A stretch of 64,000 nucleotides of DNA from Thermodesulfovibrio thiophilus DSM 17215 (GCF_000423865.1 NZ_AUIU01000011.1:62001-126000); one strand, 5' to 3'; shown: positions 1 through 64,000, counted from the stretch's first letter. Program-made: numbers and translations. Notes: generated by a model not told the origin, from the letters alone.

Positions 1-297
1 GATAACATGATTTATACAGTTGAGAAAACTCTAAGCGAGATGGGTGATAAAATTTCTGATGATGAGAAAAAGAGAATCCAAGAAGCACTGGAAAAATGTC
101 GTCAGATTAAAGATACAAGCAGTGATATAAATGAAATAAAATCTGCCACAGAAGAACTTGCGAAGGCTTCACACAGAATTGCAGAGGAGCTTTATAAAAA
201 AGCAGGTGCTTCACAGCCAGGGGCTGGTCCTTCTTCAGAAGCCAAAAAAGAGGAAGATGTAATAGAAGCTGAGGTCGAGGATAAGGATAATAAATGA
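1..297 (+). CDS. dnaK: Chaperone DnaK (Hsp70), C-terminal fragment
   Basis: The window opens inside this gene, and the reading frame is open from base 1. The visible residues begin D-N-M-I-Y and run through a helical segment containing [10 protein letters not shown] and [14 protein letters not shown], then an acidic tail ending [10 protein letters not shown]. This is the lid subdomain and flexible EEVD-like tail of bacterial DnaK. The ATPase and substrate-binding domains lie upstream of the window. The stop overlaps the dnaJ start (ATGA), which supports a dnaK-dnaJ operon. In the cell it would fold and refold client proteins together with DnaJ and GrpE. Identification rests on the tail and its neighbour. 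Confidence 0.93.
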
Positions 298-1388
298 AAG
301 ACTACTATAGCATTCTTGGAGTAAGCCGGGATGCCTCACCGGAAGAAATCAAAAGGGCGTTCCGGCGCCTTGCAAGAAAATATCATCCTGATTTAAATCA
401 TGGCAATAAGGAATCAGAAGAAAAATTCAAGGAACTAAATGAAGCATACTCATGCCTTAGTGATCCTGAGCGACGGGCAAACTATGACAGATATGGTACA
501 GCAGAAGGACCTGCCGGGAATGGCTATGGTTTTGAAACAACATTCACAGATATCTTCGAAGACATTTTTGAAGGCTTTTTTGGAAGCTTTGGATTTAAGA
601 AAAATAGACCCTCAAAGGGTGCTGATTTAAGATATGACCTTACAATTACTCTAGAGGAAGCTGCCTTTGGTGTGGAAAAGACAATTAAATTTCCTCGATG
701 GGAACAATGTCAAACATGCAATGGTTCTGGGATAAAACCTGGAACAGAGCCAATTGTATGTCCATCCTGTGGTGGTAGTGGGCATATAAGATATAATCAG
801 GGCTTTTTCTCTGTTTCAAAAACCTGTTTAAAATGTGGTGGGAAGGGAAAAATTATTAAAGATCCCTGCACGGATTGTTCTGGCGCAGGCAAAATAAGAG
901 TAGACAGGGAGTTATCAATTAAAATTCCTCCGGGGGTTGATACAGGTAGCAAGCTTAAAATAAGTGGTGAAGGTGAAATTGGAGAATTCGGAGGACCTCA
1001 TGGAGATCTTTATATTTTCATAAATGTGAAAGAACATGATATTTTCAAAAGAGAGGGACAAAATCTTTATTGTTCTGCTCCAGTATCTTTTGTTAAAGCA
1101 GTTTTTGGTGGAGAAATTGAAGTTCCCACTCTTGATGGAAAAGAAAAAATAGAAATCCCAGCAGGTACTCCATCTGGTAGAGTTTTTAAAATTAAAGGCA
1201 AGGGGCTTCCAAGAGTTGGTAGCAGTCATAGAGGAGATCAAATTGTAACAGTTTATATTGAAGTTCCTAAAAAACTTACAGAACGTCAGAGAGAGTTGCT
1301 TGAAGAATTCGCTCAAGTATCAGGAGAAGAAATAAAAAAAAGTTCCAGAGGTTTAAAAGATAAGTTAAAAGATATATTCTCAATGTAA
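294..1388 (+). CDS. dnaJ: Chaperone DnaJ (Hsp40), type I
   Basis: Co-chaperone that stimulates DnaK ATP hydrolysis and delivers unfolded clients. The J domain covers about residues 1-70, with the HPD motif at 31-33. A Gly/Phe-rich linker follows at about 71-101. Four CxxCxGxG zinc repeats lie at 139-146, 156-163, 178-185 and 192-199, and the C-terminal substrate domains finish the 364-residue protein, which is near the usual length. The start ATG overlaps the dnaK stop. The next gene, a zinc-type ABC importer component, starts 8 nt downstream in the same direction, so zinc import could be co-transcribed with this zinc-binding chaperone. All key residues are present. Confidence 0.97.
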
Positions 1389-1396
1389 AACTGAAT

Positions 1397-2299
1397 ATGC
1401 AAAAAAATAAAACTATCTTCCTTTTTCTCATCTGTTTGACTTTTATAATGAATGGCTGTTCTAACGAATCTGATAACAGCCAAATTAAAAAAGAACAACA
1501 AAGTTGTAATATTATTAAACTCTGGACAAGTCTTTATCCCCTTGAGCATTTTGCCAAATGGATAATCTCTAATGCAGAAATTCACAGTTTAATTCCTGCC
1601 CAGAGTGATCCTCACAATTTCGAACCTTCTCTGAAAGACATTCAGGAGCTTTATAACTCAAATATGGTTATCTATCTTGGAGATACTGATGTTGATAGAT
1701 GGCTTGACAGAATAAAAAATGAACTGATGAAAAAGGGTGTTATAGTTATCAGGCTTCAGGATTATATTCCAATGAAAAACTATTTATCAGCCAATGAGAT
1801 AGATCCACACGTATGGTTAGACCCTTTGTTGACATTAGAGATAATAAAAACAATAAAAAATGTGGCAGTACACTCTTTCCCGGATAAAAAAGATATATAT
1901 GAACAGAATTTTTTAAAATATGAGGCAAAGCTCAGAGAACTTGATAATGATTTTAAACAAGCTCTGTCTAATTGTTCGCTGAGAGATGTAATTGTTACAC
2001 ATGAATTCTTAAACTATTTTAGTGTAAGATATGGATTAAATACTCGTTTTATTGTTCATGAACCTGAAGAAGAACTCTCTATAAAAAAAATTAAACAACT
2101 TAAAGACTTAATGAAACAAAACTCAATTAAATATGTTATTTCAGAGGTGGAAGGACAAAAAACTGCCAGAGCTTTAGCAGAAGAAACAAACGCGTTGATT
2201 TTAAACTTCAATACATTTCACATTAAAACCTCTCAGGATTATTTCCATGCAATGCGGGAAAATCTGAGAGTATTAAAAACTGCTTTAAATTGTAAATAA
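1397..2299 (+). CDS. znuA: Metal ABC transporter substrate-binding lipoprotein (ZnuA family)
   Basis: Cluster A-I solute-binding protein that captures Zn2+ (or Mn2+) and delivers it to the ZnuBC permease. A lipoprotein signal ends at Cys21 (FIMNGC), so it is probably membrane-tethered. Family metal-ligand histidines are visible at H73 (DPHNFEP), H138 (DPHVW) and H202 (THEFLNYF), with an acidic residue in SEVEGQKTA towards the C-terminus. It is 300 aa long. The His-rich loop found in many ZnuA proteins is absent. It starts 8 nt after dnaJ and 2 nt before the ATPase gene, so the importer reads as an extension of the dnaKJ operon. Zinc specificity is inferred from family; manganese cannot be excluded. 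Confidence 0.85.
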   Translation: MQKNKTIFLFLICLTFIMNGCSNESDNSQIKKEQQSCNIIKLWTSLYPLEHFAKWIISNAEIHSLIPAQSDPHNFEPSLKDIQELYNSNMVIYLGDTDVDRWLDRIKNELMKKGVIVIRLQDYIPMKNYLSANEIDPHVWLDPLLTLEIIKTIKNVAVHSFPDKKDIYEQNFLKYEAKLRELDNDFKQALSNCSLRDVIVTHEFLNYFSVRYGLNTRFIVHEPEEELSIKKIKQLKDLMKQNSIKYVISEVEGQKTARALAEETNALILNFNTFHIKTSQDYFHAMRENLRVLKTALNCK

Positions 2300-2301
2300 T
2301 C

Positions 2302-3015
2302 ATGAATGCTATTACACTATCAAATGTTGATTATTTCATCAATCACAGTTTCATACTTGAAGACATCAATCTTGAAATAAATGAAGGATGCTATCTTGGA
2401 ATTATTGGACCAAATGGAGCAGGGAAAACAACACTGCTCAGGTTAATTTTAGGTATAATAAAACCTAACAGAGGACAGGTCTTACTCTACGGTCAAAACC
2501 CTGCAGATTATTTAAAAAAAGAATCAGTGGGATATCTTCCACAGAGAATATCTCAAACAATCTATGAATTTCCAATCACAGTTGAGGAGCTTGTTAGAAG
2601 CGGATATGACAAAATAAGCAAAGATAATTTTGAATGGGCACTGAATGTTTTCAGGATTTCTCAATTAAGAAAAAAAACAATGAGAGAACTTTCTGGTGGA
2701 GAACGTCAAAAAGCATTTCTTGCAAGAGCTATTGCCTCAAAACCAAGAATTCTTCTTCTTGATGAACCGACAACAGGTATAGACCCTAACTCAAGAGATG
2801 AATTACTTCAAATACTTGAAATTCTTAACAGAGATTTTTGTATTACAATTCTTACAGTTACTCATGATATAGGCACTTTTGCACATGAAGCACGATGTAT
2901 CCTCTGCTTGAACAGAAAAGTTGTTTGTTTTGGCGATCCGCAGAAAATTCTCAAAGATGAATATATGGGTATGTTATATCCAGAACACACTGTTTTTCCA
3001 CACAATCATGCTTGA
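2302..3015 (+). CDS. znuC: Zinc/manganese ABC transporter ATPase (ZnuC family)
   Basis: ATPase subunit powering metal import. It has 237 residues, with Walker A GPNGAGKT at 36-43, a Q-loop around YLPQRIS (about 79-84), the LSGGE signature at 130-134, Walker B ILLLDEP at 150-156 and a switch His in VTHDIG. It begins 2 nt after the znuA-like gene and overlaps the start of the permease gene by 8 nt, so all three are translationally linked. The C-terminal end carries the HNHA tail common in this subfamily. The assignment to the Znu/Mnt branch rests on its partners. Confidence 0.9.
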   Translation: MNAITLSNVDYFINHSFILEDINLEINEGCYLGIIGPNGAGKTTLLRLILGIIKPNRGQVLLYGQNPADYLKKESVGYLPQRISQTIYEFPITVEELVRSGYDKISKDNFEWALNVFRISQLRKKTMRELSGGERQKAFLARAIASKPRILLLDEPTTGIDPNSRDELLQILEILNRDFCITILTVTHDIGTFAHEARCILCLNRKVVCFGDPQKILKDEYMGMLYPEHTVFPHNHA

Positions 3016-3811
3016 TATCTTTGAACTAAACATAATAAGAAGAGCTTTTTTCGTTGTAAGTCTTATAGCACCCATAGCTCCTGTATTTGGCATTTTTTTA
3101 CTCCTACGCAGATATTCCTTTTTTGCAGATACTCTTGCACATGTTGGTTTTCTTGCATTTGCACTGAGTCTTTTTTTCAAGATTAATTCTCTTTTAGTGC
3201 TTATTTTACTGAGCATAGCTGTATCCCTTTCTGTTGAACAACTGCGTTCTAAAGAAAAGCTTCCTGCAGAGGGTTCGCTTTCATTTTTTCTTTATGCAGG
3301 GGTGGCACTTTCAGTGCTTTTTATAACGTTTTCAGGTAACACTGGCTCTATAATGAGTATCCTATTTGGAAGTCTCTCAACTGTAACAAAAGAAGATACA
3401 TTTTTAATCATTTTAGGAGCATTGTTTTGCGGAGTTTTTTTAATAAAGTACCATAAAAAATTGCTTAATCTCTGCATTGACGAAGAGCTTGCCCGTGCAG
3501 GAGGAATAAACACATCATTGATTAAGATATTTTTTGCAGTTACAGTGGCGCTTTCCATCTCAATATCAATTAAGACAATGGGAGCTTTCTTAATTGGCTC
3601 TCTCATGATAATTCCTCCTCTGAGTGCGATGCAGATTTGCAGAACTCTTAAAACCACAGCGATTGTCTCAGTTGTATTTGCTTTTGTTTCAGCCTATGCA
3701 GGGATTTTTCTATCCTTTTACTCCGGAATTCCTCTTGGCGCGGCAATATCAACAATACTGATTGTTTTATTTACAGTTTCATTTATCATACAATCTTTAT
3801 CCTCTAAATAG
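3008..3811 (+). CDS. znuB: Zinc/manganese ABC transporter permease (ZnuB family)
   Basis: Polytopic inner-membrane permease of the ABC-3 family, forming the metal channel with the ATPase encoded just upstream. I take the ATG at 3008 as the start (267 aa), giving MLDIFELNIIRRAF at the N-terminus. A longer frame reaching back to 2921 lies inside the ATPase gene and adds residues that do not look like the family. About eight hydrophobic segments are visible, plus the typical MGAFLIGSLMIIPPLSA motif near residue 200. Its 3' end overlaps the convergent protease gene by 8 nt, with no terminator between them. Confidence 0.9.
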   Translation: MLDIFELNIIRRAFFVVSLIAPIAPVFGIFLLLRRYSFFADTLAHVGFLAFALSLFFKINSLLVLILLSIAVSLSVEQLRSKEKLPAEGSLSFFLYAGVALSVLFITFSGNTGSIMSILFGSLSTVTKEDTFLIILGALFCGVFLIKYHKKLLNLCIDEELARAGGINTSLIKIFFAVTVALSISISIKTMGAFLIGSLMIIPPLSAMQICRTLKTTAIVSVVFAFVSAYAGIFLSFYSGIPLGAAISTILIVLFTVSFIIQSLSSK

Positions 3812-6227
3812 AGTTTTCTTCCTTCTTTTTGATCTCTTCCTCTTTTTCCTTCTTTTGAAGTGCTTCTGACATTTCTTCAAGCTTTTTCATTACAAAATAG
3901 TTTATTGTTCCTTCTGGATATGTTCCATCAGGTTGTAATTCACCTGATTTCATATCTGTAAGAATTTCCAGCCCTTCATCCACATAATCAATGGCATAAA
4001 TATGAAATGCCCTATCTTCAATCGCTTTTCGTATGTCTTCCTTTAGCATAAGATGTTTAACATTCCTTCTTGGAATGATTACTCCATGAGAGCCATCAAG
4101 TCCTCGAATTCTGCATAATTCAAAGAATCCCTCAATTTTTTCATTGATTCCACCAACAGGTTGAACCTCTCCTCTCTGATCCATAGAGCCTGTTACTGCG
4201 AAGCTCTGCTTTAGTGGAACATCAGCAATACTGCTTAAAATTGCATAAAGTTCAGCACAGGTTGCACTATCTCCTTCTATCATTTCATATAGCTGTTCAA
4301 AAGTCAGGGAAGCACTGAGACTTATTGGTTTTTTTATTGCATATTTACTCCATAGATAGCTTGAAAGAATCATTACAGCTTTCTCATGAATCCGTCCGGA
4401 CATCTTAATTTCACGCTCGATATTGACAATTCCAGCTTTCCCAAGATATGTCCTTGCAGTAATACGAGATGGCTTGCCAAAACTGTAATCTCCAAGATCA
4501 ATAACAGCCAATCCATTAATCTGTCCGATTTTTTTGTAATATGTGTCAACAATCAAAACATCCTCAAGAATCAGCTCCCTCAGTTTTTCCTCTATGCTTG
4601 CAGACCTGTAAAACCTCTGTTCGAGAGCTTTTTTAACATGCTGGGCATAGACAATCTTTCCTTCATCTTTTTTTGCCCAGAAGTTTGCCTCCCTTATAAG
4701 GTCTGCAATACTGCTGAACTGTGTAGAAAGCTTTTCCTGATGCTCAGCAAGTCTTGAGCCATATTCAACAATTCTTGCAACAGCTGATTTATGAAAAGGA
4801 AGAAGCTCTTCTTCTGCCTGACAGAGACGAATAAACTGAGCATATTTTTTTATGTTTTCTTCATTTCTTGGCATTCTTGTATCAAAGTCTGCCTTGACCT
4901 TAAAAAGTTCTCTGTATTCATCATCATAGTTGTAAAGAATGTAATAAAGGAAATGAGTGCCAGTAAGAATAACTTTGACATTTAAAGGAATTGGCTCGGG
5001 TCTCAATGTAGTTGTGGTTATGAGTCTGTATTGTTCCCATACATCTTCAATGCGTATTTCTTTGCCCTTAAGAGCTCTTTTTAATGAATCATAAGAAAAA
5101 AGATTTTTCATTAATGCAAGTGCATCTATTACAAGGTATCCACCATTTGCTCTGTGAAGTGAGCCAGCTTTAATCATAGTAAAATCTGTCATTGCCATAC
5201 CATATTGAATTTTATATTCAATTCTTCCAAAAAGATTAAGATATGTTGGGTTGGGTTCGTATATTACAGGAGCACCCTGACTGCCTGAATTATCAACAAG
5301 AACATTGACACTGTATTTAGCAAAAGAAACCTCTCTCTGAACTCTCATAAAAGGAGGTACTGGTGGAACAGCTTCTTCTGATATTTTAAAGTCTTGGAGA
5401 TTGTTAAGAATATCATCTCTCAAAGTAGCAAGATAATCAACAAGCTTTTCATTAAAAGAGTATTTTCGTTTAAGTTTTTCTATTGGTTCTTCTATTACAT
5501 CGAGGGTAATCTGGCGTTCCAGCCTGGTAAGCATATCTTTCACAATCTTTTCTGCTTCTTTTACCGCTCTGACAACATCATCAAGTTTTTCCTGAAGTAT
5601 TTTCCCCATTTCATCAATTCTTTTTCGTGTCTCAGCATCAAGGGCCAGAAATTCTTCTTCTGTAAGAGGTTCTCCATCTCTTTTTATCGGCACTATTATG
5701 AGACCTGCAAGAGCTTTTCGAATTGCGAAACCTTTTTCCTTTGCTTCTTCTTCTACAGCTGAGAACCATTCTTTCTGTTTTTGTTGGAAATCCTCCAGAA
5801 TCTTATTTTTTTGTTTATCATACTCTTTTGATTCAAAAGCTTTTGGAATTTCAACTTTTAATGTACTAATAAGATTTTCCATATCCTTCTGAAACTCAGT
5901 AGCTTTTCCTGGAGGCAGACTAACAGCTATTGGAGCATCAGGATTTTTAAAATTATAAAGATAACACCAGTCGGGTGGTACAGGCTCTGTTCTTATTTTT
6001 TCAGAAAGCAAAGCCCTTATGGCACGCATTTTACCCGTGCCCTGTGCGCCAAGAGCATATATATTAAATCCCTTTGCAGATAAATTTAAGCCAAACTCCA
6101 GAGATGCTATTGCTCTGTCCTGTCCGATTGTTCCTGTAAGGGGTGGAAGTTCCATAATGGTTTCAAATTCAAATACATTTTCGTCACACTTTTTATATAC
6201 CTCATCTGCCTGAAGCTTTTTTGCCAT
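3804..6227 (-). CDS. Lon-family (S16) protease with degenerate AAA domain, LonB/LonC-like
   Basis: Large cytoplasmic protease of 807 aa. The C-terminal S16 domain carries the Ser-Lys catalytic dyad, S654 (GDSATCAEL) and K697 (GGINEKIEG). The N-terminal ATPase region is unusual: the P-loop reads GAQGTGKM at 60-67, with Met where Ser/Thr is expected, and the Walker B-like stretch GGYLVIDA at 362-369 has Ala in place of the catalytic Glu. A long helical, charged insertion lies between them (about 110-290), and the tail is a Lys/Glu-rich helix. This resembles the COG1067/AAA_32 proteases, including the ATP-independent LonC type. Whether it hydrolyses ATP is open. The start has a good site (GAGGGGA) 6 nt upstream. 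Confidence 0.88.
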   Translation of the reverse strand: MAKKLQADEVYKKCDENVFEFETIMELPPLTGTIGQDRAIASLEFGLNLSAKGFNIYALGAQGTGKMRAIRALLSEKIRTEPVPPDWCYLYNFKNPDAPIAVSLPPGKATEFQKDMENLISTLKVEIPKAFESKEYDKQKNKILEDFQQKQKEWFSAVEEEAKEKGFAIRKALAGLIIVPIKRDGEPLTEEEFLALDAETRKRIDEMGKILQEKLDDVVRAVKEAEKIVKDMLTRLERQITLDVIEEPIEKLKRKYSFNEKLVDYLATLRDDILNNLQDFKISEEAVPPVPPFMRVQREVSFAKYSVNVLVDNSGSQGAPVIYEPNPTYLNLFGRIEYKIQYGMAMTDFTMIKAGSLHRANGGYLVIDALALMKNLFSYDSLKRALKGKEIRIEDVWEQYRLITTTTLRPEPIPLNVKVILTGTHFLYYILYNYDDEYRELFKVKADFDTRMPRNEENIKKYAQFIRLCQAEEELLPFHKSAVARIVEYGSRLAEHQEKLSTQFSSIADLIREANFWAKKDEGKIVYAQHVKKALEQRFYRSASIEEKLRELILEDVLIVDTYYKKIGQINGLAVIDLGDYSFGKPSRITARTYLGKAGIVNIEREIKMSGRIHEKAVMILSSYLWSKYAIKKPISLSASLTFEQLYEMIEGDSATCAELYAILSSIADVPLKQSFAVTGSMDQRGEVQPVGGINEKIEGFFELCRIRGLDGSHGVIIPRRNVKHLMLKEDIRKAIEDRAFHIYAIDYVDEGLEILTDMKSGELQPDGTYPEGTINYFVMKKLEEMSEALQKKEKEEEIKKKEENSI

Positions 6228-6740
6228 TTACTTTCCCCTCCTTTTGGATTGTTAATCTTAATATTATACCATTTAAAATTTAAATTGAATCTTGAGGAGT
6301 TGCTGTAATTAAATCAAGTATTTTATTATTCTTCCTTTTATGTAACACATTGGATTACAAAATTTTTTTGCAGATACTTTTTTTTGATAAGTTTTGTTAT
6401 CAAAAACTATTTGTCAACAAAATTTAAATATTATGTAATATTTTCCGCATTAAAGAAGTTTTTGGTTTATAAAAATTTTAAGTATCTTAATTAGTCTGCG
6501 CTCTGTTTTTGAAACAGGATAAATAAGTATTAATTCATGAAACGGCGTATAGTTATGAAATAAACAAAATATTCTGTTGAAAGAAGCTGTTTAATTTTTT
6601 GAGATAGGGTAGAATCTTTGCCTGATGGGCATAAATTAAGAGTGTTGCACAGACAGGCTAATATATAAACTTTACAACTTAACGGATGATGAAATAAGAG
6701 TTGTTGAAAACAAAGGATAAAAAAAGTAAAAAATTATCCG
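6228..6740. other. 513-bp intergenic stretch, no intact gene
   Basis: No intact coding frame is supported here. The stretch is very AT-rich. It holds a perfect 10-bp inverted repeat with a 6-nt loop (arms 6381-6390 and 6397-6406), which is not followed by a T-run on either strand and so is not a clear terminator. At 6640-6720 it holds the probable tail of a decayed methylase gene, listed separately. The Lon-family gene reads away from this region, so its promoter should lie near the left end. I could not pick a convincing -35/-10 pair. Confidence 0.6.
6640..6720 (+). pseudogene. Remnant: C-terminal tail of a Type II restriction-modification DNA methylase
   Basis: A 26-codon open stretch before a TAA stop reads ...TDRLIYKLYNLTDDEIRVVE plus NKG. 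This closely resembles the conserved last residues of TaqI/Eco57I-type adenine methyltransferases and combined restriction-methylases, which end with patterns such as D-x-x-V-Y-x-L-Y-G-L-T-x-E-E-I. An in-frame stop at 6637-6639 and no upstream coding frame show that only the tail survives, so this looks like the scar of a deleted restriction-modification gene. The match is from memory; it is short, so chance resemblance is possible but unlikely given the pattern. Confidence 0.55.
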
Positions 6741-7223
6741 CTATTTAAACTTTTCCTTTAAAGCCTTTTCTACAATTGGAGGAACAAGATTTGTTACAGA
6801 GCCTTTAAAATAGGCAATCTCTTTAACAAGGCTTGATGAGAGGAAAGAGTATTCCTCACTTGGCATTAGGAAAACAGTCTCAATGTCTCTGAAGAGCCTT
6901 CTATTTGCATGTGCAAGTTGAAGTTCGAATTCATAGTCTGATACAGCTCTTAACCCTCTTATGATGGCTACAGCTTCCTTTTGTTTGATGAAGTCCACCA
7001 GTAAACCATCAAAAGATTCGACTTTCAAATTTTGAACGTACTTTGTTGTTTCATGAATAAAATGCAGTCTTTCTTCAATTTTAAAGATTGGTGATTTTTT
7101 ATAACTTGAAACAGCCACCGCTACTATCAATTCATCAAAAATTTTAAGAGCTCTTTTTATAACATCGAGATGTCCATTTGTTATCGGATCAAATGTTCCT
7201 GGATAAACTCCTATTTTTTTCAC
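6741..7223 (-). CDS. coaD: Pantetheine-phosphate adenylyltransferase
   Basis: Catalyses the fourth step of coenzyme A synthesis: 4'-phosphopantetheine plus ATP gives dephospho-CoA. The 160-residue length is typical. The nucleotidyltransferase signature T10-F-D-P...G-H18 lies at the N-terminus, RGLRAVSDYEFE is in the middle, and the SSSLVKEIA motif lies near residue 130. The start is GTG at 7223, overlapping the rsmD stop (GTGA), with a GGAGG site upstream. It is the last gene of a tightly coupled five-gene string. Confidence 0.97.
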   Translation of the reverse strand: MKKIGVYPGTFDPITNGHLDVIKRALKIFDELIVAVAVSSYKKSPIFKIEERLHFIHETTKYVQNLKVESFDGLLVDFIKQKEAVAIIRGLRAVSDYEFELQLAHANRRLFRDIETVFLMPSEEYSFLSSSLVKEIAYFKGSVTNLVPPIVEKALKEKFK

Positions 7224-7735
7224 TCTTGCCTCCTGTAAACAGTTAAAAGAGTATCGCCATATCTATAGCATTTGTATATTTTCACTCCTTTAAGGTTTTC
7301 CCTTAATGACTCATTTTTATGATGCTGTAAGATTAAAACTCCATCTTCAGTTAGTAAGTCTTTTTTCTCAAGCACTTTAAAAATTCGTTCAATTTCTCCT
7401 GATTCATAAGGCGGATCTGCAAAAATTATATCAAATTGTGCTGAACAGTTTTGAAGGAATTTCACTGCATCTGTGTTGTGAATTTTTGCTTTATCGGAGA
7501 GTTTCTTTTTTTGTGCTGAGTTTTTTATAAAAACGCATAAAACAGGATCCTGTTCTACAAATATGACTTCATCTGCTCCCTTTTTTAATGCCTCCATGCC
7601 AACAAAGCCTTTACCAGCGTATAAGTCAATGAAGGTTTTGCTCTCAATATTTTGCAGAATATCAAAAATAGCCTTTCTAACCACTGCCGAGGTTGGTCTT
7701 ACTGTTTGTTTTTTAATGTTGGAATTTGCTTTCAT
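7220..7735 (-). CDS. rsmD: 16S rRNA (guanine(966)-N(2))-methyltransferase RsmD
   Basis: SAM-dependent methylation of G966 in 16S rRNA of the small ribosomal subunit. At 171 aa it is slightly short but normal for the family. The SAM-binding motif appears as FIDLYAGKGFVGMEAL and the N6/N2-methylase catalytic motif as DIIFADPPYESGE around residue 110. The rsmD-coaD gene pair is widespread in bacteria and supports the call. It overlaps purN upstream (ATGA) and coaD downstream (GTGA), which suggests translational coupling. Confidence 0.93.
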   Translation of the reverse strand: MKANSNIKKQTVRPTSAVVRKAIFDILQNIESKTFIDLYAGKGFVGMEALKKGADEVIFVEQDPVLCVFIKNSAQKKKLSDKAKIHNTDAVKFLQNCSAQFDIIFADPPYESGEIERIFKVLEKKDLLTEDGVLILQHHKNESLRENLKGVKIYKCYRYGDTLLTVYRRQE

Positions 7736-8382
7736 TGCCTTATCTCTGGATTGGTAAAATATGTGTCTGGAAGTTTATAGTTTAAAATTTTTACCTTCCT
7801 TCCTTCAACTTTAAGTCTTCCCTCTGCGTAAAGCCTTATTGCTTCTGGAAATATCCTATGCTCAAGTTTAAGAATCCTTTCAGAGAGGGTTTCTTCTGTA
7901 TCATCTGGATGAACAGGCACAGCTGCCTGAATTATGACAGGACCTGAATCAACACTTTCATCAACAAAATGAACAGTACATCCACTTATTCTTACGCCGT
8001 AGTCAACTGCCTGCTTCTGTCCATGTAATCCCGGGAAAGAAGGAAGAAGGGCTGGATGTATATTCATAATTCTATTTGGAAAAGCATCAAGCAGGGGTTT
8101 TTTAACTATTCTCATAAATCCTGCCAGGATAACAAGTTCAACCTCTCTTAAAAGTAGTTCATCTCTGATTTTTTCATAAAAAGCTTCTTTTGTTGGAAAA
8201 TTCTTTGGGTTAATATAAAGATAGGCTATGCCATGTTTTTTAGCTCTCTCGATTGCATAAGCCTCAGGGTTGTCAACTATCAAAATCTCTATGCTGGCAG
8301 GAAGTATTTCAGTCTCGATTTCATCAATTATTGCCTGAAAGTTTGAACCTCTTCCTGATGCTAAAACTCCGATTTTAAGCAT
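7732..8382 (-). CDS. purN: Phosphoribosylglycinamide formyltransferase
   Basis: Transfers a formyl group from 10-formyl-THF to glycinamide ribonucleotide in purine synthesis. The N-terminal GVLASGRGSNFQA binds the substrate phosphate. The catalytic triad is visible as N and H in IMNIHPALLPSF and D in FVDESVDSGPVI. I place the start at the ATG at 8382 (about 216 aa) because a GGAGG lies 7 nt upstream. A TTG at 8388 in the same frame is only 1 nt from that site. It follows hemE by 2 nt and overlaps rsmD by 4 nt. Confidence 0.95.
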   Translation of the reverse strand: MLKIGVLASGRGSNFQAIIDEIETEILPASIEILIVDNPEAYAIERAKKHGIAYLYINPKNFPTKEAFYEKIRDELLLREVELVILAGFMRIVKKPLLDAFPNRIMNIHPALLPSFPGLHGQKQAVDYGVRISGCTVHFVDESVDSGPVIIQAAVPVHPDDTEETLSERILKLEHRIFPEAIRLYAEGRLKVEGRKVKILNYKLPDTYFTNPEIRQ

Positions 8383-8384
8383 TC

Positions 8385-9404
8385 TCAATCCTCCACAGAT
8401 TTAAATGCATGGACAAAATCTACCACTTTCTTCAATGTATCAACCTGGGTGTTGATGTTTACACCATGACCGAGATTAAAGATATGAGCTTTTGCTGACT
8501 TACCGGCATTTAAAATCTTCTCTACTCTTTTAAAGATTTCCATTTCCTGACCTAAAAGTGCTAAAGGGTCAAGATTGCCTTGAAGTGGTTTATATTCAAA
8601 CAGATGACAGGCATCTTTCATATCAATTCTCCAGTCAAGGCTGACAACATCTGCTCCTGAATCATTAATATGTTTTGCAAGACCTGATGTGTTAGAACTG
8701 AAATATATAACAGGCACAGTCTGTTTTAAACTTTCAAGAATTCTTTTTACATAGGGCTTGCAGAATATTTCATAATCATATGGAGAGAGAATTCCAGCCC
8801 ATGTATCAAATATCTGGACTGCATTAACTCCTGCTTTTATTTGTCCGTTCAGATAGACTATGGTAGATTCAGTAAGACTACTCAAGAGCTGATGAAAACC
8901 TGAGGAATCTGAGAACATGAATTTTTTGGTATGAAAAAAATCTTTCGAAGAGCTTCCCTCAATAACATAGGTTGCAAGAGTAAAAGGCGATGCTGAAAAT
9001 CCTATGAGAGGAACATCAAGTTCTTTTATTAAAATTTTAATTGCTTTAAAGACAAAATCTACAGCGTTAAGCTCTATATTTTTCAATTTTTTTAAGTTAT
9101 CTATTGTTCGGATAGCAGGAGAAACCACTGGTCCTTTTTCATCGATAAACTCTATTTTAAGACCCATTGCTTCAAGAGGAATCAGAATATCGGAAAAAAG
9201 AATTGCTGCATCAACATTTAAAACTTTAACTGGCTGCATTGTAACCTCTGCAGCAATCTCTGGAGTTTTGCACATTGTAAGAAAATCATATTTTTGCCTT
9301 ATTTTTTGATACTGGGGCATGTATCGTCCTGCCTGTCTCATAAACCATACAGGAGTATACTGAGGTTTTATTCCTCGACATGCCTGAATGAATACATCTT
9401 TCAT
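8385..9404 (-). CDS. hemE: Uroporphyrinogen decarboxylase
   Basis: Decarboxylates the four acetate side chains of uroporphyrinogen III to give coproporphyrinogen III in haem synthesis. It has 339 aa. The N-terminal family motif [15 protein letters not shown] is intact, as are the central [15 protein letters not shown] and the later [11 protein letters not shown]. The start overlaps the stop of the radical SAM gene (ATGA), with GGAG 6 nt upstream. Its coupling to a radical SAM/SPASM enzyme suggests that enzyme acts in haem or tetrapyrrole synthesis. Confidence 0.96.
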
Positions 9405-10459
9405 TGAAATCTCCTCGGTGTATATCTACAATACGGATCTTCTTCAAGATAATTATTTTTAAGACAATATGCTCTCGCTCTACATCCTCCACAGACTTTT
9501 ACATATTCACAGACTCCGCAGCGACCTTTGTATGATGCGAAATCTCTTAAAGATTGAAAAAGTTCTGAATTCTCCCATATTTCTTTAAGTGACTGTTTTT
9601 TTATATTACCAGCTGACACTGGAAAGTAGCTGCATGGCATTACATCTCCATCAACATTTATAAGGCAGATTAGTTGGCCTGCTACACATCCTTTTGCGCC
9701 TCCTGTTGAAAACTTTAGTGATCTTCTTTCAAATTTTTTGCCTTCCTTCTTTGCATTTTCAAATATAACTCTATAATACTGAGGTGCACAGGTTGGTCTT
9801 ACAAGCATGTCCTTTTCATTTTTTTCCATCTCATAATGCCAGTTGAGTATCTTTTCATAGTCTTCTTCGTTTATAAGTTCTTCAAGTAATTCTTCAGCTC
9901 TTCCTGTTGGAACAATCATGAACATATACCATGCTGTTGCGCCAAGTTCTTTTGCAAGTTTATAAACTTGTGGGATTGTATCCTGATTTCTCCTTGTAAA
10001 GGATGAATTTATCAAAAAAGGTAAATCGTATTTTTTAAAAAGCCTTGCTGCATTAATTGTTCCCAGAAAAGCACCTTTTTGCTGACGAAAATTATCATGA
10101 ACTTTTTCATTATGTCCATCAAGGCTGAGCGAAACCATTTTTATATCCACATCTTTTAATTTTTTACATATTTCATCATTAACAAGAGTGCCATTTGTGG
10201 CAAGGCAAACTCTCAAGTCCTTTTTGGCTGCGTATTCAGCAATCTCAAAAAAATCGTCTCTTAAAAGTGGTTCTCCACCTGTAAGAACGATAACAGGTCT
10301 GGCATAGGATGTTATATTATCAATGATTCCCTTGCATTCCTCTGTGGATGGGTCAGGATGGTTATGAGCAACTTCTTCTGATGATGACCTGCAATGAATG
10401 CAGTGAAGATTACACCTTCGAGTTATTTCCCATGCTATCCATTTAGGCTCAAACTGCAT
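9401..10459 (-). CDS. Radical SAM/SPASM enzyme, possible haem-synthesis (AhbD/NirJ-like) protein
   Basis: Radical SAM protein of 352 aa. The CxxxCxxC cluster ligands are C16, C20 and C23 (RCNLHCIHC), followed by TGGEPLLR. The C-terminal SPASM-type region holds many cysteines ([38 protein letters not shown]) for extra Fe-S clusters. The overall plan resembles the NirJ/AhbC/AhbD group, which modifies haem side chains, and its stop overlaps hemE. AhbD-type decarboxylation of Fe-coproporphyrin is one candidate reaction. A peptide-modifying SPASM maturase is the alternative, though no precursor peptide gene is visible. There is no Shine-Dalgarno site; a TATAAT lies 5 nt before the ATG, so the transcript may be leaderless. 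Confidence 0.75.
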
Positions 10460-10464
10460 TTTTT

Positions 10465-10470
10465 ATTATA
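10465..10470 (-). promoter_or_regulatory. -10 box directly upstream of the radical SAM-hemE operon
   Basis: On the minus strand TATAAT ends 5 nt before the ATG at 10459, which would put the transcription start at or next to the start codon. No good -35 hexamer is visible at the normal spacing. The rest of the 10460-10584 gap includes a somewhat GC-richer patch (about 10490-10555) that I cannot assign. Confidence 0.4.
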
Positions 10471-10584
10471 ACTTATTTAAGCTATATAACTTCTGCCACT
10501 GAACTCTACTCGAAAGGTGGTTACAAACTGTCGTGAAAGGATAGTCTCTGAAATAAAGAAAATGTTATGTATAAAAAATTTAAT

Positions 10585-11412
10585 TTAAGGAGGAATATCG
10601 ATAAATTTGTTTACTGTTTTATGAATTTCAACTAAAGACTCAATAAGATTTTTAAACTCCTTAAGAGGAATCATATTTGGTCCGTCACAGAGTGCTTTAT
10701 CAGGCTGTGGATGGACTTCAAAAAATAGTCCATCAATACCACAGGCAACTGCGGCTCTACTAAGATAAGGGATGAACTCTTTCTGCCCTGATGAACAAGT
10801 TCCAGCACCTCCAGGAAGCTGAACAGAATGCGTTGCATCAAAAATAACTGGAACTCCCATTGAGCGAATTATTGGAAAACTACGAAAATCAACAACAAGG
10901 TTGTTATAACCAAAACATGTTCCGCGTTCTGTAATCATTATTTGTTTATTACCAGTTGATTTAAGTTTTTCAATAATGTTTGATACATCCCATGGAGCAA
11001 TAAACTGACCTTTTTTTACATTTACAGGTTTTCCTGTTTTTCCAGCTTCTATAAGTAAATCAGTCTGCCTGCATAAAAATGCAGGAATTTGAATAACATC
11101 AAGTATATCCCTTGCAATTTTTATTTCTATAACAGAGTGAACATCGCTTATAATTGGAATATTGAATGTTTCTTTGACTTCGGAGAGAATTTCAACTCCC
11201 TTCTCTATGCCCGGTCCTCTATATGATTTAATTGATGAACGATTTGCTTTATCATAAGAAGCTTTAAAAATAAATGGAATTCTGAGATTTTCAGCAATTT
11301 CTTTTAAAACTGAAGCAGTCTCAAAAACTATATTTTTAGTTTCTATAACACATGGCCCTGCTATAAGAAAAAGCTGATTTTTCTGTATCTTCATATTGGC
11401 AACAGAAAACAC
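10585..11412 (-). CDS. kdsA: 3-deoxy-8-phosphooctulonate (KDO-8-P) synthase
   Basis: Condenses phosphoenolpyruvate with arabinose 5-phosphate to form KDO-8-phosphate for lipopolysaccharide. It has 275 aa. Family motifs include FLIAGPCVIET, FKASYDKANRSS, KKGQFIAPWD, TERGTCFGYNNLV and DATHSVQLPGG. The longest frame starts with GTG at 11412, overlapping the previous stop (TAGTG); an ATG six codons later is an alternative start. Its presence supports a Gram-negative envelope with LPS. It is probably co-transcribed with the lipoprotein gene upstream. Confidence 0.96.
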   Translation of the reverse strand: MFSVANMKIQKNQLFLIAGPCVIETKNIVFETASVLKEIAENLRIPFIFKASYDKANRSSIKSYRGPGIEKGVEILSEVKETFNIPIISDVHSVIEIKIARDILDVIQIPAFLCRQTDLLIEAGKTGKPVNVKKGQFIAPWDVSNIIEKLKSTGNKQIMITERGTCFGYNNLVVDFRSFPIIRSMGVPVIFDATHSVQLPGGAGTCSSGQKEFIPYLSRAAVACGIDGLFFEVHPQPDKALCDGPNMIPLKEFKNLIESLVEIHKTVNKFIDIPP

Positions 11413-12398
11413 TATTTTTTCTGTTGCAGTTCAAAAGCCTTTTTAGCAGCTTCTGCTGCCTTCTTTGCCTCTTCAGCAGCCTTTCTGGCTTCCTCAGCAG
11501 CTCTTTTAGCCTCATCTACATCTTGCGCGGTCTTGTTTTTGTCTTCCTTTGCTTCTACTTTTTTCAATACAGGAGCAACTGCTGGAAGTTTATAACTTCT
11601 TATGTCTGTTGAAGGCTCTCCCTTGTCACTGATTATAACAATTTTACCTGAGTTTCTATCAGATATCCAGAGTTTTCCATTAATCCAGACCATTCCTGCA
11701 GGACTGGTAAGATATCGTGATGTTTCCACATTTTCCATGACGTTTCCACTTACAGGGTCGAGTTTTATAATTTGCACATTATCAGGAGATGGCGCAGGAT
11801 TATTCAAATTTTTTAATCCTCCAACAATTAAATTTTTTCCATCCCATGCAAGAGCTGTGGGTACCGGAACTGGAGAAAGATACTCTGAAACAATTGAACC
11901 ATCTTCTGTTGAGAGTTTAAATATTTTTTTCCTTTTAGAATCAACAACCCAGAGATACTCACCATCAAAAGTTATATCTTCTGGATATATTTTAGTTAAT
12001 GGAATTCTGGTAATGACATCTCCCTGAGGGCTAATTTTAAGAATTCTTCTATTTGCTTCATCTGAAGCCCAGATAAATCCGGTATTACCTGCTGTATTTT
12101 GCCATGCAAGTCCCGTTATGTAAGGTTTGTTTTCTTTGGAAGTGATTGTTATAGGATATCTGTCAAAATAGAAATGACCTTCGTAGCCATAAATTGAGCC
12201 AGCAGTGGCGGTATCAATGTTATCTATAAATGCAATTAACCCTTCTTTGGCAACTAAAAGGTCTTTCCCATCAAAGGCAATACCTGTAGATCCGGTTGGG
12301 ATTGTTTCTCCAGCACCTTGCATATCCACTTTTACCTGTTCTGTGCAACCAGCTAAAGTTATTGATAAAATCATTATTAAAATTAGATACCTAAACAT
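11412..12398 (-). CDS. Putative lipoprotein with NHL/YVTN-type beta-propeller and Ala/Lys-rich helical tail
   Basis: Unrecognised specific function; 328 aa. A lipoprotein signal ends at Cys18 (ITLAGC). Residues about 40-270 contain repeated strands of the type GIAFDGKDLLV, ITFDGEYLWVVDSKRKKIFKL, ALAWDGKNLIVGG and GMVWINGKLWISDRNSGKIV, which look like a six-bladed NHL/YVTN propeller. The last roughly 45 residues are an Ala/Glu/Lys repeat of the form AAEEAKKA, predicted to be a long helix or coiled coil, as in periplasmic linkers. AGGAG lies 6 nt before the ATG. The stop overlaps the kdsA start, so a role in the cell envelope is plausible but unproven. Confidence 0.75.
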   Translation of the reverse strand: MFRYLILIMILSITLAGCTEQVKVDMQGAGETIPTGSTGIAFDGKDLLVAKEGLIAFIDNIDTATAGSIYGYEGHFYFDRYPITITSKENKPYITGLAWQNTAGNTGFIWASDEANRRILKISPQGDVITRIPLTKIYPEDITFDGEYLWVVDSKRKKIFKLSTEDGSIVSEYLSPVPVPTALAWDGKNLIVGGLKNLNNPAPSPDNVQIIKLDPVSGNVMENVETSRYLTSPAGMVWINGKLWISDRNSGKIVIISDKGEPSTDIRSYKLPAVAPVLKKVEAKEDKNKTAQDVDEAKRAAEEARKAAEEAKKAAEAAKKAFELQQKK

Positions 12399-12441
12399 CT
12401 TAGCTCCTGATTTAGAAAAAATTTTTTTAATTATACATTAA

Positions 12442-13806
12442 TTATGAAATTGTTTCAATTATACAATTTTTTATTACATTAAGCAACCTGTCAAGATTGT
12501 CAACAGAAATTACAAGAGGTGGCATAATAACAATCACATCTCCAAGAGGTCTGAGCCATACTCCGTATTTTCTTGCCAGTCTGACCACTTTCAATCCAGC
12601 CTTCTCTTTATACGAAAAAGGTTCTTTTGTCTTCTTATCTTTTACAAGTTCAATTCCAGCTATCAATCCTTTCTGTCTTACATCTCCAACATTTTCAAGC
12701 TGTGCTATTTCATTAAGTCTTTCTCTTAAAAGTTCAATTTTTGCTGATAGATTTTCAATGGTTCTTTCTTTTTCAAATATATCAAGATTTGCTATAGCAG
12801 CTGCACAGGCCAGAGGATTTCCAGTATAGGAATGACCGTGATAAAATGTTTTTCTCTCTTCAATATCACCTAAAAACGCATTAAATATTTTTTTTCTCAC
12901 AACTGTCACGGCAAGTGGCATATAACCGTTTGTTATTCCCTTGCTCAGACATATAATATCAGGTGTTACTTCCTCATGCTCGCAGGCAAACATTTTTCCT
13001 GTTCTGCCAAAACCTGTTGCAACTTCATCAGCAATCAGTAGGACTTCATATTTAGTGCAGAGCTGTTTTAATCCTTTTAGGTAACCTTCAGGCCACACAA
13101 TTATTCCACCAGCACATTGCACAAGAGGTTCAATAATAACCGCAGCTATTTTTTCTCTATTTTCTTTGAGAATTTGTTCCATTTCATTTAGACAGGCAAA
13201 GTTACAGGATGGAAAGCTCAGCTTAAACTCACAACGATAGCAGTATGGAGCAGATGCCTGAATTGATCTATTCAGAAGTGGTTTATAAACTTTATGAAAA
13301 AGCTCAACTCCACCAACACTAACTGCACCAATTGTATCTCCATGATAGCCTTCTTTTAAGCTTACAAAGGTATCCTTTCCTTTTATACCGAGATTTGTCC
13401 AGTATTGGTAGGCAATTTTGAGAGCAATATCCACAGCTGTAGAACCGTTGTCAGAGTAAAATATTTTTATGAGTGGATCACCCGATGAAAGATGTCTAAC
13501 AAGCAGGTCAGCAAGTTTTTTTGCAAGAATAATGCTTGGTTCATTGCACAGTCCAAGCAGTGTTGAGTGCGCGATTTTATCAAGCTGTGATTTTATTGCT
13601 TCGTCAATCTCTGATTTGCGATGTCCATGAATGTTAACCCACAGTGATGATACTCCGTCAAGATACCATTTCCCATCAATATCTTTTATGAAACAGTCTC
13701 TTCCTTCGGTGATTATCACTGGTTCTTCTTCAAGCCAGTATTTCATCTGTGTGAATGGATGCCAGATATAATTTTTATCCCATTCAATCAATGTTTTTTT
13801 GTCCAT
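12442..13806 (-). CDS. bioA: Adenosylmethionine-8-amino-7-oxononanoate aminotransferase
   Basis: PLP-dependent transamination of KAPA to DAPA in biotin synthesis, usually with SAM as amino donor. It has 454 aa. BioA-type features are the N-terminal WDKNYIWHPFTQMKYW, the GYHGDTIGAVSVGG motif and the catalytic Lys in ICLSKGITNGYMPL. AGGAG lies before the ATG. No other bio gene is nearby, but two biotin-dependent pyruvate carboxylase genes lie upstream on the same strand, so biotin supply and use sit together. Other class III aminotransferases are possible but less likely given the N-terminal motif. Confidence 0.92.
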   Translation of the reverse strand: MDKKTLIEWDKNYIWHPFTQMKYWLEEEPVIITEGRDCFIKDIDGKWYLDGVSSLWVNIHGHRKSEIDEAIKSQLDKIAHSTLLGLCNEPSIILAKKLADLLVRHLSSGDPLIKIFYSDNGSTAVDIALKIAYQYWTNLGIKGKDTFVSLKEGYHGDTIGAVSVGGVELFHKVYKPLLNRSIQASAPYCYRCEFKLSFPSCNFACLNEMEQILKENREKIAAVIIEPLVQCAGGIIVWPEGYLKGLKQLCTKYEVLLIADEVATGFGRTGKMFACEHEEVTPDIICLSKGITNGYMPLAVTVVRKKIFNAFLGDIEERKTFYHGHSYTGNPLACAAAIANLDIFEKERTIENLSAKIELLRERLNEIAQLENVGDVRQKGLIAGIELVKDKKTKEPFSYKEKAGLKVVRLARKYGVWLRPLGDVIVIMPPLVISVDNLDRLLNVIKNCIIETIS

Positions 13807-13815
13807 TTATACTCC

Positions 13816-14271
13816 TCACAAACTGGTTGATAGTTTTTTGGAAACTTCATATAAATATCTTACAAATTCTCCAGAGGAAAGATTTTCAGGGACTGTTTCA
13901 TTTAAAAGCATTGCTCTGAAAATCTTTTTTAAAAGCTCTGACGGAGCAAATTTTTTTATCTGTTCACCTAAAGTTTCTATATACTTATAAATTATAAAGG
14001 ACTCTGAGTACCATAGTTCATCCTTGAGAGGATTAACATGTTGACATGATAAATTTTTAAGAGTTTCCGGAGTAGCATTATTTGATATAATTAGTGCTCT
14101 TATATCGTTATTGAGTGTCTGTAACCCTTTCACCGCGGGATTCTGTCCGAGCCTGTGTCTTCCTTTTGTAATTGCCGAAAACCTGTTTATATTAACTCCA
14201 GAGCAGTAAAGATGTTTATCACCATCAAATGGCTTTATAACAAAATAAACAAATTCATTAATGAATTCCAT
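13816..14271 (-). CDS. Hypothetical protein, 151 aa
   Basis: I do not recognise this protein. It is soluble, with no signal peptide or membrane segment. It begins MEFINEFVYFVIKPFDGDKH, has a basic patch (ITKGRHRLGQNPAVKG) and ends in a predicted helical region. No JAB metalloprotease motif and no C-terminal Gly-Gly are present, so it is neither an obvious deubiquitinase-like partner nor a ubiquitin-like protein for the E1-type enzyme 5 nt upstream. It lies between that gene and bioA with gaps of 5 and 9 nt, so it is almost certainly co-expressed. Codon use matches its neighbours, which supports a real gene. Confidence 0.7.
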   Translation of the reverse strand: MEFINEFVYFVIKPFDGDKHLYCSGVNINRFSAITKGRHRLGQNPAVKGLQTLNNDIRALIISNNATPETLKNLSCQHVNPLKDELWYSESFIIYKYIETLGEQIKKFAPSELLKKIFRAMLLNETVPENLSSGEFVRYLYEVSKKLSTSL

Positions 14272-14276
14272 AAATA

Positions 14277-14996
14277 CTATATATCCTTACAGATAATGCA
14301 ATGAGGATCTTTACGAGCAGTGAAACTCTTGAAATCGCAGCTTATTCCATCCCACACAAGTAATTTATTTTTTAAATTTTTTCCGATTCCAACAATGTAT
14401 TTTATTGCTTCCAGTGCCTGAAGTGCACCAATCACTCCAGGAGTTACTCCTAACACAGGGAAAGTCTCCTTGGGTGGTGCTTCGGGGAAAAGACATTTAA
14501 GGCATGGAGTTTCAGGTGGTTGAATGAAACTTAACATTCCCTGCATTCCATAAATTGCTCCAAAAACCAGAGGGATTCTGTTTTTTATTGCAACCTTATT
14601 TAAAATATATCTTGTTTCAAGATTATCCATGCAGTCCATTATTATTACTGCATTTCCTATAAGTTTTGAAGCATTTTCATCGGTTATTTTCTCTGTAATC
14701 GCAATAACTTCTACATCAGGATTTATTGCAGTCAGAGTTATTTTGGCTGATAATGCTTTGTTTATCCCGATTCTTGTATGGCTGTGTAGTATCTGCCTGT
14801 TTAAATTTGTTATTTCAACACTGTCAAAGTCACAGATAATTATTTTACCCACGCCTGCAACCGCAAGATAGATTGAGACAGGGCTTCCAAGTCCACCGGC
14901 ACCAGCTATGAAAATAGTTGAGTTGTTAAGTTTTCTCTGTCCTTCCTCTCCCCAGCCATCTATAAGCATTTGACGGCTATATCTTAAAAAATCCAC
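14277..14996 (-). CDS. E1-like adenylyltransferase (ThiF/MoeB/HesA family)
   Basis: ATP-dependent enzyme that adenylates the C-terminal glycine of a ubiquitin-like sulfur carrier such as MoaD or ThiS. It has 239 aa. The Rossmann motif GAGGLG lies at 32-37, followed by the DSVEITNLNRQILH motif. Two CxxC pairs, CLKC (about 167-170) and CIIC near the C-terminus, would bind zinc. No rhodanese domain is fused. The start is GTG at 14996, inside the trpS 3' end, with GGAGG 7 nt upstream. No carrier-protein gene lies beside it, so thiamine versus molybdopterin (or another thiolation route) cannot be decided from this window. Confidence 0.88.
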   Translation of the reverse strand: MDFLRYSRQMLIDGWGEEGQRKLNNSTIFIAGAGGLGSPVSIYLAVAGVGKIIICDFDSVEITNLNRQILHSHTRIGINKALSAKITLTAINPDVEVIAITEKITDENASKLIGNAVIIMDCMDNLETRYILNKVAIKNRIPLVFGAIYGMQGMLSFIQPPETPCLKCLFPEAPPKETFPVLGVTPGVIGALQALEAIKYIVGIGKNLKNKLLVWDGISCDFKSFTARKDPHCIICKDI

Positions 14997-15970
14997 CCGA
15001 TTACCTCCTTCATTTCCTTAAGCGTTTCACCTGCAACTTTTTTTGCTTTTTTTGAGCCTTCATGGGCAATATCAATGAGAAGTGATGGATTATTTATCAG
15101 TTCCTGCCGTTTTTCCCAGATAGGCCGTAAAGTTTCAATAACATGTTTTATTAATATCTTTTTACAATCAATACAACCAATTGAGGCAGTTGTACACCCT
15201 ATGGTAATTTCTTTTTTTTCATCCTCAGTTGAAAATATTTTATGGAGGTCAAATACAGGACATTTTGCCGGATCTCCTTTGTCTGTTCTTCTTTTTCTGG
15301 CAGGATCAGTTACCATTGTTGAGATTTTTTCTGTTACAATTGTTTGATTATCGCTTAAATATATGGCGTTACCATAGCTTTTTGACATTTTTCGTCCATC
15401 TGTGCCGGGAACTTTAGGGAAATCTGTAAGAAGTGCTTCAGGTTCAGGAAAAAACTCGTTTTCATAAAGATAGTTAAATCTTCTCGCTATCTCTCTTGAT
15501 AATTCAAGATGCGGAATCTGATCAACTCCAACAGGAACATATTTAGCTCTGTAAATTATAATATCAGCAGTTTGAAGTACAGGATATCCCAGAAATCCAT
15601 ATGTATCAAGATCTTTATCTTTTATCTGTTCTTTTTTCTCTTTATAAGTTGGTACTCTTTCAAGCCATCCCAGAGGTGTTATCATACTCAAAAATACATG
15701 GAGCTCTGAATGCTCAGGAATCTGAGATTGTATAAAAATTGTTGATTTTTCAGGGTTAAGACCTGCTGCAATGAAATTCATAAGGAGGTCAACTGTATAT
15801 TCTTTTATCTGATAAGGATTTCCATATCCTGTTGTGAGGGCATGCAAGTCTGCCACAAAAAAGTAGCATTCATATTTATCCTGAAGTCTTATCCAGTTTG
15901 ACAGTGCACCTATTAGATTGCCAAGATGAAGCGGTCCACTTGGTTGTATTCCGCTTAAAACTCTATCCAT
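14984..15970 (-). CDS. trpS: Tryptophan-tRNA ligase
   Basis: Class I aminoacyl-tRNA synthetase that charges tRNA-Trp. It has 328 aa, typical of the bacterial form. The HIGH-like motif is PSGPLHLGN near residue 11 and the KMSKS loop is GRKMSKSYGN near 195. AGGAGG lies upstream of the ATG. A CxxC pair in the late insert (IGCIDCKK) may bind zinc or a cluster, as reported for some TrpRS. It overlaps the E1-like gene by 13 nt and follows the M50 protease gene by 11 nt. Confidence 0.97.
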   Translation of the reverse strand: MDRVLSGIQPSGPLHLGNLIGALSNWIRLQDKYECYFFVADLHALTTGYGNPYQIKEYTVDLLMNFIAAGLNPEKSTIFIQSQIPEHSELHVFLSMITPLGWLERVPTYKEKKEQIKDKDLDTYGFLGYPVLQTADIIIYRAKYVPVGVDQIPHLELSREIARRFNYLYENEFFPEPEALLTDFPKVPGTDGRKMSKSYGNAIYLSDNQTIVTEKISTMVTDPARKRRTDKGDPAKCPVFDLHKIFSTEDEKKEITIGCTTASIGCIDCKKILIKHVIETLRPIWEKRQELINNPSLLIDIAHEGSKKAKKVAGETLKEMKEVIGWIF

Positions 15971-15981
15971 TCAAATGCCTC

Positions 15982-16638
15982 CTAGAAAAATGAAATAATA
16001 CTGAAAAAAAGCTTAACCAGCGGCCATACAAATACGCTGGTTAAGCCTGTAACAATCATAAGTATAACAATTAAAGAACCAAACGGTTCGATTCTTTCCA
16101 TCATCTCTGAATATCTTACAGGTAGAACTCCTATTATGATTCTACCGCCATCAAGAGGTGGTATTGGAATTAAATTGAATGCGGCCAGAACAATATTTAT
16201 CATAATAGTGGCTTTAAAAATTAAGATTAAAGGTTCAAAAATAAAATTAGGAATTGCTCCCATAAAAGGCAAAAGAACCCATTTCAAAATAATTGTACAT
16301 GCAATTGCAAGCAATAGATTGGCAAGTGGTCCTCCCGCGGCTGTTATAGCCATACCAATTTTTGGATTTTTAAAGTTATATGGGTTAACAGGCACAGGCT
16401 TGGCATACCCAAAAACCCATTGTCCACTTGTGAGAACAAGAAGAAGAAAAGGCATGATGATTGTTCCAAAAAGATCAATATGGGAGATGGGATTAAGAGT
16501 AAGTCTTCCTGAAAACTTTGCTGTGTTATCCCCGAGTTTATAAGCAACCCAACCATGTGCAAGTTCATGGAACACAATAGCAATTAGTATTGCTGGTGCT
16601 GAAATTAATATTTCTCGTAAAATCACGCCAAAATCCAT
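15982..16638 (-). CDS. Site-2 protease family (M50) membrane metalloprotease
   Basis: Intramembrane zinc metalloprotease, 218 aa, of the small PDZ-less S2P type (Pfam Peptidase_M50). HELAH at 24-28 in the first membrane helix supplies the two zinc His and the catalytic Glu. The third ligand lies in the NLIPIPPLDGGRI motif around residue 150-160. Four to six hydrophobic helices are visible. The ATG overlaps the pycB stop (TAATG). Genes of this type often lie next to trpS; its substrates are unknown, and a role in cleaving membrane-bound regulators is only a family expectation. Confidence 0.9.
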   Translation of the reverse strand: MDFGVILREILISAPAILIAIVFHELAHGWVAYKLGDNTAKFSGRLTLNPISHIDLFGTIIMPFLLLVLTSGQWVFGYAKPVPVNPYNFKNPKIGMAITAAGGPLANLLLAIACTIILKWVLLPFMGAIPNFIFEPLILIFKATIMINIVLAAFNLIPIPPLDGGRIIIGVLPVRYSEMMERIEPFGSLIVILMIVTGLTSVFVWPLVKLFFSIISFF

Positions 16639-18464
16639 TATCTTATCCTTATAATTACTTCATCAGGGTTGACCATATCACCTTCTTTTACATAAATCTC
16701 TTCAACCATGCCATCAACTGGTGAGTGAATCTCATTTTCCATTTTCATAGCTTCAACAATGACAACTGTATCACCTGCTTTTACTGTATCACCTTTTTTG
16801 ACTGTTATTTTGATAATAGTACCGGGCATTGGTGATGTTATATCTCCTGGCTGAGAAGGTCTTGGCCTTACTGATTCTTTTGGTTTGAGTTCAACCTTGC
16901 CTTCCTCGCTTGGAACAACCTCTTGAAGAGGTTCAACAATGACTTCTACAAGTTGATTGTTCACATAAAGAAAATATGGTCTTTTACCATCTACCTTATG
17001 TCCTTTGCCTCCAACTTTTACATGATATGATTCACCATAAAGATTAATTATAAATTCAGTTGGAGCAAGACTTGTCGTAGTTTTAACCTCTTCCTTCACT
17101 GGTTCAACTACTTCCTCTTTAATTCCTTTTTCCTTTGCTTCAAGAAACTCAAGGAATATTTTTGGAAATAGGCAATAACTTAAAACATCTTCATCTGAAC
17201 GGGCTTTGTCTTTAAGCTCAGCCTTTGCTTTTTCAAACTCTGGTTCCAGCAAATCTGCGGGTCTTACTGTGATGAATTCTTCATCTCCAAGAATCTTTTT
17301 GCGTATTTCTTCATTAACAGGTGCAGGAGGTTTTCCATAAAGGCCTTTGAAATAATTTTTGGTTTCTGTTGTTACCATTTTGTATCTTTCACCTGTGAGA
17401 ACATTCAGGGTTGCCTGAGTGCCAACAATCTGGCTTGATGGAGTGACAAGAGGGGGATAACCGAAGTCTTCCCTTACTCTTGGAATCTCTTCCATAACTT
17501 CCTTTATTCTATGCAGAGCATTTTGTTCTCTTAGTTGATTAACAAGATTACTCAACATTCCACCGGGAACCTGGTATACAATTACTTTAGGATCTGGGCC
17601 TGTGTATTCGCTTTCAAGATGTCTGTATTTTTTCCTGACTTCGTAAAAATAATCAGCAATCTCATCAAGAAGTTGCATATTAAACCCCGGATCCCTGCCT
17701 GTTTCTTTAAGAATATGAGATATTGTTTCAAGCGGTGGCTGAGATGTTCCTCCAGCCATTGTTGAAATTGCAGTATCAACAATATCTACACCTGCTTCAA
17801 TTGCTTTAATTGTTGTTGCTACAGCCATTCCAGCAGTATCATGAGTGTGCAGATGAATTGGCAAATCTATTTCTGCTTTGAGCCTTTTCACGAGTTCATA
17901 AGCGGTATATGGAGTAAGAAGACCTGCCATGTCTTTTATGCATATTATATGAGCTCCCATGTCTCTTAGTTTTTTAGCAATGTCAACAAAGTAGTCAATT
18001 GTATAGATTGGACCAATTGTATAACATAAGGATGCTTCGACAGTACCTCCATATTTTAAGGTGGCTTCGATAGTTTTTTCCATGTTTCTTAGGTCATTTA
18101 GAGCATCAAAAATTCTTAAAATATCAATTCCATTTTCAATAGTTTTTTCTACAAATTTTTCAGCAACATCGTCAGGATAATGTCTGTACCCTACAAGATT
18201 CTGGCCTCTGAGAAGCATCTGAAGCTTTGTTTTTTTAACAAGTTTTCTGATTGTTCTCAATCTTTCCCATGGGTCTTCTCTGAGGAATCTCAAACAACTA
18301 TCAAAAGTAGCACCTCCCCATACCTCAAGGGCATGAAAGCCTACCTGGTCCATTTTTTCAGCAATAGGAGCAATATCTTCAAGTTTAAGTCTTGTGGCAT
18401 GAAGGCTCTGATGGGCATCCCTGAAAGTTGTATCCATTATTTTAACTGCTGATCTTTGTAACAC
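16638..18464 (-). CDS. pycB: Pyruvate carboxylase subunit B / oxaloacetate decarboxylase alpha-like
   Basis: Carboxyltransferase plus biotin carrier subunit, 608 aa. The N-terminal HMGL-like carboxyltransferase domain starts with MDTTFRDAHQS (metal-binding Asp), followed by the conserved C-terminal carboxylase region. A Pro/Glu/Lys-rich linker (about 440-540) leads to a biotinyl domain with the biotin Lys in EAMKMENEIH near residue 574. The start is GTG at 18464, with GGGAGG about 10 nt upstream. Pairing with a biotin carboxylase gene 89 nt upstream indicates two-subunit pyruvate carboxylase, giving oxaloacetate from pyruvate. Na+-pumping oxaloacetate decarboxylase is less likely because no beta or gamma membrane subunit is nearby. 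Confidence 0.9.
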   Translation of the reverse strand: MLQRSAVKIMDTTFRDAHQSLHATRLKLEDIAPIAEKMDQVGFHALEVWGGATFDSCLRFLREDPWERLRTIRKLVKKTKLQMLLRGQNLVGYRHYPDDVAEKFVEKTIENGIDILRIFDALNDLRNMEKTIEATLKYGGTVEASLCYTIGPIYTIDYFVDIAKKLRDMGAHIICIKDMAGLLTPYTAYELVKRLKAEIDLPIHLHTHDTAGMAVATTIKAIEAGVDIVDTAISTMAGGTSQPPLETISHILKETGRDPGFNMQLLDEIADYFYEVRKKYRHLESEYTGPDPKVIVYQVPGGMLSNLVNQLREQNALHRIKEVMEEIPRVREDFGYPPLVTPSSQIVGTQATLNVLTGERYKMVTTETKNYFKGLYGKPPAPVNEEIRKKILGDEEFITVRPADLLEPEFEKAKAELKDKARSDEDVLSYCLFPKIFLEFLEAKEKGIKEEVVEPVKEEVKTTTSLAPTEFIINLYGESYHVKVGGKGHKVDGKRPYFLYVNNQLVEVIVEPLQEVVPSEEGKVELKPKESVRPRPSQPGDITSPMPGTIIKITVKKGDTVKAGDTVVIVEAMKMENEIHSPVDGMVEEIYVKEGDMVNPDEVIIRIR

Positions 18465-18553
18465 TTTTTAAATACCTCCCTTTATATCAAGCCTGCTTTC
18501 AGATTTAAAAATTCAGAACAAAAAAATTATTGAAGATCTAAAGAGTCTCCTCC

Positions 18554-19969
18554 TTAAACTCTGCTGTGAGCAACAATTGCAGCAGATAAAATTACAGATA
18601 AATCAAAGGGGTCTTTTTCTTCTGTATAAAGTAGACTGTTTAATTTTTCTTCAATATATTTTGTACTGAAGTTACCCTTTTTGAAGTCTTCGTCCTCCAT
18701 TATTTTTATATATAACGGAATAGTTGTTTTAACGCCTCTTATAACATACTCACTTAACGCTCGGTGCATTCTTCTTACAACTTCGTCCCAGGTTTTTCCC
18801 CATGCAACAAGTTTTGCTAAAAGAGAATCATAATATGGCTGGACATTATATCCTTCTGTCACATGTCCATCAATTCTTATGCCAAAACCTCCTGGCGAAT
18901 AGTATGAGGTAACGACTCCTGTAGATGGCAAAAAATCATTTAATGGATCTTCAGCATTAATTCTGCATTGTATTGAGTAGCCATCAAGACACACATCTTC
19001 CTGCTTTATTGTAAGAGGCTGACCTGCTGCAATTTTAATCATTGTCTGAACGAGGTCAATTCCTGTTATTTCCTCTGTTATTGTATGTTCAACCTGTATT
19101 CTTGTATTCATCTCAAGAAAGTAGAAGTTTAGTGATTCATCTACAAGAAACTCAACTGTTCCAACATTATCGTAATTAACTGTTTTGGCAAGTTTTTTAG
19201 CTGCATCTCCCATTAGTTGCCTTACTTCTTTTTTTAGTAAAAGCGATGGTGCAATCTCTATTAACTTTTGATGCCTTCTCTGAATTGAGCAGTCTCTTTC
19301 ACCAAGATATATAACATTTCCATACTTATCAGCAACAATCTGGATTTCTACGTGGTGAGGTCTTTCAAGAAATTTTTCAAGAAAAATACGTTCATCCCCA
19401 AATGCTTTTTTAGCTTCTGACATGGCAACCGGAATCTGCCTTTTTAAGGATTCTTCATCATAACAGATTCTTAATCCTCTGCCTCCACCTCCTGCAGTAG
19501 CTTTAATCATCAGAGGAAAGCCTATTTCTTTACCAAGTTTTATTGCATCCTCAATGTTTTTTATTGGCTGTGTACCTGGTAAAATAGGAATGCCGATTGA
19601 TTTTGCAAGCGCTCTTGCTTCAACTTTTAACCCCATTTTTTTAATTGATTCAGGATTTGGACCTATGAATGCAATTCCAGCATCAAGGCATGCTTCTGCA
19701 AACTGCGGATTTTCAGATAAAAATCCATATCCAGGATGAATTGCATCACAACCAGCATTTTTTGCAAGCTCGACAATACCGTAAATATTTAAATAACCCC
19801 TGAGAGGTCCTGGAGTTACAAGATAGGCTTCATCAGCTTTTTTAACATATCTTGCAGTTGCATCAGGTTCGCAGTATATTGCAACTGTCCTTATTCCGAG
19901 CTCTTTGCAGGCTCTGATAATTCTTAATGCAATCTCACCTCTGTTTGCAATTAACACTTTATTAAACAT
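18554..19969 (-). CDS. pycA: Pyruvate carboxylase subunit A (biotin carboxylase)
   Basis: ATP- and bicarbonate-dependent carboxylation of the biotin arm. It has 471 aa. The N-terminal KVLIANRGEIALRIIRA, the glycine-rich ATP loop KATAGGGGRG near 165, the LGERDCSIQRRHQK motif and EMNTRIQVEHTITE are all intact. It is upstream of, and presumably co-transcribed with, pycB. AccC of acetyl-CoA carboxylase is the close alternative; the adjacent carboxyltransferase of pyruvate type decides. It is transcribed divergently from mqnE across a 121-bp gap. Confidence 0.92.
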   Translation of the reverse strand: MFNKVLIANRGEIALRIIRACKELGIRTVAIYCEPDATARYVKKADEAYLVTPGPLRGYLNIYGIVELAKNAGCDAIHPGYGFLSENPQFAEACLDAGIAFIGPNPESIKKMGLKVEARALAKSIGIPILPGTQPIKNIEDAIKLGKEIGFPLMIKATAGGGGRGLRICYDEESLKRQIPVAMSEAKKAFGDERIFLEKFLERPHHVEIQIVADKYGNVIYLGERDCSIQRRHQKLIEIAPSLLLKKEVRQLMGDAAKKLAKTVNYDNVGTVEFLVDESLNFYFLEMNTRIQVEHTITEEITGIDLVQTMIKIAAGQPLTIKQEDVCLDGYSIQCRINAEDPLNDFLPSTGVVTSYYSPGGFGIRIDGHVTEGYNVQPYYDSLLAKLVAWGKTWDEVVRRMHRALSEYVIRGVKTTIPLYIKIMEDEDFKKGNFSTKYIEEKLNSLLYTEEKDPFDLSVILSAAIVAHSRV

Positions 19970-20077
19970 ATTTTCACCTATTTTTAATTTTACCCTGAAC
20001 CTGAAAACAAAGAAGCCGGGTTCAAAGGTAAATTATTAAAATTTTAAATGAATTTTTAAAATAAATCAATGACAATG

Positions 20078-20083
20078 TATAAT
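20078..20083 (+). promoter_or_regulatory. -10 box directly upstream of mqnE
   Basis: TATAAT ends 7 nt before the ATG of mqnE at 20091, so transcription would start at the start codon. There is no Shine-Dalgarno site in the gap. The -35 region at normal spacing (around 20055-20060) is only weakly conserved (TTTAAA). A leaderless mRNA is the simplest reading. Confidence 0.45.
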
Positions 20084-20090
20084 AAAACTG

Positions 20091-21170
20091 ATGCTGGCAC
20101 AAATTGAGCGAAAAATAGTGAATGGAGAAAGAATTAACGAAGAAGAGGCCATATTTCTTTTCAACTCTGATGAAATTCACATAATAGGTCAGCTTGCTGA
20201 CGAAGTTTCAAAAAGAATTAACCATAATAGAGTTTACTTCATTATAAACAGGCATATAAATCCAACCAATATCTGCATTAATCGCTGTCGTTTCTGTGCG
20301 TTTTCTCGTTCTAAAGGTGAGCCTGGAGCATATGAGATGAGCATTGAAGATATTATACAACGCCTTAAAGAGGCTGAACAGAGTTCTCAACATATTTCAG
20401 AGGTTCATATTGTCTCTGGGTTACATCCTGAATGGAGTTTCGAAGATTATCTTAATATAATTTCGGCAATTAAAAAGGAGTTTCCATCTATTGGAATAAA
20501 GGCATTCACAGCAGTTGAAGTTGATTATTTTGCAAGGCTCTCTGGATTAACTCTTGAACAAACTCTTTTAAGGCTCAAAGAAGCAGGTGTTGATATAATG
20601 CCAGGAGGCGGAGCTGAGATTTTTAATCAAGATGTAAGAAACAGGATATGTCCTGAAAAAATATCGGGCGAAAGATGGCTTGAAGTTATAAAAACTGCGC
20701 ATGCTCTTGGAATAAAAACCAATGCAACGATGCTTTACGGACATCTCGAGTCTTACGAACACAGAGTTGAACATCTTTTCAGGCTCAGAAGTCTTCAGGA
20801 TGAGACAGAGGGGTTTCTTGCGTTTATTCCATTGAGTTACCAACCTGAAAATAATGATATAAAAGTTCCATATCCATCTGGAATAGATGACCTTAAAACA
20901 ATTGCTGTATCAAGGCTTGTTCTTGATAACATTCCGCATGTAAAGGCTTACTGGATAATGCTTGGAGAAAAGCTTGCCCAGGTTGCTTTGCTCTTTGGCG
21001 CAGACTGTCTTGAAGGAACTGTTATAGATGAGAAAGTTGCTCATTTTGCAGGCGCCCGGTCAAAGCATGGAGTTTCAGTTTATGAACTTGTTCATACAAT
21101 CAAAGAAGCAGGTAGAATACCTGCAGAAAGGGATACATTTTACAATATTTTGCGAATATGGCAAGATTAA
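20091..21170 (+). CDS. mqnE: Aminofutalosine synthase (radical SAM)
   Basis: Radical SAM enzyme that joins the MqnA product, 3-enolpyruvyl-benzoate, to the adenosyl radical to give aminofutalosine in menaquinone synthesis. It has 359 aa. Cluster ligands are C62, C66 and C69 (ICINRCRFC). Other motifs are KAFTAVEVDYFARLSG, PGGGAEIF and LQDETEGFLAFIPL, all characteristic of MqnE rather than MqnC or CofH. Its end overlaps mqnC by 13 nt. The pair, with mqnA in the same cluster, fixes the pathway. Confidence 0.94.
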   Translation: MLAQIERKIVNGERINEEEAIFLFNSDEIHIIGQLADEVSKRINHNRVYFIINRHINPTNICINRCRFCAFSRSKGEPGAYEMSIEDIIQRLKEAEQSSQHISEVHIVSGLHPEWSFEDYLNIISAIKKEFPSIGIKAFTAVEVDYFARLSGLTLEQTLLRLKEAGVDIMPGGGAEIFNQDVRNRICPEKISGERWLEVIKTAHALGIKTNATMLYGHLESYEHRVEHLFRLRSLQDETEGFLAFIPLSYQPENNDIKVPYPSGIDDLKTIAVSRLVLDNIPHVKAYWIMLGEKLAQVALLFGADCLEGTVIDEKVAHFAGARSKHGVSVYELVHTIKEAGRIPAERDTFYNILRIWQD

Positions 21171-22201
21171 ATAAGTCTGAAGCAATACAGATGCTTAAAG
21201 AAGCATCAATTTTTGAATTCGGTAAAACAGCTGATACTGTGAGAAAAACACTGCATCCTCAGGGTATTGTTACATTTATTGTTGATAGAAACATTAATTA
21301 TACAAATATCTGCATTAATCACTGTCTTTTTTGTGCTTTCTGGAGGACTAAAGACCATCCAGAAGCCTATGTAATATCAAAACAGGAGCTTGCCCGGAAA
21401 ATTGAAGAAACAATTGATCAAGGAGGCACTCAGATACTACTTCAGGGCGGTGTTAATCCTGATTTAGGATTGGATTTTTATATTGAGATGCTCAGGTTTA
21501 TAAAAGAAAATTTTAAAATTCATGTTCACGGTTTCTCTCCTCCTGAGATTTATTTCCTTTCTCAGAAGGAAGGTTTATCAATAAGAGAAATCCTTAAAAG
21601 ATTAAAGGATGCAGGACTTGACTCAATTCCAGGAGGTGGAGCTGAGATTTTAAGTGATAGAGTAAGAATGAGACAATCACCAAATAAAATTAATTCCAAA
21701 CAGTGGCTTGATGTGATGCGAGAGGCTCACGTGCTGGGCATGAAAAGCTCGGCAACAATGATGTTTGGCAGTTTGGATGAAGATGAAGATGTAGTTGAAC
21801 ACCTTGAAGCCGTGAGAAGTCTTCAGGATGAGACAGGCGGATTTACAGCATTTATTCCATGGAGCTTTCAACCATGGAATACAGATCTTAAAAAAGAAAA
21901 CTCAGAGCTTATGCCAGCAGGTGCTATAAAATATCTAAAGGTTCTTGCATTAAGTAGAATTTATCTTGATAACGTCAAAAATATTCAGGTTTCTTGGGTC
22001 ACTCAGGGAGTCAAGATTGCTCAGGTTGGACTTCGTTTTGGAGCAAATGATTTCGGTTCAACCATGCTTGAGGAAAATGTTGTCAAAGCAGCAGGTGTTT
22101 GCTATAGAGTTAGCATGGACGAATTGATTCAGGCAATACGTTCAGCAGGATTCAAGCCATGCCAGAGGGATACATTTTACAATATTTTAAAGTTTTTATA
22201 A
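21158..22201 (+). CDS. mqnC: Cyclic dehypoxanthine futalosine synthase (radical SAM)
   Basis: Radical SAM cyclase that converts dehypoxanthine futalosine to the cyclic form in menaquinone synthesis. It has 347 aa. Cluster ligands are C52, C56 and C59 (ICINHCLFC). It carries the MqnC-type QGGTQILLQGGVNPDLG, HGFSPPEIYFL, PGGGAEIL and AFIPWSFQPWNT motifs. It is a paralogue of the upstream mqnE; the two genes share an identical 23-nt stretch near their 3' ends. It overlaps mqnE by 13 nt, so the two enzymes are probably made in step. Confidence 0.94.
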   Translation: MARLNKSEAIQMLKEASIFEFGKTADTVRKTLHPQGIVTFIVDRNINYTNICINHCLFCAFWRTKDHPEAYVISKQELARKIEETIDQGGTQILLQGGVNPDLGLDFYIEMLRFIKENFKIHVHGFSPPEIYFLSQKEGLSIREILKRLKDAGLDSIPGGGAEILSDRVRMRQSPNKINSKQWLDVMREAHVLGMKSSATMMFGSLDEDEDVVEHLEAVRSLQDETGGFTAFIPWSFQPWNTDLKKENSELMPAGAIKYLKVLALSRIYLDNVKNIQVSWVTQGVKIAQVGLRFGANDFGSTMLEENVVKAAGVCYRVSMDELIQAIRSAGFKPCQRDTFYNILKFL

Positions 22202-22246
22202 TTAAATAAATGAAGTTTTAATAATGTTTTGGATTAGGAGGATTTT

Positions 22247-23188
22247 ATGAGTGAGCTTTTTGATGTAATTATTATCGGAGGAGGACCAGCAGGGCTTACA
22301 GCAGGCATTTACTCTGCAAGAGCGAATTTGAAAACATTAATTATTGATAAATCAAAAACTACAGGAGCACTCGCCCATGCATCCTTAATTGAAAACTATC
22401 CAGGACTTGAAAAACCTCTTTCAGGAATGGAACTTCTTCAGAGAATGCACACTCAGACTTTATCTTTTGGCGTTCAATACAGAGAAGAACAGGTTATAGG
22501 TGTAAATCTGATTTCAGAAACAAAGGAAATAATAACCATGCAGAGTTCTTATTCGGGAAAAGCTGTAATAATAGCAACAGGTGCTATGGGACGAAAACCA
22601 TCCATAAAAGGAGAAGGAGAGTTTCTTGGAAGAGGTGTAAGTTACTGTGCTGTATGTGATGCGCCCTTTTTTAGAGGTAAAAAGGTTGCTGTTCTTGGAG
22701 ACAGTGAAGAAGCTGTAAAAGAAGCGCTGTATTTAACAGAATTTGTAGATATCTGTTATTTAATCACTCCTTCAACTTCTTTAAAGGTTGACTCAGGCCA
22801 TCCCATTTACTCCAATGAAAAAATACAGATACTCAAAGGTCACTCTATCAAGGAGATTTCAGGAACTGATTCTGTTACAGGAATTGTTTTGAAAGATCGA
22901 GATGGTAATGAAAAAATTATTGATTTATCAGGAGTTTTTGTCTATATAGCGGGATCTCAGCCTGTAATAGACTTTCTTGCAGAGGCATTAAAAGTTGATG
23001 AAAGAGGATTCATTGTGGCGGATGAATTCATGCAGACATCTATCCAGGGAGTTTTCGCTGCAGGCGATGTGGCAAGTCCTCATGTGAGGCAGGTTGTGGT
23101 TGCCTGTGCTCAGGGAGCCATAGCTGCACTCAGTGCTGAAAAGCATATAAGAGGAAGAAAAAATATAAAATCAGACTGGCATGGTTGA
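22247..23188 (+). CDS. Thioredoxin reductase-like flavoprotein with altered NADPH site
   Basis: FAD-dependent disulfide reductase fold, 313 aa. The FAD motif is GGGPAG at 11-16 and the redox disulfide is C134-A-V-C137. The C-terminal GVFAAGDVA FAD motif is present. The second nucleotide site departs from NADPH-using TrxB: the usual GxGxxA is GDSEEA, and the HRRxxxR motif that binds the 2'-phosphate is missing (LITPSTS). The early GGQ loop is also changed (TTGALAHASLIENYPG). It may use NADH, ferredoxin or another donor, as in FFTR-type reductases, or act on another disulfide. A thioredoxin gene lies about 9 kb away. AGGAGG precedes the ATG. Confidence 0.82.
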   Translation: MSELFDVIIIGGGPAGLTAGIYSARANLKTLIIDKSKTTGALAHASLIENYPGLEKPLSGMELLQRMHTQTLSFGVQYREEQVIGVNLISETKEIITMQSSYSGKAVIIATGAMGRKPSIKGEGEFLGRGVSYCAVCDAPFFRGKKVAVLGDSEEAVKEALYLTEFVDICYLITPSTSLKVDSGHPIYSNEKIQILKGHSIKEISGTDSVTGIVLKDRDGNEKIIDLSGVFVYIAGSQPVIDFLAEALKVDERGFIVADEFMQTSIQGVFAAGDVASPHVRQVVVACAQGAIAALSAEKHIRGRKNIKSDWHG

Positions 23189-23600
23189 TAGCATGAAAGG
23201 AAATGGCGATAACTGGAGAGGGCAGGCTTTTGAAGAGATGCTTTTTGATTATCTTGACAATGGCTACCTTGAAAACATCATTACATTTTTTGAGCATGAT
23301 CCAGAGCAAATTTATTTAATTCCAAAGATGATAAAAGATGAAAGAATTAGAATTAAAGTGGGAGCAATTGCGATAATTGAAGAGATAAAAGAGAAAAATC
23401 CTGAAGTTTTGAAAAAAATTGTTCCTTCATTAATTGATTTGCTTGAATCATCAGAAAAAAATATTCGTGGTGATGCTGCTTATGCTCTTGAGATAATAGC
23501 TGATCCTGACTCAAGAGATGCTCTTTTAGAAGCACTCAACAAAGAACAAGATACTCAGGTTAGAGAATTTATCGAAGATGCTCTTAAAAGCATAACATGA
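23181..23600 (+). CDS. HEAT-repeat protein, 139 aa
   Basis: Small soluble protein made of helical repeats. The second half fits HEAT/PBS-lyase repeats (NIRGDAAYALEIIADPDSRD and QVREFIEDALKSI). The first half is acidic and helical. There are no catalytic motifs. It overlaps the flavoprotein upstream by 8 nt and archease downstream by 4 nt, so it belongs to this operon. An ATG at 23193 is an alternative start. HEAT proteins are usually scaffolds; a link to the reductase or to the RNA-ligase pair is only suggested by position. Confidence 0.75.
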   Translation: MVDSMKGNGDNWRGQAFEEMLFDYLDNGYLENIITFFEHDPEQIYLIPKMIKDERIRIKVGAIAIIEEIKEKNPEVLKKIVPSLIDLLESSEKNIRGDAAYALEIIADPDSRDALLEALNKEQDTQVREFIEDALKSIT

Positions 23601-24007
23601 GTTATCAGGTAATAGATGTTTTGGGAGATGTTGGACTCAGGGCAGAAGGAAGAAGTTGTGAAGAATGTTTTATAAATGCTGGATTGGGATTGTACAGTCT
23701 TATAACTGACTTAAATCTTATAGAACAAAAAGAAACAAAAGAGTTTGAACTATCAGCAGAAACACTTGAAGACCTGCTTGTAAGTTTTCTTAATGAACTG
23801 ATTTTTATTTTTGATACTTCCGGATTTATTGGAAATTCAATTGAAGTTGATATCGAAAATAACATCATTAAAGTCAAAATCCATGGAGAGGTCTTTGATC
23901 CTAAAAAACATGAAAGAAGACTTCTGGTAAAAGCAGCAACATACCATAACCTCGTTGTCAAACAGGAAAACAATCACTGGATAGCAGAGATAATTTTTGA
24001 TATTTAA
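23597..24007 (+). CDS. Archease
   Basis: Small acidic protein (136 aa) that activates the RtcB RNA ligase by promoting guanylylation and multiple turnover. Family features are the N-terminal LGDVGLRAEG with the metal-binding Asp, EDLLVSFLNELIFIFD in the middle and a C-terminal VKAATYHNLVV strand. It lies 81 nt upstream of rtcB on the same strand, the expected partnership. The start ATG overlaps the HEAT gene stop. The call rests on fold motifs and the neighbour. Confidence 0.88.
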   Translation: MSYQVIDVLGDVGLRAEGRSCEECFINAGLGLYSLITDLNLIEQKETKEFELSAETLEDLLVSFLNELIFIFDTSGFIGNSIEVDIENNIIKVKIHGEVFDPKKHERRLLVKAATYHNLVVKQENNHWIAEIIFDI

Positions 24008-24088
24008 AGATATAATAATTTTAGAGATTTGTAATGAATGGATTGAATTAAAAGAAGATTTGTTGATATGGCAGGATAGGAGGTATAT

Positions 24089-25537
24089 ATGCCGAAAATA
24101 GATGGAACAGTAAGAATAGATTCATACAGAATTCAAATTCCAAAAGGATTTGTTTCAGGTATGAGAACAGACGGCATAGTATACGTTGATGAAATTCTGG
24201 AAGAAGAACTGGAAGTTGACTCAGTGCGTCAGGTGGCCAATGTTGCAACCTTGCCAGGAATTGTTGGTAATTCGCTGGCAATGCCTGATATTCATACAGG
24301 ATACGGATTCCCTATTGGCGGAGTTGCTGCTTTCAATGTAGATGAAGGAATTATCTCTCCAGGTGGTGTTGGCTATGATATAAACTGCGGAGTAAGACTT
24401 CTCAGGAGTAATTTAACGCGTAAAGATGTTGAGTCAAAACTTGAGGATTTGGCCAATCTTCTTTATACCCATATACCTTCCGGAGTTGGTTCAACAGGAA
24501 AGATAAAGCTAGCACCAAAGGATGCAGAGGATGTTGTGCGTAAGGGTGCAATATGGGCTGTTGAGCAGGGATATGGTGAGGCAGATGATCTTCAGAGAAT
24601 TGAATCAAACGGATGCCTTGAAGGTGCTGATCCGGATGTTATCAGCCAAAAAGCGTATGAAAGAGGAAAGGCTCAGCAGGGTACTCTTGGTTCAGGCAAC
24701 CATTTTCTTGAAGTTCAATATGTTGCTGATGTATATGAACCAGAAGTTGCAACAGCAATGGGACTTTTCAAGGGTCAAATCACAGTGATGATTCATAGTG
24801 GTTCAAGAGGATTCGGGCATCAGATATGTGATGATTATGTAAGATTTATGTTGCAGTCATCTAAAAAATACAGGATAGAACTTCCTGACAGAGAGCTTGC
24901 ATGTGCTCCATTTAAAAGTCCAGAAGGACAGAGATATTTCTCTGCGATGAAGGGAGCTGCAAATTATGCATGGGCAAATAGACAGTGCCTTATGCACTGG
25001 ACAAGAGAAGTATTTTTAAAGCTTTTTAAACTCTCTCCAAGAGAACTTGGAATGAAAGTTGTTTTTGATGTTGCTCATAACATTGCAAAGGAAGAGCTGC
25101 ATACAGTAAATAACAAAAAAATGCGTTTAATTGTTCATAGAAAAGGTGCAACAAGAGCTTTTCCGAAAAATCACCCTGAGTTGCCGGATTGCTATCAAGA
25201 TATTGGTCAACCAGTAATCATTCCTGGAGATATGGGAAGAGCTTCCTTTGTTCTGGTTGGATTAGAGAAGGCAATGCAGGAGACATTTGGTTCAACCTGC
25301 CATGGTGCAGGAAGAGTTCTCAGTAGAAATCAGGCAATCAAACAGGCAAAGGGAAGGTCAATAAAGCAAGAAATGGCTGAAAGAGGTATAATTGTTAGAG
25401 CAGCAGGGAAAGAGACTCTTGCAGAGGAGATGCCAGATGCATATAAGGATATCTCAAATGTTGTTGATGTTGTTCACAATGCTGGAATTGCAAAAAAAGT
25501 AGTCAAATTAAAACCACTGGGGGTAATAAAGGGATGA
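24089..25537 (+). CDS. rtcB: RNA-splicing ligase RtcB (3'-phosphate/5'-OH ligase)
   Basis: GTP- and Mn2+-dependent ligase that joins RNA 2',3'-cyclic phosphate or 3'-phosphate ends to 5'-OH ends. It has 482 aa. The metal ligands and guanylylation site appear in YDINCGVRLL, LGSGNHFLEVQ, IHSGSRGFGHQ, VFDVAHNIAKEE and the late CHGAGRVLSRNQA. AGGAGG lies before the ATG. In bacteria rtcB is often an RNA-repair gene; here archease is next door, while a sigma54 regulator (RtcR) is not visible. Its stop overlaps the mqnA start. Confidence 0.96.
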   Translation: MPKIDGTVRIDSYRIQIPKGFVSGMRTDGIVYVDEILEEELEVDSVRQVANVATLPGIVGNSLAMPDIHTGYGFPIGGVAAFNVDEGIISPGGVGYDINCGVRLLRSNLTRKDVESKLEDLANLLYTHIPSGVGSTGKIKLAPKDAEDVVRKGAIWAVEQGYGEADDLQRIESNGCLEGADPDVISQKAYERGKAQQGTLGSGNHFLEVQYVADVYEPEVATAMGLFKGQITVMIHSGSRGFGHQICDDYVRFMLQSSKKYRIELPDRELACAPFKSPEGQRYFSAMKGAANYAWANRQCLMHWTREVFLKLFKLSPRELGMKVVFDVAHNIAKEELHTVNNKKMRLIVHRKGATRAFPKNHPELPDCYQDIGQPVIIPGDMGRASFVLVGLEKAMQETFGSTCHGAGRVLSRNQAIKQAKGRSIKQEMAERGIIVRAAGKETLAEEMPDAYKDISNVVDVVHNAGIAKKVVKLKPLGVIKG

Positions 25538-26319
25538 AGTTAAAAGTTGGCTGGATTCAATATGCCAATGTTTATCCAATATTTTACGTTCTTGAAAGGG
25601 AAAAATTATTGACTGATGATATTCACCTTGTAAAAGGTGTGCCATCTCAACTTAACTGGGCATTAAGAAACAGTCTAATAGATGTGAGCCCTTCTTCTTC
25701 AGTGGAGTATTTACTAAATCAAGAAATTTATGATTATGTTGATGAAATTTGCATAAGTGCGAAAGAGTATGTTGCGAGTGTGCTTTTTTTTAGTAATTAT
25801 GACATAAAAGCTCTTGATGGCAGGAAGATTTTGCTTACAGATCAGTCTGCCACTTCTCATTTACTTTTAAAAGTAATTCTGGAACAATTTGTTCAGGTAA
25901 AGCCAGAATACGATATCTCAGCAGCTCCATATACTGGAGAGTCTTTTTTATTAATAGGAGACGATGCTCTTAAATACAGTAAGTTAAATAAAACTAAAAA
26001 GGTCTATGACCTTGCAAATTTGTGGTATCAATATACAGGATTGCCATTTGTATTTGCTCTTTGGATTGTAAGGAAAGAAGTAACCAGACCAGATTGCGAA
26101 GTTTATAGAGAATATCTGAAATTCCGAGAAAAACTTCTCCATGCAAAAAACAGTTATAGCAAATATTTCAATGAGATGGTAAAAGATTACTATTTAACAG
26201 AGTTTATGACAAAAGATGAAATAGTTTATTACTGGACAGAAAACATGGATTACAATTTAACAGATAAACACAAAGAAAGTTTAAAACTTTTTGAAAAATA
26301 TATTAATTCACTGGCATAA
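25534..26319 (+). CDS. mqnA: Chorismate dehydratase
   Basis: First enzyme of the futalosine route: converts chorismate to 3-enolpyruvyl-benzoate. It has 261 aa and a periplasmic-binding-protein-like fold without a signal peptide. The N-terminal GWIQYANVYPIFYVL, the VSPSSSVEYL substrate loop and LPFVFALWIVRK fit MqnA. The start overlaps the rtcB stop (ATGA). mqnB and mqnD are not in this window. The 3' end overlaps the convergent phosphomutase by 12 nt. Confidence 0.9.
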   Translation: MKLKVGWIQYANVYPIFYVLEREKLLTDDIHLVKGVPSQLNWALRNSLIDVSPSSSVEYLLNQEIYDYVDEICISAKEYVASVLFFSNYDIKALDGRKILLTDQSATSHLLLKVILEQFVQVKPEYDISAAPYTGESFLLIGDDALKYSKLNKTKKVYDLANLWYQYTGLPFVFALWIVRKEVTRPDCEVYREYLKFREKLLHAKNSYSKYFNEMVKDYYLTEFMTKDEIVYYWTENMDYNLTDKHKESLKLFEKYINSLA

Positions 26320-27930
26320 TTGTATTACCAGTTGTTTGGTTTCTTTTATTAAAATATTTTTTTCTTCTTCGGATTTGCCTTCAACATAAATTCTTATTTT
26401 TGGTTCTGTTCCTGATGGACGAATCATTATCCATGAGTTATCTTTAAAAACTATTTTCAATCCGTCAATGGTTATAATGTCAGAGATGCTTTTTTTCAGA
26501 GTTCCTATTTCAAAATTATCTCCTGTTTTAAATTTTTTTGCGAATTCCTGTACCTTTTTCTTTATATGTGGACCGAATTTCTCTCTTGGAAGTTCTATCC
26601 CGGTTCTGTCAGGGAAATATGTTCCATACAGGGATTCGATTTCTTCAAGATAATCACTCAGATTTTTATTCAAAGTGGCCAGCATCTCAATAGCAAGAAG
26701 AACTCCAAAAATTGCATCTTTTTCTAAAACATGCCTTTGAGCTGATATTCCATCGGATTCCTCAAAGGCAACTATTGTTTTAGTTCTGGCATTGGGTAGA
26801 AGATATGGTCTAAAATGTTTGAATCCAACCTTTGTTTCAACAATATCAACTCCAAGTTCTGAAGCTATTGCGTTTACAAAATTACTTGTACCTACACTTT
26901 TTGCAACAACTCCCCGCATATTTTTATGTGTGTAAAGAAAATGAAATGCCATTGCACCAAAATAATTCATGGGTATCTGTCTTTTTAAATCAGCAAAACG
27001 AACTCTATCTCCGTCGGGATCGATTATTGCAGCAAAACCTAAAATATCTTTTGAGGAGCTTTGCTCTCTTAGTTTTGATAGAGCGAGATTGAGATTTGCT
27101 TGACTTGGTTCAGGTGAAAGTCCTTCAAAAAGAGGATCATCATCCTTTCTAAGACATATGAATGTTCCTGGTTTTAACGAAAGTATTTTTGCAAGTTTTC
27201 CTCGACTTGTACCATACATATGGTCAATTGCTATTGATGGTTTATAACGTTCAATGAACTTTGTAATTTTTTCTAAATCAATCACATTTCTTTTTTTGAG
27301 AAATGCAGTATAGAGGTCTGTGAGATTAATATGTTCAACAATTTCTGTATGAGCAATCTTGATTTTTGTTTCTTTTTTCATAAGTTCATTTGCAATGGTT
27401 TCAATTGGTTTTGTAAGTTCTTCAGGAGCCGGACCTCCATCAGATGGATTTAGTTTGAATCCACCATAATTTGGCGGATTATGACTTGGTGTTAGATTTA
27501 TGGAAGCTGCCACACCAAGTTCAACAATTCCAGCAGAAAACTCAGGAGTGGTTGCCTCTCCAGCATAGTAGCACTTTACTCCTTCTGACTGAATAACTCC
27601 AATTATTTCATATGCAAACTCTCTGCCTAGAATCCTAGTGTCATGTCCAACAATAACTCCTCTTTTTTTAAACTCATTAAAAGAATTCACTCCTATTGCT
27701 TTTAAAATGCTTTTATCTTCACTTTTAACAGCTTCAATTATTGCATGAGCAAGAATCCTTACATTATGCATTGTAAAATCAGAGCCTATTTCTCCGCGCC
27801 AGCCTGATGTTCCAAAGTGAATCTCTGCTGGATTATTATTTTCTTTGGCGAGCTTTTCAATATCTTTGAGAAGGTTTTTTTTAGTCGCTGGATTATCTAA
27901 AATTTCCTTCCATAACTCAGATGCGTTCAT
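26308..27930 (-). CDS. Phosphohexomutase (phosphoglucomutase/phosphomannomutase family)
   Basis: Interconverts hexose 1- and 6-phosphates for sugar-nucleotide supply. It has 540 aa. The phosphoserine loop is LTPSHNPPNYGGFKL, the Mg2+ loop DPDGDRVRFA, the sugar-specificity loop EESDGIS and the phosphate-binding loop RPSGTEPKIRIY. The lengthened N-terminus (ATKKNLLKDIEKLAKENNN) and GTSGWRGEIG are typical of the PgmB/alpha-PGM-like branch. AAGGAG lies before the ATG. It precedes no obvious partner; a second family member, glmM, lies at the right edge of the window, so this one is not GlmM. Confidence 0.9.
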   Translation of the reverse strand: MNASELWKEILDNPATKKNLLKDIEKLAKENNNPAEIHFGTSGWRGEIGSDFTMHNVRILAHAIIEAVKSEDKSILKAIGVNSFNEFKKRGVIVGHDTRILGREFAYEIIGVIQSEGVKCYYAGEATTPEFSAGIVELGVAASINLTPSHNPPNYGGFKLNPSDGGPAPEELTKPIETIANELMKKETKIKIAHTEIVEHINLTDLYTAFLKKRNVIDLEKITKFIERYKPSIAIDHMYGTSRGKLAKILSLKPGTFICLRKDDDPLFEGLSPEPSQANLNLALSKLREQSSSKDILGFAAIIDPDGDRVRFADLKRQIPMNYFGAMAFHFLYTHKNMRGVVAKSVGTSNFVNAIASELGVDIVETKVGFKHFRPYLLPNARTKTIVAFEESDGISAQRHVLEKDAIFGVLLAIEMLATLNKNLSDYLEEIESLYGTYFPDRTGIELPREKFGPHIKKKVQEFAKKFKTGDNFEIGTLKKSISDIITIDGLKIVFKDNSWIMIRPSGTEPKIRIYVEGKSEEEKNILIKETKQLVIQLCQ

Positions 27931-27951
27931 AAAGAACTCCTTGATTTTTTA

Positions 27952-28869
27952 TTATATTAACAATTCTTCCCTCTGGAACTCCATTTTTTCTCTGATATTA
28001 ATAACACGATCTAAGTTTTTAAAAATTATCCTAAAAACAATGGTTAGGATAAGAGATAAACAGGTTATCAGCAGTACTGAAGTTTTTGAATTAGATATGG
28101 AGACAACTAATAATACTAGTGTTATCCCTGAAAAAGTGATATATAAAAGCCGAAAACGTGGAAGCCATATTTTGGGATTATGAATCATGAACTGTATGGT
28201 AAGCAATTCTCTGATTACTTCCTTGGTACGGGAGAGGCCGTAGTGAGATTTTCCGTATGTTCTTCTTCGATCATTAACTTTCACTTCAGCTACTTCTTCA
28301 CTCTTGACACCGAGTACCGCTGGAAGAAATCTGTGAAAACCATGAGGAACAATAAAATTCCTGACCAGTTCTGCCCGATATGCTTTTAGTCCACAACCAT
28401 TGTCATGAGAAGGAATTCCTGTAACAAATGAAATTATTCTGTTTGCAATAATGGAGGGTAAAATACGGGTTAAATATTTTTCCTGTCTTTTTTTTCGCCA
28501 GCCTGTCACTGCTTTATAACCTTCTTTTATCTTTTGCACCATTTGCGGGATGTCGTGTGGATCATTCTGTCCATCACCATCCATAGTAATAACAATATCA
28601 CCACGAAAAACTTTAAATCCTGCGGAAAGAGCTGCAGCTTCTCCATAATTTTTTTTATGTTCAATCACTCTTATATGCGAATCTATAGTTTTTAGTTGTC
28701 TTAGAATCTCTGGAGTGTCATCTGTGCTTGCATCATTGACAAAAATAATCTCATAGGTTATTCCCAGTCCGTCAAGCACTTCTTTAATTTCCTGATATAG
28801 GGATACAAGAGTACCTGCTTCATTGTGTAGAGGAATTATCAAAGACAGAGCAGGAAAATCATTTGCCAT
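27952..28869 (-). CDS. Glycosyltransferase family 2, polyprenyl-phosphate sugar transferase-like
   Basis: Inverting GT-A glycosyltransferase, 305 aa. The N-terminal SLIIPLHNEAGTL and FVNDASTDDT bind the nucleotide, and ITMDGDGQNDP carries the metal-binding DxD. Two hydrophobic helices near residues 238-290 anchor it in the membrane, as in GtrB/DPM1-like transferases that load a sugar on undecaprenyl phosphate. It follows the DegT aminotransferase gene by 1 nt on the same strand, as part of a three-gene sugar set with the oxidoreductase. The sugar is unknown. Confidence 0.88.
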   Translation of the reverse strand: MANDFPALSLIIPLHNEAGTLVSLYQEIKEVLDGLGITYEIIFVNDASTDDTPEILRQLKTIDSHIRVIEHKKNYGEAAALSAGFKVFRGDIVITMDGDGQNDPHDIPQMVQKIKEGYKAVTGWRKKRQEKYLTRILPSIIANRIISFVTGIPSHDNGCGLKAYRAELVRNFIVPHGFHRFLPAVLGVKSEEVAEVKVNDRRRTYGKSHYGLSRTKEVIRELLTIQFMIHNPKIWLPRFRLLYITFSGITLVLLVVSISNSKTSVLLITCLSLILTIVFRIIFKNLDRVINIREKMEFQREELLI

Positions 28870-28870
28870 T

Positions 28871-30007
28871 TTATTTAAAAAACTCCTTTATTGACTCAAT
28901 AATATAATCAATTTCATCATCCCTTAGTTCAGGGAAAACAGGAATGGAAAGAATTTCCTGTGCAAGACGTTCAGCTCTTGGCAGATTATATGTACCAAAG
29001 TTGTTATCTTTCCATGGAGTTTGTAGATGTAATGGAATTGGATAATGAACACCTGTATCAATTCCGTGAGACTTTAAATGTGCTGCCAATGAGTCACGCT
29101 GTGATGTTCTAATTACAAATTGATGATAGACACTTCGGCAATTAATCTCATCTTTCTGAGGTAATGTAATATCTTTAATATCTGCCAAAGCTTCACAATA
29201 TCGCCGGGCTATTTCTTTTCGTCTTGCATTTTTTTCATCAAGATATTTAAGCTTTATTCTCAGTACAGCAGCCTGAAGTTCATCCAGTCGGCTATTAAAT
29301 CCATAGAAAACATGATTGTTCTTTTTCACCTGACCGTGAACGCGTAAGTAATTCAAACGAAATGCTGTATTCTCATCATTTGTAACAACAACCCCTGCAT
29401 CACCATAAGCATTAAGGTTTTTTACTATTCCACAGCTAAAGCATCCAACATGTCCGAAGCTTCCTACTTTACGGCCTTTATATTCAGCCCCATGCGCGTG
29501 GGAACAGTCTTCGATAAGCTTTAGTCCATGTTTATTACAGATATCCAGAATTGGGGTTACATTTATTGGATGTCCATACATGTGAACAATAAGTATCGCT
29601 TTAGTTTTTTCTGAAATTGTTTTCTCAATCTGGTCAGGATCAGGACCAAAACCTTCTTTTTCAGTATCAACCAGTACTGGTTTTGCTCCCGCTATTTTAA
29701 TGGCCTCTACAGCAGCCATAAAACAGTTAGGATGCAATATAACTTCATCACCACTACCAATATTGCTGGCAATCACTCCTAACATTAGAGAGGCAGTTCC
29801 TGATGAAACTCCATATGCATAACGAACTCCCAGGTAATTAGAAAAACTTTCTTCAAATTTTTTCAAGTTATTACCATTAAGAAGTTTCATACTTTTTAAA
29901 ATGTTATCCCACTCTTCTTTAATTTCTTTTTCTAAAGGTTCAAACCCACGGTGTAAATCCAGCAATGGAATCTTTTTCTCCACAGTATTTGTTGATACTG
30001 AATTCAT
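28871..30007 (-). CDS. DegT/DnrJ/EryC1/StrS sugar aminotransferase
   Basis: PLP enzyme that transaminates a keto sugar nucleotide; 378 aa. Family motifs are SSGTASLMLGV (PLP phosphate site), IEDCSHAHGAEYKGRKVG and the Schiff-base Lys in GIVKNLNAYGDAG. GGAGG lies before the ATG. Neighbours are a Gfo/Idh/MocA oxidoreductase upstream and a glycosyltransferase downstream, the normal setting for making an amino-sugar and attaching it to a lipid carrier or glycan. Regiospecificity cannot be read from sequence. Confidence 0.9.
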   Translation of the reverse strand: MNSVSTNTVEKKIPLLDLHRGFEPLEKEIKEEWDNILKSMKLLNGNNLKKFEESFSNYLGVRYAYGVSSGTASLMLGVIASNIGSGDEVILHPNCFMAAVEAIKIAGAKPVLVDTEKEGFGPDPDQIEKTISEKTKAILIVHMYGHPINVTPILDICNKHGLKLIEDCSHAHGAEYKGRKVGSFGHVGCFSCGIVKNLNAYGDAGVVVTNDENTAFRLNYLRVHGQVKKNNHVFYGFNSRLDELQAAVLRIKLKYLDEKNARRKEIARRYCEALADIKDITLPQKDEINCRSVYHQFVIRTSQRDSLAAHLKSHGIDTGVHYPIPLHLQTPWKDNNFGTYNLPRAERLAQEILSIPVFPELRDDEIDYIIESIKEFFK

Positions 30008-30072
30008 TAAAACCTCCCTAGTTACTTAATTAGTATTCTGAATAATGATTTATTATAAACATATCTTTAATG

Positions 30073-31110
30073 CTATAATTCCTCTGGCATTTTAATTGGA
30101 ATACCACCTTTTTGATTTGAAAGCTCTCCTGCATTCATGAGCCTTACAACTTTTAAAGATTTTGCTCCGCTACTTAATGGTTCTTTGTTTTCTATTATAC
30201 AACTAAGGAAATGCTGACATGCAATTTCAAGTGGCGTGAGAGTTCCAAAATCAGTGATTTCCTCTTCTAACTGTGCATTAATTGGAATAAAATTCGGTGA
30301 TGGAACTCCGTTTACTTTCTTTTCAGGTGGTGAACCAATATTGAATTTATAAACACTTACTTTGCGCGCTTTAAATCTGCCTTCATAGTGTATGGCTCCA
30401 TTACTGCCTATAACAGTAACGCTTGCGGTGCTTATAGGATAAAACCAGCTTAAGTTGATACATGCGGAAATTCCATCGACAAACTCCAGAGAAGACCATG
30501 CCACATCTGCAATATCTTTTTGAAGGTAACAGAAGTTTTTCGAGGTTATCTCTTTAACTGTATTGGGAATAAGATACTTGAGAATGGAAATGTCATGAGG
30601 AGCAGAATTCCACCATACATTTGAGTCACAACGAACCCTGCCCATACCAAGCCTTTGAAAAAGAAGATGATAAATGTTGCCTATTCTTCCTGAATCAATA
30701 ATATCCTTAACCATCCTCAATGCCGGATCATAAAGAAAAGTTTCATCGACAAAAAGAACCAACTTATTATTTTTAGCGATTTGAACCAATTCCTCTCCTT
30801 CCTCAATATGCATTGCCAGAGGCTTTTCTACCCATGTGTGCTTTTTAGCCAGTAAAGTCTCCCTGGCTACAGGATAATGAAGACTGGGAGGAGTTGCAAT
30901 CGCCACACAATCAATCTGAGTATCTTTTATAATTCTCTGAAAATCTGAAGTGACTTCAACAAAAGGAAACTGAGAGGCAATTTCTGATAACACATCCTGA
31001 TTTAAATCGCATACTATTTTTACCTCTCCCATAGCGGAGTTGGAGAAGTTTTTGATTAAATTCTTACCCCAGTATCCTCCACCAAATACAGCAATTTTCA
31101 ATTTATTCAT
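30073..31110 (-). CDS. Gfo/Idh/MocA-family NAD(P)-dependent oxidoreductase
   Basis: Sugar-nucleotide dehydrogenase-type enzyme; 345 aa. The N-terminal Rossmann motif is AVFGGGYWGKNL, followed by the EKPLAMHIEEG dinucleotide/catalytic motif with its Lys. AGGAGG lies before the ATG. In this cluster it probably makes the keto sugar that the DegT aminotransferase 65 nt downstream uses. It is the first gene of the set, and a 528-nt gap upstream should hold the promoter. The substrate is not identifiable. Confidence 0.88.
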   Translation of the reverse strand: MNKLKIAVFGGGYWGKNLIKNFSNSAMGEVKIVCDLNQDVLSEIASQFPFVEVTSDFQRIIKDTQIDCVAIATPPSLHYPVARETLLAKKHTWVEKPLAMHIEEGEELVQIAKNNKLVLFVDETFLYDPALRMVKDIIDSGRIGNIYHLLFQRLGMGRVRCDSNVWWNSAPHDISILKYLIPNTVKEITSKNFCYLQKDIADVAWSSLEFVDGISACINLSWFYPISTASVTVIGSNGAIHYEGRFKARKVSVYKFNIGSPPEKKVNGVPSPNFIPINAQLEEEITDFGTLTPLEIACQHFLSCIIENKEPLSSGAKSLKVVRLMNAGELSNQKGGIPIKMPEEL

Positions 31111-31638
31111 ATATTCCTCCTGATTAATTATTGACTGCGATTAAGAGTCTTTATATTTTTCTTAACAACAACCCGACAACTTTTTCCTAAAAAATCGGGT
31201 TTTTCAACTAAAAAATGAGAGATTGTTATGACAATGTTAATTGTTTTATATAAATTACTATTTTGTTTTTTATCTTGTATAAAGCAAAATAGAATTTCAT
31301 TCAAAAGATTTTTTTTAAAATATTTTTTTGAATAAAATTTCAAAAAATACCAGCTAATAAGACTTTTACATATTAATTGAATGTTTGTATTTTGAATATC
31401 TATGTAATTTCTTTTAATATTATTAAACCATTTATTCTGCATCTGTATTTTTCATATCAGCCCAAATTACATTCCACATAAACTACGGCCACAGAGTTTT
31501 ATGCATCCTCGCCATAATTAGTTAATTCATTAAATATAGCATAAATTAATTATTGAATGTAAAATTTAATGGATATCAGTTATGTTCTAATGTGAAGAAT
31601 TTTTAATAAATGTTGAAATCTCTGTTAAGATATAAGCT
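31111..31638. other. 528-bp AT-rich intergenic stretch, no supported gene
   Basis: This lies between the divergent oxidoreductase and aroE genes. A 104-codon minus frame at 31128-31442 is low-complexity, rich in Lys/Asn/Ile, has no ribosome site and matches nothing I know, so I do not call it. A short GC-richer patch near 31450-31515 stands out from the flanks and could be a remnant of a lost gene. It should contain promoters for both flanking genes, but no clean -35/-10 pair was found. Confidence 0.55.
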
Positions 31639-32457
31639 ATGATTACAGGAAAAACAAAAATCATTGGTATATTTGGAGATCCTATAGAACATACGCTTTC
31701 TCCTTTGATTCATAATGAGGCTTTTAAATATCTTGGGCTTGATTACTGTTATGTTCCATTCCATGTAAAGAGAGAAAAATTGAAAGAAGCTGTTGAAGGA
31801 ATCAGAGCTTTGGATATAAAAGGTGTAAATATAACAGTTCCTCATAAAGAAGAAGTCATTAAGTATCTTGATATAGTTTCTGATGAGGCTAAAGAAATTG
31901 GAGCGGTCAATACAATTGTAAACATGGAAGGAGTTTTAAAAGGATACAATACTGATGTTAGAGGTTTTATTTCATCGCTTAAGGAAGAGGGATTTTTCAT
32001 TAAAGGCAAAAATGTTTTAATCATTGGAGGAGGAGGTGCTGCCAGAGCAGTGGTTTATGGAATTTTAATAGAAGGTGGAAGGGTTTATATTTTTAATAGA
32101 ACCTCTACTAAAGCTCAAGCAATAAAAGAAAAGTTCAGCAATCTTGGTTTTATTGAAATTATTGAAAACATTAACAAATTTGTTGCTGAAAAGATCAATA
32201 TTATAGTAAATGCAACATCACTTGGATTAAAAAAAGATGACCCACCACCCTTAAATCCTAATTTATTAACATCAGAGCATACTTATTGTGATCTTGTTTA
32301 TCCTGAAACTACATTGATGAAAAAGGCAAAAAAAATTGGATGTAAGGTAATTGGAGGATATGGGATGCTTGTGTGGCAGGCTGCATTTGCCTTTGAAATA
32401 TGGACAGGGATGCAGGCGCCGATTGAGATTATGAAAAAAACTTTAAAAATTAGGTAG
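31639..32457 (+). CDS. aroE: Shikimate dehydrogenase (NADP+)
   Basis: Reduces 3-dehydroshikimate to shikimate on the way to chorismate, which also feeds the futalosine menaquinone route encoded at 20-26 kb. It has 272 aa. Motifs are [23 protein letters not shown] with the catalytic Lys, NTIV...GYNTDVRGF with the catalytic Asp, and the glycine-rich NADP motif [11 protein letters not shown]. No Shine-Dalgarno site precedes the ATG. It is 66 nt upstream of trxA. Confidence 0.96.
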
Positions 32458-32523
32458 ATTGACAAAACAGTGGAGGAAGATTTATTTTAAAGAAGTTATC
32501 CACAAAATTTCCCGGAGGTAAAA

Positions 32524-32856
32524 ATGGCTGAAGGTATTCTAGAGCTTACTAGCTCTAAATGGGAAACTGAAGTTTTAAATGCTAAAGGTTTAGTAATGGT
32601 AGATTTCTGGGCTCCATGGTGTGGTCCGTGTAGAATAATTGCTCCTACAATAGAAGAGCTTGCCAAGGAGTATGAAGGGAAAATCAAAGTAGGGAAGCTT
32701 AATACAGATGAAAATCCTGATATTGCAACGCGCTATGGCATTATGGGAATTCCAACAATAATGTTTTTTAAAGATGGCCAGAGAGTTGATCAGATTGTTG
32801 GTGTTGTTCCGAAATCTATTTTAAAAAGCAAACTGGATACCCTTCTTAGCAGTTAA
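32524..32856 (+). CDS. trxA: Thioredoxin
   Basis: Cytoplasmic disulfide reductant, 110 aa. The active site is W-C33-G-P-C36, with the canonical FWAPWCGPCR context and the cis-Pro in MGIPTIMFF. GGAGG lies 6-7 nt before the ATG. A possible reducing partner is the divergent thioredoxin reductase-like flavoprotein at 22247. A TlpA-like thiol protein follows 3 nt downstream, so the pair probably forms an operon with ffh. Confidence 0.97.
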   Translation: MAEGILELTSSKWETEVLNAKGLVMVDFWAPWCGPCRIIAPTIEELAKEYEGKIKVGKLNTDENPDIATRYGIMGIPTIMFFKDGQRVDQIVGVVPKSILKSKLDTLLSS

Positions 32857-32859
32857 TTT

Positions 32860-33360
32860 GTGAAAAAGGTTTTAATTTTAATTTTTTTTACTTTTTTTTT
32901 AATTCCTCAGATAGGGCAGAGTACAATCAAAAAAGAGGACTCTGCTCCTGACTTTTCCCTTATTACAATAGATGATAAAATCGTAAATCTTTATCAATTT
33001 AATGGTAAAGTTATAATTATCGAATTTTTATCAACAAAATGTTTTGCCTGTGACTATATAATTCCTGATATCAACCGGCTTTATGAGAAATTTAACGGTG
33101 AAGCTGTTCAAATAATTGGAGTTTTGTTCAACAATGAAATAGAAAATCCTGAAAAGTTAAGAGAATTTAAAAAACACAGAGGAATTAAATATCCTGTTTT
33201 TATAAGTGATAGCAAAACAAAGAAACTCTACAATATTTTTGGTTTTCCAAACTTTTTTATTCTGAATGATAAAAAAAAGATTGTTCAGATATACAGAGGT
33301 ATAACGAATGATATGTTTGGATTGCTCAATAAAGAAACTGAAAAGCTTTTGAGGAGGTAA
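32860..33360 (+). CDS. TlpA/redoxin-like exported thiol-disulfide protein
   Basis: Thioredoxin-fold protein of 166 aa with an N-terminal signal/anchor (KKVLILIFFTFFLIPQIGQS), so it acts on the outer face of the inner membrane. The redox motif is C61-F-A-C64 (STKCFACDYIIP), within an AhpC/TSA-ResA-like domain. The start is GTG at 32860, 3 nt after trxA. TlpA/ResA proteins reduce apocytochrome cysteines before haem attachment, which fits an organism with a 16-haem cytochrome in the same window, but that link is inference. Confidence 0.82.
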   Translation: MKKVLILIFFTFFLIPQIGQSTIKKEDSAPDFSLITIDDKIVNLYQFNGKVIIIEFLSTKCFACDYIIPDINRLYEKFNGEAVQIIGVLFNNEIENPEKLREFKKHRGIKYPVFISDSKTKKLYNIFGFPNFFILNDKKKIVQIYRGITNDMFGLLNKETEKLLRR

Positions 33361-33363
33361 ACA

Positions 33364-34686
33364 ATGTTTGAAGCATTGACAGATAAATTTGAAATAATAT
33401 TTAAAAAGCTTAAAGGAAAAGGAATTCTTAAAGAAGACGATGTAGATGTTGCTTTAAAAGAAATAAGGATTGCCTTACTTGAAGCAGATGTCAATTTTAA
33501 GGTTGTTAAATCATTTATTGAAAGAGTAAGACAGAAGGCGATAGGAAAAGAAATTCTTGAAAGTCTCTCACCAGCACAACAGGTAATAAAGATTGTTTAC
33601 GATGAACTTTGTGAACTTCTTGGAGGAAGTAGTTCAAAAATTCAGCTAAATGCTAACCCTCCAACTGTAATTATGATGGTAGGACTTCATGGTTCTGGCA
33701 AAACTACCACTTCAGCAAAATTAGCGAGGATTTTTAAAAAGCAGGGACGCCGCCCAATGCTTGTTGCAGCAGATCTTCAGAGACCAGCAGCCATTGACCA
33801 GCTTGTAACTCTTGGTAAACAGATAGATATTCCTGTTTTTCATTCATATGAGATTAAGGATCCGAGAGAACTGTGCAGGGAAGCTTTAAAGAAATCAGTA
33901 ATTGACAGAATGGATCCAGTGATTGTTGATACTGCTGGAAGAATGCATGTGGACGAGGATCTCATGAAGGAGCTTCAGGATGTGAGAGAAATTCTTCAAC
34001 CTAAAGAAGTTCTTTTTGTAGCTGATGCGATGACAGGACAGGATGCTGTTAATATTGCAAAGAGTTTCAATGAAAAAATTGGCATAGATGGTGTCATTCT
34101 TACGAAAATGGATGGTGATGCTCGTGGTGGCGCAGCATTATCAATAAAAGAGGTAACTGGCAAACCAATAAAGTTTATTGGAACCGGTGAAAAGATTGAT
34201 GCTCTTGAAGAGTTTTATCCTGATAGAATGGCAAAGAGAATTCTTGGAATGGGAGATGTTTTAACTCTTATTGAGCAGGCGCAACAGGCCTATGATCAGA
34301 AAGAGGCTGAGAAACTAAAAACAAAGATTGAAAAAAATGAGTTTAGTTTTGATGACCTGAAAGAACAGATAAGAAAAATGAGAAAGATGGGTCCTCTTGA
34401 AAACATTCTTTCCATGATTCCAGGCGCTAATAAAATGCTTAAAAACATTAAGATAGATGAAAAGGAGTTCATAAGAGTGGAGGCAATAATTAACTCAATG
34501 ACTCTTGAAGAAAGAACAAATCCTAAAATTTTGAATGCAAGCAGAAGAATACGCATTGCTAAAGGAAGTGGAACAACTGTTACAGAAGTAAACAGGCTTA
34601 TTAAACAGTTTAATGAGATGAGAAAGCTTATGAAGCAGATGAAACATGGGAAAGGATTGAAGCTTCCGAAAATATTTCCTTTTTAA
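33364..34686 (+). CDS. ffh: Signal recognition particle protein Ffh
   Basis: GTPase that binds 4.5S RNA and signal sequences and targets nascent membrane proteins to FtsY. It has 440 aa. An N-domain precedes the G1 motif GLHGSGKTTTSAKLA; DTAGRMHVD and TKMDGDARGG follow, then the Met-rich M-domain with MGPLENILSMIPG and the RNA-binding RIRIAKGSG region. AGGAGG lies before the ATG. It ends 5 nt short of the convergent cbiO gene with no terminator visible. Confidence 0.97.
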   Translation: MFEALTDKFEIIFKKLKGKGILKEDDVDVALKEIRIALLEADVNFKVVKSFIERVRQKAIGKEILESLSPAQQVIKIVYDELCELLGGSSSKIQLNANPPTVIMMVGLHGSGKTTTSAKLARIFKKQGRRPMLVAADLQRPAAIDQLVTLGKQIDIPVFHSYEIKDPRELCREALKKSVIDRMDPVIVDTAGRMHVDEDLMKELQDVREILQPKEVLFVADAMTGQDAVNIAKSFNEKIGIDGVILTKMDGDARGGAALSIKEVTGKPIKFIGTGEKIDALEEFYPDRMAKRILGMGDVLTLIEQAQQAYDQKEAEKLKTKIEKNEFSFDDLKEQIRKMRKMGPLENILSMIPGANKMLKNIKIDEKEFIRVEAIINSMTLEERTNPKILNASRRIRIAKGSGTTVTEVNRLIKQFNEMRKLMKQMKHGKGLKLPKIFPF

Positions 34687-34691
34687 GTCTT

Positions 34692-35354
34692 TTATAATTT
34701 TTCAAGTATAGATATTTTGTTAGGTTCAAGCACAAAAATTTTATCAGTTGCCTTGTTAATAAAATCTTTGTCATGCGAAACCAGGAGATAAGTTTGTGCA
34801 TTATTTCTTAAATAATTCAGGAGTCTCTCTGTTGTTTCTTCATCAAGTCCTGAAGAAGGTTCATCCAGCAAATAACATATCGGGTTCATTGCCATTACAG
34901 TTGCAAAAGCAACAAGCTTTTTTTCTCCTCCAGAAAGCTTATATGTAATTCTGTCTTCAAATCCTTTCAGTCCGAGCAATTCGCAGGTTTCATTTACAAT
35001 CTTAAATGCCTCTTCCCTTGTTTTGCCAAGATTTAGAGGGCCGAATGCTATATCTTCCTTTACTGTGGGGCAGAATAATTGGCTGTCTGAATCCTGAAAG
35101 AGAAGACCTATTTTCTGTCTTATTTCGATAAAATCCTTTTCCGTATGTCTTGGTTTACCGAATATTTCAACTGTTCCTGAAGTTGGTTTTAAAAGTCCCA
35201 TTATAATATATAGAAGTGTGGTTTTACCTGAACCATTTGGACCGATAAGACCTATTCTGTCACCTTCATAAACTTCAAGATTAAGATTTTTGAGAACTTC
35301 TATGCTGTCATAGTGAAATGAAATATTTCTGAGTTTTATAATTGGCTTTTTCAC
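34692..35354 (-). CDS. cbiO: ECF-type cobalt/nickel ABC transporter ATPase CbiO
   Basis: ATPase of the energy-coupling factor metal importer. It has 220 aa. Walker A is GPNGSGKTT around 36-44, the signature is KLSGGEKKL, and Walker B is ICYLLDEPSSGLD, with the switch His in LVSHDKD. The last gene of the operon, it overlaps cbiQ by 4 nt. Substrate metal (Ni2+ or Co2+) cannot be settled from the ATPase itself. Confidence 0.92.
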   Translation of the reverse strand: MKKPIIKLRNISFHYDSIEVLKNLNLEVYEGDRIGLIGPNGSGKTTLLYIIMGLLKPTSGTVEIFGKPRHTEKDFIEIRQKIGLLFQDSDSQLFCPTVKEDIAFGPLNLGKTREEAFKIVNETCELLGLKGFEDRITYKLSGGEKKLVAFATVMAMNPICYLLDEPSSGLDEETTERLLNYLRNNAQTYLLVSHDKDFINKATDKIFVLEPNKISILEKL

Positions 35355-36094
35355 TTTATAGTCCAGAATAAAATAAAAGATGACAATGAAATAATACCGA
35401 ATATTATATCATTTTTTCTTGTGTGAAAATGCTCAAACAAAGGGAAAAACCCGTGAAAACCTCTACAGAGCATTGCTCTATAAATTTCTTCTGCTCTTTC
35501 ATAGCTTTTAATAAGCATTCCGCCAATCATATATGCATATGTTTTATAGGTATGAATATCTGTTCTTGGAGTAAATCCTCGAACCATAACAGCTTGTCTT
35601 ATTTTCAGATATTCCTCATGAATTACAGTAATGTACCTATAAAAAAGAAAAAATATTGTTACAAGCTTTTGGGGAACTTTCAAATGAAGCATAGCATGGG
35701 CAAGAGAAAAAACCGAAGATGTTGAAAGAAGTGTTATTGTTGCTATAATGATGGCATTGCACTTAACTGTGATTAATAAGGCATATCTTAATCCTTCGTG
35801 GCTTATTTTAAACATACCTACTGTTGTATAAGGATTGCTATGATAGCTAAGAGGAATAAAAATCCATATAAAGAGAATGAAAAAATTTGCAACAAAAATT
35901 CTTGAAAGAAAAGGCTTTATTTTTAAATCAGCAATAAAAAGCAAAAATACAGAATAAATGAGATAGTACAATGGTATTTTAAGGTCTGTTGCAGTAGCAC
36001 ATAAAATGCTGAACAAAGAAAAAATTATAATCTTTACTCTTGGATCAGCTTTATGTAAAAAAGAACTACCCTCTGCAAACTCTTCAAGATGCAT
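35351..36094 (-). CDS. cbiQ: ECF-type cobalt/nickel transporter transmembrane protein CbiQ
   Basis: T-component that couples the CbiM substrate-binding subunit to CbiO. It has 247 aa with about five to six hydrophobic helices. Coupling motifs with the A-R-G pattern appear as RQAVMVRGF and RAMLCRGFHG. The N-terminal LHKADPRVKI is typical of CbiQ/EcfT. The start ATG lies 11 nt inside the upstream gene, with GGGAAG before it. Confidence 0.92.
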   Translation of the reverse strand: MHLEEFAEGSSFLHKADPRVKIIIFSLFSILCATATDLKIPLYYLIYSVFLLFIADLKIKPFLSRIFVANFFILFIWIFIPLSYHSNPYTTVGMFKISHEGLRYALLITVKCNAIIIATITLLSTSSVFSLAHAMLHLKVPQKLVTIFFLFYRYITVIHEEYLKIRQAVMVRGFTPRTDIHTYKTYAYMIGGMLIKSYERAEEIYRAMLCRGFHGFFPLFEHFHTRKNDIIFGIISLSSFILFWTIK

Positions 36095-36692
36095 TTTTCT
36101 TCCCTTTAAGCATCATTATTAATCCCCATACTCCAAAGATATATCCGATTCCTCCGATTATGTCTCTGTAGTTAATGGTATCAAGTTGTTTTCTAATATT
36201 TCTAACTTCATTTTGCAATCCCTGTAACTTTGAATCCATTGCTTCATTAATAATCTGTCTTAGTTCATCTTTATTTATTAAACTCTCCGGTAGTTTTAAT
36301 TCCTGTGCTTGCCTGGATTGTTGAGTACCTGTTTTTTTTATTTCATTTTTTGCTGTTACCTGTTCTAATGCTGCAAGAGTGTATTCTGCTCTGTGTCCTT
36401 CTCCTGCTGGAATAACTATTTTTAGTTCATCTTTATTTGAAGTTTTAAAACTAAAATTCCCTTTTTCATCAGTTACAGTTTCAACAATTTTTCTGCCTTC
36501 TTTATCATATACTTCAACTTTACTGTTTTTACATGGTGCGCCATCAACAAAGTAGCACTCACCGATAACTTTATCTCCTTCTCTATAAACATAAGCACTT
36601 ACTTTATGAGCTTCTGTTGATACTGAATAAAATAAGACAATTAAACTCTGAAAAATAAAGACAAATAAAATAATAAAAAGAGTTTTTTTCAT
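36084..36692 (-). CDS. CbiL-like accessory membrane protein of the nickel/cobalt transporter
   Basis: A 202-residue membrane protein with an N-terminal signal/anchor, a periplasmic Ig-like domain of the carboxypeptidase-regulatory type (KVEVYDKEGRKIVETVTDEKGNFSF), a coiled-coil-like stretch (about 140-175) and a C-terminal membrane helix (IGYIFGVWGLIMML). This plan matches the CbiL/NikL accessory component found with CbiMQO in nickel systems, although sequence identity in that family is low. It overlaps cbiM by 4 nt and cbiQ by 11 nt. Its presence tilts the metal towards nickel, as inference. Confidence 0.75.
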   Translation of the reverse strand: MKKTLFIILFVFIFQSLIVLFYSVSTEAHKVSAYVYREGDKVIGECYFVDGAPCKNSKVEVYDKEGRKIVETVTDEKGNFSFKTSNKDELKIVIPAGEGHRAEYTLAALEQVTAKNEIKKTGTQQSRQAQELKLPESLINKDELRQIINEAMDSKLQGLQNEVRNIRKQLDTINYRDIIGGIGYIFGVWGLIMMLKGKKNAS

Positions 36693-37282
36693 CCCAGCGC
36701 CTCCGGCTTAACTTTTTTAAGATAAACTACAACAAATCCAGTGATTATTCCCTCAATTAAGGCAATTGGAAGATGCACTGCAAGAAATGTTCCTGCAATT
36801 CCAATAAAGCTTTTTTCTGTTTCAAGAAGGGCAATACTTATTAATACTGCACTGAGAATTATCGCAGATGCTCCAGCAAGTACTCCACCAATAAATGCGG
36901 TATTTCTGCCTTTCTTAATAAATTTTTTAAAAGCAAAATATACTACAACTCCTGGCATTGCCATGGCAAATGTATTCACCCCAAGTGTTGTTAATCCTCC
37001 AAATTGAAAAACAAGCGCTTGAAGTATCAAACCAACAAATATGGAAGGAAAAGCTGCCCAGCCAAGAAGCACTCCAACAAGTCCATTTAAAACTAAATGA
37101 GCAGAACTCGGACCAATAGGAATGTGAATCAATGATGCAACAAAAAAAGCACTTGAAAGCACCGCAACTTTTGGTATATCAGCATTTCTTATTCTACGAA
37201 GTCCAAGAGCAAGTCCTGCAATAGATAAAATCGCTCCTGTAAACAATACTGACGTAGAAAGAACTCCTTCAGATATATGCAT
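36689..37282 (-). CDS. cbiM: Cobalt/nickel ECF transporter substrate-binding component CbiM
   Basis: S-component that binds Ni2+/Co2+ within the membrane. It has 197 aa. The processed N-terminus M-H-I-S-E-G supplies the metal-binding Met1/His2, and a second His-containing loop is seen in IPIGPSSAHLVLNGLVG. Around six hydrophobic helices are present. The start overlaps the preceding gene stop (TAATG). It is followed by CbiL-, CbiQ- and CbiO-like genes in the family's usual order. Confidence 0.93.
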   Translation of the reverse strand: MHISEGVLSTSVLFTGAILSIAGLALGLRRIRNADIPKVAVLSSAFFVASLIHIPIGPSSAHLVLNGLVGVLLGWAAFPSIFVGLILQALVFQFGGLTTLGVNTFAMAMPGVVVYFAFKKFIKKGRNTAFIGGVLAGASAIILSAVLISIALLETEKSFIGIAGTFLAVHLPIALIEGIITGFVVVYLKKVKPEALG

Positions 37283-38052
37283 TATTTCATCTCCCTTGCT
37301 TTAATCCAGATAATTCCTCCGATTTCAACAGGATATTCTTTACCATCTTTTCTAATTTTATATGAAGCTTCTTGAAGTGCTGCAAATCCCCACCATCCTG
37401 CACGTGGAATGGCATAGGTGAAAACTCCATTAGCATCTGTTTTTATAATCTGTGTTATATATGGCTCTTTAGGTACTTTAACTTTCCCACCCTCATTAAA
37501 GTATTCGACCTCAACATCTGCAAAAGCAAGAGGCTTTCCATTTAGTTTGACAACTCCCTGAAATACATTTCCAGCCCAGATTCCATAAGGCCTTGTAAGA
37601 GGAACAATTTCTACTGGAAGACCTACTTCTTTATCCCATCCTTCCTCTTTTCCTAATGCCTGAACTACAACTTTTGGATAGTGAGCTATGAATTTATCCT
37701 CAGCTGGTTCCCAGTATGGTTGAGGCTCAAGATAAAATATGTAATCTCCAGGACGTTTTATTGTAAATTGAGTCTCCCATGTATTTTTACTTTTTACTTT
37801 TTTATTAATAAGGGTATTCAAAAGGTCAGTTTTTTCTTCATTGAACATTACCCCAAAGATTTTTGGTTTTTCCATATTTAACCATTGCTGTTCAAAGGGA
37901 TGCATAAAGTAGATTTTAAGTGTTATCTTTTTGGAATCTTTTTGCTCAACTATGTCCTCAGATGGCATAATCACACCAAAATGAGCGAAAGCTGTACCTG
38001 TTATAAGTATTACTAAAATTAAACCAGTCAAAACATTTGAAAACATTTTCAT
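37282..38052 (-). CDS. DUF4198 exported protein of the nickel/cobalt system
   Basis: Exported protein, 256 aa, with a cleavable signal ([16 protein letters not shown]) followed directly by [14 protein letters not shown], the start of a DUF4198 domain. The mature protein thus begins near a His, a plausible metal ligand. Two Ig-like segments follow (about 50-120 and 165-235, the latter with the [11 protein letters not shown] and [17 protein letters not shown] motifs). DUF4198 proteins often accompany CbiMQO-type importers and are proposed periplasmic metal carriers. AAGGAGG lies before the ATG. It lies between a porin gene and cbiM. Confidence 0.78.
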
Positions 38053-38068
38053 AGCTTAACCTCCTTTT

Positions 38069-39196
38069 TTAGAAACTGACATTAAATCTCAGTCCGTATA
38101 TATGACCTGCTTTTGTTTCTTCTTGAGGATATTTATCCTGAATGTACTGATAATCAAGAGTTATGTCAGAGTTTAATACGTTATAACTGAAGAGTTTAAA
38201 CTTCACATAGGACTCAAACACATTGGTTCTTTTTAACTGTGCTTTTGAGGGACTTTTTAAATAAGCATAACCAATCCCTACTTCATCATCCTTTCTCCCC
38301 CATACAGAACCATTCAGATTCAATCCAAATGAAACCATTTTGTTGTAGTCAATCTGGGCAGAGTCATCCTGCCAGCCTGCACGAAAGAACGCTCCAAGAA
38401 CATCTTTTATTAGTTGTTGGTCAAATGATGATCCGATTCCTTTTAAACTACCTTTGTTTAGCCTTTCATCTTCGCTTTTCTGCCATTTATCAAATTTTTT
38501 GTTTGTTGTAAATCCATAAATACGGTAATTACCTTCACCAATTTCTGTGTCAAGCTTATATCCTAACTGTAAAGCAAAGTAGTTGTAATCTCTATCATAG
38601 TCGTTCTTTGAGTTCATACCAACTGCTCTTATATGAAAATCTCCTGTTTCAAACTCAGCAGCCACTCCTGCATCATAGCTTGGAAGGTTTGCAAGAGGAT
38701 TGTGAACAAATGTTTCATTCATGAATTGACTAACTTCATCAGCTGCATAGGCATTGTCATCAATGAATGCTGTTGAGTCTATTATTCCAGCAGTGAGTTT
38801 CAGAGATATATCCTCTTTTATGTTGAATTTATGGGCATACCAGAGTTCCTGCAGATGGTCTCTGCTGTGTCCGTTAATGTTGTGCAAGTCAACAAAGAGG
38901 TCATCTGCATTGGGATTTAGTGTGAAGGGATAAAGTGAGCTTTCAGAGTGAAATCCACTGCCCTTTGCAAAAGTTGCCCTTATGAAAAATTCGTCATTGT
39001 CAGTAGGTCTAAATGATACGTTGAAATCAATGACAGTTGAACCACGGTCTTTGTTAGGAACATCTCCCTGAGACTTATCAAGCCATTGGTAAACTGTTGT
39101 CTCTGTCCCTGAAATCGATAACTTCTCTGTAATGTCTGCTGCAAATCCTGATATGGGTAAAAATAAAATTAAGTAAACAATAAGATATTTGTTCAT
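38069..39196 (-). CDS. Outer-membrane porin, first gene of the nickel/cobalt operon
   Basis: Beta-barrel porin of 375 aa with a signal peptide (about 1-19, ending GFAA), alternating strands through the whole length, and a terminal Phe (YGLRFNVSF) as expected for barrel insertion. It resembles the OprB-like/alginate-type porin families. It is 16 nt upstream of the DUF4198 gene, in line with the cbi genes, so it may be a dedicated metal porin. GGAGG lies 7 nt before the ATG. Its leader carries a strong hairpin-terminator listed separately. Confidence 0.78.
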   Translation of the reverse strand: MNKYLIVYLILFLPISGFAADITEKLSISGTETTVYQWLDKSQGDVPNKDRGSTVIDFNVSFRPTDNDEFFIRATFAKGSGFHSESSLYPFTLNPNADDLFVDLHNINGHSRDHLQELWYAHKFNIKEDISLKLTAGIIDSTAFIDDNAYAADEVSQFMNETFVHNPLANLPSYDAGVAAEFETGDFHIRAVGMNSKNDYDRDYNYFALQLGYKLDTEIGEGNYRIYGFTTNKKFDKWQKSEDERLNKGSLKGIGSSFDQQLIKDVLGAFFRAGWQDDSAQIDYNKMVSFGLNLNGSVWGRKDDEVGIGYAYLKSPSKAQLKRTNVFESYVKFKLFSYNVLNSDITLDYQYIQDKYPQEETKAGHIYGLRFNVSF

Positions 39197-39218
39197 GCAT
39201 AGCCTCCTTTTTAAAAAT

Positions 39219-39272
39219 AAAAAAAGCCACGAAAGCTTTGGCTCTTCTGAACCTACTCAGCCTTCGTGGCTT
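39219..39272 (-). terminator. Intrinsic terminator within the leader of the nickel/cobalt operon
   Basis: On the minus strand a 14-bp stem (39259-39272 with 39224-39237, one G-U pair) closes a 21-nt loop and is followed by a run of seven U and then AUUUUU. It ends only about 22 nt before the porin start codon, and the predicted promoter lies directly upstream. It should therefore stop transcription before the operon unless overcome. This points to attenuation, perhaps by metal or another ligand. A known riboswitch consensus was not recognised in it. Confidence 0.75.
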
Positions 39273-39279
39273 GGAAGAA

Positions 39280-39309
39280 ATTCTAACAGACAGAATACTT
39301 TTATGTCAA
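39280..39309 (-). promoter_or_regulatory. Sigma-70-type promoter of the nickel/cobalt uptake operon
   Basis: The minus strand reads TTGACA (39304-39309), an 18-nt spacer, then TAGAAT (39280-39285). The predicted start is near 39273, just before the terminator stem. The leader RNA would then be about 75 nt long and consist mostly of that hairpin plus the GGAGG ribosome site. Confidence 0.7.
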
Positions 39310-39598
39310 CTTAAGAAAAAAGTGAATTGTAATCAAATACAGCCTGCAAACTCACTTAAAGCATCACCTAATGCAAGTTTAATATGTGATCTATCATTTT
39401 TTTGTAAGGTGTTTCAAATAATATTAGATACGTGAAAATCCAGTATAACTATCTGTCCCGTGATTTTAATGTCTTTGAAGGAGAATGGTGCGCTCACGGA
39501 AAAAGGCAGAAAAGAATAGTGAAAAAATTATATTTTCATAAGCAATTATCGTAAAATAAGTAAGATTTATTTTATAAAAAAGGAATAAGGAGGTCGTG

Positions 39599-40042
39599 AT
39601 GCCTTATTTTGTTGTGCATGAGCATCATGCAAAACATCTTCATTTTGATTTAAGACTTGAAAAGGACGGAGTTCTTAAATCATGGGCAATTCCGAAAGGA
39701 CCTTCAATGAATCCAAAGGACAAAAGGCTTGCAATAATGGTTGAAGACCATGACCTTGAATATGGCAATTTCGAAGGAGTAATCCCGGAAGGTCATTATG
39801 GAGCTGGCACAGTTTACATCTGGGATAAAGGACAGTATCGCACTGTAAAAGGCTCCCTTGAAGAGGGACAGTGGGAGATTTTCATGGAAGGTGAGATTCT
39901 CAAAGGAAATTTTGTTTTTTTAAAAATCAAAGGCAGACCGGAACAGTGGTTTTTCATAAAAAAGAAGGATAATTTTGCTGACTACGGCTTTAAACTGAAA
40001 CTTAAAGGAGGGAATTCAGGTTCTTCAACTCTCCCACAGTAA
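39599..40042 (+). CDS. Stand-alone LigD-type 3'-phosphoesterase domain protein
   Basis: Small nuclease/phosphatase (147 aa) matching the phosphoesterase domain of bacterial NHEJ ligase D, which trims 3'-phosphate or 3'-ribonucleotide ends. Family motifs are VVHEHHAKHLHFDLRLE (metal-binding His/Asp), LKSWAIPKGPS, VEDHDLEYGNFEGVIPEG and YGAGTVYIWD. No ligase or polymerase domain is fused, and no ku gene is near. A GTG at 39596 precedes the ATG at 39599; the ATG gives better spacing (5 nt) to AAGGAGG. Its 3' end overlaps convergent hslO by 41 nt. Confidence 0.9.
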   Translation: MPYFVVHEHHAKHLHFDLRLEKDGVLKSWAIPKGPSMNPKDKRLAIMVEDHDLEYGNFEGVIPEGHYGAGTVYIWDKGQYRTVKGSLEEGQWEIFMEGEILKGNFVFLKIKGRPEQWFFIKKKDNFADYGFKLKLKGGNSGSSTLPQ

Positions 40043-40865
40043 CTTCATATTTTTTGTTACAAAAGTAGCATTCAACTTTAATTATTTCCTCTTCTTCAAT
40101 CATTTTTTGAATTTCGTCCCTTCCGAGTGTAACGATGGCATTTAGAACTCTTTCCTTTGTGCACGGACAGAAATATGTTACTTCTTTACGGTCAAGCACT
40201 TCAACTGGTAAACCAACAGCTTCTTCGAGAATTTGAAGGGGATTCATGCCTTGAAGAATCATTGATGAAACTGCTTTGACATGAGAAAGCTTTCTTTCCA
40301 GAAACTCAATTATCTCTATATTTGTCTCAGGCATTGTCTGAATCATAAATCCACCAGCAGCCTTAACGGAATTGTCAGGATCAACAAAAACTCCAAGAGA
40401 TACAGCAGAGGGAATCTGTTCGGAAACATTCAAATAATAGGCAAGGTCGGTAGCAATCTCTCCTGTTTGCAGACTTACACTGCTTTGATAGTACTCTCTC
40501 AAACCAAGATCTCTGATAATGTTTAAAAAACCTTTTCCAACAGCTCTTCCAACATCGATTTTCTCTCCTTTAAGACCCATATAGATGTGAGGTCGTTTAA
40601 CATAACCACGCACTCTATATTTCCAGTCTGCTTCAGCGAATATTTCTTTCAAAGGACCATCTCCTTTTACCTGCATCATTATTTTCTGATTGTCCTTCAA
40701 TGTGGAGGCAAGAAGAATGGAACCTGCCATGACTCTTCCCAGAGCTGCAGTTGCAGTTGGCCATGTATCATGAATCCTGCGGGCATAATCAACTGTTTGA
40801 GTACAAATAGTGGCAACTGCCAGGACATGCTCATCTTTTATAAGAGCTTTTATAACCTCATCCAT
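40002..40865 (-). CDS. hslO: Hsp33 redox-regulated chaperone
   Basis: Holding chaperone activated by oxidation and heat. About 287 aa. The N-terminal domain shows the family TWPTATAALGR and MQVKGDGPL stretches. The C-terminal redox switch is present as CPC (TYFCPCTKERV) and CxxC (ECYFCNKKY), which would bind zinc. I start at ATG 40865, which has GAGG upstream, overlaps the previous stop and gives the usual Hsp33 N-terminus. A longer frame starts at 40889. It overlaps the 3'-phosphoesterase gene tail to tail. Confidence 0.95.
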   Translation of the reverse strand: MDEVIKALIKDEHVLAVATICTQTVDYARRIHDTWPTATAALGRVMAGSILLASTLKDNQKIMMQVKGDGPLKEIFAEADWKYRVRGYVKRPHIYMGLKGEKIDVGRAVGKGFLNIIRDLGLREYYQSSVSLQTGEIATDLAYYLNVSEQIPSAVSLGVFVDPDNSVKAAGGFMIQTMPETNIEIIEFLERKLSHVKAVSSMILQGMNPLQILEEAVGLPVEVLDRKEVTYFCPCTKERVLNAIVTLGRDEIQKMIEEEEIIKVECYFCNKKYEVTVGELKNLNSLL

Positions 40866-41643
40866 TAAGTAATACCTCGACAGTGTCATCCCTTTTAAGG
40901 TTTAAAAGCTGAGCAGCGTTATTTTTATAAATAAATATCTCAACAAAACCATTGCTATTTACCAATGCTGCTAGCCTATTCTCAGAGTGAGCATAACAAC
41001 TTACAACCGGTAAAATTAATTGCTTAACTTTTACTTCTTTAATCTTCTCTGCTTTTACTTTAATATTCGTTATTGCATTGCCAAACTTATCAATGTAAAC
41101 AATTTTCCCGATAATCCTGCTTTTATCAAGGCTGGTAGTTAACGTATCAAGAACAACAGGATCAATGACCTTATTTCCAAAGTCATGTACAGGGACTCCT
41201 TTAGAAAGCCATGCAGATGCAGGAGCAAAAACATCTCTTCCCTGAAAAGTTGGACTTTCCTTTTTCAAAATATACCTTTCATTTTCAAGACAAAAGGCCT
41301 TGAATGTTCTATCTTTTATTATATAACTCAGTAACCCATTGTCAGGTGCGATAAAATAGTGTCCATCTGCAGAAACTATCAATGCCCTTCTTTTTGAGCC
41401 AACTCCTGGATCAACAATAACCATATGAATACTGCCTTCTGGAAAGTATTGAAAGCTTTCAAGTAAAACAAATGCTGCTTCCTCGATATCATGAGAAGCA
41501 ATGTTATGAGTGATGTCAACAATTCGGACATCAGGATTTATTGATAAAATCACTCCCTTCATCTGTCCCACAAATGGATCTTTATATCCAAAGTCAGTGA
41601 TGAGTGTTATTATTTTAGTCTCTGAAGCTTCCAATGAGATCAT
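40858..41643 (-). CDS. SAM hydrolase / DUF62-family protein
   Basis: Family of SAM-dependent hydroxide/halide adenosyltransferases (fluorinase, chlorinase and SAM hydrolase). It has 261 aa. Motifs are LITDFGYKDPFVGQMKG, VDITHNI, VDPGVGS and APDNGLLSY, the common core of the family. Most members split SAM into adenosine and methionine; a halogenase role would need special residues I cannot confirm. It overlaps pyrD by 29 nt and hslO by 8 nt. A TTG at 41634 is an alternative start, as no clear ribosome site precedes the ATG. Confidence 0.88.
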   Translation of the reverse strand: MISLEASETKIITLITDFGYKDPFVGQMKGVILSINPDVRIVDITHNIASHDIEEAAFVLLESFQYFPEGSIHMVIVDPGVGSKRRALIVSADGHYFIAPDNGLLSYIIKDRTFKAFCLENERYILKKESPTFQGRDVFAPASAWLSKGVPVHDFGNKVIDPVVLDTLTTSLDKSRIIGKIVYIDKFGNAITNIKVKAEKIKEVKVKQLILPVVSCYAHSENRLAALVNSNGFVEIFIYKNNAAQLLNLKRDDTVEVLLNG

Positions 41644-42529
41644 TTATATCTTTAATGTTTTCTTCAAACAAAAACTTTTTAATTCCTTCAACTACCTGCA
41701 ATGTAGCATGTGGATTGATAAAATTTGCGGTTCCTATAGCTATAGCCCTAGCTCCTGCAATCAAAAACTGCAAAGCATCATCAGCTGTTACTATGCCTCC
41801 CATTCCTATTACAGGAATTTTCACAGCTCTTGAAACTTCAAAAACCATTCTAACCGCAACAGGCCTTATAGCGGGTCCTGAAAGTCCTCCTGTAGTAGTT
41901 CCAATAATACTTTTACGGCTTTTTATATCAATAACCATTGCTGGAATTGTATTAATTAATGAAACTGCATCTGCTCCCTCATCTTCGCAGATTTTTGCCA
42001 TAACTGTTATATCAGTTACCTGAGGTGAAAGCTTTACTATCAAAGGTTTCAATGTAGCAGCCCTTACTTCTTTAACTGCCTTTCTTAAAAGTTCTGCTTC
42101 AAGCCCCATTTTCCTCCATTCGCTACTTTTGTTTGGGCAGGAAACATTCATCTCAAGAGCATGAATTCCATCAGTAGCATCAAGCTTTGAAGCCATTTCC
42201 ACATACTCATCGAGGTTTTCACCGAAAAAGTTAACTATAATTTTTGTATCGAACTTTCTCAAAAATGGCAATTTTTCGACAACAAAAGCATCAATCCCTA
42301 TGTTCTGAAGCCCTATGGAATTAATCATACCGCAGGGTGTTTCATATATACGTGGCGGAGGGTTTCCCTGTTTTGGGTTAAGAGAGAGTCCTTTTACTGT
42401 TATGGCGCCAGCTAAATTGAGATCAATAAACTGAGAATATTCAAGTCCATAACCAAAAGTCCCTGAAGCGGTAATAACAGGATTTTTGAGCTTCAGGCTA
42501 CTGATTTGAACCTCAAGAGAATGTGTCAC
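41615..42529 (-). CDS. pyrD: Dihydroorotate dehydrogenase, catalytic subunit (class 1B)
   Basis: FMN enzyme that oxidises dihydroorotate to orotate in pyrimidine synthesis. It has 304 aa. Motifs are ITASGTFGYG, the active-site Cys in MNVSCPNKSSE, VKLSPQVTDI and GMGGIVTADDALQFLIAGA. The class 1B assignment follows from Cys (not Ser) as base and from pairing with pyrK. The start is GTG at 42529, overlapping pyrK by 4 nt (GTGA), with AAGGAG 8 nt before it. Confidence 0.96.
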   Translation of the reverse strand: MTHSLEVQISSLKLKNPVITASGTFGYGLEYSQFIDLNLAGAITVKGLSLNPKQGNPPPRIYETPCGMINSIGLQNIGIDAFVVEKLPFLRKFDTKIIVNFFGENLDEYVEMASKLDATDGIHALEMNVSCPNKSSEWRKMGLEAELLRKAVKEVRAATLKPLIVKLSPQVTDITVMAKICEDEGADAVSLINTIPAMVIDIKSRKSIIGTTTGGLSGPAIRPVAVRMVFEVSRAVKIPVIGMGGIVTADDALQFLIAGARAIAIGTANFINPHATLQVVEGIKKFLFEENIKDINDLIGSFRD

Positions 42530-43272
42530 AGCATAAGCTCCTTGAGTTCAAAAATAGGTCCATCCGTGCATACTCTTTTTAATCCCTCCCTGGTCTCAAT
42601 AGCACAACCAAGACAGGCACCAATTCCGCAGGCCATTCTCTCTTCAACTGCAACATAACACGGGATAGAACTTCCCTGAACAATTCTTTTAAGCTCTTTC
42701 AACATAACCATGGGTCCGCAAGCATAAACTGGAAGGTTCAGCATCAATCCTTTTTCTTTAAATAAATCAGTTACAACGCCTTTGTAGCCAGTTGTGCCGG
42801 ATTCTGTTGATATATAAACTTCTTTTGCAAATGTTTTAACTTCATTGTAAAAAAGTATTTCTTGTTCTGACCTTCCACCACAGAAAAAGTAAGCTCTGTT
42901 TCTAAACTTTTTCATTAAATAATAAACCGATGCAAGTCCAATGCCTCCTGCTATGACCACAAAATCTTTTTCAGGATAAGGATACCATCTTCCAAGCGGA
43001 CCAGTTAGCAATACATTCTGATCTTTGTCCATTTTGCTTAAAATTTCTGTTCCCTTACCCTTTACTCTGTATAAAAAATTGATTATATTGCCCTCGTAAT
43101 CAAAAATACTGAAAGGTCGACCAAGAAGAGGATCCAGCCTTTCATTCATTCTTAAAATACAGAACTGTCCAGGCTTTGACTCTATTGGCTCAGGAATCTC
43201 AAGAGAAATTAGAAAAATATCATCTGTTAGGGATTCATTATCTACTATTTTTGCCTGAGTAACTTTATTCAA
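42526..43272 (-). CDS. pyrK: Dihydroorotate dehydrogenase, electron transfer subunit
   Basis: FAD/[2Fe-2S] subunit that passes electrons from PyrD to NAD+. It has 248 aa. The ferredoxin-reductase-like FAD site shows GRPFSIFDYEG and the NAD site GGIGLASVYYL. The cluster Cys are in the C-terminal MACGIGACLGCAI and later RVCTDG. The start is a rare TTG at 43272, within the 3' end of greA, with no strong ribosome site, so translation probably depends on coupling to greA. Confidence 0.93.
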   Translation of the reverse strand: MNKVTQAKIVDNESLTDDIFLISLEIPEPIESKPGQFCILRMNERLDPLLGRPFSIFDYEGNIINFLYRVKGKGTEILSKMDKDQNVLLTGPLGRWYPYPEKDFVVIAGGIGLASVYYLMKKFRNRAYFFCGGRSEQEILFYNEVKTFAKEVYISTESGTTGYKGVVTDLFKEKGLMLNLPVYACGPMVMLKELKRIVQGSSIPCYVAVEERMACGIGACLGCAIETREGLKRVCTDGPIFELKELML

Positions 43273-43738
43273 AGCTAATTGAAATGATTTCGTAGTTAAA
43301 AGTTCTTGCAGGAGCTTTTATAGTAACCTGATCTCCAACCTCTTTTCCAACCAGTGCTTTACCAACAGGAGATGTTATTGAAATTTTTCCATTTTTTACA
43401 TCCGCTTCATCAGGTCCAACAAGATGAAACTCCTTTTCTTCATCTGTTTCAAGGTCTATAATTCTTACCTTTGCACCAAAAGCAACTCTGTTTTGATTAA
43501 TTTTGGATGGATCAATGACATCAAGACGTGCAAGCTTTGCCTGAAGTTCCTGTATTCTTCCTTCAATAAATGATTGTTTCTCTCTTGCCGCATGATATTC
43601 AGCATTTTCAGATAGATCTCCATGAGCCCTTGCTTCTGCAATTGCTTTTATAATTGCTGGACGCTCTATTTTAATAAGTCTGTCAAGTTCTTCTTGAAGC
43701 TTTTCATAACCCGCAGGAGTTATGGGAATTCTATCCAT
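43265..43738 (-). CDS. greA: Transcription elongation factor GreA
   Basis: Rescues stalled RNA polymerase by stimulating cleavage of the transcript. It has 157 aa. The N-terminal coiled coil (ITPAGYEKLQEELDRL to ENAEYHAAREKQSF) carries the acidic tip residues, followed by the FKBP-like C-domain with ISITSPVGKALVGK. GGAGG lies 8 nt before the ATG. It overlaps pyrK by 8 nt. A 157-nt gap lies upstream. Confidence 0.96.
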   Translation of the reverse strand: MDRIPITPAGYEKLQEELDRLIKIERPAIIKAIAEARAHGDLSENAEYHAAREKQSFIEGRIQELQAKLARLDVIDPSKINQNRVAFGAKVRIIDLETDEEKEFHLVGPDEADVKNGKISITSPVGKALVGKEVGDQVTIKAPARTFNYEIISISFE

Positions 43739-43895
43739 CAGCTTCGCCTCCTCTGTAAATTACGTTATTCTTTAATTTAGCAAAATTAAACAGAATCAGT
43801 AAAGTTTGCTAAAGCAGTCATAACAAATTTTAAAACTCATAATATCAGACCAATATAAATGAGATTAGGGTTTGAGCTTATTCTAAGAACAGCAT

Positions 43896-44228
43896 TTATC
43901 GGATATTTTTTTTATTGCTGGAAAATTTTTCCTTTGCCCAGGAGTCCAGTTTTTGGAGATATTTTTTACCTATAGTGCAACTATAGATGATTAATAATAT
44001 TATTACAAGTGTAAATAAGTCGATTTTTTTAAATTTTATAAAATTGACAATTCCCAATAAAAGTTGTGGAATAACACCTGTAAGTGTAAAAAGTATTAAT
44101 GCAATTTTAAACCAGAATGCAGACTGAATTTTATATCTCGTATAAAGCATAAAAAATGTCATTGCCCATGCGAGAAACTCAAGTATAAATAATATAAGCC
44201 ATTTGTTTTCAATGATTAAAGCTTGCAT
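43896..44228 (-). CDS. Small conserved-type membrane protein, 110 aa
   Basis: No specific function recognised. Three hydrophobic segments at about residues 11-30, 38-62 and 70-87 are separated by short charged loops, and the C-terminus is basic (KKYLQKLDSWAKEKFSS). The pattern of membrane helices and loop charges is regular enough to support a real gene. There is no ribosome site upstream. It stands alone between greA and the promoter region of the KAS II-like gene, which runs the other way. Confidence 0.65.
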   Translation of the reverse strand: MQALIIENKWLILFILEFLAWAMTFFMLYTRYKIQSAFWFKIALILFTLTGVIPQLLLGIVNFIKFKKIDLFTLVIILLIIYSCTIGKKYLQKLDSWAKEKFSSNKKNIR

Positions 44229-44278
44229 TTGTATTTTCTAGAAGATAGTTATGAAATTTTGATATATTTTTGTATTTT

Positions 44279-44300
44279 ACAATAAAAATATTTTTATTGT
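44279..44300. repeat. 22-bp perfect palindrome in intergenic DNA
   Basis: ACAATAAAAATATTTTTATTGT reads the same on both strands with no loop. It lies between the start of the small membrane protein gene and the -35 box of the KAS II-like gene. Its composition (A/T only except for one C and one G) allows a chance origin, but it could be an operator for either divergent gene. Confidence 0.5.
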
Positions 44301-44361
44301 GTATAAATCGTTTCCTGCACTTTTAAATTATGTATGTATTTTTTGTGAAATAATGTCACAA

Positions 44362-44391
44362 TTGACAAAAAAGGTATTCTTTTTTTATGAT
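44362..44391 (+). promoter_or_regulatory. Sigma-70-type promoter of the KAS II-like/acyl-CoA ligase pair
   Basis: TTGACA at 44362-44367, an 18-nt spacer, and TATGAT at 44386-44391. The predicted start (about 44398) is within about 4 nt of the ATG at 44402, and there is no Shine-Dalgarno site, so the mRNA would be nearly leaderless. Confidence 0.7.
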
Positions 44392-44401
44392 GTAATCCCA
44401 G

Positions 44402-45652
44402 ATGAACCCTAAAGCAGTAATAACTGCCATGGAAATTATCACTCCTTTGGGCATTGGTCTTGATAAATGCTGGAAGAGATTAATCAATGGAGAATCAGGG
44501 ATTAATAAAATAACCCTGTTCAATCCAGAATTTCACAAATGTAAAATTGCTGGCGAGTGCAGAGATTTTAGTTCTGAGGATTTTCTGGATAAAAAAACAA
44601 TCTCAAGATATGACAGAATGTTTCATCTTTTTATTTCAGTTGCTCTTCTTACTGCTCATAACTTCAGATTTAAGCCAGAACATGTGAAAGAGCCATTTAG
44701 ATTTTCAATAATTGGAGCAAGTGCTATTGGCTCACCAGCTAGTTTTGAATCTAACTTAAGTGCGATTCAGTCAGGTGGTCCTAGAAAGGTTTCTCCTTTT
44801 TATATAATAAATATTGCTTCAAACCCGGTTGCTGGAATGGTTGCAAAAATTTTCAATGCAAGAGGTCCTCAATACTTTCTTCAGGAAGCTTGTTCAGCAG
44901 GCACAAAAGCAATTGGACTAGCTGCAAAACTTATTGAGCTGAATATGATTGATATTGCTATGGTTATTGGAGCAGATGCTGGAATCACACCAATGGTCAT
45001 CGCAGGGCTTGAAAATCTTGGAGCAGTTGTCACAGGAATATATAACAATCAACCTGAGAAAGCGTCAAGACCTTTTGATAAACTTAGATGTGGCTTTGTT
45101 GCTTCAGAAGGAGCAGGATGCATAATCATTGAATCATATGAACATGCATTAAAAAGAGGTGCGGATATCTTTGCAGAGATTGCTGGATTTGGGGCAACCT
45201 GCGATGCCTATCATCCGGTTGCTCCCGAGCCAGAAGCTTTAAGTATTGTTGGATGCATAGAATCTGCCTTAAAAGATGCTCGGGTCTTGCCAGAAGATGT
45301 TGACTACATAAATGCTCATGGAACATCAACAGTTTTAAATGATTTAACAGAAACTAAGGCAATTAAAACAGTTTTTAAAGATGCTGCATATAAAATTCCG
45401 GTATCTTCAAACAAATCAATGATCGGACATATGTGGGGTGCTGCCGGAGTGGTTGAAACAATATTTTCGGTGAAAACTATTCTTGAAGGAGTTATTCCAC
45501 CAACAATAAATCGTGAAAATCCTGATCCAGAATGCGATCTTGATTATGTGCCTGATCTAGCGCGAAAAAAACATGTTGATGTGGTTTTAAAAAATTCATT
45601 TGGCTTTGGGGGAATTAATGCATCTTTAATAATCAAATCCATAAGGAGATAA
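44402..45652 (+). CDS. Beta-ketoacyl-ACP synthase II-like condensing enzyme
   Basis: Decarboxylative condensing enzyme of the FabF family, 416 aa. The catalytic triad is C164 (EACSAGTKA), H306 (NAHGTST) and H343 (IGHMWGAAG). The gatekeeper-like C-terminal SFGFGGINASL is normal. It lies 4 nt before an acyl-CoA ligase gene and away from the acpP/fabD genes expected for housekeeping FabF, so it may be a second, specialised KAS. Whether it serves ordinary fatty acid synthesis or a modified lipid is open; no ACP is encoded nearby. Its promoter lies just upstream. Confidence 0.88.
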   Translation: MNPKAVITAMEIITPLGIGLDKCWKRLINGESGINKITLFNPEFHKCKIAGECRDFSSEDFLDKKTISRYDRMFHLFISVALLTAHNFRFKPEHVKEPFRFSIIGASAIGSPASFESNLSAIQSGGPRKVSPFYIINIASNPVAGMVAKIFNARGPQYFLQEACSAGTKAIGLAAKLIELNMIDIAMVIGADAGITPMVIAGLENLGAVVTGIYNNQPEKASRPFDKLRCGFVASEGAGCIIIESYEHALKRGADIFAEIAGFGATCDAYHPVAPEPEALSIVGCIESALKDARVLPEDVDYINAHGTSTVLNDLTETKAIKTVFKDAAYKIPVSSNKSMIGHMWGAAGVVETIFSVKTILEGVIPPTINRENPDPECDLDYVPDLARKKHVDVVLKNSFGFGGINASLIIKSIRR

Positions 45653-45656
45653 ATCC

Positions 45657-47291
45657 ATGAGTAATTATAATATCCAGAGATTTCAGGATATTTTTGGTAA
45701 GAATTTTACCTACATAAGGGGTTTTTTAAGGAATGTTGAAAAGTTTCCTGATAAACCCGCACTTATTGATACTTCCCATACAAGAACATGGAGCTATAAA
45801 GAACTAAATGAAGAGGCAAATCTTTTTGCGCATGCGTTATTAAAAGACAAAGTTCACAAATCCGATGTTGTCATGTATCAGTTGATGAATGTTCCTGAGT
45901 TTGCATTTATATATCTGGGATGTCAGAAAATTGGTGTTATTAACAGCCCCATTAACTTTAGACTGTCTGCTGGAGAGATTGCCTATACAATAGATGACTC
46001 TAAACCTGCTGTCTTCCTTTTTGATATATCTCTTGAGGAAAATGTAAGATATGCATTGAAACTCAGTAGACATAAACCAGGAAGAATTATCTCAGTTGGT
46101 CAGGGACAGTGCGATTTTGCGATTTCCTACGATTCTTATATTAAAGGCCAATCGGTGGATGAACCAATGAATCCTCCTCAAGATGCTTTTGCAGAAGTGA
46201 CGCGTTTATATACTTCTGGAACTACTGGACGACCAAAGGGAATTCCGTTAAACAATATCAACGAAGTTTTAACTGCTCTTAATATAATCATCAATCTCGG
46301 GCTTAATAAAAATGATATTTTAATGAATCTTTCTCCATTGTTTCACCGGGGAGGGCTACATTTTGGAGGTCCGAATCCAGGACTTTATATTGGTGCAACC
46401 ATTGCATTAATCAGAAGGTTTTATCCAAAGCCTGCTCTGGAGGCAATAGAAAAATACAGAATTACATTCATCATTGGCGTTCCAACCATGTATAAAGTAA
46501 TGATTGAAGATCAAAAAAAATATCATTACAATTTAAGTTCCTTACGTGGAGTTGTAAGTATGGGGTCTCCACTTGATCGTTCTTTATGTATTGAAATGCA
46601 GCAGATTTTTACGCCAAATATTTTCAATGGATACGGTACATCTGAAACATTCCAGAATACGCTTTTAATCCCTGAGGATCTTCCTCAAATGGCTGGAACT
46701 GCTGGCAGAGCAGTCTTTTCTGATGATGTAAGGGTTGTTAAAGTTTATGAAGATAAACTTGCCGAACCAGATGAACTGGTAGAGAAAAACAATCAAGAAG
46801 TTGGCGAGGTAATTATAAGGACGCTTACATGTGCATATGACTACTATAACAGGCCTGAGGAAACAGAGAAAAAATTTAACAAAGACTGGTTTTATTCAGG
46901 TGACCTTGCCACATGGAATGAACAGGGATATATAACAATTGTTTCAAGAAAAGATGATATGATTATTGAAGCAGGAGAGAACATCTATCCAATTCAGATT
47001 GAAGAGGTTGTTCAGGACCATCCAAAGGTTAGGTATTGTGCTGTTGTTGCAGTTCCTGATGAAGAAAGAGGGCAGGTTCCTGTGGCTTATGTAGTTAGAA
47101 AAGATGATTCTCTTGGTGTTGAGGAACTTAAAAAATTTATTTCAAAACATCCAATGCTTCCTGCTTATAAAAGACCTAGATACTGGAGATTTGTAGATTC
47201 TCTTCCCATAACAGCTACAGGCAAAACACAGCACTATAAGCTTCGTGAGCAGGCAATTGATGATTTAAAAAAGGGCTTACTTTTACGCTAA
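45657..47291 (+). CDS. AMP-forming acyl-CoA ligase/synthetase
   Basis: ANL-superfamily enzyme that activates a carboxylic acid as acyl-AMP and then acyl-CoA (or acyl-ACP). It has 544 aa. The P-loop is YTSGTTGRPKGIPL, followed by NGYGTSETFQ, YSGDLATWNEQGYI and the catalytic Lys in SLPITATGKTQHYKL. AAGGAG lies before the ATG, 4 nt after the KAS II-like gene. Substrate chain type is unknown. A terminator follows at 47374, so this is a two-gene unit separate from the redox operon. Confidence 0.9.
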   Translation: MSNYNIQRFQDIFGKNFTYIRGFLRNVEKFPDKPALIDTSHTRTWSYKELNEEANLFAHALLKDKVHKSDVVMYQLMNVPEFAFIYLGCQKIGVINSPINFRLSAGEIAYTIDDSKPAVFLFDISLEENVRYALKLSRHKPGRIISVGQGQCDFAISYDSYIKGQSVDEPMNPPQDAFAEVTRLYTSGTTGRPKGIPLNNINEVLTALNIIINLGLNKNDILMNLSPLFHRGGLHFGGPNPGLYIGATIALIRRFYPKPALEAIEKYRITFIIGVPTMYKVMIEDQKKYHYNLSSLRGVVSMGSPLDRSLCIEMQQIFTPNIFNGYGTSETFQNTLLIPEDLPQMAGTAGRAVFSDDVRVVKVYEDKLAEPDELVEKNNQEVGEVIIRTLTCAYDYYNRPEETEKKFNKDWFYSGDLATWNEQGYITIVSRKDDMIIEAGENIYPIQIEEVVQDHPKVRYCAVVAVPDEERGQVPVAYVVRKDDSLGVEELKKFISKHPMLPAYKRPRYWRFVDSLPITATGKTQHYKLREQAIDDLKKGLLLR

Positions 47292-47327
47292 TCTTTTCTG
47301 ATTTTCAAAATGTGCAGAATTGAAGCT

Positions 47328-47347
47328 TACTGAATTGAAATTCAGTA
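47328..47347. repeat. 20-bp inverted repeat upstream of the redox-complex operon
   Basis: Nine-base arms (TACTGAATT and AATTCAGTA) flank a 2-nt centre. A loop this short argues against an RNA hairpin and for a protein-binding operator, or the first half of a tandem terminator. It lies between the acyl-CoA ligase stop and a clear terminator. Confidence 0.5.
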
Positions 47348-47373
47348 TAAGAACATTAATACTGCTCATGTAG

Positions 47374-47398
47374 GTCAAGCAAATAGCTTGACTTTTTT
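47374..47398 (+). terminator. Intrinsic terminator after the acyl-CoA ligase gene
   Basis: GTCAAGC and GCTTGAC form a 7-bp stem (extendable to about 9 with a G-U pair) around a 5-nt loop AAATA, followed by six T. It ends 32 nt before the next start codon, separating the two plus-strand transcription units. Confidence 0.8.
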
Positions 47399-47430
47399 AA
47401 ACGTCTGTTTTTTAATAGATAGCGATTGAC

Positions 47431-48684
47431 ATGTTCGACTGGAATTGGGAAATAGAAGATAAGCTCGTAAGCGATTTAAATGAATGGAGAAAAAAGTTTT
47501 CTCTTATTCATGAATTTATTGTCAGTCCTGATGGAGAAAAAATATCAGCACCCGTTGAGCTTGAAGATAAAAAGGTTACTGTTTGCATAAATGGTAAAAC
47601 ATGGCAGGATACATTTGAAAGGGTTTGTTTTATGAGATTTCTTCCTGACAGTAGAATTGTCTGTCTTATCCTTAAAAATTATGAATGGACTCTTTCTGTT
47701 GAAGAAACAGTTCTTGAAGAAACCTTTGATTACGCATGGAATCTTCAATTCAGTGATGATGGACATACGATTGCTTTTAATATAAAAAAGGGTGATTTAT
47801 ATGGAGTCTGCGTAAACGGAAAAATATGGGAAAATCTATTTTTTGATGCAAGAGATTTATTCATATCTCCAGATGGTAACAGAACAGCCTGCTATGTAAG
47901 AACAAAGAATCCTCCACTTCTTGATATTTTCAGTTTTAAAGAAGGAGTATGGACAGCAGGTATTGATGGACAGGCGTGGGATAAAAACTTTCTTTCTGTT
48001 TTTGGATTAACTTTTAACCGGGCCAGCAATAAAGTTGCTGCTTCAGTAAGACTTGATCAGCAGGATTTTACTGTTTCAGTGGATGGCAATCTTTGGGATG
48101 AGATATTTTCTTATGTATGGGAACCTATATTTATCAATAAATCAGATGTTATGGTACCTGTTAAATTGTCAAAAGGATGGACAATGGCTTTAAATGGAAA
48201 ACCAATCTGGAATAAATATTTTGTACAGCTCTGGAATCAAAGAATAAGTCCTGATGGAAAGAAGGTTGCAGCAGTGGCTGCTCCGGAATTTGGACGATGG
48301 AGTATAGTTGTTGATGGAATAATCTGGAGACAAACATTCTCTCAGGCAGTCCTGCCTCCGGTGTTTAGCCCTGACGGGGCAAAAGTTGCAGCATTGGTGA
48401 GAGAGAACAATAAATGGACTGTAGCTGTTGATGGTAAGCCATGGCAGGAATGGTTTGATAGAGTATGGATGCCTCAATTCAGTCCTCAGGGGAATCACAT
48501 TGCAGTAAAAGCAGAAAAAGAAGGTAAATTTTTTATTGTCCTTGATGGTAGAGCAGGGAAAGAAATTTTTGATATGTTATGGGACCCTGTTTTTAGCCCT
48601 GATGGAGAGAAGATTTTAATAAGGGCAGTAAGCAATGGTAAATACATTAGAAAAGTTTGCACTGCTGGAGAAATTTTAGGATAA
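47431..48684 (+). CDS. Tryptophan-rich beta-propeller protein, TmcD-like
   Basis: Soluble 417-aa protein without a signal peptide, so probably cytoplasmic. It consists of about nine repeats of 38-45 residues of the form V-x-V-[DN]-G-K-x-W-x-x-x-F-x-x-V-W-x-P-x-F-S-P-D-G-x-K-V-A (for example 320-345 and 370-395), which fold as WD40/PD40-like blades. It contains 21 tryptophans by my count. In Desulfovibrio the Tmc redox complex has a Trp-rich subunit, TmcD, of this kind. It is translationally coupled (TAATG) to the cytochrome b-like subunit, which supports a role in the complex. The exact function of TmcD is not established. No ribosome site is seen before the ATG. Confidence 0.75.
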   Translation: MFDWNWEIEDKLVSDLNEWRKKFSLIHEFIVSPDGEKISAPVELEDKKVTVCINGKTWQDTFERVCFMRFLPDSRIVCLILKNYEWTLSVEETVLEETFDYAWNLQFSDDGHTIAFNIKKGDLYGVCVNGKIWENLFFDARDLFISPDGNRTACYVRTKNPPLLDIFSFKEGVWTAGIDGQAWDKNFLSVFGLTFNRASNKVAASVRLDQQDFTVSVDGNLWDEIFSYVWEPIFINKSDVMVPVKLSKGWTMALNGKPIWNKYFVQLWNQRISPDGKKVAAVAAPEFGRWSIVVDGIIWRQTFSQAVLPPVFSPDGAKVAALVRENNKWTVAVDGKPWQEWFDRVWMPQFSPQGNHIAVKAEKEGKFFIVLDGRAGKEIFDMLWDPVFSPDGEKILIRAVSNGKYIRKVCTAGEILG

Positions 48685-49361
48685 TGGAACAGTTTTTAAA
48701 AGACCCTTCAATTTATACCCTTGCAAGAGGACCACTTGTGTGGCTTGCATTTATTGTGTTTTTTACTGGAATGCTTTACAAAATCACATCCATGTTAAAA
48801 ATGGCAAAGAGTGAAAGAGTTATATATCCATATCTAAGTTTGAAGTATACTCTTCGTTCACTAATTCACTGGCTTACTCCATATGGAAGTATAAGCATGA
48901 GAAAACATCCGTGGTTTACATCCATAACTTTTATTTTTCATATATGTGCCATTGTCACACCCATATTTTTAGCAGGACATATTGAACTCTGGCATGAATC
49001 ATGGGGAGTAAGCTGGTGCGAATTGCCTGTTTCAGTTGCGGATTCAATGACCATGGTGGTAATTAGCTGTATAATTATTCTTATAGTTCGTAGAATATTC
49101 CAGTCAGATGTTAGATTTTTAAGTTCTTCTGGAGATTACATTGCTCTTACAGTTGTTTTTATGACTTTTCTAACAGGATTTCTTGCCCATAATGAATTAT
49201 TGCTTGAGTCTAGAGTTATGCTCACAATCCATTTTATCACAGGTGAAATTATGCTTATGTCCATTCCTTTTACAAGGCTGAGCCATATGTTTTTCTTCTG
49301 GCTTACAAGAGCTCATACAGGAAGTGAATTTGGTGCAGTAAGACATTCAAAGGACTATTGA
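48684..49361 (+). CDS. hmcE: Cytochrome b-type membrane subunit, HmcE/TmcC-like
   Basis: NarI/DsrM-like di-haem membrane subunit, 225 aa, close to the 226 aa I recall for Desulfovibrio HmcE. Five membrane helices are visible, with histidines placed for haem b or quinone chemistry (FIFHICAIV, LAGHIELWHE, LTIHFITGE, RLSHMFFFW). I start at the ATG at 48684, which overlaps the propeller stop; an ATG at 48657 lies inside the upstream gene and adds a poor N-terminus. It would exchange electrons with menaquinone and pass them to the CCG subunit encoded next. The symbol follows gene context. Confidence 0.85.
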   Translation: MEQFLKDPSIYTLARGPLVWLAFIVFFTGMLYKITSMLKMAKSERVIYPYLSLKYTLRSLIHWLTPYGSISMRKHPWFTSITFIFHICAIVTPIFLAGHIELWHESWGVSWCELPVSVADSMTMVVISCIIILIVRRIFQSDVRFLSSSGDYIALTVVFMTFLTGFLAHNELLLESRVMLTIHFITGEIMLMSIPFTRLSHMFFFWLTRAHTGSEFGAVRHSKDY

Positions 49362-49369
49362 GGTGAAAT

Positions 49370-50698
49370 ATGGCAACATTTGAAAGAAAATCTGTTACAG
49401 ATATAGGGATTGACGAAACACTTAAACATGTCGATGAAGTAAAAATAAAAAAAGCAATTGACTGGGTTTTAAAAGCTGAAGCGTCAGCACGTCTTAAGAC
49501 ATTTGTTCAGACATGTGTCAGATGCGGAATGTGCTCAGATTCATGTCATCACTACATTAGCCATGATAATGATCCAACTTATGCTCCTGCTGCAAAAGTG
49601 AAGCAAACAGTATGGGATATGCTGGATAAGGATGGAAATGTAAGTAAAGAAGATATTAAAAAGTATGCAAGAATTGCTTTTACAGAGTGTAACTTATGCC
49701 GAAGATGCGTTCAGTTTTGTCCATTTGGAATAGATATTGCTTATCTAATCTCTCTTGTAAGGAGAATATGCTGTCTTATAGGGACTGTACCCCAGTATAT
49801 TCAGGATCAGGCTTTAAGCCATATGCAGACAACGAATATGTTATGGTTCAGACAGGATGAATGGCTTGATACAGTTCAATGGCTTGAGGATGAACTAAGA
49901 GCTGAAATTAAAAATGCAAGAATTCCACTTGGTAAAAAAGACGCTGATGTTTTATATCTCGCTCATGGACTTGAAGCGAAATACATGACAGGACTTCTGA
50001 CAAATATGGCAAAAATAATGAATGTTGCTAAAATTGACTGGACAATGCCTGATACAGATGGATGGGACTACACAAACAAGGCATTCTACGCGCAGGACCA
50101 TGAAACAATGAGTATGGTTGTACGAAGACATTATGAAAATGCTTTTAATCTGGGAGTAAAAAGAATTGTAATGGGTGAATGCGGTCATGCTTTCAGAACC
50201 GGCATTTATGAAGGTGTGAGATTTTTAGGATGGAAAGAATCACCAATTCCATATATTCATGGAGTTCAGTTTTTTTATGAACTTTTCATGGAAGGCAGGA
50301 TAAAAATAGCAAAAAAAATTGAAGAACCTGTAACTGTTCAAGATCCCTGCAATATAGTTAGATACAGGGGAATGGGAGATATGATCAGATATATAATCAG
50401 ACAGACCTGCGAGAACTTTATTGACATTAATCCGGGATATGAATACAACTACTGCTGTTCTGCAGGTGGAGGTATGGTTGATGCTGGACCACCATGGAAA
50501 ATGGCAAGAATTGAAGGAGGCAAGGTTAAAGCAGACCAGATAAGGGATACAGGAGCAAAGATTGTTATAGCTCCATGTCATACATGTCATAAAGGTATTG
50601 AGGATCTGAATGATTACTACAAACTCGGCGTGCATGTTAAGTTTTTAACTGATGTAATTGCAGAAACAATGGAGATACCTGAAGAGCTTAGAGCATGA
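49370..50698 (+). CDS. hmcF: CCG-domain iron-sulfur subunit, HmcF/TmcB/DsrK-like
   Basis: Cytoplasmic catalytic-type subunit related to HdrD, DsrK, TmcB and HmcF; 442 aa. Two [4Fe-4S] sites are formed by C49/C52/C55/C59 and C107/C110/C113/C117. Two cysteine-rich CCG regions follow: one around GECGHAFRTG, the other spanning DPCNIVRYRG, YNYCCSAGGG and APCHTCHKG, which could hold a non-cubane cluster for disulfide-type chemistry. GAGGTG lies before the ATG, 8 nt after the cytochrome b gene. The stop overlaps the start of the 16-haem cytochrome gene. The physiological partner is unknown. Confidence 0.88.
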   Translation: MATFERKSVTDIGIDETLKHVDEVKIKKAIDWVLKAEASARLKTFVQTCVRCGMCSDSCHHYISHDNDPTYAPAAKVKQTVWDMLDKDGNVSKEDIKKYARIAFTECNLCRRCVQFCPFGIDIAYLISLVRRICCLIGTVPQYIQDQALSHMQTTNMLWFRQDEWLDTVQWLEDELRAEIKNARIPLGKKDADVLYLAHGLEAKYMTGLLTNMAKIMNVAKIDWTMPDTDGWDYTNKAFYAQDHETMSMVVRRHYENAFNLGVKRIVMGECGHAFRTGIYEGVRFLGWKESPIPYIHGVQFFYELFMEGRIKIAKKIEEPVTVQDPCNIVRYRGMGDMIRYIIRQTCENFIDINPGYEYNYCCSAGGGMVDAGPPWKMARIEGGKVKADQIRDTGAKIVIAPCHTCHKGIEDLNDYYKLGVHVKFLTDVIAETMEIPEELRA

Positions 50699-52275
50699 AA
50701 CGTTCAATTTTCATAATAATTGTATTTGTCCTATCTGGCTTAATTCTGGTTCAGGCAAGAAACATATATTCTGTTAAAGAAAAACCTCAAACCATCAAGA
50801 GTCCGGCAAATAAAATCAGCATTGCCCATAAGGAAGTATTTGGTAGTCTTGAGTATGGCAGAGTTATTTTTGAACATCAAAAACATATAGATTCATTAAG
50901 TAAAGTCCTTAAAAAATCTGACAGTTCCATATGTAGTGAATGCCATTCTCAGAATAAATATGGCGATTTTATCTTTGATTTTCCAAAAGATGTGGACAGG
51001 AAAAATCCTGAATCACTCAAAAATGCCTATCATAAAGAGTGTTTAAAATGTCATCAAAAATTAAACATTCAAAAACAGAAATCTGGGCCTACAATCCTTT
51101 CCTGCAGAGACTGTCATAAAAAAGATTATGAAAAAACAGAAATCAAGTATTCTGTATTTGAGTTTGATTTTGCACTGCATGATAAACATGTAAAAAAACA
51201 TAACAAAGACTGTAGCCTCTGTCATCATATTTATGATGTTGAGGAGAAAAACAAGGAACTCGCTCTTTTCTATGAAAAGGGAACTGAACAGTCATGCCAT
51301 TACTGTCATGATTTAAATCAGAAGAGAGGTCCTGAACTATCGAAAATAGTAAAAATAGCAAAGGAACGAGATTTAAACATGGAAAGAGCATGCCATACTC
51401 TTTGCTTAAACTGTCATCTGTCCAATAAAGAGCAGGGAAAACAAGCAGGACCTGTGGTTTGCTCAAAATGTCACACAGAGAAGTATAAAACAGTAGAAGA
51501 TCTTAAAGATATACCAAGACCGGAAAGAGAGCAACCACAGAAAGCTTTTATAAATATTGAAGATGCAAAGATGAAAGGTGTTGCTTTTGACCATTCTTTT
51601 CATGAAAAAAACAATAAAACATGCAGAGAATGCCATCATGAAACACTTAGAGCATGTAAAGATTGTCACACAGTTAAAGGTGATGAAAAAGGTGGTTTTG
51701 TTAATCTTCTGACTGCCTACCATTCCCTGAATTCTAAGAATAGCTGTCAGGGATGTCATAGAACTGCAATGAATAAAAATGATTGTTATGGTTGCCATTA
51801 TTTTATCAGTCCTGTTACAACAGAGATAGCAAATAAAGAAGTCTGTAAACGCTGTCACACAGGTAAAAAGGAAATAGAGAAAGTGTCTTTATTAACTATT
51901 CCATCTGAGAGAGTGAAAAAAGCGGTGGTAATAAAACATATTGAAAAAGAATTTGAAGCAACCAAAATGCCTCATTACAAAATGATTCAAAAGCTTACTG
52001 ATGTATCGAATCAGAGCAAACTCGCTACTTATTTTCATAGAGATATCACGACAATATGCAGAGGCTGTCATCATAAAAGCAAGCAGGATGCTGAAGCAAA
52101 AAAAGACAATCCTCCAATTTGTGTAAGCTGTCACAGTGTTTCATTTGACTCAAACGCACTTGGAAGACCACGACTTGAATCAGCATATCATACGATGTGT
52201 ATTAAATGTCATGAAAATATGAAACTTGAGAAACCCAAAAAATGTACTGAGTGTCATGAAAGAAAGAAAAATTAA
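50695..52275 (+). CDS. hmcA: 16-haem cytochrome c, HmcA-like
   Basis: Exported multihaem cytochrome, 526 aa, with an N-terminal signal/anchor (about 1-21). I count sixteen CxxCH haem motifs, from CSECH near residue 80 to CTECH near 519, the number known for Desulfovibrio HmcA (about 545 aa). Many extra His provide bis-His axial ligands. It would accept electrons from periplasmic hydrogenases or c3-type cytochromes and pass them to the membrane part of the complex. The start overlaps the hmcF-like stop. The 116-nt gap after it is the only sizeable gap in the operon. Haem number is read directly; the partners are inferred. Confidence 0.92.
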   Translation: MKRSIFIIIVFVLSGLILVQARNIYSVKEKPQTIKSPANKISIAHKEVFGSLEYGRVIFEHQKHIDSLSKVLKKSDSSICSECHSQNKYGDFIFDFPKDVDRKNPESLKNAYHKECLKCHQKLNIQKQKSGPTILSCRDCHKKDYEKTEIKYSVFEFDFALHDKHVKKHNKDCSLCHHIYDVEEKNKELALFYEKGTEQSCHYCHDLNQKRGPELSKIVKIAKERDLNMERACHTLCLNCHLSNKEQGKQAGPVVCSKCHTEKYKTVEDLKDIPRPEREQPQKAFINIEDAKMKGVAFDHSFHEKNNKTCRECHHETLRACKDCHTVKGDEKGGFVNLLTAYHSLNSKNSCQGCHRTAMNKNDCYGCHYFISPVTTEIANKEVCKRCHTGKKEIEKVSLLTIPSERVKKAVVIKHIEKEFEATKMPHYKMIQKLTDVSNQSKLATYFHRDITTICRGCHHKSKQDAEAKKDNPPICVSCHSVSFDSNALGRPRLESAYHTMCIKCHENMKLEKPKKCTECHERKKN

Positions 52276-52391
52276 ATCGTTAGGATACTGGTTTTTTCCC
52301 TGTGCTGGCACAACATTCATATTCTTTTCAGAAGCTAGAAATTGTGTTGTTTTGACATACAGTGTTTCAAAATCAATTGAAGAGGTTTAAA

Positions 52392-52508
52392 ATGTATATA
52401 TTTGAACAACTTTTTTCTAATCATGGATATGAATATGTGATTGCTGCGTTATCAGTCTTCGCTTTTATAGTGATTTTTTCAATGCTTGGAGAGAAGAAAA
52501 AATATTAG
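52392..52508 (+). CDS. hmcD: Small membrane protein, HmcD-like, 38 aa
   Basis: A 38-residue protein with one membrane helix (about 15-32, YVIAALSVFAFIVIFSML) and a basic tail EKKKY. AGAGG lies 5 nt upstream of the ATG, and the next gene starts 9 nt after its stop. Desulfovibrio Hmc also has a very small single-helix subunit, HmcD, so position, size and topology agree. Sequence identity alone would be too short to judge. Its role is unknown; it is probably a structural helix in the complex. Confidence 0.75.
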   Translation: MYIFEQLFSNHGYEYVIAALSVFAFIVIFSMLGEKKKY

Positions 52509-52517
52509 AGGTTGTAA

Positions 52518-53489
52518 ATGAATAGAAGAGAGTTTTTTAAAAGAAGTTTAACAATTGCTGGCAGTCTATTGATAGCCAGAAATTCAAATGCTTCTGATCA
52601 ACCTTTATCTGTTTATTCAACTCAAAATAAGGCAAATAAAAAAAACTGGGAAAAATTTGAAGAGCTAAAGAAAACAAATTCACAAATTGATGAGTCATAT
52701 GCAGTACTTGTTGACATTACAAAGTGTATTGGTTGTAGACGCTGTGAGTGGGCATGTAATGAATGGAATAAAAATCCAAACAGGCCAGTTAAAGAGTTTG
52801 AAGCATCAAAGGATGAAAAACCATCGGTTTTTGACAGAGTTCGCAGAACTCATGCAGGTGAGTTTACTGTTGTAAACAGATTTCATAGTAAAAACAAGCC
52901 TGTTTATGTAAAAAAACAGTGTATGCATTGTGCTGAAGCAGCGTGCTTGAATGCATGTTTTGTGGATGCTTTTAAGAAAACTCCGCAGGGTGCGGTTCTT
53001 TATAATCCTTCTTTATGTGTTGGATGTCGTTACTGCATGATTGCCTGTCCTTTTGACATTCCTGCCTATGAATACTATAATGCACTCACACCCCAGATAA
53101 CAAAGTGCACAATGTGCTTTGACAGAGTCACAGATGGGAAAGTACCTGCGTGTGTGGAATCATGTACTTCAGATGCTTTAATTTTTGGAAAAAGGAGTGA
53201 AATGCTCAAACTTGCTTATAACACAATAAATAAAAATCCGGAGAGATATATCAACCATGTATATGGAGAGCATGAAGCAGGAGGAACTAATTGGCTTTAT
53301 ATTTCGCAGATTCCGTTTGAGAAGCTCGGATTTCCAGAACTTGATAAAACCCCGATACCTGCTCACAGTAAAAGTTTTCTTTTCACAGTTAAAGTACTTG
53401 AAGTGGTTGCTGCTGCACCTCTTGTATGGGGCGCATACTATATGATTTCAAAAAATAGAAGCAAAAAAGAAGGCAAGAAAGATGAGTAA
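52518..53489 (+). CDS. hmcB: Four-cluster ferredoxin-like subunit, HmcB-like
   Basis: Periplasmic-facing iron-sulfur subunit of the DmsB/NrfC family; 323 aa. A twin-arginine signal (NRREFFKRSLTIAGS) at the N-terminus implies export in folded form. Cysteine groups for four [4Fe-4S] clusters are seen: C70/C73/C76/C80, then CMHCAEAACLNAC, CVGCRYCMIAC and CTMCFDRVTDGKVPACVESC. A C-terminal membrane helix (about 291-312) anchors it, as in HmcB. It overlaps the NrfD-like gene by 8 nt, the usual pairing. It should wire the 16-haem cytochrome to the NrfD-like subunit. Confidence 0.9.
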   Translation: MNRREFFKRSLTIAGSLLIARNSNASDQPLSVYSTQNKANKKNWEKFEELKKTNSQIDESYAVLVDITKCIGCRRCEWACNEWNKNPNRPVKEFEASKDEKPSVFDRVRRTHAGEFTVVNRFHSKNKPVYVKKQCMHCAEAACLNACFVDAFKKTPQGAVLYNPSLCVGCRYCMIACPFDIPAYEYYNALTPQITKCTMCFDRVTDGKVPACVESCTSDALIFGKRSEMLKLAYNTINKNPERYINHVYGEHEAGGTNWLYISQIPFEKLGFPELDKTPIPAHSKSFLFTVKVLEVVAAAPLVWGAYYMISKNRSKKEGKKDE

Positions 53490-54657
53490 CTGGTTTAATG
53501 AAAAAATCCTTCTTGGTATGAATTGTAGAGAATATATTTCAAAGCATGCCACTTTATTGAATTTTATGGCTTTGATTATCCTGTGTTTTTCCTTTTATGC
53601 AATGGCTTACAGGTTAATTTACGGACTTGGACCAGCAACAAATCTCTCAGATACCTATCCGTGGGGGTTCTGGATAAGCTTTGATATACTGGCGGGTATA
53701 GCTCTTGCAGCACCAGGACTCACAGTAGGAACAGTGGTCTATCTATTTGGGGCAAAGGATTATAAACACTTTGCCCGTCCTGCTATTCTTTCAAGTCTTC
53801 TTGGATATATATTTGCTGTTTTTGCGCTTATGTTTGACCTTGGTAGGTATTATAGAGTTTTTTATGTTATTGGATGGTCATGGGGATTAAACTCTATACT
53901 ATTTTTAATTGCTTGGCATTTCTTTTTATATATCATTATCTGTCTTATTGAATGGTTTCCGGCATTTTTTGAATGGCTTGGGATTGAAAAGGCAAAAAAT
54001 TTCTTTTCAAAACTTGGTATCTGGGCAACTGTTTTTGGTGTAATAATCGCAGGTGGACATCAGTCAGCTCTCGGAGGATTATTCCTTGTAGCTCCAACAA
54101 AAATTCATCCTCTCTGGTATTCAGCTTTGTTACCGCTTTTTTTTCTCGTCTCAGCGCTTTTTGCCGGAATTTCAATGGTAATAATTGAAAGTACAATCTC
54201 TCATAAAGTTTTCAGGGATCAATTGAAGACTTTTGATCGGGCAGATTTTGATAATAAAACATTGGGACTTGCAAAAGCTCTGGTTATTATACTTTTTGTT
54301 TATCTGATTTTAAAAGTTCTTGATCTTACACATTATAATAACTGGCATTATTTGAAAAGTGAGTATGGATACTGGTATCTATTGGAAGTTGTTGGCTTTG
54401 TTTTAGCTCCGGCTTTGGTTTTAATAAATTCAGTAAAAAATAAAAAGGTAAAACTTGTTCGGTTTACGACATTCTGGGTTGTTACTGGAGTAATTCTTAA
54501 TCGTTTCAATGTAAGTCTTATTGCTTACAACTGGTATATTCCATTGCAAGAGAAATACTATCCAACATGGATGGAAATTGCTTTGTCTCTTGGTGTTGTA
54601 ACATTGATAGTATTGTTTTACAGATTTATTGTAAGAAGAATGTCTATTCTCTCTTAG
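53482..54657 (+). CDS. hmcC: NrfD/PsrC-like integral membrane subunit, HmcC-like
   Basis: Quinone-interacting membrane protein without haem; 391 aa and about ten hydrophobic helices. Family features include GPATNLSDTYPWGFWISFD near residues 50-68 and GGHQSALGG in the middle, which line the quinone site in PsrC-type subunits. It pairs with the ferredoxin-like subunit upstream (8-nt overlap) and is the last gene of the operon. It should exchange electrons with menaquinone. No terminator was identified in the 88-nt gap to the convergent ispDF gene. Confidence 0.9.
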   Translation: MSNWFNEKILLGMNCREYISKHATLLNFMALIILCFSFYAMAYRLIYGLGPATNLSDTYPWGFWISFDILAGIALAAPGLTVGTVVYLFGAKDYKHFARPAILSSLLGYIFAVFALMFDLGRYYRVFYVIGWSWGLNSILFLIAWHFFLYIIICLIEWFPAFFEWLGIEKAKNFFSKLGIWATVFGVIIAGGHQSALGGLFLVAPTKIHPLWYSALLPLFFLVSALFAGISMVIIESTISHKVFRDQLKTFDRADFDNKTLGLAKALVIILFVYLILKVLDLTHYNNWHYLKSEYGYWYLLEVVGFVLAPALVLINSVKNKKVKLVRFTTFWVVTGVILNRFNVSLIAYNWYIPLQEKYYPTWMEIALSLGVVTLIVLFYRFIVRRMSILS

Positions 54658-54745
54658 AATGCATGGATAGATATATAAAAAACATAATAAATCAAATAGT
54701 TAAATTGAATTTTGATTGTTTGTTAAAGCATGCTCAGCAATATAT

Positions 54746-55951
54746 TCAGAGGTTAAACTTGATGCTAAGACATACTGCCTGAGCAGATATTCCTTCACAT
54801 CTTCCTATAAATCCCATGCCTTCGTTGGTTTTTGCTTTAATATTTACATTTAATCCAAGTTTCTGTAAGTTTTTATTCATATCTGGAATATAAGTTAACA
54901 TCTTTGGTTTTTCTGCAAAAATTGTACAGTCAATCCATACTGGATCTACTCCGTAATTTTTTACAAGATTGAGTGTTTTCTTCAGTAACTCCATGCTTGA
55001 AATATCTTTATATAATGGATCTGTATCTGGGAAATGTGTTCCTATATCTCCAACTCCTGCTGATCCAAGTATTGCATCAATTATTGCATGAATAAGGACA
55101 TCAGCATCTGAATGTCCATAAAGGCCATGACTGTATGGAATCTCAACTCCTCCAATGATTAGTTTTCTGCCTTCCATAAATCTGTGACTATCATATCCCA
55201 TACCAATTCTTATTGATTTTAAACTGATGTTATTTTTTTGCTCTCTATATGACTCATGGTTAGAAAAATTATTCATCCCTGCAAGAACTGAAAGTTTTTG
55301 CAAATCTTGTTTTGTAGTTATCTTGATATTTTTCTCTTCTCCATCTATTGTTAAGACCTTGCCTCCGTATCTTTCTATAAGTGAAGCATCATCAGTGCCG
55401 TAAAAATCTTCTTCATATGCTTTTTTATATGCCTGCAGTAGTTTTTTAAACCAGAATGCCTGTGGTGTTTGGACTGCTCTAAGGATGTCTCTATTAAGGG
55501 TTCCACCAACTATATTTTCCTTTTTTATCCATTTGATTGTATCGTTTAAAGGAACTACAGGGATAACTCCATCAATCTCAGAATTCATTGCATTAAGAAT
55601 TTTTTTTATTAATGTTTTACTTACCATTGGTCTTGCTGCATCATGAATTAAAACAATATCTGTATTTTCATATAATTCCTTAAGAGCATTGTAAACTGAA
55701 TCTTGTCTTTGACCTCCTCCTTCAATGATTTTTTTAACTTTTTTAATATTAAACTTCTCAAGATTCTCTCTTGCTCTTTGAAAAAGCTCTTTTCTGGTTA
55801 CAATCCATATTTCATCAATCAAATTAATATCTTCAAATGCCTGAACTGCCCATATCAGAAGAGGTTTATCGAAAATTTCAGCGAATACTTTGTCTGATGA
55901 ACCGAATCTCTTACCAATGCCTGCAGAAACTATTACAGCAATGCATTTCAT
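54746..55951 (-). CDS. ispDF: Bifunctional IspD-IspF isoprenoid enzyme
   Basis: Fused enzyme of the MEP isoprenoid pathway, about 401 aa. The N-terminal IspD part (about 1-230) begins [17 protein letters not shown] and makes CDP-methylerythritol. The C-terminal IspF part (about 245-401) begins [11 protein letters not shown], with metal ligands Asp and His, and [11 protein letters not shown], and makes the cyclic diphosphate. The start at ATG 55951 follows the previous gene stop by 1 nt; a longer frame to 55999 runs into that gene. It ends convergent with hmcC. Isoprenoids also supply the menaquinone tail. Confidence 0.94.
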
Positions 55952-55952
55952 A

Positions 55953-56957
55953 TCATTCTTCTTTTTGTATTGAAAAATCTTCACTTTTTGGTCTTCCAAA
56001 AATCATTCTTCCAGTTGATGTTTGAAGCACACTATGAATCACAATGTCGATTGTTCTGCCAATATACTGTCTTCCTTCTTCAACAACAACCATTGTTCCG
56101 TCATCCAGGTAGGCAACGCCCTGATCAGGTTCTTTCCCTTCTTTTACTACAAAAAGTTTTAAAACTTCTCCTGGAAGTACAGGAGGTCTCATTGCCTGAG
56201 CGAGTTCATTGAGATTTAAAACAGGCACATCTCTTAGTTGAGCAATTTTTATAAGATTTAAATCATTTGTAATAAGTGTTCCTCTTAGGGTTCTTGTTAG
56301 TTCCAGAAGTTTTATGTCAACTTCTTTTATCTCAGGAATATCCTTTTCAATAATTTCAAGTTTTACTTTTTCTGTTCTCTGAATTTTCTGCAATATATCC
56401 AGTGCCCTTCTCCCTTTTGCTCTTCTTAATGGGTCTGGAGAATCGGCAATATATTGAATCTCTCTCAGAACGAATCCAGGAATTAAAATAGTACCTTTTA
56501 TAAATCCAAGTTCAATAAGATCAGCAATTCTGCCATCTATAAGAACATTGGTATCAAGGATTTTTGGTTCTTCCCATATAGCTTCTTTTTTCATGAAGTT
56601 CAATATCTCTATAATTTTGATGGTTTCAGCTTTTTTTAAACCAAATACAGCTCCTGCATATCCAAAACCAGTTATGAAAATAAATGCAACAGGCTTAAGA
56701 TTTAAAGAAAATATCAATAAAGGTAAACTTAACAGTATACCTGTAAAGATTCCTGAAAAAAGCCCTGCAATTCCAAATATAATCTGAGAAATGTTCATTC
56801 TCTTTAATTTTAAATAAGCAAAAAGAGTTAGAAAAATGGTGCCTGCGAAAACTATAATTCCTTTAAGAGAATGTTGTAGTGCAAAATCTTCAATCTGTAA
56901 TTGGATAAAAGTGACAGTAAATAATGTTATAGCAAAAATTAAAATTAACAGATTCAT
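55953..56957 (-). CDS. PIN/TRAM-domain integral membrane protein (YacL-like)
   Basis: Membrane-bound protein of 334 aa: four N-terminal helices (about 1-110), then a PIN nuclease-like domain starting [14 protein letters not shown] (first acidic residue of the active site) and a C-terminal TRAM RNA-binding domain ([18 protein letters not shown] onward). This is the COG4956/YacL architecture, often found next to ispD genes as it is here. An RNase role is expected from the fold but not shown. It overlaps htrA by 4 nt and is followed by ispDF. Confidence 0.9.
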
Positions 56958-58384
56958 GATGACAGAATCATATAAAATTTCTTACCACCTCTGTTTATGA
57001 GAACAAGTATATCTGACCTTGAAATTTTCTGTATGGCTTTTTGAAAATCAGATGCTGATTGTATTTTCTGTCTTTCAATCTCCATTATTAAATCTCCTTT
57101 TTTTAAACCTGTGTTCTCAGCAGGCGAACCGGGCTCAATTTTATACACAACAACGCCTCTGTCATCCGGGTCAGCACCAATCTGTTTTGCCATAGATGGT
57201 TCAAAATCAATTACTGATAGTCCCTTGAGGGGATTTTCAGTTTTATCTGCTGTTTTCTTTAATGTTTTTATCTCTTGAAACTGTTCTGAAGGAAGTTGAG
57301 CAATAGTAACTGAAATTGTATAAACCTGCCCATCTCTAAAAATTTTCAGATTCACAACTGAACCAACTTTACTCTGTGCTACGAGATTTTTTAAAATAGC
57401 ACTCTCTGTTACCTGTTTCCCGTCATATTCAAGAATGATATCGCCTCTTTTAAGTCCACCGCTGTAAGCAGGTGATTGTTTGGTTACATCGGTAATGATA
57501 ACTCCATATGGCTCTTTTAAGTTAAATCTTTCAGCCAGCTCAGCTGTTAAATCCTGAACCATGATCCCTATCCATCCTCTTACAACCTTTCCTTCCTTTA
57601 TCAGACTATCTTTGATAATACGCGCCATATTACTGGGAACAGCAAAACCTATTCCCTGATATCCTCCTGTTCTTGAGAAAATGGCAGTATTTATTCCTAT
57701 GATTTCACCTTTTATGTTTACAAGTGGTCCTCCTGAATTACCCGGATTTATTGCCGCATCTGTCTGAATAAAATCTTCATAATCAGCTATGCCAACATCT
57801 GCTCGTCCAACAGCGCTTATAATTCCCATAGTAACTGTATGAGTAAGCCCATAGGGATTCCCGATTGCCAGAACAAAATCTCCAACCTGAAGCTGGTCAG
57901 AGTCACCCCATGGAGCAACTGGTAAATCCTTTACGTCTATTTTAATGACAGCAAGGTCTGTTTTGGAGTCAGCGCCTATTATTGAAGCTTTAAATGTTCT
58001 TCTGTTATAAAGGGTCACTCTTATATCATCTGCCTGTTCAACTACATGATAATTGGTCAATACGTATCCATCATTTGAAACGATTACCCCTGAACCCATA
58101 CTCATCTCTTTCCATTTTTTACCCTGGGAATTGCCGTATGGAGGGAGAAATTCAAAGAGGTCTTCAAGAGTGGGTGGAGATTGCACTGTCCTTGTTGTTG
58201 ATATATTTACAACAGAGGGAGAAACAGCTTTGACAATTTCAGAAAAGCTTTTTACTGGTTCAATAATATCTTTATAGATAGGAATTGACTGTCTGGGAGT
58301 TGTTATAAGGTAAAAAATAGTTATTCCGGCCAGACATCCAATAAGGAAAGTTAAAATAATGAGACTGAGTTTTCTTTTAGTCAT
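56954..58384 (-). CDS. Do/HtrA-family periplasmic serine protease with two PDZ domains
   Basis: Envelope quality-control protease of 476 aa. An N-terminal anchor (about 5-27) precedes a trypsin-like domain with catalytic His in NYHVVEQ, Asp in SKTDLAVIK and Ser in NPGNSGGPL. Two PDZ domains follow (about 280-370 and 390-476). AGAGG lies before the ATG, 1 nt after selB. Gene order places it in a long operon of mixed function. DegP, DegQ or MucD type cannot be decided from sequence alone. Confidence 0.94.
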   Translation of the reverse strand: MTKRKLSLIILTFLIGCLAGITIFYLITTPRQSIPIYKDIIEPVKSFSEIVKAVSPSVVNISTTRTVQSPPTLEDLFEFLPPYGNSQGKKWKEMSMGSGVIVSNDGYVLTNYHVVEQADDIRVTLYNRRTFKASIIGADSKTDLAVIKIDVKDLPVAPWGDSDQLQVGDFVLAIGNPYGLTHTVTMGIISAVGRADVGIADYEDFIQTDAAINPGNSGGPLVNIKGEIIGINTAIFSRTGGYQGIGFAVPSNMARIIKDSLIKEGKVVRGWIGIMVQDLTAELAERFNLKEPYGVIITDVTKQSPAYSGGLKRGDIILEYDGKQVTESAILKNLVAQSKVGSVVNLKIFRDGQVYTISVTIAQLPSEQFQEIKTLKKTADKTENPLKGLSVIDFEPSMAKQIGADPDDRGVVVYKIEPGSPAENTGLKKGDLIMEIERQKIQSASDFQKAIQKISRSDILVLINRGGKKFYMILSS

Positions 58385-58385
58385 C

Positions 58386-60260
58386 TTATCCTCTTTTTAC
58401 CAGTTTCCTGAACTCTCCAACACGAAGAGTTATTTTCTGTGAATCAAGATGTTCAAGATATGCAATTGCATACTTTCTTGTTGTATTAAGCAGTGTTCTA
58501 AACTCAGAAACTGCCATCACATCTTTTTTGGTAAAAAATTCTTTAAGAAGTTCTATCATTTTTGTATAACTTTCAGCGGTAAGATATAGTGAGTCATTTA
58601 TTCGAATTATTTTACCTGATTTAGCAATTAATTTTAATATATCACTTAGTTTTGATTCAGCAATTGAGAGATTACGAGCAAGTTCATCCTTCAGAGGTGG
58701 TTGAAATTCATTGTTTTTAAGGTCTTTAATTATTTTATTTTCTAATTTTTCATCAACTTTTTCTTTTGTTGCTGTTTTTAACTTTACAAGGTTACCTTCA
58801 ACTGAAATCTCTTCAACATGATTTAACAGCATTAAAAGTTCAGGAGACCTTCCCAGAGAAAGTCTGGCTTTTAGCTCTTCTTTAGGCAAACCTTCCTTAA
58901 GTGGATTATTTTCATGAAATTGTTTGAGCAGGTTAGAAAGAGAGATTCTGAAATCATTAAAAATATCCATATGAAAAAGATGATTTTCAGCTTTTATAAT
59001 TTTTTTCTTTTCTATAAGCTGTTGGACAGCAGTCTTTATAAACTTTATGTCAGTATTTATCCAGCCTTCAAGTTCAGAGATTGATATGCCTTTAAATCCT
59101 TTTCTTTTAATTTTAATCTCTATTCTGTCTGATAGTTCTCCACTGTAGAGAATATCAAGATGTGCGTGGTCTAATTCCCTATTTTTTTTAGGCGGATCAG
59201 GATCAAGAATAATGCCTCCACCAAGAGTTTCAAGTGGAGAAAATCTTCTGATAACAAATCTGTCTCCTGCCATTGCAACTACAGGTTCATTCAATTTAAT
59301 ATGAGCAAAAGCATCTTCATCAGGAAGAATTTCAGTTTTGCCAAAAAGTTTTATTTTCCCTGTAGTTTCAGATGTTGTAAGGTAGAAATGAATAGGCGAA
59401 CTATTTCTTAAGGGTTTAACATCTTTTAATAGTTTTATTTTTGCTTCTATCATATATGTTGGTTTGAGTTTGCCTGGAATTGTAACAATATCTCCTCGTC
59501 TTAAATCTTCTTTCGAAACTCCTTGAAGATTTATCCCAACCCTTTGTCCTGCAACAACTTCTTTGAGTTGTTGTCCATGACTCTGCAGCCCTCTTATCCT
59601 TGAGCTAATACGTGTTGGAAGAATTTCAACAGATGAGTCAACTGAAATTTTTCCAGAAAGGACTGTTCCTGTCACAACTGTTCCGAATCCTTTAAGAGTA
59701 AAAACTCTGTCAACAGGCATTCTGAATATACCACCTGTTGATTTTTCTTCAACTTTTAAAGCAAGTTCTCTAATTTTTTCTTTAAGAACGTTTATATTGT
59801 AGCCTGTTCTGGCTGAAACAGGGATTATTTCAGCATTTTCCAGGAATGTTCCTTTAACTGAATCTGTTATATCTTCTTTTGCAAGTTCTAATGTTTCTTC
59901 ATCAACAAGGTCAGCTTTGTTTAAAGCAATCAATCCGGACTTTATCTTCAGCAAATCACATATTGCAAGATGTTCCTTTGTCTGAGGCATAACTCCTTCA
60001 TCAGCTGCAACAACAAGCATGACCATATCAATTCCACCAACTCCTGCAAGCATGTTTTTAATAAGTCTTTCATGTCCTGGAACATCAACAATTCCAACAA
60101 CTAAATCAGGATAAGCGATACTGGCAAAGCCAAGGTCAATTGTGATTCCCCTTTCCTTTTCTTCTTTCAATCTGTCTGGATCATCTCCTGTAAGAGCTTT
60201 TACAACAGAACTTTTACCATGGTCAATATGACCTGCTGTGCCCAGAATGACTTTTTTCAT
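58386..60260 (-). CDS. selB: Selenocysteine-specific elongation factor SelB
   Basis: Delivers Sec-tRNA to UGA codons followed by a SECIS hairpin. It has 624 aa, the normal length. GTPase motifs are GHIDHGKS at 9-16, DVPGH, NKAD and SAR. Domains II and III follow. The C-terminal winged-helix repeats (about 380-624) bind SECIS RNA, ending [20 protein letters not shown]. It overlaps hisH by 4 nt. selA, selC and selD are not in this window. It implies that the organism makes selenoproteins, perhaps formate dehydrogenase or hydrogenase, encoded elsewhere. Confidence 0.95.
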
Positions 60261-60868
60261 TGGATAATCTTGATGAAATTTCTTAAAAGAGTAAGGCCTG
60301 TTTTCTGGGATTTTTCAGGATGAAACTGTGTTGCAAAAATGTTTTCGTGAATTATCATAGATGTAAACTCTACACCATAATCAGTTACACCTGCAACAAC
60401 TTTTGAATCCTCTGGGGACACATAGTAGGAATGGACAAAGTAAAAGTAAGAATTATCTTTAATTTCTTCTAATAATCTGCTTTTTTTATGAAATTTAACA
60501 GTATTCCATCCCATGTGCGGAATTTTATATCCCTGAGAAAGTTGGAATCTGACAACCTTGCCTTTAAATATATCAAGACCTTTACAGAGTCCGAATTCTT
60601 CAGACTCTGTAAAGAGTATTTGCATTCCAAGACATATGCCAAGATAGGGCTTACCTTTCAGTATTTGTTCTTTAATAACTGAAATAAGTTCAAGCTTTGA
60701 GAGATTTTTCATGCAATCTCTAAAAGCTCCCACTCCTGGAAGAACAATGGCTTTCGCATTCCTGATATCTTCAGGAGATTGAGTGATTTTTACATCTGTT
60801 CCTGTTGTTTCAAGAGCTTTTGAAACACTTTTTATATTTCCCATGCCATAGTCAATAAGAGCTATCAT
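60257..60868 (-). CDS. hisH: Imidazole glycerol phosphate synthase subunit HisH
   Basis: Glutaminase subunit of the histidine pathway: supplies ammonia to HisF. It has 203 aa. The class I amidotransferase triad is visible: the nucleophile Cys in LGICLGMQILF, and His and Glu in TQFHPEKSQ. The N-terminal IDYGMGNIKSV is typical. It is separate from other his genes here and is embedded in an operon with comEC (9-nt gap) and selB (4-nt overlap). Confidence 0.96.
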   Translation of the reverse strand: MIALIDYGMGNIKSVSKALETTGTDVKITQSPEDIRNAKAIVLPGVGAFRDCMKNLSKLELISVIKEQILKGKPYLGICLGMQILFTESEEFGLCKGLDIFKGKVVRFQLSQGYKIPHMGWNTVKFHKKSRLLEEIKDNSYFYFVHSYYVSPEDSKVVAGVTDYGVEFTSMIIHENIFATQFHPEKSQKTGLTLLRNFIKIIQ

Positions 60869-60877
60869 GCGTTAATT

Positions 60878-63154
60878 CTACCATAAAATAAACAGTTTTT
60901 TTAAATTTTCCCAGTCTCTGTAAGGTTTGAATTCAAGGCTTTTCATTGTTTGAATCGTAAGGGTCCCATCTTTCTTTTCTTTTATCTGGATTGCTCCATC
61001 GTTGTCAGTTCTGAATATGTTGCAATGTTTTTCTAACGCTGTAATTACAACGCTGTGAGGATGTCCGTAGGGATTATCTTTGCCTGTAGAAATTATACAG
61101 AACTCAGGCTTTGCATTATCGTAAAATTCTCTTAAAAGTGAATATTTACTTCCGTGATGGGGAATTTTAACAATATCTGTTTTTAGATACTGAACTGGCA
61201 AAGTCTTAATGGATTGCTTCCCTGCATCTGATGTAAAGAGATAGTTTTTGTTAAAGCATTTAAACTTGAATATAAGGCTTAGTTCATTACTATATCTTGA
61301 CAAAGAAGATTTCCAGAACTCGCTGTATGGATGAAGCACTGTGAAACTGCAGTTATCAATCTGCAAGATATCACCTCTTGCAAGATGTCTGATTACTATT
61401 TTATCTGGAAGAATTTGTTTATTATACTCTATATATCCATTGTCCCAGATTTCATTCAGTTTGAAATTTTTAATAACTCTTTCAAATCCACCTGCATGGT
61501 CTTTTTGCTCATGTGTAATAATTAAAGCATTAATCTCATTAATTCCCTTTGCTCTAAGAAACTGAGTTATTTCCCATCCTGTTTTCCCTGTATCTACTAA
61601 AAAAACTCCTGATGGTGTTTCCAAAACAGTTGACTCTGCTTGTCCAACATCAAGAAATGTCATTTTTAAATTTTCCTTTTCTTTTATAAACGTTGCTATT
61701 GGTATCAGAATTGAGCTGAGAAACAAAAGAATTGACAGTCCATAGCAAAGTTTCATTAATTTTCCTTTGAAGCAGTAGTAACTCAATAAAACAATAAATA
61801 TTGAGAGATAAAATATAACCACTACTCCCTGAGAAACTGGAGGGATTAATATTGAAGAATAGTTGAAAGATGCAAGAACATGCATCAGTTTGAATGATAC
61901 AGTGCCGATAAAATCGATTAATTCAGGTAAAGGATAGGTACCTGTAATTAAAAAAAATGCTACAAAGCAGATATGCAAAGGGAAAAGAACCATTCCTATC
62001 AATAATCCTGCTGTAAGGTTTGCTACAGATCCTATCAGGGAGAGATAATGAAACTTATAAATTATAACAGGTGCTGTTATCAATGTTGCGGAAACGCTTA
62101 CAAGAAAACTTAATAAAATATATGCTAAAACTTTATTATGTATTTTGTCTTTGAAATGCTTGTAGATATCAGAAATAAAACCAATGCCAGCTGTTGCAAG
62201 GAAGCTTAGCTGAAAAGAAACATCCTTTATTGCATCTGGCTGGAAAATCAAAATTATAAGACATGCAAAACTTACTGTAAAAATCCATATAGATTTTCTT
62301 TCTGAAAGAACACCTGTCATAAAAAGAGTTGCCATAATAAATGATCTTGTTGATGGATAGTTGGGTTCAACAATCAGATAATAACCCAAAATTACAGGAA
62401 AACAAAAAAGAATGCTCAATTGAGAAGGTTTAATATAAATTGTAAGTCTTACAAGCAATGTATAAGGAAGTCGTTTGAAAATAAATTTGAATACAATAAA
62501 AAATATTGTAAATAAAAGACTGAAGTGTGCTCCTGAAATACTTAAAATATGAATCAGTCCTGTTTTTCGAAAATCGTCTTTAATCTCATCAGGAATTGAT
62601 ACCCTTTCACCGGTTGTCATGGCAATAAGACTTCCGGATAGATTTTCGCTGATTGTTTCTTCTATTTTTGTGTTTATTCTGCCTCTAAGTTCATCAAAGC
62701 GTGTTTTATAGGACTTGCTTAGTAATTGTGTGTTTTTAACATAACATATTGGATTTTCAGATTGATATGGATTTTTATATGTTTTACCATAGACACACTC
62801 AATCAAATAGCTTTTTCCTTCCTGAAGAGTTTCTCTGGAATAAACTTTCAGGTTTGTATTTTTTAACTCTGTTTTATTAGATTCAACAATCCGAAAATTA
62901 TAGATGTTTTGGTTTGCATTTTTTATATATCCTATTGCAGTTATATCTCTGAACTTCTGTTGTTTATTTGAATTGATATGGTTGCTGTAACTAATTCCTG
63001 AAACTAAGGATAAAACTATCAGAATTGCTAAAAATTTATTTCGTTTCAGGAAAGATAGAAAAATGACCAATGAAACTAATGTTACTGTTAAAGGGAAATA
63101 GATGAAAATCTGTCCAAGAACTATTCCAAACAGTAGACTTAAAATAACAGGCAT
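60878..63154 (-). CDS. comEC: ComEC/Rec2-family DNA uptake channel
   Basis: Large membrane protein, 758 aa, that carries single-stranded DNA across the inner membrane during natural transformation. An N-terminal DUF4131-like region is followed by the Competence domain (about 190-460, with the LSISGAHFSLLF motif) and its roughly ten membrane helices. A C-terminal metallo-beta-lactamase-like nuclease domain has FLDVGQAESTVLE, ITHEQKDHAGG and IPHHGSKYS. All three parts are intact, so a working channel is possible. No ribosome site precedes the ATG. Confidence 0.93.
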   Translation of the reverse strand: MPVILSLLFGIVLGQIFIYFPLTVTLVSLVIFLSFLKRNKFLAILIVLSLVSGISYSNHINSNKQQKFRDITAIGYIKNANQNIYNFRIVESNKTELKNTNLKVYSRETLQEGKSYLIECVYGKTYKNPYQSENPICYVKNTQLLSKSYKTRFDELRGRINTKIEETISENLSGSLIAMTTGERVSIPDEIKDDFRKTGLIHILSISGAHFSLLFTIFFIVFKFIFKRLPYTLLVRLTIYIKPSQLSILFCFPVILGYYLIVEPNYPSTRSFIMATLFMTGVLSERKSIWIFTVSFACLIILIFQPDAIKDVSFQLSFLATAGIGFISDIYKHFKDKIHNKVLAYILLSFLVSVSATLITAPVIIYKFHYLSLIGSVANLTAGLLIGMVLFPLHICFVAFFLITGTYPLPELIDFIGTVSFKLMHVLASFNYSSILIPPVSQGVVVIFYLSIFIVLLSYYCFKGKLMKLCYGLSILLFLSSILIPIATFIKEKENLKMTFLDVGQAESTVLETPSGVFLVDTGKTGWEITQFLRAKGINEINALIITHEQKDHAGGFERVIKNFKLNEIWDNGYIEYNKQILPDKIVIRHLARGDILQIDNCSFTVLHPYSEFWKSSLSRYSNELSLIFKFKCFNKNYLFTSDAGKQSIKTLPVQYLKTDIVKIPHHGSKYSLLREFYDNAKPEFCIISTGKDNPYGHPHSVVITALEKHCNIFRTDNDGAIQIKEKKDGTLTIQTMKSLEFKPYRDWENLKKLFILW

Positions 63155-63171
63155 TTAACTAGAAGAGGTTA

Positions 63172-64000
63172 TTAACTTGTAAGTTTCTGTTTTATCAGTT
63201 CTTCAATTTTGTTTATCATGTTTTGCACTTTTTCATTGTCTTCATCTTCCACCATAATTCTGATTTTTGGTTCTGTGCCTGAAGGTCTTATAAGTATTCT
63301 TCCTTTTATTTGTTTTTGAAGTTTCCCGATTTCTGAACTCAAGGCCTCCAGTCTTTTCAAAACTTCATATTTTGAAAAAGTTTCAGGAATTTTTATATTT
63401 TTTAAAGCCTGTGGATATTTATGGATATTTTGTATTAACTCGCTTAAAGCTTTATTATTTTTCATCATTATATATGCCATCTGAACAGATGTAATAGCAC
63501 CATCGCCAGTACAGGAATAATCAAGACATATTATATGTCCTGACTGTTCTCCTCCAAGATTATATCCGCATTTAAGCATCTCATCAACAACATATTTATC
63601 ACCAATATTTGTTCTTATCATTTTTATTCCTTTTTCTTTAAGATAGTTTTCAATTCCCAAATTTGTCATAACAGTTCCAACAATAGTATTTTTCTTAAGT
63701 TTTCCTTCTTTTTTTAATTCATCTGCCCAGACAGTTAAAATCAAATCACCATCAACAACGTTACCTTTTTCATCCACAAGAATTGTCCTGTCTGCATCTC
63801 CATCATGGGCAATTCCAAGCTGAGAAGCTGTTTCTCTAACTTTTTTTATTAATCCTTCAGGATAGAGAGCCCCACATCCTCTGTTTATATTCAATCCATC
63901 AGGTTTATCATTGATTGTTATAACCTGAGCACCAAGTTCTCTGAAAAGTATTGGTGTGATTTTGTAAGCTGCTCCATTTGCAGGATCTATAACCACTTTG
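63172..64000 (-). CDS. glmM: Phosphoglucosamine mutase, 3' part
   Basis: Interconverts glucosamine 6- and 1-phosphate for peptidoglycan and LPS. The gene runs off the right edge of the window: the frame is open to 64000, and what might look like a start at 63996 is an internal GTG (KVVIDPANGA). The visible 276 or so residues include the Mg2+ loop AHDGDADRTIL, the specificity loop GGEQSGHI and the phosphate loop RPSGTEPKIRIM. The phosphoserine loop lies outside. The GEQSGH loop favours GlmM over other members. It precedes comEC by 17 nt. Confidence 0.94.
   Translation of the reverse strand, partial: KVVIDPANGAAYKITPILFRELGAQVITINDKPDGLNINRGCGALYPEGLIKKVRETASQLGIAHDGDADRTILVDEKGNVVDGDLILTVWADELKKEGKLKKNTIVGTVMTNLGIENYLKEKGIKMIRTNIGDKYVVDEMLKCGYNLGGEQSGHIICLDYSCTGDGAITSVQMAYIMMKNNKALSELIQNIHKYPQALKNIKIPETFSKYEVLKRLEALSSEIGKLQKQIKGRILIRPSGTEPKIRIMVEDEDNEKVQNMINKIEELIKQKLTS

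Follow-up and report, generated by a model that had tools for sequence, protein, structure and literature searches.

The usual view of Tmc and Hmc is that of two complexes working in parallel, with Tmc as a stripped-down Hmc, and the directions in which they work and their cytoplasmic partners are debated. A locus of the heat-loving sulfate reducer Thermodesulfovibrio thiophilus DSM 17215, in which genes of both types stand in one row, raises the question of whether their products form a single complex, two complexes made together, or simply an Hmc complex whose genes have changed order. The window, i.e., the whole stretch of 64,000 nucleotides that was analysed, belongs to contig 9 of a Thermodesulfovibrio genome of 1.87 Mb (G000).

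Seven genes on the plus strand occupy positions 47431-54657 of the window in the order tmcD-tmcC-tmcB, hmcA-hmcD-hmcB-hmcC. The first, tmcD (47431-48684, 417 aa), encodes a Trp-rich cytoplasmic beta-propeller subunit and overlaps by 1 nt with tmcC (48684-49361, 225 aa), which encodes a NarI/HmcE-like, probably di-haem-b membrane subunit with five transmembrane segments. After 8 nt follows tmcB (49370-50698, 442 aa) for a cytoplasmic subunit with two [4Fe-4S] clusters and a CCG domain, whose last 4 nt are shared with hmcA (50695-52275, 526 aa), the gene of a 16-haem periplasmic cytochrome. A gap of 116 nt separates hmcA from the gene of a 38-aa HmcD-like peptide with one transmembrane segment (52392-52508), and 9 nt further on stands hmcB (52518-53489, 323 aa), which overlaps by 8 nt with hmcC (53482-54657, 391 aa), encoding an NrfD-type membrane subunit. 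The seven-gene redox array that the first-pass annotation had described is present on the plus strand, and its order is repeated in every Thermodesulfovibrio genome with an intact region as well as in one further family of the order (f10, here the second family), whose genomes have one or two copies each. Because the order is identical in all these loci, the gene array is far beyond chance. The close packing also claimed for it holds for most genes, which overlap or lie no more than 9 nt apart, but not for hmcA and hmcD, whose distance is well over the 10 nt given. In one locus (L047), split frames were observed in tmcC, hmcA and hmcC, and these are probably sequencing errors.

The identity of each subunit was set by curated NCBIfam profiles with bit-score cut-offs. 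TmcD scores 484.8 bits with NF045725 (cut-off 440), contains 21 Trp in its 417 residues, 13 of which positions are invariant Trp across a 29-member alignment, and has neither a signal peptide nor a transmembrane segment. Its AlphaFold2 model (pLDDT 94.4) is all beta and the Foldseek matches are propellers; a role as scaffold or docking subunit is a guess. The next two proteins had been labelled HmcE and HmcF, and the profiles replace both names. The first scores 273.2 bits with the TmcC model NF045723 (cut-off 240) but only 181 bits with the HmcE model NF045716 (cut-off 275), and in a scan of 17 TmcC relatives every one was matched by the TmcC model, whose best E-value was better than that of the HmcE model. 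His86, His99, His183 and His201 are invariant in 17 relatives, and the four residues would fit two b haems; a PDB sequence search with TmcC gave no relative. For the second, the TmcB model NF045724 is the top of all models with 609.5 bits (cut-off 735), against 339.8 bits with HmcF NF045711 (cut-off 750) and 174.6 bits with DsrK NF045796 (cut-off 400), and two relatives from the second family score 774 and 788 bits with NF045724. Every cluster cysteine of this TmcB-like protein is invariant, and the closest solved folds to its model (pLDDT 90.7) are the CCG proteins EtfD, LutA and HdrB (5odc_B).

In the other half, HmcA is above its cut-off (NF045713, 537 bits; cut-off 400), and D. vulgaris Hmc is its top PDB match (1gws, E 3e-73), while the nine-haem cytochrome model NF045784 gives 125.6 bits (cut-off 640). 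It has exactly 16 CxxCH motifs, as have nearly all full-length HmcA relatives read, except that L115 has 18. HmcB has NF045715 as its top model (342 bits, cut-off 420), a Tat-type N-terminus (MNRREFFKRS), four [4Fe-4S] motifs and a C-terminal transmembrane segment. The top model of HmcC is NF045714 (410 bits, cut-off 550), with a Pfam NrfD match of 4.7e-16; the protein has about ten transmembrane segments and is the likely menaquinone site, and no relative was found by a PDB sequence search. The HmcD-like peptide matches no library model, and its sequence and place are kept across both families, in 24 operons. The CCG subunit proposed at first reading is present, and so are two possible quinone or haem-b membrane subunits. 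Of the proposal that a Tmc-style subunit had merged with a full Hmc set, the sharing of one unit by Tmc and Hmc types stands, whereas the Hmc set is not full, and the Tmc share amounts to three genes rather than the propeller gene alone. Since HmcE and HmcF fail their own cut-offs while TmcC passes, the composition is read as TmcDCB plus HmcADBC.

The distribution of these subunits was surveyed in 396 genomes of the phylum, including 141 of the order. TmcD at or near its cut-off (429 bits or more) occurs in the two families only among the 396 genomes, and HmcF above its cut-off occurs in none of them. Within the order (141 genomes), HmcA exceeds its cut-off solely where this Tmc module is also present (25 genomes); Fisher's test for this co-occurrence gives a p of about 2e-27, a value from hand-entered counts that ignores shared ancestry and really concerns two lineages. 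TmcA above its cut-off was found in none of the 141 genomes, by a search that matched nowhere and hence has no positive control. The best TmcA score in the T. thiophilus genome (NF045722, 65.8 bits; cut-off 114) belongs to a soluble tetrahaem cytochrome c3 of 125-127 aa on another contig, and a canonical DsrK (743 bits) is also encoded elsewhere (G000:C13). On plasmids, no close relative was found.

A 35-nt block, CTTGACTTTTTT-N6-CTGTTTTTTAATAGATA (47387-47421, plus strand), is located directly upstream of tmcD and ends 9 nt before its start. It is recognisable at this place in 13 of 13 Thermodesulfovibrio loci, though the upstream genes vary by locus, and the window has a single copy of it, against none in 100 shuffles. 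Because of its TTGACT...TTTAAT make-up we infer that the block is a promoter, and it is the only genus-conserved promoter-like block found. Separate regulation of the propeller gene, which would have spoken against the first-pass reading, is opposed by the position of this block directly before tmcD and by the overlap of tmcD with tmcC, and one putative transcription unit headed by tmcD is supported. A terminator-like hairpin at 47374-47398 was given no weight, as the sequence of the 3' arm, TTGACTTTTTT, belongs to the conserved block in all 13 loci. None of the relatives was found to have the upstream KAS and acyl-CoA ligase genes next to the operon, and this pair was excluded from the unit.

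In at least 14 TmcB copies of the second family, an in-frame UGA stands exactly in the place of Cys271 in the GE-C-GH motif. The TmcB of the window has Cys there, and one copy of the second family carries a second UGA. Folding 3' of the UGA is stronger than at the Cys copies (mean z of -1.7 vs -0.2, mononucleotide shuffles), and tRNA-Sec above the gathering score was detected in 17 of the 19 genomes tested. A selB gene lies 3.7 kb downstream in the window (375.6 bits, cut-off 242). Because a UGH-type 'Fe-S oxidoreductase-like' selenoprotein family has already been listed (PMC13188914), the apparent selenocysteine codon of TmcB is a placement of a known selenoprotein kind and not a new kind.

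A six-gene form without hmcD, called type II here, was found in the second family (L042, L105, L108 and L109; partial in L115 and L140), and its HmcB and HmcC are only about 40% identical to those of the window. Type II was defined from the Hmc side, where it is one clade in the HmcC, HmcA and HmcB trees (each 100/100), and the Tmc side was tested afterwards. It is scattered in the TmcD and TmcB trees, and one clade is rejected there by the AU test (log-likelihood loss 181, p 1e-59 for TmcD; loss 521, p 4e-21 for TmcB). In the reverse test, clades made of close relatives on the Tmc side (L109 with L114; L108 with L045 and L106) were rejected for HmcA, HmcB and HmcC with p of at most 4e-4. Judging from these trees, which took in Thermodesulfovibrio and close relatives, the halves have re-assorted as units with the break between tmcB and hmcA. 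A long-branch artefact was considered and rejected: the HmcC branches are long, but the HmcA tree, which has no long-branch warnings, gives the same clade with 100/100. Chimerism of metagenome-assembled genomes was likewise rejected, the type II operons being each on a single contig (89 kb in G270, 70 kb in G045 and 17 kb in G342), and both sub-types are present on one contig of G045. The idea of a hybrid complex is strengthened by this re-assortment and, at the level of gene and protein sequences, a hybrid composition is supported. The complex may also be ancestral, the other option named at first reading. Since the halves were swapped as units in relatives, we consider that such complexes may be built from interchangeable modules.

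The reading we prefer, with a probability of about 0.6, is that the operon encodes one seven-subunit transmembrane complex of two modules, in which Tmc and Hmc work would be combined. Going by the sequences, the first module is a CCG iron-sulfur protein (TmcB) on a di-haem-b membrane subunit (TmcC) with the Trp-rich cytoplasmic propeller (TmcD), and the second consists of the 16-haem cytochrome HmcA, a Tat-exported four-cluster ferredoxin (HmcB), the NrfD-type subunit HmcC and a small single-helix helper (HmcD). HmcA would stand in place of TmcA, and TmcB and TmcC in place of HmcF and HmcE, so that one complex might do the jobs of both Tmc and Hmc of Desulfovibrio. This reading is drawn from the profiles, the gene overlaps, the one conserved block at tmcD, and the conservation of exactly these genes while the upstream neighbours change. 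It is further drawn from the restriction of HmcA to genomes with the Tmc module and from the lack of HmcF or TmcA above cut-off in the 141 genomes of the order, as well as from the separate DsrK and soluble tetrahaem c3 genes of this genome. Against it stand the scores of HmcB, HmcC and TmcB, which are best with their own families yet below the curated cut-offs.

In the proposed path, electrons from a periplasmic hydrogenase or formate dehydrogenase would reach HmcA through soluble cytochrome c3 and may leave it by two exits: through HmcB and HmcC to menaquinone, and/or through the TmcC haems to the CCG cluster of TmcB and on to a disulfide-type partner in the cytoplasm, for which the DsrC trisulfide is the likeliest candidate. 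The path, its direction and the use of both exits together are proposed from sequence and by analogy with known systems. According to a genome report, Thermodesulfovibrio has a soluble periplasmic [NiFe] hydrogenase, which lacks a membrane cytochrome b subunit of its own, and a formate dehydrogenase, and given acetate it grows with H2 and formate (PMC5165239). For D. alaskensis, an important role of Tmc in H2 oxidation has been reported, with mutants impaired on H2 and a proposed flow from c3 towards DsrC, while Hmc is dispensable in this process (PMC4215793).

The re-assorting halves also fit two loosely coupled complexes encoded by one operon, namely a Tmc that has no TmcA (TmcBCD) and a quinone reductase of the Ohc/Nhc kind (HmcADBC), which would be made together, work separately and share a soluble cytochrome c3 pool. 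The same is true of L102, where two tandem tmcDCB sets precede one hmcADBC, and of L041, which has an extra tmcD-tmcB pair. Moreover, each half resembles units standing alone elsewhere in the class, i.e., triads of a four-haem c3, HmcB and HmcC (L124-L130) and two-gene HmcE/F-like pairs (L141-L148), a Tmc without TmcA is known from Seep-SRB1a/1g (PMC10553843), and Ohc, which is without a CCG subunit, has been proposed to feed quinone (PMC4287179). However, in both families HmcA and the Tmc module strictly co-occur, hmcA and tmcB overlap in the window, and no TmcA above cut-off is present to serve a lone Tmc; we regard two separate complexes as rather unlikely.

Also doubtful is a reverse flow through the same single complex, from a cytoplasmic reductant via TmcB and HmcA to the periplasmic hydrogenase or formate dehydrogenase, with release of H2 or formate for redox balancing. 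An outward role of Hmc has been suggested for Desulfovibrio (PMC5109826), and in D. alaskensis hmc mutants show improved growth on H2 (PMC4215793), but the cytoplasmic half of the present operon is of the Tmc type, on which H2 oxidation depends (PMC4215793).

Comparison with known systems sets the composite apart. From the Tmc of Desulfovibrio (TmcABCD; NF045722-NF045725), with which it shares TmcC and TmcD orthologues, both above cut-off, and a TmcB-like protein that scores below it, it differs in lacking TmcA in the operon, with none above cut-off in the genome, in the reversed order D-C-B, and in the four-gene Hmc half that follows. With the Hmc of Desulfovibrio (HmcABCDEF; NF045711-NF045716) it has in common the 16-haem HmcA, HmcB- and HmcC-like proteins and a small HmcD-like helix, whereas the places of HmcE and HmcF are held by TmcC and TmcB and the Hmc genes run A-D-B-C instead of hmcABCDEF. 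DsrMKJOP has the same architecture of CCG, NarI-like, cytochrome c, FeS and NrfD subunits, but the CCG subunit here is below the DsrK cut-off and the canonical DsrK is encoded elsewhere. Ohc and Nhc differ by the CCG subunit of the operon and the low nine-haem score of its cytochrome, and Qrc differs by scores of 77 bits for QrcD (NF041784, cut-off 570) and 57 bits for QrcC (NF041782, cut-off 400). In Desulfococcus multivorans, hmc genes lie downstream of tmcA1 in a tmc cluster, but both complexes are complete there, with TmcA and HmcEF, and were described as two (PMC5109826). No attached HmcADBC half was described for the Tmc of Seep-SRB1a/1g.

The orthologous locus of Thermodesulfovibrio sp. 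N1 (THER_1440-1444), with the CCG gene at one end and the NrfD gene at the other, was reported in 2016 as an Hmc complex said to be present in all sequenced Thermodesulfovibrio; the passage describing it names the CCG, HmcA, FeS and NrfD genes, and neither tmcC nor tmcD (PMC5165239). In our survey, the contig of this locus (L033) ends within tmcB. A plain Hmc complex with shuffled gene order, as this annotation implies, agrees with the HmcA score and with the top models of HmcB and HmcC, but it is largely refuted by the profiles, in which HmcE and HmcF fall short while TmcC and TmcD pass and all scanned TmcC relatives prefer the TmcC model, and is very improbable. The hmcA-hmcC part together with the CCG gene was already known from that report as 'Hmc'; the tmcDCB-hmcADBC composite and its swapped halves would be new, and no paper on the composite or the exchange of halves was found in a literature search.

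In its fullest form, which we put forward tentatively, the single complex would be a separate class of three-way redox complex. From one HmcA node, electrons may pass both to menaquinone (via HmcBC) and to TmcBCD, acting as a CCG thiol/trisulfide reductase in the cytoplasm; the two interchangeable modules would dock as a pair, having been exchanged in evolution where TmcB and HmcA join, and some lineages would have selenocysteine versions of the CCG site. The present result corrects the earlier annotation of the Thermodesulfovibrio complex as nothing but Hmc. The block exchange of the halves points to where the working interface may lie, namely between TmcB/TmcC and HmcA/HmcC. What each half does can be tested naturally in a lineage where one unit has the cytoplasmic half of Tmc and the periplasmic and quinone half of Hmc, and where neither TmcA nor HmcEF scores above cut-off as a separate protein.

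The GE[C/U]GH site of TmcB, the cytoplasmic CCG-domain iron-sulfur subunit, is encoded with an in-frame UGA (selenocysteine) in at least 14 copies from the second family of the order (f10), namely those at the loci L041, L042, L045, L102 (second copy), L104-L109, L112, L114, L115, and L139, and the copy at L042 has an additional UGA at the CHxCH cysteine. SECIS-like hairpins and tRNA-Sec accompany the UGA-type TmcB in most of these second-family genomes. In the window's own TmcB, the GE[C/U]GH position is occupied by Cys271, and selB, the gene for the selenocysteine elongation factor (58386-60260, minus strand; NCBIfam 375.6 bits, cut-off 242), lies beyond the downstream end of the operon, at a distance of 3.7 kb and on the opposite strand.

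Tandem Tmc modules adjoin a single Hmc module at two loci: one hmcADBC is preceded by two tmcDCB sets in L102, and tmcD-tmcB (Sec) precedes tmcDCB-hmcADBC in L041. Units resembling one half of the operon are also found alone, as a c3(4-haem)-HmcB-HmcC triad in other families of the order (L124-L130) and as a two-gene pair of NarI-like and CCG proteins in family f15 of the class (L141-L148). In L047 (2530-8234; single-contig genome G009), frameshifts that are probably sequencing errors break the reading frames of tmcC, hmcA, and hmcC.

When flanking ORFs were inspected by eye, a putative regulator resembling MerR, whose N-terminus is almost the same from locus to locus, recurred beside the second-family operons at L042, L045, L103, L105, L108, and L113. 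Genes for [NiFe]-hydrogenase or hydrogenase maturation protease, also recognized by eye, lie near several operons (L107, 13579-18454; L041, 16670-17143; L109, 1629-2084; and downstream of hmcC in L051, L053, and L054).

The window's TmcD (47431-48684), the Trp-rich beta-propeller subunit, contains approximately nine repeats of roughly 38-40 residues each, and of the 50 matches listed, the sortilin Vps10p domain has the highest TM-score normalized to query length (0.57); therefore, the propeller may have an unusual blade number.
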